This document shows positions 1 through 28,811 of a stretch of 28,811 nt of DNA, piece by piece. The notes under the pieces were generated by a model. That model saw only the letters and a program-made list of their open reading frames with translations. It was not told where the DNA came from and ran no database searches. The translations under genes were made by a program, and so were the position numbers. Source of the stretch: a virus; IMG/VR virus record IMGVR_UViG_3300005471_000043, positions 1-28,811 of that record; one strand, written 5' to 3'. How positions within the stretch are numbered: the stretch's first letter is position 1; the number at the start of each line of letters is the position of its first letter.

Positions 1-1541
1 ACACCGCGGGTCGTCATGACCATCGGCATGTCTGCCTCGGGGAACGGGTAGCGGGGCTGCCCGGTGCGGTCTCGGTCCTCGTTGAGGGTCATGCGGCCCC
101 AGACAATGCGCTGGCGGGCAACCTCGTCCGCTGCTGCTTCGTCTTCGTCTTCGAGGCCGAGGAACCGGAACTCCAGCTCGTTCGGCATGCCGAGGTGCTT
201 GCGGGAGATCGCGGTGAGGAGCTGCTGCAGCCAGCGCAGCGTGGGCAGGGTGGCCTTGCGGTGCTGGACGTCGGCCTGGCCCTCGTGCCAGCCGGACGAG
301 CCGAGGCCGCCGGGTTCGGTGTAGCCGAGTTCGGCGATCGTGACGTCGAAGTGGGAGGCGATCTGCTTGATCAGGTACAGGTCGTATTCGGGCTTGTACT
401 TCTCCGCGATCTCGTCAGTCGTCCACGGCTTCAGACCCGGCGGCAGAATCCGCAGCCGGTGCCGCTCCGCGGTCGCCCCCGACATGGCGTCATTGAGAGC
501 CCGCTCGTACTCCAGGGTCTGCTCGGCAGTCCAGCCGGTGGCACCGGAGTTCTCCAGCATCGCCGTCGGCAGGGTGCCTTCGGTGTACTCGTCGCGGATC
601 CACTTGCGGCGCCGCAGCCACACGTCGATGTCTTCGAGGGCCTGCTCGACGGCCGAGTAGCCGTACTGGGTGAAGGTGCGGACGTTCCTGCGCTTGTAGA
701 TCAATCTGTCCGACTGGTAGCCGTTGAGGACGGCGCCCTGATCGTCGGTGTCCGCAAGGAACTCCCCGCGGGGGAAGCCCCACAGGATCTGCTGGTAGGC
801 AGGCTGCGGGGGCTGAGGCCTGCCGCCGGTGTTGTCGCGGAGGACTTTCCACGTGCTGCCGTCGGTGATCTCCAGCGCGTGCAGCTCGCCGCCGTAGGTG
901 AGCCGCGGGTAGATCGCGATCGCGTCCAGGACGAGGTGCTCTTCCAGGAGCTTGGAGATCCACTCGGTGAAGTTTTCGCCCTCGCGCGGGTTGGGCTCCT
1001 GCCAGAACTGGGTGCAGCGGGCGATGTCCGGGCCGAGTTGGCGGCCGAGTTCGGCTTCGATGTCGGCCCGGCTCATGCCCGGGTTGTCAGTCTGCGCCTT
1101 TTCCGCCGCTCCCTGGGCGATGGTGATCGTCCAGTCGAGGGTGGCGACCTCGTTCTTGCGGATCTCGATGCAGCGGCGGGCCAGGCCGCCGACCCCGGCA
1201 GCGTCGCGGAGCACCTTCCAGGGCACCAGCCGGTCGGTGATGCCGGGGAGGTTGGTGGAGACCTGGTACTCGGTGAGGCGCGGTTCGGGGCGTCCGGTGT
1301 CCTGCCGTACCGGGTCGAGCGGTGCGGGGATGAGGGGTACGCCGGGCCCGAACGCGACCATGGGGTCGGTGCGGGGCAGCGGGTTCATGACGCCGGTGAC
1401 CTGCCCGTTGACGGACACGGAGCCGAGGAGCGCGGCGACTTGGGCGGGGGTGAAGGTTGCTGCAGCGGGAACGCCAGCGCTCTTCACGGCGTCCGGCTCG
1501 TCGGTCTTCGCGCGGCGCAGGGACGGCAGCCAGCGGACCAC
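1..1541 (-). CDS. Phage portal protein, C-terminus cut by window edge
   Basis: The portal forms the dodecameric ring at the capsid vertex through which DNA is packaged and the tail is joined. The reading frame is open from a GTG at 1541 (an in-frame TGA lies three codons upstream) to the window edge, about 513 residues. Visible text fits actinophage portals of the SPP1/HK97 type: an early arginine/cysteine-rich helix (GLARRCIEIRKNEVATLDW), a central region with WKVLRD, FTQYGYSAVEQALEDIDVW, and a C-terminal LGMPNELEFRFLGLEDEDE. It follows the terminase pair in transcription order, the classical small terminase, large terminase, portal order. A weak GGGGGTG lies before the start. The family call rests on remembered family features and gene order, not on a search. 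Confidence 0.87.
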   Translation of the reverse strand, partial: MVRWLPSLRRAKTDEPDAVKSAGVPAAATFTPAQVAALLGSVSVNGQVTGVMNPLPRTDPMVAFGPGVPLIPAPLDPVRQDTGRPEPRLTEYQVSTNLPGITDRLVPWKVLRDAAGVGGLARRCIEIRKNEVATLDWTITIAQGAAEKAQTDNPGMSRADIEAELGRQLGPDIARCTQFWQEPNPREGENFTEWISKLLEEHLVLDAIAIYPRLTYGGELHALEITDGSTWKVLRDNTGGRPQPPQPAYQQILWGFPRGEFLADTDDQGAVLNGYQSDRLIYKRRNVRTFTQYGYSAVEQALEDIDVWLRRRKWIRDEYTEGTLPTAMLENSGATGWTAEQTLEYERALNDAMSGATAERHRLRILPPGLKPWTTDEIAEKYKPEYDLYLIKQIASHFDVTIAELGYTEPGGLGSSGWHEGQADVQHRKATLPTLRWLQQLLTAISRKHLGMPNELEFRFLGLEDEDEAAADEVARQRIVWGRMTLNEDRDRTGQPRYPFPEADMPMVMTTRG

Positions 1542-1574
1542 GACGCATCACCCCCGTCGTGGTTCAGTGAGTGC

Positions 1575-1862
1575 ATGAACGTAGAGAAGTGCTCGGTGGT
1601 GGGGCCTCGCGGGTTCTGTCAGCACGATGACGGCGACGGGTACTGGCCCGCCGCCTCGGTCCAGACCGCCTGCACTGAGGAGAACGCCATCCTGGTTGCC
1701 GAGCAGGTCGCGCCTTTGCTGCCTCTCCCGGATGGCTGGCATTGGGCCTCGGACACCGCCTACGTTCACGTCGGCCCGCTGACCGGCCTCGACGGCTCCC
1801 GCGAAGTCGTCATCAGCCGGACTGTCCGTCAGGCTGTTCTGGGAAGTGCCGCGGACTGGTAG
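1575..1862 (+). CDS. Small opposite-strand protein between portal and terminase
   Basis: A 95-residue rightward frame inside a leftward packaging block. It starts 33 bp from the divergent portal start and overlaps the last 34 bp of the terminase gene tail to tail. The protein looks real: mixed composition, several Trp/His/Tyr (GWHWASDTAYVHVGPLTG) and strong GC preference at third codon positions. The portal and terminase frames do not cover most of it, so this stretch has no other gene. I do not recognise the family. No good ribosome site or promoter is seen upstream of the ATG. It could be a moron expressed apart from the late genes. A chance open frame is possible but less likely. Confidence 0.55.
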   Translation: MNVEKCSVVGPRGFCQHDDGDGYWPAASVQTACTEENAILVAEQVAPLLPLPDGWHWASDTAYVHVGPLTGLDGSREVVISRTVRQAVLGSAADW

Positions 1863-3301
1863 GCGCGCAGGTATTGCATGGCCTGCTCGGCCCCGGCCTG
1901 TCCGGCGAGGAGTCGGTGCAGGGCCTGGCTGGTGGTGTCGACCTGGTCGTCGTGGGCGGCATTGGGGAACGAGATGTGTTCGATGAGGTAGTCGTCGATC
2001 CACGGCGCGAGCAACGGGTCGGGCAGATAGACGTTCCCGGACTCTACGAACGGAGCCACGGCCGAGGCGCGCGCGTACTTGCTGTCCTTCGGCGTGATCG
2101 GGATCAGGCCTGGGACTGTCGACCGCAACTGGGCGATGATCGCCGGGCCGTTGGCCTTGTCCTCGACCAGCTTGGCGTGCGCCTGCGGCCACTTCGCCGA
2201 CAGGGAGCGCATCGCCTGCGCGGTCGCCGGGAAGTCCAGCCGGTCCCGAATCTGGTCGAGGAGGTACACGTCGGCCCCGAACCGCGCCCACACCTGCCCC
2301 ACCACGAAGTCGGAGGCCTTCGTGTCCTTGAATGCAAGGTCCCACGACTGGATGACCTCGTCGGCGCCGTGCACCCACATCGACCCGTCGTCGCGGCGAA
2401 CCGCCTGAGGTGCCATGTACCAGCGCCAGTGCGACCGTTTGAAGAGGCCGCCCTCCGCTGGTGCCGGGCGGCCCTGATAGAGCGCCGACCATGTGCGGGC
2501 GCCGACGTCGCGCCGCGTCATCTCCCAGTCGGCTGCGGTTCGGCCGCGCGCCGAGATGAGGTACTCGCCGGGGCGGCGACCTAGGGGGTCGTCGTCGCCT
2601 TCGGCCTGCGCGGGAACGTTGATGTACCGCCACTCATGCCCTGACGGGCCGGCCAGGAGCCACCCGGACAGGTCGTCCTCGTGCCAGCGGGTTTGGATGA
2701 TGATCTGCGGCGCCGTCGGCGCGAGACGGGTGCGGGCGGTGTCGGTGTAGAAGTCCTTGCACGCCTGCCGGAACGTCGGGCTGTCAGCTTCCTTGCGGCC
2801 CTTCAATGGGTCGTCGATGAGCAGCACGTCCACGGGCCGGCCCGTGAGCGCACCGCCGATACCAACGGAGTACACGCCGCCGCGGTGACCTTCCAACTGC
2901 CATTCGTGCGCGGCGGAAGTGTCGGCACGGACTGTGAGTCCTAGCTCGGGGTGTTCGGCGATGTCGTTACGGATGGCGCGGCCCCACCGGCGGGCGACGC
3001 CCGCTTCGTAGGAGACGATCGCAATCCGCAGATCCGGGTTGCGGACCAGCAGCCATAGAGGGAAGCGGCGGCTGGTCCGTTCACTTTTCCCTTCCTGTGG
3101 CGGCATCGACCAGATCAGACGCCGACAGCGGCCTTCGGCGACGTCGACGAGGTTGGCGTCGAGGAGATCCAGAGCCGCGGTCTGCACTGTCTGCGGGTCC
3201 ATGTGCCGAGCCAGGGCGCCGGGCGTCGCCCACTGCTGGTGCTGGCTGGCCGGCTCGAACGCGCGGGCCGCGAATTCGAGCCAGTCCGTCGTGGCGGTCA
3301 T
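1829..3301 (-). CDS. Terminase large subunit
   Basis: The ATP-driven DNA packaging motor and headful/cos nuclease, 490 residues, the usual length. The ATPase half shows a Walker A variant MPPQEGKSE (about 66-74), Walker B VDVLLIDD (157-164) and the coupling segment IIQTRWHEDD (201-210). The C-terminal RNase H-like nuclease shows SWDLAFKDTKASDF (about 315), a second acidic segment VEDKANG, and the closing DDQVD near residue 451. The ATG at 3301 is preceded by GGAGG at good distance. It lies 19 bp after the small-terminase candidate and before the portal. All catalytic motifs appear present, so the gene looks functional. Confidence 0.95.
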   Translation of the reverse strand: MTATTDWLEFAARAFEPASQHQQWATPGALARHMDPQTVQTAALDLLDANLVDVAEGRCRRLIWSMPPQEGKSERTSRRFPLWLLVRNPDLRIAIVSYEAGVARRWGRAIRNDIAEHPELGLTVRADTSAAHEWQLEGHRGGVYSVGIGGALTGRPVDVLLIDDPLKGRKEADSPTFRQACKDFYTDTARTRLAPTAPQIIIQTRWHEDDLSGWLLAGPSGHEWRYINVPAQAEGDDDPLGRRPGEYLISARGRTAADWEMTRRDVGARTWSALYQGRPAPAEGGLFKRSHWRWYMAPQAVRRDDGSMWVHGADEVIQSWDLAFKDTKASDFVVGQVWARFGADVYLLDQIRDRLDFPATAQAMRSLSAKWPQAHAKLVEDKANGPAIIAQLRSTVPGLIPITPKDSKYARASAVAPFVESGNVYLPDPLLAPWIDDYLIEHISFPNAAHDDQVDTTSQALHRLLAGQAGAEQAMQYLRAYQSAALPRTA

Positions 3302-3320
3302 CGTTCACCGCCTCCTGCGG

Positions 3321-3992
3321 TCAGGATGCGAGCGCCCGCAGATGCCGCGGCACGACCTCAGGAACGCGGGCCAGCTGCTCTTCGGTGAGGTCGAGGTCCG
3401 CCAGGATGGCCCGAATCGCCTGAGCCACCAGGGCTCCTTCCTGCTCCGCAAGTTTGATGCGCCGTTCCTCGATGCCAGCGCGGATGGCTTCGGAGCAGAC
3501 TTTGACGAGGTGGGTGCGTTCCTGCTGGTAGAGCTTGAGCCAGACGTTGGGGGCGGCTTCCGTAGTGGTGCCCCGGTCTTCGCCGCCGGTCTTCTCCCGG
3601 GTGATGCCCCAGACGAGCGGGTGTTCGCGGTCTGCTCCGGCGACGACGGCGTCGACTTCGATCTTCTGGACGCGTTCGCGGAGCCACGCCACATGCCCGG
3701 CGGACCATTTGACTTCGTCGAGGAGTGCTTCGGTGGCCGTGGTTTCGATCTTGCGGCCGTAGGTTTCCACGAGCACTCGCGCCCTGTCCTCCGTGAGCCG
3801 CTCTTCGGCCTTAGCGAGGGCCTGTGGCGCCTTTCCGCCGTGGATTTTGCACACGTTCTGGCCGCGCATCGCGATCTGCCCGCACTGGGCTCCGGTGCTC
3901 TTGCGCCCCCAGCAGCGGCGTTGCCCGTCGAAGCGGAGCTCGTCGAAGCCTTCCGGCCTCTGGCGGCCCCACCCTTTGTCGGCGGCCATCAT
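3321..3992 (-). CDS. Putative small terminase / zinc-binding packaging protein
   Basis: About 223 residues. The N-terminal part has a cysteine/histidine knuckle (CWGRKSTGAQC about 26-36, then CKIHGGKAPQ about 47-56). This CxxHGG signature is common in proteins encoded directly before the large terminase of actinophages. The rest is helical and charged, with no enzyme motif. The ATG at 3992 overlaps the upstream stop as ATGA; a second ATG at 3989 has better spacing to GGAGG, so the start is uncertain by one codon. The small-terminase role is inferred from position and the HGG motif. A DNA-binding head-morphogenesis role is an alternative. Confidence 0.75.
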   Translation of the reverse strand: MMAADKGWGRQRPEGFDELRFDGQRRCWGRKSTGAQCGQIAMRGQNVCKIHGGKAPQALAKAEERLTEDRARVLVETYGRKIETTATEALLDEVKWSAGHVAWLRERVQKIEVDAVVAGADREHPLVWGITREKTGGEDRGTTTEAAPNVWLKLYQQERTHLVKVCSEAIRAGIEERRIKLAEQEGALVAQAIRAILADLDLTEEQLARVPEVVPRHLRALAS

Positions 3993-4417
3993 GCGCCTCC
4001 GGTCAGCCAGTGGTCGGGGAGGGCGAGGCCGGGTGTGGGCTCCTCGGCCGGCGGCTGCGGCTCGGGGGTGCAGTCGCAGCCGTGCATGCCAGCGTCGTTC
4101 GGGGCGGTGCAGTCGGAGGCGTGGATGAGTGCGGCGCCGTCGAGGGTGATGGCGTGGTCGGCGCAGGCGTACACGGTGCGGGTGTCGTCGGCGCCATCCG
4201 GCAGCGGCGGGAAGACGGGGTATGGCAACTGGGGGTCGGCGAGGAGCAGGGCCTGCTCGCGACGCTCCTGCTCGACGCGGACGTGTGCGGCGAGTTCGTC
4301 GCCGGTGAGGCGACGACGCCAGTTCACGACCGCCGTATCGCCGCACGTCCCGCAGACGGGCCCGGACGGAATGGGCGGGGCCGGTGCGGGGTCGGGCTGC
4401 GGAATGAGGGCGTCCAC
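3989..4417 (-). CDS. Zinc-knuckle phage protein of unknown function
   Basis: A 142-residue protein starting at GTG 4417, after an excellent AAGGAGG five bases upstream. It has CGTCGD near the N-terminus, a C-A-D-H segment (VYACADHAITLDGAALIHASDC) and a terminal GCDC, so two metal-binding knuckles are likely. A proline-rich C-terminus follows. The stop overlaps the small-terminase start, suggesting translational coupling. Short Cys-rich proteins of this kind are common beside actinophage terminases. I cannot assign a function. Confidence 0.72.
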   Translation of the reverse strand: MDALIPQPDPAPAPPIPSGPVCGTCGDTAVVNWRRRLTGDELAAHVRVEQERREQALLLADPQLPYPVFPPLPDGADDTRTVYACADHAITLDGAALIHASDCTAPNDAGMHGCDCTPEPQPPAEEPTPGLALPDHWLTGGA

Positions 4418-4427
4418 GCCAGCCTCC

Positions 4428-4748
4428 TTACGTGACGGCGAGCTGCCCAACCGGGAGGACGGGCTGTTCGGGGTTGTCGGTGATACGGATGAACACCGCG
4501 TACTTGCCGGGCGCCAGCGTCGGGCCCGTACCGCCAGGGCCGACCAGAACCTGCGCCCGGTAGGCGGTACTGCCTGAAATCGGGCCGGTGCCGTCCCAGA
4601 CGCCCGGATACCAGGTCGTGGGCCGCCCGGACACGTCGGTGAACGCGAACTCGACAACGTCTGCGGTGGGGTTGTAGGGCTCACCCTGCACGGTGGCCTG
4701 GACTGAAGCCTGGACGTACTGGAGGGAGGAGCGGTCGATGCGCTGCAC
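4428..4748 (-). CDS. Small beta-rich virion-like protein
   Basis: A 106-residue protein that starts at GTG 4748, just after GGGGGAG. The sequence is beta-rich and soluble: VQATVQGEPYNPTADVVEFAF, then a closing strand pair GKYAVFIRITDNPEQPVLPVG. It resembles a single Ig-like or baseplate-accessory domain. It sits between the LamG-repeat protein and the terminase module, so a virion or head-tail accessory role is plausible. The family is not certain. Confidence 0.7.
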   Translation of the reverse strand: MQRIDRSSLQYVQASVQATVQGEPYNPTADVVEFAFTDVSGRPTTWYPGVWDGTGPISGSTAYRAQVLVGPGGTGPTLAPGKYAVFIRITDNPEQPVLPVGQLAVT

Positions 4749-4760
4749 ACGCTCCCCCTG

Positions 4761-6242
4761 TCAGTTGTCGGCGTCCCAGCGGGTCTCGGCGAGTTGGGCC
4801 TGCCACCTGCCGGGCCGTTCTTCGACGGTCCAGCGCGGGCCCACGAGTTGGGCCTGCCATCGGCGGGGCCCGTCCTCGGCAGCCCACCGGAGGCGAGGGC
4901 CGGTGACGCTGAAACCGGGAGCGGACCGCTGCCCGCCCGGAACGACCGTGCCCGACGCCTGCAGCACAGCGCTGCCCGCCAGGCCGCCGCCTGCGGCGAT
5001 GGCGAGGTGCGCGTCCGCGGTGAGCGTGGCCTGGATGGGCAGCGCGAGGGAGCCGGAGACGGCCAGGGTCCCTGTTGCGGCGAGTGTCGCCGCGGCGGCA
5101 AGTGCGGCACCTGCGGGCTGTGCGCCTGTGGTTCCGTCAGCCGCTAGTGCGGCCGTGGCCGTGAGGGCGGCGGCACTGCTGTAGCCGGCCTGCCCTTGCG
5201 CGCTCAGGCCGGCTGTGGCGGCGAGGCCCGCGCCAGCGATGGCGCCTCGCTGTCCGGTCGCGGAGAGGGCCGCGGCGGTCGCGAGGGTGGCGTCGCCGAC
5301 GGTTGCCGTCTGTCCGGCAGCGGTCAAGCCTGCGGTCGCGGGAAGCGCCGTGTCTGCCTGGGTGGCGCGTGTTCCGCTCGCGGTGAGCCCGGACGAGGCA
5401 GTGAGTGCCGCCTGTCCTGGGTGATCCACGAGCCCGGCCGCGGTCAGGGGCGCCGATGCGGCGAGGCTCGCCGTTCCGGACGTGGCGCGAGTACCGTCCG
5501 CCGTCAGGCTTGCCGTGGACGGCAGAGTTGCGTCGCCCGTTGTGGCCCGCACTCCGTCCGCCACCACGCTGGCCGTGGCGGCGAGGCCCGCATCTCCGGA
5601 TGTGGCCCGAATGCCGCTGGCTGTCAGGGTGGCGGTGGGGGTCAGGGTTGCGCCGCTGGCGGTGGCCAGCTGGCCTGACGCGGACAGTGTTGCGGTGCTG
5701 GACGATGCCGCGTCGCCTGTGGTGCCGGACGTGACGTCTGCTGCGGAGAAATCATCGAACCTCAGCACGTTCGACGACTCGGCGCGGAGGCCGACGGATG
5801 TTCCGGTAGTGACGGCGGTGTTGGTGACGGAGACGCGCTGGACGCCGTTAACGAAGGCTTGGATCGTCGAGCCGACGGCTTGGACCTTGGCTACATCGCC
5901 TGCGACGGCTGCTGCGGCGTAGCTGCCGATGGAGGTGAAGCTGCCGCCGACGTTCGAGAAGAGAACCCACGAGGTGCCGTCGTTGCGCCACAGATAGCCG
6001 CTGGTGAAGGTGGAGTTGCCGCGGCACCACACGCCGTGGCTGACGGCTCCGGTGGCGGCGATCGTGATCTGGGCGCTGTTGTCATTGGTGGCCATCGCGG
6101 TGGCGGCACGGATGACGATCGTGCCGCCTGCGGTCCCTGACGAAAGCTGATTGGAGACGATTGTCCAGAGGCCGGACCCGTCAACCCAGTTGGCCCCTGG
6201 AGCGCCGTTGGCCCGGTTGAAGTCGTCGGTGAACGTCGTCAC
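4761..6242 (-). CDS. LamG-like virion protein with 20-residue repeats
   Basis: A 493-residue protein beginning at GTG 6242, after GGAGG eight bases upstream. Residues 1-172 look like a concanavalin/LamG jellyroll (DDFNRANG, WVLFSNVGGSF, VGLRAESSNVLRFDDFSA). From about 178 to 430 there are some 12 tandem repeats, mostly exactly 20 residues long, of the form ATLxATAxLTAxGxRATSGD. The last 55 residues have two tryptophan-rich copies around RWQAQL (PRRWQAQLVGPRW and PGRWQAQLAETRW). This fits an elongated fibre or surface adhesin: binding head, repeat shaft and an attachment or exposed C-terminal tail. It lies next to a tail-fibre-like gene. The domain call is by pattern; receptor binding is inferred. 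Confidence 0.78.
   Translation of the reverse strand: MTTFTDDFNRANGAPGANWVDGSGLWTIVSNQLSSGTAGGTIVIRAATAMATNDNSAQITIAATGAVSHGVWCRGNSTFTSGYLWRNDGTSWVLFSNVGGSFTSIGSYAAAAVAGDVAKVQAVGSTIQAFVNGVQRVSVTNTAVTTGTSVGLRAESSNVLRFDDFSAADVTSGTTGDAASSSTATLSASGQLATASGATLTPTATLTASGIRATSGDAGLAATASVVADGVRATTGDATLPSTASLTADGTRATSGTASLAASAPLTAAGLVDHPGQAALTASSGLTASGTRATQADTALPATAGLTAAGQTATVGDATLATAAALSATGQRGAIAGAGLAATAGLSAQGQAGYSSAAALTATAALAADGTTGAQPAGAALAAAATLAATGTLAVSGSLALPIQATLTADAHLAIAAGGGLAGSAVLQASGTVVPGGQRSAPGFSVTGPRLRWAAEDGPRRWQAQLVGPRWTVEERPGRWQAQLAETRWDADN
4950..5710 (-). repeat. 60-bp tandem coding repeats
   Basis: Within the LamG-like gene the DNA repeats with a 60-bp period (20 codons), about a dozen imperfect units. 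Units share the encoded pattern L-T-A-x-G-x-R-A-T-S-G-D. Divergence between units indicates an old expansion rather than a recent one. The boundaries given are approximate. Confidence 0.75.
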
Positions 6243-6280
6243 GGCGACGCCTCCGATCAGCCGCTACGTCACCTTACGGA

Positions 6281-6679
6281 TCATGAAGCTTGAGCGGCGA
6301 GACTGACGCCCAAAGATTGCAATGTGAAGGTGTCCCCCGACGCCCATGCCTTACTGGCGGTAAGAGCCACGGAGAACAGGAACGTGCCGCCCGAGCTGGC
6401 GGTCCACACGGAAATGTCCGTGATGGTCTCCGACGTGCCGCCGTTGGTCCATGCCGGATTGGTGCCTGTGAGTGCGAGCGCGGAGCCGGCGGACGATGCG
6501 GCGTGCGTGAAGATGACGCGCGTGCTGGAGCCCGCAGAGATGGCGGTGGTGCCGGCCGCGCCCGGGTTGGCAGTGTGCAGCTGTGCGTACTCGGCGGCTA
6601 CCGGGCCGAAGGCTGCACCCGCCGCGCGCAGGGTGTTGAGCCAGTTGGAGACCAGGGTGGTGGAGAGTCCTTCAGCCAT
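6281..6679 (-). CDS. Tail-fibre-like virion protein
   Basis: A 132-residue protein beginning MAEGLSTTLVSNWLNTLR, followed by YAQLHTANPGAAGTTAIS and a C-terminal beta-rich part ending SLGVSLAAQAS. This N-terminal pattern, with LHTANPGAAG, is typical of a small phage tail-fibre family frequent in actinophages and prophages. GAGGAGC lies nine bases before the ATG. The start overlaps the preceding small gene by eight bases. The role in the virion is inferred from family resemblance and the adjacent LamG-like gene. Confidence 0.78.
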   Translation of the reverse strand: MAEGLSTTLVSNWLNTLRAAGAAFGPVAAEYAQLHTANPGAAGTTAISAGSSTRVIFTHAASSAGSALALTGTNPAWTNGGTSETITDISVWTASSGGTFLFSVALTASKAWASGDTFTLQSLGVSLAAQAS

Positions 6680-6791
6680 CGGGGTTCAGCTCCTCTTCCG
6701 TGGTGGGCTCGACGGCGTCGGGCTGCTGGTGAGCGGGGGTGACTTCGCCGGATGCTTCGACGGTGAGGGTGATGACGTGCTCGTCGGCCAC
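6672..6791 (-). CDS. Small acidic protein, 39 residues
   Basis: A short frame starting at GTG 6791, with GGAGG four bases upstream. The product begins MADEHVITLTVEASGEV and has an acidic, proline-containing tail. Its stop overlaps the start of the tail-fibre-like gene by eight bases, and its strong ribosome site supports translation. No known domain. It could be a chaperone-like or coupling peptide for the following virion gene, but this is only a guess. Confidence 0.65.
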   Translation of the reverse strand: MADEHVITLTVEASGEVTPAHQQPDAVEPTTEEELNPDG

Positions 6792-6830
6792 GCGGCCTCC
6801 TCGGTTGGGTGCCGCGCAGTGCGTGACAGG

Positions 6831-6983
6831 TCAGTGGTTTTGCAGCGCGTGGACCGCGGCCGGCAGGAGCCAGAGGGCGAGTCCGGCATAGGCGAGGCGG
6901 TCGCGGTGCGGAATGCTCGACGGGAGCAGGGCGGCGAGGGCCAGCAGGACGACGCCGACCGTGTAGCAGAAGACGTTCAGCAC
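6831..6983 (-). CDS. Two-helix membrane protein, 50 residues (holin candidate)
   Basis: A frame from GTG 6983 to TGA 6831. It encodes two hydrophobic segments (VFCYTVGVVLLALAALLP-like, then LAYAGLALWLLPAAV) separated by a charged turn SSIPHRDR. It begins three bases after the stop of another small membrane protein. Paired small membrane proteins beside virion genes often act as holin and antiholin. No endolysin is seen in the window, so the lysis role stays inferred. Confidence 0.62.
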   Translation of the reverse strand: MLNVFCYTVGVVLLALAALLPSSIPHRDRLAYAGLALWLLPAAVHALQNH

Positions 6984-6986
6984 GAC

Positions 6987-7187
6987 TCAGCTCCAAGGAT
7001 GCGGCGGTCGGCGGCGAAGGACGCGCCAGGTGTGCGGGAAGTCGACGACGAGGAGCGCGACGACGGCACAGACCGCGAGCGGCATCACCACGACGGCCAC
7101 CGGGACGACTTCGAGCAGCAGGAAGACGAACAGGCAGGCGGCGACGATGGCGAGGCGGGTGCGGGTTATGTAGCGGCCGTCGGCCAT
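6987..7187 (-). CDS. Small membrane protein, 66 residues (holin candidate)
   Basis: Starts at ATG 7187 (MADGRYITRTRLAIVAA). Two adjacent hydrophobic stretches span roughly residues 12-50 (LAIVAACLFVFLLLEVV, then VVVMPLAVCAVVALLVV), followed by an arginine/proline-rich cytoplasmic tail. The ribosome site is modest (GGAAGC). It is the first gene of the virion block in transcription order. The tandem arrangement with the next small membrane gene suggests a lysis pair, without proof. Confidence 0.65.
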   Translation of the reverse strand: MADGRYITRTRLAIVAACLFVFLLLEVVPVAVVVMPLAVCAVVALLVVDFPHTWRVLRRRPPHPWS

Positions 7188-7225
7188 CGCGCTTCCATTC
7201 GGCGGTCCGTCGACGAGTGAGGGGC

Positions 7226-7288
7226 GGCACCGCCCGGGGTTGAACCGGCCTCCCGATCCTGGTCGGGCGCGCACGGCGCTACGGTGCC
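7226..7288 (-). other. tRNA-like fold or decayed tRNA
   Basis: On the minus strand, GGCACCG and CGGTGCC form a perfect seven-pair acceptor-like stem enclosing 49 bases. The 3' half contains GGTTCAACCCC, the T-arm signature. A middle hairpin CCCGA/TCGGG is present, but its loop is six bases instead of seven. The D-arm is too short, and total length is 63 bases against the usual 73 or more. There is no encoded CCA. It may be a degraded phage tRNA, a tRNA mimic or chance. Confidence 0.3.
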
Positions 7289-7339
7289 AAGTTGGTTCCG
7301 CCGTCGGCCGCGACCCTCGACGCGGCGGACGGCGGACGA

Positions 7340-7564
7340 CTATGCGGCGGCGTAGTTGCGTCGGGCGCGCTCGCGGGTGGCCTTCTCGGCTTTCACGACG
7401 TCGATGGCGCGGTATTTCGGGGTGCGCGCCTTCTCGGAGTTGGCGCGCTTCAGGTGCCCACGGTGCGCCCAGATTCGGATCACGCCGGGCTCTACGCCTG
7501 CCGCTTCAGCGGCTTCGGCAGTGGTCCAGAGCGTGGCCTGAAGGTCGCCGTCGAAGTCGATCAC
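7340..7564 (-). CDS. MerR-like helix-turn-helix protein
   Basis: A 74-residue protein starting at GTG 7564 behind GGAGG. The segment TLWTTAEAAEAAGVEPGVIRIWAHRG-like (about residues 10-36) reads as a MerR/excisionase-type winged helix, where a short helix recognises DNA. The C-terminal half is basic (KAEKATRERARRNY). It sits alone between a terminator on its upstream side (7594-7620) and the tRNA-like element, just ahead of the virion block. It could regulate late genes or act as an accessory recombination factor. Confidence 0.7.
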   Translation of the reverse strand: MIDFDGDLQATLWTTAEAAEAAGVEPGVIRIWAHRGHLKRANSEKARTPKYRAIDVVKAEKATRERARRNYAAA

Positions 7565-7593
7565 AGCTGCCTCCCTGATGCGGGTACGCAGAA

Positions 7594-7620
7594 AGCCCCA
7601 GAGTCGAGGACTCCGGGGCT
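7594..7620. terminator. Strong hairpin terminator
   Basis: The arms AGCCCCAGAGTC and GACTCCGGGGCT (one A/C mismatch) close on a three-base loop. The hairpin lies about 60 bp after the leftward gene ending at 7679 and just ahead of the MerR-like gene. It likely ends the leftward transcript from 10742. A purine-rich AAA precedes it on the plus strand, giving T residues after it on the minus strand. Confidence 0.8.
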
Positions 7621-7678
7621 CGGCGTTCAGTGGGCATACCTGTACGCCGCTGAAGTTACGCGTAACACGAGTCCATGG

Positions 7679-8392
7679 TCAAGCAGCTCTCTGAACCTGG
7701 CATTCGGAGGCGAGCCTGCGGGTGTGTTCGAGGTATTCGCCAGGCGTGAGCAGTGTCTGGCAGTTGATGTTCCGGCACTCGATGTAGTCGTCCCCGTCGG
7801 CGCGGAACAGGGTGAGCAACTCGCAGCGCGGGCACGGAATCCGGTGATGTTCGAGCCGCGCGTCGCGGCGGGTGAAGCGTTCGGCCGCGCGGTGCCAGCC
7901 GTGGATCTGCGCGGCCGGGTTGCCCGACAGTCGGTCGTGGACCTCGTGCGCGAGCGGATGTTCCACCAGAGCCCACGACAGGTGGGCGGTCAGGAACCGG
8001 ACCGCGCCGGTTACGTTCCCGCCTTCGGTGCCGCGGCCGGGCCGGTGCCGGAATCCGCGCAGCTCGCGGAGGTCGTCTTCGAGTTCCAGCATGCCGCCGA
8101 CGATGTGGTCGATGAGGAGCCGTGAGGCTTGCCCGGGCCAGGCGGGGATGTGGATGCGGCCGATCGTGCCGGCGGTCTTGGCGGCGGTGCCGTAGGAGGC
8201 TTCGAGGCCGACGGCGACGACGAGTTCGGGGAGCTCGGCGAGCTGGGCGTGGGCGCGTGCGGTGCAGCGGTCGCAGTGGACGGGCTGACCCCAGGTGACG
8301 GGGACGTTGTGGTCGGTGCCGTCGGTGGCCAGGGCGGTTTCGGCGCGGCGCCAGGCGTTGTTGCAGGATCCGGGGCACGGTGCCGCGCTCAC
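7679..8392 (-). CDS. Conserved actinophage zinc-ribbon protein
   Basis: A 237-residue protein from GTG 8392. It has an N-terminal CPGSCNNAWRR, then CDRCTARAHAQLAELPELV. A long helical middle is followed by a C-terminal zinc ribbon (CPRCELLTLFRADGDDYIEC then CQTLLTPGEYLEH). The same order of knuckles plus ribbon is familiar from Streptomyces phage proteins of unknown function. Regulation or DNA binding is plausible. Its start overlaps the upstream stop as GTGA. It is the last gene before the terminator at 7594-7620. Confidence 0.75.
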   Translation of the reverse strand: MSAAPCPGSCNNAWRRAETALATDGTDHNVPVTWGQPVHCDRCTARAHAQLAELPELVVAVGLEASYGTAAKTAGTIGRIHIPAWPGQASRLLIDHIVGGMLELEDDLRELRGFRHRPGRGTEGGNVTGAVRFLTAHLSWALVEHPLAHEVHDRLSGNPAAQIHGWHRAAERFTRRDARLEHHRIPCPRCELLTLFRADGDDYIECRNINCQTLLTPGEYLEHTRRLASECQVQRAA

Positions 8393-8547
8393 TGTGCGCC
8401 TCCGACGCCTGCGGTGACGACTGCGAGGATGATGCGCATGGCCTGTTCGTCGGTGAACCCGGCTTCGATCTCTGCGGTGTAGAGCTCGTGGTGCATGGCC
8501 GCCATTGCGGCGAGTTCGGTGAGTGGGGAGTCGAAGTCGTCGGGCAC
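8389..8547 (-). CDS. Small helical protein, 52 residues
   Basis: Starts at GTG 8547 with GGGAGG six bases upstream. The product (VPDDFDSPLTELAAMAAMHH..., ending VTAGVGGAQ) is a short helical protein without cysteines. Its TGA overlaps the next GTG as GTGA, so the two are probably translationally coupled. Function unknown. Confidence 0.65.
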   Translation of the reverse strand: MPDDFDSPLTELAAMAAMHHELYTAEIEAGFTDEQAMRIILAVVTAGVGGAQ

Positions 8548-8621
8548 GGCGGGCCTCCCGGGGCGTGTGCGGCTACTGTCCCCCATTGTGCACACGCTGC
8601 GTGACAACGCTGGGGTGTTGG

Positions 8622-8789
8622 CTACGCCGGGTCGGAGCAGGCCATCCAGGGCCGCCATGGGATGCGCCACGTATCACCGCATCGCATGCACGTGTAGTCG
8701 ATCCATGGACCGGTCAGGGGCCACTCGTGCAGTACGTGCTCACAGTCGCTTCCAGCCGTGACTGCAACGGTCGCTTCGGGGGTGCTCAC
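8622..8789 (-). CDS. Small zinc-finger-like protein, 55 residues
   Basis: Starts at GTG 8789 behind GGGGGAGC. It contains CEHVLHEW and a CMRCGDTW knuckle, with several tryptophans near the C-terminus (WRIPWRPWMACSDPA). One zinc could be bound by the three or four Cys/His residues. Its start overlaps the stop of the DUF6221-like gene. The 74 bp after its stop hold no gene. Function unknown. Confidence 0.65.
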   Translation of the reverse strand: MSTPEATVAVTAGSDCEHVLHEWPLTGPWIDYTCMRCGDTWRIPWRPWMACSDPA

Positions 8790-9208
8790 GCCTGCTCCCC
8801 CTCGGTCCAGCCCCAGCCCTCGGCGAGCAGGCGCACGGTGGCGCAGGGGAAGTCGGGGCCCCAGTCCATGAGTTCGTAGCCCTGCCCGCACTCAGCGCAC
8901 TTCCCGAGGTCGTCCCGGTGCAGGTCGAGCAGCTTCCGGTCGGCGGCGATCCGGCGCAGCACGTTGGCCGGGTTGTGGCGCACGATGTGCCGGGCGTCTT
9001 GGACGCGCTCGCATCCTCCGCCCTCGTACCCGTGGCCGACCACGTCGACCTCCCCCGGCGCCGTTCCGACCCCAGCATCGAAGCCATAGTCGGAACCCGC
9101 CACGTACTCGGTGACGTGCCATGGCCCGGATGTTGCCGCTTCCGCGTCGGCCTGGGCCGCGTCCAGCGTCTCCCGCAGCCACACCACCAGGCGGTCCGAG
9201 TCCGTCAC
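8786..9208 (-). CDS. DUF6221-like protein
   Basis: A 140-residue protein from GTG 9208. The visible order (LVVWLRETLDAAQ, GPWHV, DARHIVRHNPANVLRRIAAD, RKLLDLH, then a CAECG knuckle and CATVRLLAEGW) matches the actinobacterial family DUF6221, widespread in Streptomyces genomes and phages. No catalytic motif is known. The start overlaps the upstream stop as GTGA, and the ribosome site is weak, so translation probably depends on coupling. Confidence 0.78.
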   Translation of the reverse strand: MTDSDRLVVWLRETLDAAQADAEAATSGPWHVTEYVAGSDYGFDAGVGTAPGEVDVVGHGYEGGGCERVQDARHIVRHNPANVLRRIAADRKLLDLHRDDLGKCAECGQGYELMDWGPDFPCATVRLLAEGWGWTEGEQA

Positions 9209-9462
9209 GCGTACCACCCCAGACGCTGGAAGAGGACGGTGAGCCCGAAGACCGCTGCGCCCCCAGACGCCCACCAGGCGGCCCGGCCCGGGCGCGTGAG
9301 GAACAACCAGTCCACAGACCGCTCCCAGCGCCCGGCCGGATCGCAAGCGGCGCACCGGTAGATACCGTCCCGGCCGCGACGCAGACGCGGTGCATGCGAC
9401 TCGTGAGCCTCAACCGCGGCAAGATACGCGGCCTCCAGCGCCTTCACCTCCTCGTCCGTCAC
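9205..9462 (-). CDS. Small membrane-anchored protein, 85 residues
   Basis: Starts at GTG 9462 in a GTGA overlap with the preceding gene. The N-terminal half is helical and charged (VTDEEVKALEAAYLAAVEAH). A YRCAACDP knuckle follows. One hydrophobic segment near the C-terminus (AAWWASGGAAVFGLTVLFQ) suggests a tail anchor. Function unknown; it sits in a tightly coupled run of small phage genes. Confidence 0.65.
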   Translation of the reverse strand: MTDEEVKALEAAYLAAVEAHESHAPRLRRGRDGIYRCAACDPAGRWERSVDWLFLTRPGRAAWWASGGAAVFGLTVLFQRLGWYA

Positions 9463-9896
9463 GTGGTGCTCGCCTCGGGTACGCGCCAGCAGTCGTCGGT
9501 GCACGGCTGCATGGCCTTCGTCTTCGGGTCGTACTCGTGTGGGAAACCGACCTCGTCGAGCTTGGCGTCCAGCCCGTCCACGCCGCCCACCTGCTCGACA
9601 GCCCACAGAACCCACTTGCCGCGCTCGGTCAGCCAGGAGCTCCACACGCTGGTTCCGTGGTCGATGAGTCCGGCGTGGTCGATGGCGGCGAGCACGATTT
9701 GCTGCGCTCCGTCTGTGCCGCCGATCAGTTCCTGCACGCGCTGGGCCCGGCCTGGGGCCTGGTTCGCGAATACGGTCAGCAGGTTGATGACGAGCCTGTC
9801 GGCGGCCCCGGGGTCGCCGCATCCGCAGGACGGCATGTCGCTGTGCAGGACCATGTACAGGTGGCACAGGAGGTTGTCCTGCTCGGCGTCCGTCAC
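9459..9896 (-). CDS. Conserved phage protein, 145 residues
   Basis: Starts at GTG 9896 and overlaps its neighbours by four bases on both sides. Visible features are CGCGDP near residue 25, a helical centre (VQELIGGTDGAQQIVLAAID) and a C-terminal pair of cysteines (MQPCTDDCWRVPE). The balanced composition and operon overlaps support a real gene. I recognise no enzyme or regulatory motif. Confidence 0.7.
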   Translation of the reverse strand: MTDAEQDNLLCHLYMVLHSDMPSCGCGDPGAADRLVINLLTVFANQAPGRAQRVQELIGGTDGAQQIVLAAIDHAGLIDHGTSVWSSWLTERGKWVLWAVEQVGGVDGLDAKLDEVGFPHEYDPKTKAMQPCTDDCWRVPEASTT

Positions 9897-10153
9897 CGCT
9901 GCTCCTGTGGTCCGAAGTGGCCAACGACCTCAACGGGTTCGCCAGCCAGCACATGCCGCGGAATCCTGTCGTAGCCCGCGCCTGGCCACGGGCTACCGAT
10001 CACGGCCACATATGGTCCCGTGCCCGACACCTGAACAACGTGCACCTCGAACGACGGCTTGGCGCCCACACCGAGGACATCTCCGACCTGAACGGGCTCA
10101 GCCAGAGAGAGCGCGCCGCCGGGCCAACCGCGATGGATGTTGCTGACCACCAT
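9893..10153 (-). CDS. Small beta-rich protein, 86 residues
   Basis: Starts at ATG 10153 with GGAGCAGC upstream. The product reads as a small beta barrel (VQVGDVLGVGAKPSFEVHVV, VAVIGSPWPGAGYDRIP). The G-D-V-L pattern resembles SH3/OB-type folds, but this is only a fold guess. It lies in an uninterrupted leftward run, two bases after the previous stop. Function unknown. Confidence 0.65.
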   Translation of the reverse strand: MVVSNIHRGWPGGALSLAEPVQVGDVLGVGAKPSFEVHVVQVSGTGPYVAVIGSPWPGAGYDRIPRHVLAGEPVEVVGHFGPQEQR

Positions 10154-10155
10154 GT

Positions 10156-10359
10156 TCAACGCTGCTCCTCCGCCCGCTCGAAGCGCATCCCGGCCGCGCG
10201 GAACTCCGGCGGCAGCACCGTCTCCGTTAGGTGAGAGGCCATCGCCGGGAGCGCCTCGCCCAGCCACTCCCGGTACGCGGCCTCACGCGCACGGTTGGCC
10301 TGCTGCGCCCGCTCGACGAGAGCGAGGAAGTCGTCCAGCGAATCGGAGCGTTCGGTCAT
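10156..10359 (-). CDS. Small helical protein, 67 residues
   Basis: Starts at ATG 10359, five bases after AAGGAG; an in-frame GTG two codons earlier overlaps that site and is less likely. The protein is a charged helix (LDDFLALVERAQQANRAREA then REWLGEALPAMASHLTETV). It could form a coiled coil. The ATGA overlap with the upstream gene supports coupling. Function unknown. Confidence 0.65.
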   Translation of the reverse strand: MTERSDSLDDFLALVERAQQANRAREAAYREWLGEALPAMASHLTETVLPPEFRAAGMRFERAEEQR

Positions 10360-10742
10360 GCCCACTCCTTCCGCAACCGCACACTCTCCGGCTCGAATGC
10401 GGCCAGCTTGTCCCGCGTCCCCGCATCGAGCTGTCCGGCGGCAAGCAGCAGCGTGAGCAGGATCGGCCCGATCGGCTCGGCGCCGTTACTGGTGCCCTCC
10501 TCGGACAGCCAGCAGTCGGTCCAGCCAATCATCGTGAAGTCGCCGCCCTTCCAGCCTTCGTAGGTAGCACCGTGAGCGGAGCGGGCATCAGCCAGCATGT
10601 TCCCGACGGTGACGTTGGCCGTGGGCTCGAAAGCCAGATCGGCGTAGTCGCCTCGGAAGGAGTGCGGGTTGGTGAAGCCGAGCGGCAGTACCCGATCCGG
10701 GTCCTCGGCCCCAAGGGCGGCGATCAGCTCATCGAGGGTCAT
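10356..10742 (-). CDS. Conserved actinophage hypothetical protein, 128 residues
   Basis: Starts at ATG 10742 (MTLDELIAALGAEDPDRVLP). The segments LGFTNPHSFRGDYADLAFEP, NVTVGNMLADARSA, and YEGWKGGDFTMIGWTDCWL recall a protein often encoded by actinophages with no known function. Lengths agree with the remembered relatives. It follows the terminator at 10783-10814, so it opens a new transcription unit. A CATACT hexamer sits seven bases before the ATG, with no good SD, so it may be leaderless. Confidence 0.75.
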   Translation of the reverse strand: MTLDELIAALGAEDPDRVLPLGFTNPHSFRGDYADLAFEPTANVTVGNMLADARSAHGATYEGWKGGDFTMIGWTDCWLSEEGTSNGAEPIGPILLTLLLAAGQLDAGTRDKLAAFEPESVRLRKEWA

Positions 10743-10782
10743 GCGCCCCAGTATGCGACCGCCCCGCGACACCCCGCTCAGC

Positions 10783-10814
10783 AAAACGGCCCCACCCGGG
10801 CCGGGCAGGGCCGT
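10783..10814 (-). terminator. Rho-independent terminator for the leftward transcript
   Basis: On the minus strand, ACGGCCCTGCCC and GGGTGGGGCCGT form a long stem around GGCCC, ending in TTTT. It stands 13 bp after the gene ending at 10827 and before the gene starting at 10742, marking a transcription unit boundary. Confidence 0.85.
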
Positions 10815-10826
10815 CGCGTACACAGA

Positions 10827-11051
10827 TCAGCCGTCCTCCCCGACAGCTTTCGCGCACCCCCGGCAAGGTCTGACGACCCCGCTGGGGTACCCGCGTTCGA
10901 GGAACCCCGTCTTCCCGCAGGCGGCATGCAGCAGCGTCCACCACTGCTCATCGTCGGGCCGGCGGGTGCGGTGATAGGTGCGGCCGTTGACGAAGCGCAC
11001 GTCGCGGATCGGGAACTCGTCGGCCAGCGACGGGGCAGGCGGGGCGGTCAC
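10827..11051 (-). CDS. Small Cys-containing protein, 74 residues
   Basis: Starts at GTG 11051 in a GTGA overlap with the upstream stop. It contains HAACGKTGFLERGYPSGVV followed by CRGCAKAV, which together can make one zinc knuckle. It is the last gene before the strong leftward terminator. Function unknown. Confidence 0.66.
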   Translation of the reverse strand: MTAPPAPSLADEFPIRDVRFVNGRTYHRTRRPDDEQWWTLLHAACGKTGFLERGYPSGVVRPCRGCAKAVGEDG

Positions 11052-11542
11052 GTCGGGAACACCTCCGGGTGCGCGGCCTTCCAGGCGGCCCAGTCCTTGC
11101 TCGGGTATTCGGTGTGCATGCCCTTTTCGCGGTCCATGACCTGCACGAGGGTGAGCGGCCCGACCTTGGCGTCGTCGTACTGGCCGCCTCGGCTGCGCGG
11201 CGCGACAGGAACCCAGAAGGGCCCGTACCGCCAGGTTTCGACGCGGTAGGACCAGTCGTCTTCGCCCCACTTGTGGAAGATCCTTGTGACGGCGTCGACG
11301 TCGAGGGGCTTCTCTTCCAGTTTGCGCTTGTACCAGCTGTCGGCGCCGAAGAAGTAGACCTTGTACTGCTCGATGTAGGAGGCGAGTTGGGCGGCTTCGA
11401 GGTCGGTGGGTCGGGTTTCCGACTCTCGGTCGAAGGTGGCGATGTATCGCCACATCGGGTGCGCGCCCGTGACGGGGATACGGAGTTTGGTCAGCGGGTC
11501 GTGTTCGTCGGCGTCGGTGCCGAACGGCCAGACGGCGGTCAT
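11048..11542 (-). CDS. Conserved phage protein, 164 residues
   Basis: Starts at ATG 11542 in a TGATG overlap. It is rich in aromatic residues (MWRYIATFDRESETRPTDLE, YIEQYKVYFFGADSWYKRKL, WSYRVETWRYGPFWVPV). No membrane segment or catalytic motif is seen. The composition and coupling support a real soluble protein. Function unknown. Confidence 0.7.
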   Translation of the reverse strand: MTAVWPFGTDADEHDPLTKLRIPVTGAHPMWRYIATFDRESETRPTDLEAAQLASYIEQYKVYFFGADSWYKRKLEEKPLDVDAVTRIFHKWGEDDWSYRVETWRYGPFWVPVAPRSRGGQYDDAKVGPLTLVQVMDREKGMHTEYPSKDWAAWKAAHPEVFPT

Positions 11543-11778
11543 CAGGCGCTCCCGGTGTTGGTGGCGGGCGGCCACCAGTGGGGCGCCTCGTAGATGGCGT
11601 TGCGTGGCTCCTTCTCGTCGAGGCAGTCGATGATGAGCTTCAGGTTGTCGAGGGCTTCCTGTTCGGTGCCGGACCATTCGTGATTGGTGACCTGGCCGCC
11701 GACGGATTGACGGACGTGGCCGGGCTTGCGGGCCTTCAGGATTTTCAACTCGCGGCCCCGGTAGGTGGTGCGGATCAT
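11542..11778 (-). CDS. Small protein, 78 residues
   Basis: Starts at ATG 11778 (MIRTTYRGRELKILKARKPG). It is basic at the N-terminus, with a helical centre (EQEALDNLKLIIDCLDE) and an aromatic tail (YEAPHWWPPATN). A small nucleic-acid-binding role is conceivable but not shown. Its stop overlaps the next start by one base. Confidence 0.68.
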   Translation of the reverse strand: MIRTTYRGRELKILKARKPGHVRQSVGGQVTNHEWSGTEQEALDNLKLIIDCLDEKEPRNAIYEAPHWWPPATNTGSA

Positions 11779-11781
11779 GCG

Positions 11782-12057
11782 CTAGTCCTCGTCTCGGTCG
11801 AACCAGTAGCGGTCGTAGCGGGCGGCTTCGGCAGGGGTCTCCTCGAAGGCGGCTGTGATGGAGCGGGCGCGGACGCAGGACACGACGGTTCGTCCCGCCC
11901 CGTCGACGAGTCGGTAGCGGGCGCTGCCGTAGACGGGGTCGTCGCAGCGCAGGCAGGTGCAGGGGTGCACCCGATAGACGCCGTCACACAGGTCGGGGTG
12001 GCTGCCGTGGTAGCGGACGAGCTGGCCGGGCTCCCAGCGGATCATCGGGTTCAACAC
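11782..12057 (-). CDS. Small Cys-rich protein, 91 residues
   Basis: Starts at GTG 12057 behind GGAGA. It contains VHPCTCLRCDD (CxCxxC), with a further Cys at SCVRARS. The first part (WEPGQLVRYHGSHPDLCDG) reads like a small beta barrel. Possibly a zinc-binding protein. It sits 3 bp from the next gene. Function unknown. Confidence 0.68.
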   Translation of the reverse strand: MLNPMIRWEPGQLVRYHGSHPDLCDGVYRVHPCTCLRCDDPVYGSARYRLVDGAGRTVVSCVRARSITAAFEETPAEAARYDRYWFDRDED

Positions 12058-12067
12058 GGCGGTCTCC

Positions 12068-12184
12068 TTACGGGGCGGTGACGGCAGGCTGCGGGGTTAC
12101 GGCGTGCACGTTGTACGGGGTGAGGGCCCACCACACGAACAGCAGCGACAGGAGGAGGCACAGGCCAGACGTCTGGGCGCGCAT
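12068..12184 (-). CDS. Single-span membrane peptide, 38 residues
   Basis: Starts at ATG 12184 after AGGAGG with ideal spacing. The product has one hydrophobic helix (GLCLLLSLLFVWWAL), then a polar tail (TPYNVHAVTPQPAV). It could be an inner-membrane peptide or a short secreted signal-bearing peptide. Function unknown. Confidence 0.6.
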   Translation of the reverse strand: MRAQTSGLCLLLSLLFVWWALTPYNVHAVTPQPAVTAP

Positions 12185-12195
12185 CACGGTCCTCC

Positions 12196-12534
12196 TCACG
12201 CAGCGAGGGCGAGTCGAGCGGCGGCGAGCTTGAACTCGGCGCGGCGGGGGCGGTAGTTCACGGCGATGACCGCTACGGCCTGCGGGGTGTACCGCACGCA
12301 GTCCCGCATCCGGCGCCCCGCGTGAACCCGGCCGGCGGTTCCGACGATGCCCAGCTTGGCGGCGACCTTGCGCAACGTGCCGACCATGCTGGCCGCGTCC
12401 CGGTGGCTGAGGCCCTGCGCCATCGCGTGGCTGGCGAGGGTGCCGGTTCCGCGGCGGGCGATGCGGGCGGCGGCTCGGGTGGCGATGCTGCGGGCCTTGA
12501 CGGTGGCGCGGCGGCTGCGGTTCGAGCGGATCAC
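12196..12534 (-). CDS. Basic small protein, 112 residues, possible DNA binding
   Basis: Starts at GTG 12534 after AAGGGGGA. The N-terminal third is strongly basic (RSNRSRRATVKARSIATRAA), followed by a helical segment (GLSHRDAASMVGTLRKVAAK) and another basic end. This suggests nucleic-acid binding, but no standard helix-turn-helix can be assigned with confidence. It lies early in the leftward unit driven from 13058. Confidence 0.65.
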   Translation of the reverse strand: MIRSNRSRRATVKARSIATRAAARIARRGTGTLASHAMAQGLSHRDAASMVGTLRKVAAKLGIVGTAGRVHAGRRMRDCVRYTPQAVAVIAVNYRPRRAEFKLAAARLALAA

Positions 12535-12567
12535 GGGTCCCCCTTGGTGCGGTGGTTCGGTGGTGGG

Positions 12568-12589
12568 GCCCGGCCCCGAAAGGCCGGGC
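12568..12589. other. Intercistronic hairpin
   Basis: GCCCGGCC and GGCCGGGC enclose CCGAAA between the first and second genes of the leftward unit. There is no T-run. It may be a partial terminator or an RNA-processing or stabilising hairpin that sets the ratio of the first gene to the rest. Confidence 0.5.
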
Positions 12590-12597
12590 GGGGCGGG

Positions 12598-12996
12598 TCA
12601 GGCGGCGATGTTGCGGCGCGTCTGGAGTGCGGCGGCGATGGTGGCGGCCTCGGCGGGGCTGGTGTCGCGGAGGAAGCGGAGCATCACGCTCTCGGTGCGG
12701 GCGATGGTCCAGCCGTTGGCCTTCGCGATCTCGTCGGCCTTGGCCTCGAAGGCGGCCAGTACGTCGCTGTCCGTGGTCTCGCTGTCGTCCTGCTCGTCGG
12801 GGGTGACGGCCGCCTCGACGTCGGCGGGGGTGGCGTACATGCCGACCCAGTCCAGGCCGTCCCAGACGTGGTAGGCGCCGGGGGCGCGCTCGACCAGGTA
12901 GGCCTTGCCGTTCACGGTGACGTCCCAGACGTTGGCCTGTCGGTGCGACGGGGCGTTGCGGTAGTTCGTCCGGTCGGTCCACGTGATGGCGTTCAT
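12598..12996 (-). CDS. First gene of the leftward unit, 132 residues
   Basis: Starts at ATG 12996 behind GGGGAGA. The N-terminal half is beta-rich (WDVTVNGKAYLVERAPGAYH, WDGLDWVGMYAT), followed by an acidic linker and a helical end (ADEIAKANGWTIARTESVML). No known family. It is the promoter-proximal gene after a strong TTGACG-17-TACGAT promoter, so it may be highly expressed early in that unit. Confidence 0.7.
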   Translation of the reverse strand: MNAITWTDRTNYRNAPSHRQANVWDVTVNGKAYLVERAPGAYHVWDGLDWVGMYATPADVEAAVTPDEQDDSETTDSDVLAAFEAKADEIAKANGWTIARTESVMLRFLRDTSPAEAATIAAALQTRRNIAA

Positions 12997-13034
12997 TCCG
13001 TCTCCCCTGGCCTGTCGTCCTTGGCGATACCTCA

Positions 13035-13063
13035 ATCGTAAGGGGTCCCCTTGCGCTCGTCAA
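13035..13063 (-). promoter_or_regulatory. Leftward promoter
   Basis: On the minus strand, -35 TTGACG (13063-13058) and -10 TACGAT (13040-13035) are exactly 17 bp apart. Transcription would start near 13028, about 32 bases before the ATG at 12996, which has a normal ribosome site. The element overlaps the rightward promoter of the HTH gene. Confidence 0.8.
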
Positions 13064-13078
13064 GCCACCCCTTACAAT
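13051..13078 (+). promoter_or_regulatory. Rightward promoter of the HTH regulator
   Basis: The -35 TTGCGC (13051-13056) and -10 TACAAT (13073-13078) are 16 bp apart. The ATG at 13085 is only six bases after the -10 box, so the transcript would begin at or beside the A of ATG and be leaderless. It overlaps the leftward promoter. Confidence 0.72.
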
Positions 13079-13084
13079 CGATCC

Positions 13085-13363
13085 ATGACCACGCCGCCGA
13101 CGCCCTTCGAGAACCTCAACCACCTCGCCGAACAGGACGATCCGACCGAACGCGCCAAGAGTGTTGGGGCCGCGCTCCAAGCCATCCCCGAGCTACAGCA
13201 CTGGCTCCAGGAGATCCGGCAGAGCGCCGTCCAGGAGATGCACGAGAGCGGGCTCAGCTACGACCAGATCGGCAAAGAACTCGGAGTCCATCGCGTCCGC
13301 GCCCACCAGATCGCCAAGGGCCGCACCACGGGCAAACGGGCAGACCCACCTGCCCCCGAGTAG
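13085..13363 (+). CDS. Sigma-factor-like HTH regulator, 92 residues
   Basis: A small DNA-binding protein. The C-terminal half has a helix-turn-helix of sigma-70 region 4 type (LSYDQIGKELGVHRVRAHQI, about residues 57-76), preceded by a helical N-terminal part that may dimerise. The start is set by the promoter: -10 TACAAT ends six bases before the ATG, and no ribosome site exists, so the mRNA is likely leaderless. A longer frame reaching back to 12983 runs through the promoters and is rejected. It is divergent from the leftward unit and likely controls it and itself. Confidence 0.8.
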   Translation: MTTPPTPFENLNHLAEQDDPTERAKSVGAALQAIPELQHWLQEIRQSAVQEMHESGLSYDQIGKELGVHRVRAHQIAKGRTTGKRADPPAPE

Positions 13364-13416
13364 CCCGCTTCCCGCATTCCGCCCCGCTCCCCCACCACCC
13401 CGGGCACACTGCCGGT

Positions 13417-13563
13417 ATGGCGCTGAGGTTCACGGTGCAGGGCGACGACGAGGCGGAGACGGCGGCCGGCCTGCAACTGCGCCGACGCTCGGGCTGCGGA
13501 GGACGCTCCCGCCCACCGACACGATCGGCAACGGGTGGCTTGCCCGCGCCGTACCCGACATGA
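13417..13563 (+). CDS. Possible small gene, 48 residues, perhaps frameshifted
   Basis: The frame begins MALRFTVQGDDEAETAAGLQ and ends at TGA 13563, directly before a terminator. CACACT lies six bases before the ATG, again a possible leaderless start, but without a -35 box. After about residue 20 the sequence turns arginine/proline-rich. A second frame downstream (LPPTDTIGNGWLARAVP) reads more like protein, so an old frameshift is possible. Confidence 0.35.
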   Translation: MALRFTVQGDDEAETAAGLQLRRRSGCGGRSRPPTRSATGGLPAPYPT

Positions 13564-13568
13564 CGAAA

Positions 13569-13598
13569 GCCCCGGCCGGGGATCACGACGGTCGGGGC
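13569..13598. terminator. Terminator between convergent units
   Basis: GCCCCGGCC and GGTCGGGGC pair over nine positions around a 12-base loop, with AAA before and GCGTTT shortly after. It lies between the rightward HTH region and the leftward operon whose last gene ends at 13637, so it can serve both directions. Confidence 0.78.
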
Positions 13599-13636
13599 CC
13601 TGGCGTTTCCGGGTAGGTCGGTCCTCTGTCGGCCTC

Positions 13637-13834
13637 CTACTTCGCCCAGGGGCGGGGCTTGTGGTCGGCGGCGGCGCCGAGGATTTCCATGGCGACGGCC
13701 TGCGGATCGAGTCCGGCGTCCTCCGCCTGGGCGATGACCTCGTCGGCCTTCTTGCTGCTACCGCGGCCGAGGAATCCGCCGCGCTGGAGCTGGCGGCCAG
13801 CTTCGCGGATCTGCTCGGGTGTGGGGTTGGGCAT
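13637..13834 (-). CDS. Small helical protein, 65 residues; last gene of the spread operon
   Basis: Starts at ATG 13834 behind GGAGA. The sequence MPNPTPEQIREAGRQLQRGG and KADEVIAQAEDAGLDPQAVA is helical and soluble, with no known domain. It is the 3'-most gene of the long leftward operon and is followed by the bidirectional terminator. Function unknown. Confidence 0.68.
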   Translation of the reverse strand: MPNPTPEQIREAGRQLQRGGFLGRGSSKKADEVIAQAEDAGLDPQAVAMEILGAAADHKPRPWAK

Positions 13835-13843
13835 GGTCTTCTC

Positions 13844-14074
13844 CTATGCGGCGTAGATGTTGGCGGTGATGGCGAGTCCGGGGCAGTTGTCGGCGTGCTC
13901 TTGCGCCCACTTGGCCGCCTTGTCGCTGTAGTAGTCGAGGTCTTCGGCGTCGGGCACGGTGTAGGCGATGTTGTGGCCGTGGGGGCATTGCGCGACGGCG
14001 AGGAGGGCGACGGTGACGGTGGTGTTGGTGCCGTCGTATTCGGCGGTGTCGCCGGGGATGGGGATCGCGGGCAT
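13844..14074 (-). CDS. Small conserved-looking protein, 76 residues
   Basis: Starts at ATG 14074 (MPAIPIPGDTAEYDGTNTTV). It has a beta-rich front, QCPHGHNIAY with Cys/His that may bind metal, and a helical end (YSDKAAKWAQEHADNCPGLA). The spacing to neighbours is under 10 bp. Function unknown. Confidence 0.66.
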   Translation of the reverse strand: MPAIPIPGDTAEYDGTNTTVTVALLAVAQCPHGHNIAYTVPDAEDLDYYSDKAAKWAQEHADNCPGLAITANIYAA

Positions 14075-14079
14075 GGCAT

Positions 14080-14292
14080 CTACCGTCCGATGGCGTTGCC
14101 GGGGGCCATGCGAATGACGCCGTCGGGTTCGTCGAGGGCGACCCAGTCGTGGTGCTCCTGGCAGAAGTACTTGCCGCGCACTTTGGGTTCGCCGCAAAAC
14201 TGATGGCCGCTGTTGTGCCAGCTGCCGACTTGGATTTGGTAGCCGCAGATCTGACTGCCGCGGTCAGGCTCGGTGTCGAGAATCTTGGGCAT
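14080..14292 (-). CDS. Zinc-finger-like protein, 70 residues
   Basis: Starts at ATG 14292 after AGGA. It has ICGYQIQ and then FCGEPKVRGKYFCQEHHD: a Cys-Cys-Cys-His-His arrangement typical of short treble-clef or GcrA-like fingers. It is soluble and compact. It might bind DNA or protein. It sits among small genes 3' of the translocase gene. Confidence 0.7.
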   Translation of the reverse strand: MPKILDTEPDRGSQICGYQIQVGSWHNSGHQFCGEPKVRGKYFCQEHHDWVALDEPDGVIRMAPGNAIGR

Positions 14293-14307
14293 GTCGGGGT
14301 CCTTTCG

Positions 14308-14817
14308 TCAGATGCCGCGCGTGCCGGCGAGTTGGGCTGCGCGGTCGAGGTAGAACAGGACGGGTGCGGGGCTGGTCTGCGAGTCGTTCCACTCGGGGAT
14401 CGTGTCGACGTTGAAGTCGCGCCGGATCACGTCGAGGAGGAGTACGCAGGCGTCGTCGGCTTGCCAGCTGCTGGTGGCTTCGATGCGGATGGCGCCGATC
14501 GGGCAGCGTCGCATGGCGGCGTCGTCGCGGAGTTGGCCGCGGGTCCAGCCGTGGGTTTCGAGGTGGACGCGCGCCCGGTGAAGGAGGGCGGCGAGCGGAG
14601 TGTCGTAGGGGCACGGAGTGGGCGCCAGGGTCGGGGTGAGCGGCACCACTTCGGCGATCTCGGGGACGGGGTCGGCGCCTTCGATGTGGGCGGTGTTGAC
14701 TTCGAAGGCGACTGCGGCCTCGTCGAGGCGGGCGGTCATGATGGTGTCGAGGAGCGCGAACCGTGCTTCGAGGTCGAGCTCTGGCGGGCTTGTCGGGGCG
14801 TGGGTGACCGTGGTCAT
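14308..14817 (-). CDS. DUF6197-like protein, 169 residues
   Basis: Starts at ATG 14817. The conserved-looking core TPLAALLHRARVHLETHGWT, RGQLRDDAAMRRCPIGAIRI and the end IPEWNDSQTSPAPVLFYLDR match the actinobacterial DUF6197 pattern: helix, W-x-x-G-x-L-R, C-x-x-G-A-L, W-N-D-x-x-x-x-x-x-x-V. Function of the family is unknown. The N-terminal 70 residues are extra and variable. Confidence 0.72.
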   Translation of the reverse strand: MTTVTHAPTSPPELDLEARFALLDTIMTARLDEAAVAFEVNTAHIEGADPVPEIAEVVPLTPTLAPTPCPYDTPLAALLHRARVHLETHGWTRGQLRDDAAMRRCPIGAIRIEATSSWQADDACVLLLDVIRRDFNVDTIPEWNDSQTSPAPVLFYLDRAAQLAGTRGI

Positions 14818-14859
14818 GTGGGCGTTGCCTGTCTGCGTGTTCGCGCGTGGTGGGTGGAT

Positions 14860-14900
14860 GGGGCGCCCCTGCTTTGCTGGCAGGCGGGAAGGGGCGCCCC
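14860..14900. terminator. Large hairpin within the operon
   Basis: Two copies of GGGGCGCCCC at 14860-14869 and 14891-14900 can pair across a 21-base loop that contains a nested CCTGC/GCAGG. It follows the gene ending at 14908, in a 90-bp gap. It may be a partial terminator; no clear T-run follows. Confidence 0.6.
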
Positions 14901-14907
14901 GGCTTGG

Positions 14908-15153
14908 TTACTTCTCGCGGATCGAGTAGCGCACGAGGATGGCGTCTCCGACGGGGATGCCGCCCTCCCGTGCGTGGACGGCGCGGATTCCGTCGAGCAG
15001 GGTTCCCACGGTGGCGCCCGGCGGCGGCGTGTAACTGCCGGTGCGGTCCTTGGACGGGTTGGACCCGCTTCGCACAGGACCGCACGTGAGCGTGGCACTC
15101 CAGGCGTAGCTGCTGGCGGTAAGCGGCGTGGACGGGTTGCTGTAGTCGGCCAT
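14908..15153 (-). CDS. Small beta-rich protein, 81 residues
   Basis: Starts at ATG 15153 after AAGGAGA. The text MADYSNPSTPLTASSYAWSA, then PPGATVGTLLDGIRAVHARE and AILVRYSIREK, suggests a compact alpha/beta protein. There is one Cys and no membrane segment. It precedes the large hairpin at 14860-14900. Function unknown. Confidence 0.66.
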   Translation of the reverse strand: MADYSNPSTPLTASSYAWSATLTCGPVRSGSNPSKDRTGSYTPPPGATVGTLLDGIRAVHAREGGIPVGDAILVRYSIREK

Positions 15154-15185
15154 TCGGGTCTCCTTGATCGCTGCCGTCGGGTTGG

Positions 15186-15425
15186 CTACTGCGGGATGCG
15201 TCGACAGGTGCTTCCGTGCAGTTCGGCGGCCCGGTCGGTGGCGTCGTAGTCGATGACGGTTGCGCGGGCGCGCTCCGACCAGGTTGTGACCTTGTATCGG
15301 TCAGGCCCGCAGCCGGTGCACTCGTACCAGGCGCCTCTGCCCACGAGTGCACCCAGGGCGCCGCCGTCGTAGAGAGTGACGGTGCCGCCGCCTGGGGTTG
15401 CGTAGCGGGCGTCTACCTTCGCCAT
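15186..15425 (-). CDS. Small Cys-containing protein, 79 residues
   Basis: Starts at ATG 15425, in a one-base overlap with the upstream stop (TGATG). It contains YECTGCGPDRYKVTTW and a later Cys (HGSTCRRIPQ), which may form one metal site. The front GGGTVTLYDGGALGALVGRG is beta-like. Function unknown. Confidence 0.66.
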   Translation of the reverse strand: MAKVDARYATPGGGTVTLYDGGALGALVGRGAWYECTGCGPDRYKVTTWSERARATVIDYDATDRAAELHGSTCRRIPQ

Positions 15426-15607
15426 CAGAGGCCTTCGCCGAACTGGACGCGCATGGTGGCGTCGAACAGTTCGGCAGCCTCGCTGCCGTCGGTGGTGCGG
15501 GTGTCGAACCGGGCCGTCACCTCGGCGACGATGCGGTCGGTGGTGGTGCGGTCTCCGCGCTTCTTCGCGTCGACGTACTCGCGCACGGACTGGTGGGTGT
15601 ACTGCAT
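15425..15607 (-). CDS. Small helical protein, 60 residues
   Basis: Starts at ATG 15607 behind AGGAGA. It is mostly helical (SVREYVDAKKRGDRTTTDRI, VAEVTARFDTR). No motif. It is coupled to the following gene by TGATG. Function unknown. Confidence 0.67.
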   Translation of the reverse strand: MQYTHQSVREYVDAKKRGDRTTTDRIVAEVTARFDTRTTDGSEAAELFDATMRVQFGEGL

Positions 15608-15639
15608 GGGGTTCTCCTGTCGGGTTGGGTTGTGATCGG

Positions 15640-16056
15640 TTAGCGGCGTCGGCCGCGTTCGCCTCGCCGCGGACGCGTGGCGGGGTCGCTGCCGTTCTGG
15701 ACGCGCTTCTCCAGTCCGCGGATTTCGGCGTCGTCGAGGTAGGCGCTGTAGTCGCCGTGGCCGACGGGTCCGGCAACCTGCCGTCCGGGGCTGCCGACCT
15801 CTCGCATTCCGCGGGGCGGCTGCTCGTAGACGGTGCCGTAGGTGAGGAGCAGGCCTTCGGCGGACATGTGCTCGGTCATCCAGTTCCGGGTGACCGGGGA
15901 GCGCCAGGTGAAGGTGTGGGAGGTCCACATCTTGGCGTCTTCCCAGGGCGCCATGTTGAGGGCCTGCTTGGAGACGGTGTAGACGGTGACTCCCTTGCGG
16001 ATGAAGGCGTTGAGGTCGCGGGCGCCCCTGCGGCCGGGCTGCCAGGTCTTGGGCAT
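15640..16056 (-). CDS. Basic protein of the spread operon, 138 residues
   Basis: Starts at ATG 16056; a GGAG lies eight bases upstream. The front is basic (KTWQPGRRGARDLNAFIRKG), the centre aromatic (WEDAKMWTSHTFTWRSPVTR), and the tail very arginine-rich (TRPRRGERGRRR). A nucleic-acid-binding role is suggested by charge only. It is the first gene after the repeat cluster 3' of the translocase gene. Confidence 0.66.
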   Translation of the reverse strand: MPKTWQPGRRGARDLNAFIRKGVTVYTVSKQALNMAPWEDAKMWTSHTFTWRSPVTRNWMTEHMSAEGLLLTYGTVYEQPPRGMREVGSPGRQVAGPVGHGDYSAYLDDAEIRGLEKRVQNGSDPATRPRRGERGRRR

Positions 16057-16144
16057 GAGTGGATCTCCGTTCCGTTATGTGGTGGTATGCGGGGCGGACA
16101 GGGACGGGTTTGCCCCGGTCTGCACCCCGTTCGGGGCTGGACGG

Positions 16145-16241
16145 TGGGTGGACACGGCCCGGGCGGTGTCCGGGCGCCGTCCGGGCCGTCCACCCAGACA
16201 TCCCGGGGCATACCGGGCGATGTCCGGGCGACAGTCCGGTG
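16145..16241. repeat. Phased 8-bp repeat cluster, candidate transfer locus (clt-like)
   Basis: This is a 198-bp gap directly 3' of the TraB/FtsK-like gene. GTCCGGGC occurs perfectly at 16168, 16179 and 16222, with near copies at 16157, 16212 and 16234. This makes two triplets with 10-12-bp spacing, one per helical turn. The first triplet is enclosed by an inverted repeat (TGGGTGGACACGGCCCGG at 16145 against CCGGGCCGTCCACCCA at 16181). Streptomyces TraB proteins bind clusters of 8-bp repeats (GACCCGGA in pSVH1). A similar role here is inferred from position and repeat type. Confidence 0.5.
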
Positions 16242-16254
16242 CAAAGGTCACATA

Positions 16255-18459
16255 TCAGTTGCCTTCGAGGAGCTTCAGTGCGTCGGCGATGTCGTCGCGC
16301 TGGTAGCCGTTGACGCGGCCGGCGCCCTCGATGTCGACCTTGACTGTGCCGCCGGCTCCCCCGTCGCGCAGGAGCTTGCCGAGGCGGGTCTCCGTCATGC
16401 CGCCGCCGATGAGCTCGGTCATTTCCTTGATCTGGGCCACGTCACGGCCGAGGTCGTCCATGGCCTTCAGGCAGCCGCGCAGGGCGTCCATCTGCATGCG
16501 CTGCTCGGGCGTGTGGTTGAGCACGTTCCGGCCCGGGATGCCGTCACGCTTCGGGCCGCCGGCTGCCGACGACAGGCCTGTGGCATTGAGGAGGTGCCGC
16601 TCGATCGGGTCCTCCCACTGGCCGGCCAGACGGCCCGCCTGCTCGCGGATCTTCGCCGACTTCTCCAGCAGCATGGTGATCTCGCCCCGGTCGTCCTCGT
16701 CCGTGTCGAACGAGCGGGCCTTGTCGGTGAGCCCGACGAATGGATTGACCAGCCAACCGAGGCCGGGACGCGGGGGGTCGAACTTGGAGGCGTCACGCCC
16801 CATGCCGGATGAACCGGCTCCGAGGATGGCGTTGGACTGCTGCGCGGTGTCAACGCGCATCGCCCACTTGGTGGTGAAGTTGACCGCCAGCTCGGTCGGG
16901 AAGACGTCAGCGCCCGGGTACTGGGTGAGGACGACCAGGATGATTCCGGCACCTGCGGCCACGGAGGCGAGGAGAACGAGGCGTTCCAGGATCTCGTCCC
17001 GCAGCGGCTTCCCCGGTCGCGTGTAGGTGGCGAGCTCGTCGATGATGACCAGTTCGAGTCCGCCGATCTGCTCGATGGCAGGCGCCACCAGCTTGCTCTT
17101 GCCGAGGCGGTCGAGTTCACTCTCACGCCGGTCCTTGTCGGCTACTTCTGCGTCCAGGAAGGCCAGCAGACGGGCAGGATCGGGCTTGAAGTAGGTCGAC
17201 GCGACGCCCGTCTGGGCGTAGGGGTTCCACTCGGCGTTCTGCTTGCCCGCAACGATCCGCAGGTTGATCCGCGGGTCGAAGGTGGATCCGACGGCCAGGT
17301 TGGCGCCTGCTACACCCTTACCGGAGCGGGTTGTGCCCCCGATGGCGATGTTGGAACTGCGGACGGGCAGCAGGATCGTGTTGCCGCGCTTGCCCCACCC
17401 GACGGGTACGCCATCGTTGAAGGCGTCGAGTTGGGTCGGGTTCTTCATGAGTGGTGACGGCCGAACGTCCTCGAACGGGTCGCTATCGGCGAGCCACAGG
17501 CTAGTGCGGACGGCGCTGCCCGCCTTCTCGATGTCGACCATGGTGGAGTCGCGGCCGAGCCCACCAGCGAACTCCTCGATCTTGTCCTGGAGTTTGGCCA
17601 CGGTCTGCCCCGCGGGCAGGTCGAAGACGACGGTGGTGTTGCCGTCCTTCTCCCGCTGAGGCACGGCGAGGATGGCAAGTTGCTCGTCGCCCTTCATCAT
17701 GCCGATCTTGCGGAGGGCTTCCTCAAGCTGCGGAACGGTGCACGCGGGCGGCGGCGGGGCGTTGAAGTCCCGCCCCCCAGGCTGCTCCGTCTTCACCATG
17801 TCGACGGGGGCGGCCAGCTGCGTCTCCATGCTCGGGGCAGGTGCAGGCTGGCCGTCGACGAAAGGGCGGGAGACGAGGTACCAGCCGTAGCCGGCCGCGG
17901 TGCCGAGGGCGGCGAGGAGGATGGGCTGGCCGTGGGCGGCCTGCTCGATGGCGTTGCCCAGTACGGGCATCGAGCCGAGGCCTCCTGCGACAAGCATCCC
18001 GGCGCGGGTGGCTTTCTTGACGGTGCGGGCCCTGTCGAGTTCGCGGTCAGTGATCGGCGCCTCAAGCCGATCACGTACCTCTTCCAGTCGCGTCTCGGCC
18101 GCCGCCAGGTCGGATGCGATCCGCTCAAGGGAGGTGTTCCGGCTCTGCTCGGGGTTGGCCTGCGCGAACCTGTTCTCCGTGTTGAAGCGGGCGTGGAGGC
18201 GGGCAACGTGTCGCTGCTGCTCGGTCTCCTGGATGGCGCGCTTCTGGGCTCGGCGCTTGAGTACCTCGCTGTGCAGGTCTGATTCGTCGATGTCGGCGGT
18301 GGCCAGCCAGTCCTTGGTGCGCGCGGTGACGTGGCCGCACTGTACGGAGAATGCGGCCTTCACTCGGTCGCCGCGGGTCGGCTCGGCAGCCTCGACGACC
18401 GGCTGCTCCACCGTCTCGGCGGGCTGCTCGTCGTGCTCGGTGTGGTACTCGGTGGCCAC
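16255..18459 (-). CDS. TraB/FtsK-like DNA translocase
   Basis: A 734-residue membrane-tethered ATPase of the FtsK/SpoIIIE/TraB class, which pumps double-stranded DNA through a hexameric ring. An acidic N-terminus is followed by a coiled segment (60-140), two hydrophobic stretches (about 153-172 and 178-197) and a motor: Walker A GGTTRSGKG (374-382), Walker B LELVIIDELATY (468-479), and LTQYP (511-515) in the place of the family's TQRP sensor. The C-terminal 75 residues (LIGGGMTETRLGKLLRDGG) look like a winged-helix DNA-recognition domain. The start is GTG 18459 behind GGAAAGG. Longer frames run into the next gene and are rejected. In Streptomyces plasmids TraB alone moves DNA between hyphae. 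A segregation role is the alternative. Confidence 0.86.
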   Translation of the reverse strand: MATEYHTEHDEQPAETVEQPVVEAAEPTRGDRVKAAFSVQCGHVTARTKDWLATADIDESDLHSEVLKRRAQKRAIQETEQQRHVARLHARFNTENRFAQANPEQSRNTSLERIASDLAAAETRLEEVRDRLEAPITDRELDRARTVKKATRAGMLVAGGLGSMPVLGNAIEQAAHGQPILLAALGTAAGYGWYLVSRPFVDGQPAPAPSMETQLAAPVDMVKTEQPGGRDFNAPPPPACTVPQLEEALRKIGMMKGDEQLAILAVPQREKDGNTTVVFDLPAGQTVAKLQDKIEEFAGGLGRDSTMVDIEKAGSAVRTSLWLADSDPFEDVRPSPLMKNPTQLDAFNDGVPVGWGKRGNTILLPVRSSNIAIGGTTRSGKGVAGANLAVGSTFDPRINLRIVAGKQNAEWNPYAQTGVASTYFKPDPARLLAFLDAEVADKDRRESELDRLGKSKLVAPAIEQIGGLELVIIDELATYTRPGKPLRDEILERLVLLASVAAGAGIILVVLTQYPGADVFPTELAVNFTTKWAMRVDTAQQSNAILGAGSSGMGRDASKFDPPRPGLGWLVNPFVGLTDKARSFDTDEDDRGEITMLLEKSAKIREQAGRLAGQWEDPIERHLLNATGLSSAAGGPKRDGIPGRNVLNHTPEQRMQMDALRGCLKAMDDLGRDVAQIKEMTELIGGGMTETRLGKLLRDGGAGGTVKVDIEGAGRVNGYQRDDIADALKLLEGN

Positions 18460-18484
18460 TGGCCGTGTCCTTTCCGGGAGTTGG

Positions 18485-18509
18485 GGCGGGGCCCGGGGTG
18501 GGCCCCGCC
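18485..18509. other. Intercistronic GC hairpin
   Basis: GGCGGGGCCC and GGGCCCCGCC form a ten-pair stem around GGGGT, in the short gap between the signal-peptide membrane gene and the translocase gene. There is no T-run. It could protect mRNA ends or attenuate translocase expression, which would limit a potentially toxic pump. Confidence 0.6.
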
Positions 18510-18518
18510 GGAGGGTGT

Positions 18519-19097
18519 CTAGAGGCTGCCGAGGACGCTGCCGAGCGAGCCGACGCCGCTCGCCGTCATCTGGTGGATCATGGTTCCGAACGCTGTTCCA
18601 CCGAGGCCGACACCGAGGAACAGGAAGAGGACTGCGTCGCCCTTGTGGGCGTTGCTTCGAAGCCGGATGATCGCGATGGCTCCGAACAGCAGCGTCCCGG
18701 CGACCCCGGCGGCGACGTACCCGCCTGCGGACTGGGTGGTGACCTGCTGGGTGTATCCGGTCTGGGTTCCGTTGACGGGGTTGGTGATGGCCGCGCCAGC
18801 AGGGGTGAGGCCGGTGCCGAAACTGGGATCGGCCGCGGGCGTGGTGTCGGTCTTGAAGTCGGCGACGGTGGCGATGTGCTGGGCGGTGGCCTGGTGGCCG
18901 TAGCCGCCCATGCCGGTGATCCGGATGGTGCGGCCGTCGGGCAGGTTGACGGGGGCGGTGACGGCGCGGTGGGCGACGGTCTGCATCTCGGCCGCGGACG
19001 CCGGGCTGGGGGCCGCGACGGTGATCGCTGCCGCGCCGCCGAGGAGGGCTACGGCCGCACTGCCCGAGACGGCAAACTGGCGAAGGGTGGAACGCAT
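18519..19097 (-). CDS. Secreted or membrane protein with signal peptide, 192 residues
   Basis: Starts at ATG 19097 behind AGGAGA. A typical signal peptide is present: basic n-region MRSTLRQ, a hydrophobic core, and an A-S-A|A-E cleavage site near residues 34-36. The external part follows (about 36-125), then two hydrophobic segments (YVAAGVAGTLLFGAIAII and LFLFLGVGLGGTAFGTMIHQ). It lies between the DUF2637 and translocase genes. Small membrane proteins in this position are common in Streptomyces plasmid spread regions, so a channel or spread partner is inferred. Confidence 0.72.
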   Translation of the reverse strand: MRSTLRQFAVSGSAAVALLGGAAAITVAAPSPASAAEMQTVAHRAVTAPVNLPDGRTIRITGMGGYGHQATAQHIATVADFKTDTTPAADPSFGTGLTPAGAAITNPVNGTQTGYTQQVTTQSAGGYVAAGVAGTLLFGAIAIIRLRSNAHKGDAVLFLFLGVGLGGTAFGTMIHQMTASGVGSLGSVLGSL

Positions 19098-19120
19098 GAT
19101 GATCTCTCCTGTGGGTGGGG

Positions 19121-20431
19121 TTAGTTGTCGTTCGGGCGGTCGTTCTTGGTGGCCTGCTCAAGGGCGGCCTGCTTCTTCGCGCCCTCGGTGTACGGGGTGG
19201 TCTGGCCGGCCCGGCGGACGGGCGGAGTGCCGCCGTTGTTGCGGCGTCCGTCGGGGGCGTTCGGGTCCCGCTTCGATCGGGGACCCTTTTGGGATTCGAT
19301 CAGGGAAAACTCACCGATAATCGGTGTGCTGGTGACGTTCTGCATGCGGGCCTGCGCGGCGCGCGACTCGGCTTCGATTTCGGCGGTCACGCCGACCAAC
19401 TTCGAGCCCGTCTTGCGGTACCAGGCCTCGGCCCAGATCTGCTCCGTGACGTACTGCGAGCCGCGAGCGGAACGCATCGCCTCGGCGGTCTCCCAGATCT
19501 TCGGGTGGCCATCACGGCGGTCATCGTCGCGGCGCCGCTGCTCCTCCTCGGCGCGCTCCTGCGCGGCCTTCTTTTCGGCCGCCGCGGCCGTCTCGGCCGC
19601 TTCCTTCTCCAGGCGCGCCTGCTCGACTACTGCGGCCTCTGCTTCCGCGACCTTCTCAGCGCTGCGCCGCTCCCGCCATGACGGGATGCCGTCCGCCTTC
19701 TGGGCGATGCCGTGCTCGTAGGCCATGAGGACGATCGGCCCGCCGAGGGAGGCGATGGCGCCGATGAGGCCAGCGTTGAAGCCGATCGCCGGATCGGTGA
19801 TACCGCCATACATGTTGATCCCGGCGGCAATCGCCGCGCCGAACATGATGCCGACCCGGTACGGGGCGACGTCCCGACGATGAGCAACCGCCCAGGCGGC
19901 GCCGAACGCGAGAACCAGAGCCAGACCCTCCAGGAGCGCCGGCGCGGCAACGAGGAACGGCCGCTTCGGGTCCCAGAAGTGCATGAACTGCACCGGCGCA
20001 GCAATGATCAAGCCGACGGCATAGATGCCGCGCGCACCCCACTTCCACCAACGCTCCGAACGGCCCTGCTCCTTGGCGCGCTTCGCCTCCAAGGCGTCCG
20101 CGTCGGCCGCGGCCTGTTCCGCTTTCTCCCTGTCGGCATCAGCACGGGCGGTCTCGGCGGCCTTCTTGGCGAGGTAGGCATCGTGATCGGCCTGCTTCCT
20201 CTCCTGGGTCAGCCGGGCTCGCTCGTTGGCAAGCCTGAGCTTCTCGGCCTCCTCGACCGCCAGAATCTCGGCGGCCTTCGCGTCGCCCTTGGCCTTGGTG
20301 CGGATGGCCTCGGCTTCGGCGTCGGCGCGTTTCCGGATCGCCTCCGCCTCGGCCAGGGCGACCGGGTCGAACCGGGGCTCGGGCGAGGCCAGCAGCGAGC
20401 CGTTGACCTTCTTCTCGACGGAGGTGGTCAC
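19121..20431 (-). CDS. DUF2637 / Spd-like membrane protein
   Basis: A 436-residue protein starting at GTG 20431, with AGGAAGG about 11 bases upstream. Residues 20-125 form a long alanine/glutamate-rich coiled coil (AEAIRKRADAEAEAIRTKAK). About 134-240 hold four hydrophobic segments of the DUF2637 type (GIYAVGLIIAAPVQF, LLEGLALVLAFGAAWAVAHR, GIMFGAAIAAGINMYGG, NAGLIGAIASLGGPIVLMAY). A second charged coil follows, ending in a basic tail. DUF2637 proteins are encoded in spread regions of Streptomyces plasmids next to tra genes. Here it lies two genes before the translocase. Function in intramycelial spread is known only from genetics. Confidence 0.8.
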   Translation of the reverse strand: MTTSVEKKVNGSLLASPEPRFDPVALAEAEAIRKRADAEAEAIRTKAKGDAKAAEILAVEEAEKLRLANERARLTQERKQADHDAYLAKKAAETARADADREKAEQAAADADALEAKRAKEQGRSERWWKWGARGIYAVGLIIAAPVQFMHFWDPKRPFLVAAPALLEGLALVLAFGAAWAVAHRRDVAPYRVGIMFGAAIAAGINMYGGITDPAIGFNAGLIGAIASLGGPIVLMAYEHGIAQKADGIPSWRERRSAEKVAEAEAAVVEQARLEKEAAETAAAAEKKAAQERAEEEQRRRDDDRRDGHPKIWETAEAMRSARGSQYVTEQIWAEAWYRKTGSKLVGVTAEIEAESRAAQARMQNVTSTPIIGEFSLIESQKGPRSKRDPNAPDGRRNNGGTPPVRRAGQTTPYTEGAKKQAALEQATKNDRPNDN

Positions 20432-20484
20432 GGCGATCGATGTCCTTCCTGGATTAGGGGGTCGGGTGGCTGGCGGTACTGGGG

Positions 20485-20655
20485 TCAGGTCCGGGTGCAG
20501 TTGCCGCGTTCGCAGCGGGTGCAGTCGTGGTCGAGGCGCAGGCGGATCGGCGCGATCACCGCATTGGCGACCTTGTCCCCGGCCTTCCCGCCGACCTTGT
20601 GCAGGGCTTCGGCGGCGTCGTCGAGCTTCTCGGCGACCTTGCGATCGAACTTCAT
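20485..20655 (-). CDS. Small zinc-knuckle protein, 56 residues
   Basis: Starts at ATG 20655 with GAGGA upstream. The front is helical and basic (MKFDRKVAEKLDDAAEALHK). The C-terminus has DCTRCERGNC, a CxxCx4C knuckle with a nearby His. The composition is convincing for a real gene. It is placed directly before the DUF2637 gene, so it may belong to the spread functions. Not recognised further. Confidence 0.68.
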   Translation of the reverse strand: MKFDRKVAEKLDDAAEALHKVGGKAGDKVANAVIAPIRLRLDHDCTRCERGNCTRT

Positions 20656-20681
20656 GGATCAGTCCTCTCTTGGTGGTGGGG

Positions 20682-21206
20682 TTAGGCGACAGCTCGGGCG
20701 AGCTGCCGGTGGAGGCGTTCGGCGGCTTCGGCCCCGCGCTCGTCGCTCTGGACGCGGCGACCGAACGACCGCATCTCGCGGTCGGACAGCCAGCCGATGC
20801 CGTAGCAGTTGTGGGCGATCGCCTTCAGCGCCGACTCGCGGGCGCCCGGCCGGTTGAACTGGGCTGCGTGCGTGAGCTCATGCAGGACCGTCTTGTCGAT
20901 CTCAGTGCGGTTGCCGCGCAGCGACTCGGCGTTGACGATGACCAGGGTTCCGGCCGGGTTGAGGGTGGCCACCCCGTGCCGGCCCGGTCCCGCCCAGGCG
21001 TCCCAGTCGCTGGTGCCGAACAGCCGCTCGTGTGCGGCGCAGATCAGGTCCGGGATGCCGTCGGTGATCGTGACGGCAATCTCGACCTCGCCGAGACCGC
21101 GCCGCTCACGCTGGGCGATCATGCGGGCCGCCTGATCCATGACCAGGTCGACACGGTCCAGGACCGGCCGGTACTGGCGGGCGAGGCGATACTCGATGAG
21201 ACGCAT
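20682..21206 (-). CDS. HELTH zinc metallopeptidase-like protein
   Basis: About 174 residues. The zincin motif HELTHAAQF is at residues 109-117 (HExxH, both metal-binding histidines and the catalytic glutamate present), after EIDKTVL. A third ligand is probably in the helical region just after it, but is not obvious. No signal peptide is seen, so it would act inside the cell. A GTG at 21209 is an alternative start; GGAG serves both. Such small intracellular zincins occur in mobile elements, sometimes cleaving repressors. The substrate is unknown. Confidence 0.72.
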   Translation of the reverse strand: MRLIEYRLARQYRPVLDRVDLVMDQAARMIAQRERRGLGEVEIAVTITDGIPDLICAAHERLFGTSDWDAWAGPGRHGVATLNPAGTLVIVNAESLRGNRTEIDKTVLHELTHAAQFNRPGARESALKAIAHNCYGIGWLSDREMRSFGRRVQSDERGAEAAERLHRQLARAVA

Positions 21207-21231
21207 CACGGATCACTCCTTTCGAATCGGT

Positions 21232-21603
21232 CTAGGCAGTCCGGGACAGGCCGGGCAGGTCGTAGGGGAACGGGCCCGACTCCAGCGGCGGCTGGCTGAA
21301 CCATCCGCCCTTGGAGATCAGGCGCCAGTGGAACTCGAACCGGTCGACGCCCAGCTCGATCAGGGCAACGGCTCGGTGGTGGCCGTCGCCGATGTACACA
21401 TGGCCGTACTTGTCGTCGACGTCCAACCAGATGGGGTTCTGCAGCCCACCGCGGCCGGCGATCTCGGCCTTGTAGCCGTCGACGATCCGCCGACGCTCAC
21501 CGCGACGGAACGCGTCGTGGCAGTGACGCCACCTCGCGAACTCCTTCGCCCGGATCTGCCCGTCGTTGAACATCGAAGTCGGAAGCTGGCCGCGGTACGG
21601 CAT
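21232..21603 (-). CDS. ParB/sulfiredoxin-fold protein
   Basis: A 123-residue protein starting at ATG 21603. It has the core of the ParB N-terminal fold: LQNPIWLDVD, then GHVYIGDGHHRAVALIELGV (the G-D-G-H-H-R turn, residues 72-77), and FEFHW. ParB-fold proteins bind and often hydrolyse CTP or ATP; GxxRxxA-type turns contact the nucleotide. No helix-turn-helix follows, so it is not a full ParB. A nuclease or modification role is possible. It lies in the spread operon. Confidence 0.72.
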   Translation of the reverse strand: MPYRGQLPTSMFNDGQIRAKEFARWRHCHDAFRRGERRRIVDGYKAEIAGRGGLQNPIWLDVDDKYGHVYIGDGHHRAVALIELGVDRFEFHWRLISKGGWFSQPPLESGPFPYDLPGLSRTA

Positions 21604-21606
21604 CGG

Positions 21607-21729
21607 TCAGGCACCTCGACAGCGGGGGCCGCGGCAGACCAGCTTCTTCGCGCCGTAGATCGTGCGCCGCTCCTCTAGCGGCTCATCCGAGCCACAGACC
21701 CAGCACGCGGGCTTCTTCTTCTGCGTCAC
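21607..21729 (-). CDS. Zinc-ribbon micropeptide, 40 residues
   Basis: Starts at GTG 21729 behind GGAGA. The product begins with a basic run (VTQKKKPACWVCG) and ends with a second knuckle (LVCRGPRCRGA): CxxC plus CxxxxC, enough to bind one zinc. It is too short for most gene finders but has a strong ribosome site and sits 3 bp before the ParB-fold gene. Function unknown; DNA or RNA binding is possible. Confidence 0.62.
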   Translation of the reverse strand: MTQKKKPACWVCGSDEPLEERRTIYGAKKLVCRGPRCRGA

Positions 21730-21774
21730 GGGGTTCTCCAATCGGTTGCGTCGAGTCGGGTTGGGGGCTGGCGG

Positions 21775-21984
21775 TCAGGCGGCGGCCGGGTAGTCGAAAC
21801 CGTCGAGCTCGTCGAGCAACTCCGGGTCGGCGGCGAGGCGGATCTCCGCCCGCCGGGCCTTGCTGGCAGCTGCGTACTCGGCGAACAGGTCGGAGATCGA
21901 CAGCGCCGTCGGCACCAGAGCCAGGGCGCGGTCGGCGCCGCCCGTCAACGTGGCGTGGTCGGCGGAAAACAGGTACGGAGACAT
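21775..21984 (-). CDS. Small protein, 69 residues
   Basis: Starts at ATG 21984 (MSPYLFSADHATLTGGADRA). The middle is helical (LSISDLFAEYAAASKARRAE), and the end acidic with aromatic residues (LLDELDGFDYPAAA). The AAGG upstream is rather far, so the start is less certain. Function unknown. Confidence 0.62.
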   Translation of the reverse strand: MSPYLFSADHATLTGGADRALALVPTALSISDLFAEYAAASKARRAEIRLAADPELLDELDGFDYPAAA

Positions 21985-22032
21985 TGCGGATCACGGGACC
22001 TTTCAGGTCGCAGAGAACGTGGGGGCGGGTGG

Positions 22033-22263
22033 TTACAGCTCGTCGGGCTGAACGCCGTCACGGAGCGCTGCAGCGTTCTCGCGCAGCTCGCGGGCGTTCT
22101 GCTGGTGTGCGGACAGCGCCGCCCTGGTGACCGCCCGGTCCCTCGGGCCCAGGTCGGTGTCGGCGAGATGACGGCGGGCGTCTGCGGCGCCTTCATCAGC
22201 CCTGCGGGCACCGAACTCCTGGTCGTCGGCCAGATCGTTCAGCTTGCTGCGGGAAAGACGCAT
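22033..22263 (-). CDS. Charged helical protein, 76 residues
   Basis: Starts at ATG 22263 with GGAA upstream; earlier in-frame ATGs lack a better site. The sequence MRLSRSKLNDLADDQEFGAR and NARELRENAAALRDGVQPDE is almost wholly helical and highly charged, likely a coiled coil. Function unknown. Confidence 0.63.
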   Translation of the reverse strand: MRLSRSKLNDLADDQEFGARRADEGAADARRHLADTDLGPRDRAVTRAALSAHQQNARELRENAAALRDGVQPDEL

Positions 22264-22299
22264 GACGGTTCCAATCGGGATCAAAGGGAAGAGAGGGGT

Positions 22300-22346
22300 G
22301 GCCGCGGGCGGTGGACGGGTGGGGACCTGCTTGACCGCCCGCGGCC
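22300..22346 (-). terminator. Thirteen-pair hairpin in the operon
   Basis: GGCCGCGGGCGGT and ACCGCCCGCGGCC are perfect inverted copies around a 21-base loop. On the minus strand a pyrimidine-rich CCTCTCTTCCCTTT follows. It separates the first six small genes of the spread operon from the rest, so it may lower expression of downstream transfer genes. Confidence 0.65.
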
Positions 22347-22358
22347 GGTATGAGGCCG

Positions 22359-22445
22359 CTACTTCGGCCGGGTCTCGCTGCGCTTGTTGGCCTTGGCGAG
22401 CTTCTCGGAGAGCTTCTTCTTCTCGGCGTCAGTCACGGCGCTCAT
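22359..22445 (-). CDS. Micropeptide, 28 residues, lysine-rich
   Basis: A short frame from ATG 22445: MSAVTDAEKKKLSEKLAKAN, then KRSETRPK. It is a charged single helix. Its ATG overlaps the stop of the preceding 22-residue frame as ATGA, which supports translation by coupling. The terminator-like hairpin follows its stop. It could be a small nucleoid or regulatory peptide, or an unstructured spacer. Confidence 0.45.
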   Translation of the reverse strand: MSAVTDAEKKKLSEKLAKANKRSETRPK

Positions 22446-22510
22446 CCCTGCGGATGCGGGCGAGGCGGACGGGTCGGCAGCGGATCTTTGACCTTCGCGT
22501 GCTCAGCCAC
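22442..22510 (-). CDS. Micropeptide, 22 residues, proline-rich
   Basis: The frame GTG 22510 to TGA 22442 encodes MAEHAKVKDPLPTRPPRPHP plus two residues. Its start overlaps the upstream stop by eight bases and its end overlaps the next ATG by four. The exact joining on both sides suggests real translation, either for its own product or as a leader that carries ribosomes onward. Confidence 0.4.
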   Translation of the reverse strand: MAEHAKVKDPLPTRPPRPHPQG

Positions 22511-22694
22511 TGGACTCACCCGCCTCGCCCTCGTCGAAGACCTCTAGGAGGTGCGCGAGCGCGACTTCCAGATGGCCGATGATTCGAGCCATCGCCCGGT
22601 CATCCGCCATGTCGAGTTCCTCGGCAGCAGCCAGCGCCTTACGGGCGGCATCGATCCGGTAGCGGTCGAAGTCGGCGAGGTCGAAACGCGCCAT
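22503..22694 (-). CDS. Small helical protein, 63 residues
   Basis: Starts at ATG 22694, one base overlapping the upstream stop (TGATG); an earlier GTG at 22697 is possible. The product MARFDLADFDRYRIDAARKA with MARIIGHLEVALAHLLEVFD is helical. No motif. Function unknown. Confidence 0.62.
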   Translation of the reverse strand: MARFDLADFDRYRIDAARKALAAAEELDMADDRAMARIIGHLEVALAHLLEVFDEGEAGESSG

Positions 22695-22867
22695 CACCGC
22701 TCACCCGCCTCGTCCGGCACGACGACGAGGAATCGGTCGGTGGGCTGATCCATGACGACGGTCGCCGGGATCCCGTTGTCGCGGAACACCTTGGCCTGCT
22801 CCTCCGCCGGCCAACTGCCGCGCGGATGGGAAGCCGGGGACGTGGCGAGGATGCGGCGGGCGGTCAC
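22694..22867 (-). CDS. Small protein, 57 residues
   Basis: Starts at GTG 22867, in a GTGA overlap with the upstream stop. It reads VTARRILATSPASHPRGSWP, then EEQAKVFRDNGIPATVVMDQ and DRFLVVVPDEAGER, a compact alpha/beta pattern. Codon use is typical of the neighbours. Function unknown. Confidence 0.62.
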   Translation of the reverse strand: MTARRILATSPASHPRGSWPAEEQAKVFRDNGIPATVVMDQPTDRFLVVVPDEAGER

Positions 22868-23100
22868 CAGTCCTCCCCGGGGATGCGGCCCTCGCGCAGC
22901 GCCTCGGCCTCTTCGCGATACTCCTGGGCGTGCCGCAGGGCGATCAGAACGGTGGCCGCGGCCTGCTTCCTGACGGTCTCCGAGAACTTCGGATCGGTGG
23001 CGGCGTTCCTTGCGGACTGAGCGTTCCGCTCGCAGCGGGCGGCACAGCGCTCGCGATCCTCAGCCAGCTCCCGCATCTCTCGGCGGGACGGGCGCGCCAT
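22864..23100 (-). CDS. Charged helical protein, 78 residues
   Basis: Starts at ATG 23100, overlapping the upstream stop by one base. The whole product is helical and highly charged (RREMRELAEDRERCAARCER, ALRHAQEYREEAEALREGRI), a probable coiled coil. It resembles the 76-residue protein at 22033-22263 in its AALR/EALR ending, so the two may be paralogues. Function unknown. Confidence 0.66.
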   Translation of the reverse strand: MARPSRREMRELAEDRERCAARCERNAQSARNAATDPKFSETVRKQAAATVLIALRHAQEYREEAEALREGRIPGEDW

Positions 23101-23528
23101 CACGACACCCCGATCAGGTCGAGGCTGCCAGCCGCGGCGAGCGTCGCCTTGGCGCCGGCCATGATGTCCTCGGCGTGGGCGAGATCGTCGGCCAGCATGG
23201 TCGGCATGCCGCTGAACAGGGCCTCGTTCCCGAGGTTCGCTGCACGCAGCGCCGCCCGGCGGAAGTCCACCACAGCTCGGATGACCGGGGTGATGATCTC
23301 CTTGATCAGATCCATTCGCCCAGCCGCGGCCAGCGTCATCGCCGACTCGACGAGGATGCGATCGCAGTCGACGAACGAGTCGAACTCGGCGCCCGACCAA
23401 CTGCGGGTCGGCTTCGCTTCCAGCTCGGCCTTCCGGTCCGTCGCGATCTCGTAGCGGGTGACGGCGCGAAGCACGTCCAGCGGAGCGGTGGGGAGGTGCT
23501 CTAGTGCACGAGTAGTACTGTTCGGCAT
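23100..23528 (-). CDS. First gene of the spread operon, 142 residues
   Basis: Starts at ATG 23528 behind AGGAGA. The product is helical and soluble (MPNSTTRALEHLPTAPLDVL, then MDLIKEIITPVIRAVVDFRR), with two copies of a TLAAAGxxDLI segment (TLAAAGRMDLIKEI and TLAAAGSLDLIGVS), hinting at an internal duplication. It is the promoter-proximal gene after a 134-base structured leader. Function unknown. Confidence 0.7.
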   Translation of the reverse strand: MPNSTTRALEHLPTAPLDVLRAVTRYEIATDRKAELEAKPTRSWSGAEFDSFVDCDRILVESAMTLAAAGRMDLIKEIITPVIRAVVDFRRAALRAANLGNEALFSGMPTMLADDLAHAEDIMAGAKATLAAAGSLDLIGVS

Positions 23529-23563
23529 GGCTAGCTCTCCTGGTGATGTCAGGTGGCTGGCTG

Positions 23564-23627
23564 CCCGGGAGCGGTGTGCTACCACCGCTCCCGGGACCCT
23601 TGGCCCTGGCTGGTGTGCTACCACCAG
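23564..23627. repeat. Twin hairpins with identical loops in the operon leader
   Basis: Hairpin 1 (23564-23595): CCCGGGAGCGGTG and CACCGCTCCCGGG, a perfect 13-pair stem. Hairpin 2 (23610-23627): CTGGTG and CACCAG. Both enclose TGCTAC, which reads GUAGCA in the leftward RNA; the shared word is GGTGTGCTACCACC. They lie in the 134-base leader of the spread operon. They may be RNA sites for a regulator or DNA operators of the adjacent GntR protein. Confidence 0.72.
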
Positions 23628-23644
23628 TCGGGGCCTTTCTTCTG

Positions 23645-23673
23645 TTGCGCGGCTGGGCCGCTGGCACTACCGT
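23645..23673 (+). promoter_or_regulatory. Rightward promoter of the GntR gene
   Basis: The -35 TTGCGC (23645-23650) and -10 TACCGT (23668-23673) are 17 bp apart. Transcription would start near 23680, about 42 bases before the GntR ATG. The -10 box overlaps that of the leftward promoter by five bases. Confidence 0.68.
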
Positions 23674-23697
23674 AGAGCAGAGCTAGAGCAGATGCAA
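23669..23697 (-). promoter_or_regulatory. Leftward promoter of the spread operon
   Basis: On the minus strand, -35 TTGCAT (23697-23692) and -10 TACGGT (23674-23669) are 17 bp apart. The start would be near 23662. The direct repeat AGAGCAG-AGCT-AGAGCAG lies between the boxes, a likely operator for the GntR protein. The two -10 boxes share the palindrome CTACCGTAG. Confidence 0.68.
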
Positions 23698-23721
23698 TCC
23701 CCGAAACCAACCAGGAGCGAT

Positions 23722-24450
23722 ATGCCGCCGACGAGGCGCTACGAGGAGATCGCCGCCCACTATCGGCGGCTAATTCAGGACGGCGAACTGTCCCCCGGTG
23801 ACAGCCTCCCGTCCCTCCGCAAGGTCTGCGACGAGTTCAGCGTCGCCATGGCCACAGCGAACCGCGCCTTCCAACTGCTCAAGTCGGAAGGCCTCACGGA
23901 AGCCACATCTGAAGGCACAGTCGTCGCCGCGCGCCCAGACGTCGCAGTGACCGGCGCCGCCCGACTGAAGCACCTGGAGCGCACCGGAAGCACGCGATTC
24001 CCGGGTGAGACGTCCAGCAATCACTGGCATGGTTTGCGTTCCGTCGCTGATCCGCTCATCGCCGAATTGCTCGGCGTCGAGCCCCACGACGAAATCGTGA
24101 TCCGACGACGCGTACACCACCGGGAAGGCGGCCCGTCCACCTTCGACAGTTCCTACATCCACGTCCGCGCCCTTGGCCCCGTCGAGGAGCTCTTGGGCGA
24201 GGGGCCGATGGAACGGTTCTGGCAGGAGATCTACAAGGAACGCACCGGGCGGGAATTGATCAAATCACCCGAGCGGCGCACAGCCCGGATCATCTCGCAG
24301 ACCGAACTGGAGGCGCTGGGCATCGACATGCCCGCCGACCGCACAGCCGCAGTGCTCGTCGTAGTCAACGTCTTCCACGACGAGGACGGTCCGCTGGAAG
24401 TCTGGGAGGACGTATATCCCCCGGGCGCCTGGCAGGTCGACACCGAATAA
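23722..24450 (+). CDS. GntR-family (HutC/UTRA) transcription regulator
   Basis: A 242-residue regulator starting at ATG 23722 behind AGGAG. Residues 1-75 are a GntR winged helix (RRYEEIAAHYRRLIQDGELS, LPSLRKVCDEFSVAMATANR, AFQLLKSEGL). Residues about 95-238 form a UTRA effector domain (ADPLIAELLGVEPHDEIVIR, then ELEALGIDMPADRTAAVLVV). Full length, no damage. GntR/UTRA proteins such as KorSA and KorA repress transfer genes on Streptomyces mobile elements. Facing the spread operon across overlapping promoters, it probably represses both. The effector is unknown. An in-frame extension upstream crosses the promoters and is rejected. Confidence 0.9.
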   Translation: MPPTRRYEEIAAHYRRLIQDGELSPGDSLPSLRKVCDEFSVAMATANRAFQLLKSEGLTEATSEGTVVAARPDVAVTGAARLKHLERTGSTRFPGETSSNHWHGLRSVADPLIAELLGVEPHDEIVIRRRVHHREGGPSTFDSSYIHVRALGPVEELLGEGPMERFWQEIYKERTGRELIKSPERRTARIISQTELEALGIDMPADRTAAVLVVVNVFHDEDGPLEVWEDVYPPGAWQVDTE

Positions 24451-24455
24451 ACGAA

Positions 24456-24512
24456 CGGCCGGACGGTTCTCACCCGCCCGGCCGATTCGACCAGCGAGTT
24501 CTCACCTCGCTG
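24456..24512 (+). repeat. Second pair of hairpins sharing a loop
   Basis: Hairpin 1 (24456-24484): CGGCCGGACGG with CCGCCCGGCCG, one A/C mismatch. Hairpin 2 (24492-24512): CAGCGAG with CTCGCTG. Both enclose TTCTCAC. They lie in the 97-bp gap between the GntR gene and the TTA-codon gene, on a transcript that reads rightward from the GntR promoter. The first could also act as a terminator for GntR, though no T-run follows. Confidence 0.68.
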
Positions 24513-24547
24513 ATCAACGAACCCACTCCTGCAAGAAGGGATCCTCC

Positions 24548-24859
24548 ATGAACTCTACCGCCGCCGCCTTAGCGCAGCCCGCCCCCGCCCCTGCGGCATC
24601 CGTCACGCCCGACCACCTGATGGACACTCCACTTCCCCAGCTCCTCGCGGAGCTCGGTGTCTCCCTGTCGGTCATTCCGATCGAGGATCCGAGTTTCTGT
24701 GGCTACCTCGTCGCCCGCGGGGAGCGTGTGGACACGGTGGTGGTGTCGTCGTCCTGGTCTGAGCTGGTTCAGGATTCGATGGCGCGGGCGATGCTCGGGG
24801 TGGCTCTGCGGGTGCCGCTCCCGCCGCTGCCGGAGCCGTTCGAGGTGACCGAGTTGTAG
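24548..24859 (+). CDS. TTA-codon small protein, 103 residues
   Basis: Starts at ATG 24548 behind AGAAGGGA. The N-terminus is alanine/proline-rich (MNSTAAALAQPAPAPAASVT). A compact part follows (MDTPLPQLLAELGVSLSVIP, VDTVVVSSSWSELVQDSMAR). Codon 8 is TTA, the rare leucine codon read in Streptomyces by the bldA tRNA, so translation may be tied to development. It lies after the GntR gene and is closed by a very strong terminator. Function unknown. Confidence 0.72.
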   Translation: MNSTAAALAQPAPAPAASVTPDHLMDTPLPQLLAELGVSLSVIPIEDPSFCGYLVARGERVDTVVVSSSWSELVQDSMARAMLGVALRVPLPPLPEPFEVTEL

Positions 24860-24867
24860 TAGCGCGC

Positions 24868-24906
24868 AGAAGAGCCCCGACCGCGATAGGCGGTCGGGGC
24901 TCTTCT
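24868..24906. terminator. Seventeen-pair bidirectional terminator
   Basis: AGAAGAGCCCCGACCGC and GCGGTCGGGGCTCTTCT form a perfect 17-pair stem around five bases, with TCT/AGA ends. It separates the rightward TTA-codon gene from the convergent repressor gene, so it stops both transcripts. Confidence 0.92.
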
Positions 24907-24923
24907 CTTGGGCCGGCCCGCGC

Positions 24924-25352
24924 CTACAGCAGGCCTCGTTCACGCAGTTCCTGCACGACGCGTTCGCTCATGTCGCGGATCTCTTCGGCCGTGGTGCCTT
25001 TGGCTGTGGCGATGAGCGCGAGCTGGACGACGTCACGCGCTTCGCGATCGATGACGTCTCGCGGGACGGGTGACTTCTGGATTCCCGGGGCGCCGGCAAC
25101 GTCATCGACCAGGACCGGTTCGCCACCTTCGGCTACTTGGATACAGCTGCCAGGTGCCCACTGAAGCAACCCGTCGATCTTCACGTAGTTGGTGTCGCGA
25201 ATCAGGAGACCCTTCTCGACTCGCTGCCAGGTCATCTTGGAGATCTGACCGGCCTTGGCGTTGGTGTCGTTGAGGGCGAGACCGAGCTCTGCTCGCCGCT
25301 TGCGTGCCAGTACGGCGAGGCGCTCATAGTCGCGAGTCGAGTTGCTGGTCAT
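24924..25352 (-). CDS. XRE-type repressor candidate
   Basis: A 142-residue DNA-binding protein. The first 70 residues read as a Cro/CI-like helix-turn-helix (ERLAVLARKRRAELGLALND, AGQISKMTWQRVEKGLLIRD, then VKIDGLLQWAPGSC). This N-terminal type, with ISKMTWQRVE, is common in actinobacterial phage and host regulators. The C-terminal half is helical and may dimerise (REARDVVQLALIATAKGTTA, ERVVQELRERGLL). The ATG at 25352 has no ribosome site and lies seven bases after a CATACT box, so the mRNA is probably leaderless. It is divergent from the antirepressor, the classical layout for a lysogeny switch. Confidence 0.8.
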   Translation of the reverse strand: MTSNSTRDYERLAVLARKRRAELGLALNDTNAKAGQISKMTWQRVEKGLLIRDTNYVKIDGLLQWAPGSCIQVAEGGEPVLVDDVAGAPGIQKSPVPRDVIDREARDVVQLALIATAKGTTAEEIRDMSERVVQELRERGLL

Positions 25353-25359
25353 GGCTGCA

Positions 25360-25389
25360 AGTATGCCAACTAATGCCAGCCCGTGTCAT
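25360..25389 (-). promoter_or_regulatory. Promoter of the repressor gene, leaderless
   Basis: On the minus strand, -35 ATGACA (25389-25384) and -10 CATACT (25365-25360) are 18 bp apart, and the ATG follows the -10 box by seven bases. The leaderless arrangement resembles that of the HTH gene at 13085. Confidence 0.6.
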
Positions 25390-25397
25390 CCCGTCCA

Positions 25398-25415
25398 CCA
25401 TAGTTAGCCATAGTT
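25398..25415. repeat. CCATAGTT direct repeat, possible operator
   Basis: CCATAGTT occurs at 25398-25405 and 25408-25415, a 10-bp phase, between the repressor and antirepressor promoters. Direct repeats one helical turn apart suit cooperative binding of the XRE protein on one face of DNA. No rightward promoter with good boxes is clear here. Confidence 0.5.
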
Positions 25416-25456
25416 GTGGCGAGATGGCCCCCTCACGGGCTAACGTATGACCCGGC

Positions 25457-25491
25457 GGGCCCGCCCTGAACGGCCAAGAACGGGCGGGCCC
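25457..25491 (+). other. Leader hairpin upstream of the antirepressor
   Basis: GGGCCCGCCC and GGGCGGGCCC form a ten-pair stem. Its loop contains CCAAGAAC; the word CCAAGAACGG is repeated at 25512-25521, where CTCC and GGAG can pair around AAGAAC and hide the ribosome site. This may be a translational control device. Confidence 0.5.
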
Positions 25492-25528
25492 TGTCGATCG
25501 ACCCCGAACCTCCAAGAACGGAGTGACC

Positions 25529-26377
25529 TTGAACATCGTCCCATCCTCGGGCGCCGAGCCCGACATCGGATCCTTCGAGTTCCACGGCGACACCGTCACC
25601 GTCGTCACCAACGAGCAGGGCAACTGGGCAGTCCTCGGACAGCTCTGCCAGAACCTGACCATCGACTCGGAGGCGCAGCGCAAGGCGATCCTGCGGAAGG
25701 CCTGGTCGCGGGGCCGGACCGACGTCATGGAGGTCCAGGTACCCGGCGATACCCAACGCCGTCCCCAGTTCCTGGTCCATGAGCGCATCGTCCCGATGTG
25801 GCTGGCCAACATCACCACCAGTCGGATCGCCGACGAACAGAAGCGCGAGAAGGTGGAGGAAGCGCAGGTCGAACTGGCCGACGCGCTTTACCGCTACGTC
25901 ACACAGAAGGCGGCGCCGCCCGCACCCGAGCCGCCGCGCGAGATCACGGCTGCGGCTGGCCCCCTGCCGTACAAGGAGCAGGCCGAGGTCGTCGTCATCT
26001 TCGCCAGGGCCGGCGTGCTGCCGGAGGCCTACGCGACCGCCACGGCCAAGGTGATCGTTGCCCGCGCGATGGGCGAGCGACCCGAACTGGAGCCGTCAGA
26101 GACGCCGCTGTACGCCGCGACGTTCCTGGCGGAGAAGGGTCACAAGCCGAAGACGGTGGCGAAGTTCCAGTCCGGGTTCGGCTCGCGCGTCTCGAACCGC
26201 TACTTCAAGGTGCACGGACGCCGCCCGGAGAAGATCCCGGGTCCGGCCGGTTCCCGCATCGACAAGGTCGCGGTGTACGTGGAGGACGACCGACCGATTC
26301 TGGAGCAGGTGTACGTCGAGATCGCCGACCAGATCAGCGCGTTCGAGAACGGGGGTCAGATCGCGCTCAGCGCGTAG
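25529..26377 (+). CDS. Phage antirepressor (P22_AR_N-like)
   Basis: About 282 residues. The N-terminal 100 residues match the phage antirepressor domain: DTVTVVTNEQGNWAVLGQLC, QRKAILRKAWSRGRTDVMEV, FLVHERIVPMWLANITTSRI, then QVELADALYRYV. The C-terminal part holds a second helical region (YKEQAEVVVIFARAGVLPEA) and a beta-rich end. Antirepressors bind and block the phage repressor, or compete for its sites, to start the lytic programme. The likely start is TTG 25529, five bases after GGAG; a GTG at 25523 overlaps the GGAG and is less likely. It faces away from the XRE gene. Confidence 0.83.
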   Translation: MNIVPSSGAEPDIGSFEFHGDTVTVVTNEQGNWAVLGQLCQNLTIDSEAQRKAILRKAWSRGRTDVMEVQVPGDTQRRPQFLVHERIVPMWLANITTSRIADEQKREKVEEAQVELADALYRYVTQKAAPPAPEPPREITAAAGPLPYKEQAEVVVIFARAGVLPEAYATATAKVIVARAMGERPELEPSETPLYAATFLAEKGHKPKTVAKFQSGFGSRVSNRYFKVHGRRPEKIPGPAGSRIDKVAVYVEDDRPILEQVYVEIADQISAFENGGQIALSA

Positions 26378-26389
26378 CCGAATGTCATG

Positions 26390-26419
26390 GAGGGCCCCGA
26401 CCCGCGGGTCGGGGCCCTC
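26390..26419. terminator. Fifteen-pair palindromic terminator
   Basis: GAGGGCCCCGACCCG and CGGGTCGGGGCCCTC form a perfect palindrome right after the antirepressor stop. The Nudix ribosome site begins only four bases later, so the Nudix gene may depend on read-through or on a promoter of its own. Confidence 0.88.
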
Positions 26420-26435
26420 TCCGATCGGAGACCCC

Positions 26436-26831
26436 ATGACCGACCCCACGATCGCCGCTGCGGTCGTCCCCCATGCCGGCCGCGTCCTCCTGGTCCGCCG
26501 CACCTCCCCCGCCGGCCCCCTCGTCTGGACGTTCCCCAGCGGCAAGCTGGAGCCGGGCGAGTCCGCGGCCGAGGCTGCGGCCAGAGAGGCGATGGAGGAG
26601 GCTGGAGTGACGGTGGCCCCGCTGCGGCTGCTGGGTGAGCGGGTGCATCCCGATACCGGCCGGCGCATGTTCTACGTGGCCTGCCGCCTCGTCTCGGGTA
26701 CGGCGCACGCTGCGTCGCCGCGGGAGGTCGCAGAGGTGGCGTGGGTCGACCTCGGCGGGCTGCGGGAGCTGGTGCCCGGCGGGGTGTACGCCCCGGCGCA
26801 GGCGTACCTGAATGAGGCGCTGGCCCGTTAG
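26436..26831 (+). CDS. Nudix hydrolase
   Basis: A 131-residue enzyme of the family that cleaves nucleoside diphosphates linked to a second group, using Mg2+ or Mn2+. The Nudix box (GX5EX7REUXEEXGU) is complete at residues 36-58: G36, E42, then REAMEEAGV at 50-58. Other parts fit: VVPHAGRVLLVRRTSPAGPL at the front and AEVAWVDLGGL near the end. ATG 26436 has GGAG five bases before it. The length is normal. Possible roles are sanitising the nucleotide pool or breaking a signalling nucleotide; the substrate cannot be read from the sequence. Confidence 0.92.
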   Translation: MTDPTIAAAVVPHAGRVLLVRRTSPAGPLVWTFPSGKLEPGESAAEAAAREAMEEAGVTVAPLRLLGERVHPDTGRRMFYVACRLVSGTAHAASPREVAEVAWVDLGGLRELVPGGVYAPAQAYLNEALAR

Positions 26832-26838
26832 GAGAAGC

Positions 26839-26997
26839 ATGACGAATGAACCGATGCCGGGCCCGCTGGGGACGGAGATGCGCGAGGTCACGTTCCCGGA
26901 CGGCAGTCGCGGCGTCATCGCGGTGGCGGCCGGCCTGTCGCAGGACGAGGCCGATCTGATCGCCGCGCAGGTGTGGGCGGAGATCCCAACCGAGTAG
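26839..26997 (+). CDS. Small protein, 52 residues, after Nudix
   Basis: ATG 26839 follows GGAGAAGC, seven bases after the Nudix stop. The product is MTNEPMPGPLGTEMREVTFP then GVIAVAAGLSQDEADLIAAQ, ending VWAEIPTE: a short acidic alpha/beta protein. It is probably cotranscribed with the Nudix gene and ends just before a terminator. Function unknown. Confidence 0.68.
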   Translation: MTNEPMPGPLGTEMREVTFPDGSRGVIAVAAGLSQDEADLIAAQVWAEIPTE

Positions 26998-27011
26998 CTC
27001 CTGCCCCTCGC

Positions 27012-27038
27012 GCCTCGCCCGTCGAGCACGGGCGGGGC
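27012..27038 (+). terminator. Terminator after the Nudix pair
   Basis: GCCTCGCCCGT and ACGGGCGGGGC pair over 11 positions (one T/G) around CGAGC, followed by TTTGGCGTTTGC. It is well placed 15 bp after the stop at 26997. Confidence 0.88.
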
Positions 27039-27124
27039 TTTGGCGTTTGCGCCCTTGCGGCCGATGCACACCCGCCTGACCGTGGACGGTCAGCGGGGTG
27101 GCGTATCGACGACAGGGGGACGAC

Positions 27125-27370
27125 GTGCGAAGCAGGTTGGACGACGTGGCCGGCCGACTGCTGCTACGGCTGGCGGTTCTGCTGCACCGAACAGTGGCAA
27201 GTAGGGATGCGGCGGAGCGGTTGCAGGCTCGGCGGAATCGGGCACTGCGCGCGGCGCACCGGCGCGGCGTTCCGGTGGAGGTGCTGGCGGCGCAGATGCG
27301 ACTGACGCCAAGTTGGATCCGGCAGGTGCTGAACGGACGGAAGCCGCCGGAGGTGGAGGAAGCCGCGTAG
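27125..27370 (+). CDS. Helix-turn-helix protein, 81 residues
   Basis: The start GTG 27125 follows AGGGGGA. An N-terminal amphipathic helix (LDDVAGRLLLRLAVLLHRTV) precedes a basic helical stretch and a helix-turn-helix (RRGVPVEVLAAQMRLTPSWI, then RQVLNGRKPPE). The recognition helix ends in WIRQVLNGRK. It is followed by a terminator. An in-frame GTG at 27098 is possible but has no ribosome site. It is probably a regulator; the target is unknown. Confidence 0.72.
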   Translation: MRSRLDDVAGRLLLRLAVLLHRTVASRDAAERLQARRNRALRAAHRRGVPVEVLAAQMRLTPSWIRQVLNGRKPPEVEEAA

Positions 27371-27382
27371 GGCCCACGGCGG

Positions 27383-27415
27383 CAGCCCCCGACTGGTCGA
27401 TCCGGTCGGGGGCTG
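27383..27415 (+). terminator. Terminator of the HTH gene
   Basis: CAGCCCCCGAC and GTCGGGGGCTG, an 11-pair stem, are followed by TCTGGTTGT. It ends the unit at 27125-27370. The 154 bp from here to the next ATG hold no gene that I accept, but contain a weak promoter (TTCACG-17-CACACT) for the pair that follows. Confidence 0.85.
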
Positions 27416-27569
27416 TCTGGTTGTCGCCGGCCGGTGGTCTCTATCACTCCATGGTTGGTAAATCTTCGACCGTTCGGGGCATCCATGTAGCGGGGGCCGC
27501 CCCGGTGGTTCACGCTGTCGGACCTATGCGACACACTGAGTGGGCCAAGCGCCGTCTGGGGGGATCGCG

Positions 27570-27779
27570 ATGACTGTTGTCGAGCAGTGGCTTACAGATC
27601 ACGACGATGAGACTGTGATCGTTGTTTCGGAGGAAGAGTTTCGTGCCGATGCGCAGCGGGCTCTTGCTGGTCTCGGTCTGACGTATGCGGAGCTTGAGGC
27701 TCAGGCGCGCAACTGCGACTTCACGTCTGCCCGTGCACACGCACTGTGGGTGTCGATCGGCGGCACGGTTGACCTCTGA
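27570..27779 (+). CDS. Small partner protein of an unrecognised two-gene unit
   Basis: A 69-residue protein starting at ATG 27570, 8-10 bases after GGGGGG. It reads MTVVEQWLTDHDDETVIVVS, EEEFRADAQRALAGLGLTYA, ELEAQARNCDFTSARAHALW and ends SIGGTVDL. The acidic front and helical body resemble an antitoxin or regulatory partner by size, but no helix-turn-helix is clear. It overlaps the next gene by 11 bases. Third positions are less GC-biased than in neighbours (GTTGTTTCGGAGGAAGAG), a sign of transfer. Confidence 0.72.
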   Translation: MTVVEQWLTDHDDETVIVVSEEEFRADAQRALAGLGLTYAELEAQARNCDFTSARAHALWVSIGGTVDL

Positions 27780-28428
27780 CCTGGCGCGATTGGCCTTCGA
27801 CTTCGCCCAGGAACTGCAGCGCACTCTCAACTCGACGATCTGCTGCGACGTGCGCCTGAAGGCGGTGCAGCGCCCGTTCGAGAGTGCCCCAGTGTTCACG
27901 GTGGGCAGCGGCCTGTCCCGCAGCAATCTGACGCAGCCCACAGGTTTTCCTGTGCGGATCGATAAGAAGAGGCCGCGGCTGTGGATGAACCTCAGCTATC
28001 AGGTTCATCTGGATCACGAATGTCGCTACCTGACGGTCCACAAGTCGTACTGCGGGATCTTCTCTGACGAGGAGCTAGAAACCTGTCTGTGTCACTTCGA
28101 CTATGAGCGAGAGAAGGACAAGTACACGAGCGCTCACGTGCAGGTGCACGGTCGGTCGACGGCATTGGAGGCGTTGAACCGGGCCGGCGATGAGAAACGC
28201 CCGCTGGAGAAGCTGCACTTCCCGGTGGGTGGGAAGCGGTTCCGTCCGAGTCTTGAGGACATCATCGAGTTCCTGATTGCGGAACGCCTGGCTGACGGGC
28301 GCGAGGGTTGGGAGCGGGTGGTCGAGGAAGGTCGGGACAAGTTTCAGCGGAGCCAGTTGCGGGCGGCCATAAGGCGTAACACGGCGCTCGTTGAGGAGTT
28401 CATGCGGGAGCAGGAGAAGCAGGCCTGA
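27769..28428 (+). CDS. Larger partner of an unrecognised two-gene unit
   Basis: A 219-residue protein; the only suitable start I see is TTG 27769, inside the end of the partner gene. Features: LARLAFDFAQELQRTLNSTI, CCDVRLKAVQ, MNLSYQVHLDHECRYLTVHK, CLCHFDYEREKDKYTSAHVQ, then HFPVGGKRFRPSLEDIIEFL and a basic C-terminal helix (QRSQLRAAIRRNTALVEEF). The HFPVGGKRFRPSLEDIIEFL block looks like the conserved core of a family known to me only as uncharacterised. Several His/Cys/Asp could form a metal site. The module type (small protein plus larger one, overlapping, in a phage accessory region) resembles toxin-antitoxin or defence pairs. That is inference. Confidence 0.7.
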   Translation: MTSDLARLAFDFAQELQRTLNSTICCDVRLKAVQRPFESAPVFTVGSGLSRSNLTQPTGFPVRIDKKRPRLWMNLSYQVHLDHECRYLTVHKSYCGIFSDEELETCLCHFDYEREKDKYTSAHVQVHGRSTALEALNRAGDEKRPLEKLHFPVGGKRFRPSLEDIIEFLIAERLADGREGWERVVEEGRDKFQRSQLRAAIRRNTALVEEFMREQEKQA

Positions 28429-28443
28429 GCGTGCACAGTAAAG

Positions 28444-28466
28444 AGCCCCGGCCATCGGCCGGGGCT
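28444..28466. terminator. Terminator shared by convergent genes
   Basis: AGCCCCGGCC and GGCCGGGGCT form a perfect ten-pair stem around ATC, with AAAG before and TCTTC after. It lies between the two-gene unit and the convergent leftward gene ending at 28478. Confidence 0.92.
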
Positions 28467-28477
28467 TCTTCGTGCGT

Positions 28478-28811
28478 TCATCGCCGTCTCGTCGGCGGCC
28501 CATACGGCGACTGCCAGACGGGCCGGTCGCGGCGCGGAACGGGCGCCTGGTGCTCGCAGGCGGCGGACTCGCGTAGCTGCTGAAATGCTTCGGCCACCTG
28601 TTTGACCTGTTCGGCGACGCGTTCGATGACGGGCCGGAAAGCAGCACGCAGCTGGTTGCATACCTCGTCGGCAATAACCTGCGCCTCCTGCCCGACGAGG
28701 TCGGTGTACGGGCCGTCCTGCCCGCGCTCGGCGGCACCGACGGCTTCCCGCGCCTGATCGGGGGTGAGGCCGCGCCGGTCGACGAGACGCTGCACGAGGG
28801 CGCTTCGGCCG
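28478..28811 (-). CDS. Small helical phage protein, start beyond the window
   Basis: A leftward frame open to the right edge; the first in-frame start candidate inside the window is GTG 28795, but the frame continues upstream (GRSALVQRLVDRRGLTPDQA), so the gene may start outside. The body is a long amphipathic helix (LRAAFRPVIERVAEQVKQVA), with a basic, proline-rich tail. It belongs to another leftward unit to the right of the window. Function unknown. Confidence 0.66.
   Translation of the reverse strand, partial: GRSALVQRLVDRRGLTPDQAREAVGAAERGQDGPYTDLVGQEAQVIADEVCNQLRAAFRPVIERVAEQVKQVAEAFQQLRESAACEHQAPVPRRDRPVWQSPYGPPTRRR

Follow-up and report, generated by a model that had tools for sequence, protein, structure and literature searches.

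Introduction

The closest described counterparts of the locus studied here are the TraB/clt systems of Streptomyces plasmids. TraB of pSVH1 binds 8-bp repeats and carries a C-terminal winged helix (PMC3583192). The clt site of pWTY27 was mapped experimentally to 16 bp of traA together with the 159 bp behind it and was footprinted with TraA (PMC3583192). AICEs are integrated elements in which an integrase is combined with a single TraB that moves double-stranded DNA (PMC3218068, PMC9513070). Those in a Streptomyces survey measured 11.9-36.2 kb, and no clt motif has been described for pSAM2 (PMC9513070); prophage-like fragments were set aside in an AICE survey (PMC3218068). Conjugal transfer of a phage has a precedent, as far as the citation in PMC3583192 goes: pZL12 (Streptomyces phage ZL12) is described there as having plasmid-type functions and an FtsK-like gene, and its conjugal transfer was reported.

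The window, which is the whole stretch of 28,811 nucleotides analysed here, is a 28.8-kb fragment that makes up the whole extent of virus record IMGVR_UViG_3300005471_000043. An earlier note on this DNA had read a cluster of short repeats behind a TraB-like gene as a cis-acting site for single-protein DNA transfer. Here we compare this locus with its relatives in phages, prophages and plasmids.

Results

The TraB-like protein and its gene neighborhood

The features of the window are collected in Table 1. The TraB-like protein matches PHROG 1358, which is FtsK/SpoIIIE-like (E 9e-28), its profile matches FtsK 2iuu (E 7e-8), and it is 29% identical to pSVH1 TraB over 383 aa (E 6e-35). These matches point to an FtsK/SpoIIIE-like motor, as in the Streptomyces TraB/clt system. 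No clear transmembrane helix was found in the protein; mildly hydrophobic helices are located at residues ~152-200.

Structure prediction agrees with the proposal that the protein ends in a winged helix. AlphaFold2 modelled the C-terminal domain alone with a pLDDT of 82 and an H-H-H-E-E-H topology, and the closest structural match of this model is the N-terminal winged helix of Rex (Z 8.0, rmsd 2.9, 76 aligned). A Foldseek search with the domain returned no match at E<0.001, and the predicted winged helix is therefore called from the topology and the VIA-align Z of 8.0. The full-length model is poor (mean pLDDT 51), leaving the domain alone as the usable model. At the sequence level the link between this winged helix and pSVH1 TraB is weak (hhalign probability 50%, E 2e-4).

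The gene order GntR / SpdB / small gene / traB / ~200-bp gap is the same as in pSVH1. A GntR/UTRA regulator is present near the tra genes, and the true start of its ORF is probably further downstream in the same frame. The SpdB-like protein was assigned by position and hydrophobic segments, its sequence similarity to pSVH1 SpdB2 being weak (E 0.002). No Pfam integrase was found in the 28.8-kb fragment. AICEs have int, rep and tra genes without phage structural genes; the window has terminase and head genes and does not fit this description. Two further genes were observed. The product of 25523-26377 is a P22_AR_N antirepressor-like protein (Pfam E 9e-14; PHROG 524 Ant), which suggests a lysogeny switch with antirepression, and the ORF at 26058-26831 (+) has a Nudix-box-like stretch, GKLEPGESAAEAAAREAMEEAGV, spotted by eye, and is a probable Nudix hydrolase.

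Table 1. Positions of the genes and repeat features of the window
Feature	Position	Strand	Remarks
Phage terminase large subunit	1829..3301	-	PHROG 38, E 6e-103
Phage head protein	6281..6679	-	PHROG 240, E 1e-18
Gene downstream of the gap	15640-16056	-	next after the traB stop
Reverse (distal) arm	16094..16153	-	degenerate reverse repeats GTCC(A/G)(C/G) at 16150, 16139, 16096
Inverted repeat, dyad of the array	16146..16195	.	repeat polarity flips here; relatives have a palindrome, e.g. GGTGGACGCGACCCGGGTCGCGTCCACC in L005
Forward (traB-proximal) arm, candidate clt	16158..16245	-	CCCGG(AC), low ends 16234, 16222, 16213, 16203, 16179, 16168, 16159
traB-like gene	16255..18459	-	734 aa; GTG start, inferred from relatives; FtsK/SpoIIIE-type motor, Walker A GGTTRSGKG, Walker B VIIDE
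TraB C-terminal winged-helix domain (predicted)	16264..16512	-	residues about 650-732; predicted alpha3 16360-16392, wing RVNGY
Protein of 192 aa, three hydrophobic segments	18519..19097	-	between the SpdB-like gene and traB
SpdB-like protein, three hydrophobic segments	19121..20431	-	pSVH1 spdB2 position
GntR/UTRA regulator	23458..24450	+	Pfam GntR 2e-11, UTRA 5e-9; divergent from the tra genes

A repeat array in the gap behind traB

The traB stop is separated from the next gene, also on the minus strand, by a gap of 198 bp (16057-16254) that contains no convincing gene, and the repeats are indeed located in this gap right 3' of the TraB-like gene. The repeat had been described as the exact 8-mer GTCCGGGC, which has three copies in the gap (16168, 16179 and 16222; GCCCGGAC in the traB direction) and four elsewhere in the window. 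Seven copies over the whole window are at chance level (21 of 100 shuffles reach seven), but three in the gap compare with 0.04 expected and were reached in none of 2000 shuffles. The enrichment is thus found in the gap and not in the window as a whole.

The clustered repeats are better described by the core CCCGGAC than by the exact 8-mer, and the gap is the sole place in the window with three CCCGGAC inside 130 bp. CCCGG starts at 16159, 16170 and 16181 and again at 16203, 16213 and 16224 (spacings 11, 11, 22, 10 and 11); six copies in 198 bp have a P of 0.0055 against shuffles. The two triplets at ~11-bp spacing that the earlier note had reported therefore hold for this core but not for the 8-mer, which occurs three times rather than six. 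Read in the traB direction, the CCCGG cores lie at 26, 37, 47, 69, 80 and 91 bp (spacings 11, 10, 22, 11 and 11), and an extra ACCGGAC lies one turn closer to traB (CCGGAC at 16234). The repeats of this forward arm are 10-12 bp apart or separated by two turns.

The originally proposed extent, 16145-16241, is in the right place but too short, as the array covers about 16094-16245 and has two arms. The distal arm of the window has the degenerate copies GTCCACC, GTCCAGC and GTCCGCC and no exact GTCCGGG, of which strong copies are found in relatives. The long inverted repeat noticed around the first triplet is real, though with a 2-bp offset: GGGTGGAC-AC-GGCCCGG (16146-16162) pairs with CCGGGCC-GTCCACCC (16181-16195). 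By generic repeat content the window array is moderate (z 4.5, P 0.003), and the case for it is made by its conservation in relatives.

The gap behind traB in pSVH1 contains four forward copies and one inverted copy of GACCCGGA. We take GACCCGGA to be the pSVH1 TRS, an assumption backed by its fivefold presence in this gap. As in the window, the pSVH1 repeats are short, GC-rich and built on a CCCGGA core; they begin ~15 bp past the traB stop, with forward sites at +15 to +95. The spacing is different, with GACCCGGA mostly 21-32 bp apart and CCCGGAC of the window at 11 bp, and so is the carrier, which for the window is a phage with terminase and head genes. The pWTY27 traA-clt region shares direct and inverted repeats at the 3' end of traA and beyond (PMC3583192). 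Its repeats, TGACACC/CCCGCCC, and its carrier, a small theta plasmid, are different. pZL12 was considered as a close relative and rejected: its FtsK-like protein has no detectable relationship to the window TraB by tblastn, and the gap behind the gene has no such array.

Conservation of the array in relatives

TraB searches first yielded 8 viral and 4 genomic loci; more were added via alignment, followed by a second clade. Matches at E<=1e-150 were found in 6 of 393 and 4 of 395 Streptomyces genomes. A repeat array follows nearly every traB, in a ~170-260-bp gap ahead of the next gene. Repeated 7-mers were in excess over dinucleotide shuffles in 45 of 48 post-traB gaps (P<0.05), a set drawn from phages, prophages and 6 plasmids in which four near-duplicates were still present and the reading frame taken for one locus, L026, was wrong. 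Near-duplicates were excluded from the co-divergence and polarity tests described below. When all 190-bp windows of a record were ranked by repeat content, the gap came within the top 0.6% for 5 of 7 records. The exceptions are the prophages L007 and L009 (G006 and G008), which have an intact traB and an almost repeat-free gap; these gaps are possibly decayed transfer sites or use a different recognition word.

The array is local to the gap. CCGGAC-N5-CCGGAC is present in one copy per record in three phage records, always in the post-traB gap, and no other site was found in the records of eight relatives (~545 kb total); the host genomes have 13-28 scattered matches. The short repeats thus cluster close to traB and are unclustered elsewhere in the element, and the finding against which the earlier note had staked its reading, a repeat just as frequent elsewhere, did not emerge. 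When viral contigs were scanned for three CCGGAC spaced 11 bp apart and for nothing else, at least 120 stretches were listed, and most of those listed are in contigs with no other link to traB; the three-CCGGAC motif is therefore not specific without traB.

Comparison of the gap among relatives showed that the repeats are kept while the downstream gene is replaced, which bears on the best surviving alternative, an operator array through which a regulator such as a GntR protein controls the genes downstream of traB. A gene does start a short distance past the array, and many repeats that lie upstream of genes are operators. However, the same class A array is found ahead of six gene families that are unrelated to each other, and the largest family found downstream sits after at least three motif classes, showing that the array is not tied to the gene behind it. 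In addition, the gap has no sigma-70-like promoter, and six records contained no second motif cluster near the tra or gntR promoters or elsewhere. An operator is disfavoured by these data and we consider it improbable.

The motif word varies by clade and includes CCGGAC, CCGGAA, CTGCTCAG and others. In class C phages (e.g. L040, traB stop 12245) we observed a second conserved inverted pair inside the array, with GCAGGTCA near +35 to +62 and TGACCTGC near +130 to +146. Among the plasmids examined (L014, L015, L053, L054, L055 and L057), most have the pair too, with the distal copy alone in pSVH1 and pSG5; it is absent from class A of the window. It may be a site for another protein.

Phage setting of the relatives

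A tyrosine integrase match was found in 22 of 30 records. The class A prophage G186 lies in a 7.6-Mb contig between perfect 143-bp direct repeats 53.5 kb apart. It encodes integrases, DnaB helicase, TraB, portal, major head and tape-measure proteins and has tail genes; with this size and its portal, capsid and tail it differs from the AICEs. This prophage-like element (G186:C1:6732507-6786011; L087-L090) has integrase genes near both ends, and repeats of 143 bp are long for att sites. The Kitasatospora prophage record G008, identical in sequence to L013, encodes an integrase, a terminase, a portal and a tape-measure protein. No TraB relative was found at E<1e-5 in a collection of 50,697 phages, and 52 plasmids have one.

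Phased repeats with a dyad are typical of replication-origin iterons and of centromeres, and the array could in principle be an origin or a partition site located behind traB by chance. Against this, the array accompanies traB in phages, prophages and plasmids alike, rep of pSVH1 lies elsewhere, and mapped clt sites are at exactly this position (PMC3583192). This explanation is likewise disfavoured and seems to us very unlikely.

Helical phasing and opposite polarity of the two arms

Among successive CCGGAC spacings, 37 of 45 are multiples of 11 within 1 bp, and the CCCGGAC start positions use mainly five of the eleven phases (51 of 54). Such same-strand phasing is a feature of helical DNA that an RNA does not need. 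It speaks against a further alternative, in which the repeats would be stems of an RNA structure within the traB transcript that acts as an attenuator, a terminator or an mRNA stabiliser. The array does contain an inverted repeat, and folding of the transcribed strand is slightly better than in shuffles (z -2.0), of which 6 in 200 did equally well. However, no Rfam family came near the cut-off and no terminator-like T run is present; the RNA reading is also disfavoured, and the least probable of the alternatives.

The two arms have opposite polarity. In every class A element with both orientations, CCCGGAC stays within +100, in the arm next to traB, and its reverse complement is confined to the distal arm, from +102 onward; the forward copy came before the reverse copy in 50 of 50 pairs (15 elements; permutation P=0.00005). 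Class C, whose TraB is 22% identical to that of the window, uses the word CTGCTCA, and all 118 pairs were in order (9 elements; permutation P=0.00005). These P values refer to the order within elements and not to independent origins, as the sequences are related. The stronger point is that one layout occurs in two distant TraB clades with different words: both have ~11-bp phasing, a forward proximal arm and a reverse-complement distal arm. The window follows the forward-then-reverse order with a looser motif. Phage relatives are strictly two-armed, whereas pSVH1 has one exception to the polarity. Phasing and polarity are features beyond those given in the earlier note, whose inverted repeat is the point at which the polarity flips. 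Clustering of dyad centres was dropped as evidence, since random pairs in a gap of fixed length also center there.

Co-variation of the array and the winged helix

Across all 44 elements, divergence of the array tracked that of the winged helix over and above that of the remaining protein (partial Mantel 0.21; 0 of 2000 permutations). The rest of TraB keeps a partial signal with the array too (0.15, P 0.0015; 44 elements), and the co-divergence within clades was not significant (P about 0.08). As judged from these sequence comparisons, the co-divergence lends support to a link between motif and winged helix but does not settle it. A natural swap was found in L004, in which the motor is 82% identical to that of the window and the winged helix (79%) and the array are closest to L020. 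L004 and L020 have a fourth repeat word, of the CCCCGTCTTG / CGGGGTGG type, which pairs with the wing QVRGY and not RVNGY. The wings are altered too where the arrays are of the CCGGAA type (L022, L023). These pairings suggest that the wing helps to set repeat specificity.

Discussion

We propose that the array serves as a clt, at which TraB would dock for the conjugal transfer of double-stranded DNA of a temperate phage, and estimate the probability of this reading at roughly 0.82. Its locality, its conservation, the predicted winged helix and the gene order and repeat position shared with pSVH1 all support the original idea of a cis-acting site for single-protein transfer. The candidate clt thus stands, with three corrections: the core is CCCGGAC, the array is longer and two-armed, and the carrier is a phage. 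The phage carrier and the two-armed architecture are new here.

In the proposed mechanism, the TraB winged helix would recognize the CCCGGAC repeats on one face of the DNA, as their ~11-bp phasing allows, and TraB would assemble on the array as an FtsK-like ring. The ring would pump double-stranded phage DNA into the neighboring hypha, with neither a relaxase nor a type IV system. The opposed arms would probably serve to load rings that face opposite ways on either side of the site, so that both arms of a closed DNA loop are drawn through. Opposed loading would be a natural reading because both arms of an uncut circle must move. A far more tentative extension, which we regard as doubtful at present, is a symmetric two-armed platform on which two TraB rings sit face to face on the closed or integrated phage genome and pump both loop arms through paired channels. 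Such an element would have two transmission modes, virions and conjugation, and integrated prophages could mobilize chromosomal DNA in an Hfr-like manner.

Polar short sequences read by the C-terminal winged helix of a ring translocase are familiar from KOPS and FtsK-gamma and from SRS and SpoIIIE. KOPS are dispersed genome-wide and direct motion, whereas the sequences described here form a single compact array.

The conserved two-armed, phased site provides a concrete, testable geometry for the way in which a ring of TraB might move a double-stranded circle that is not cut. About 40 pairs of TraB and candidate clt are carried by phages and cover at least four classes of repeat; they are natural material for reading the recognition code of the winged helix. 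The signature of position plus polarity could find clt sites where none have been described, for instance in pSAM2. Our study also locates conjugation genes in Streptomyces prophages that are integrated and look structurally complete, which would join two transfer routes in one element. Streptomyces viruses with this site may spread directly from cell to cell, as plasmids do.
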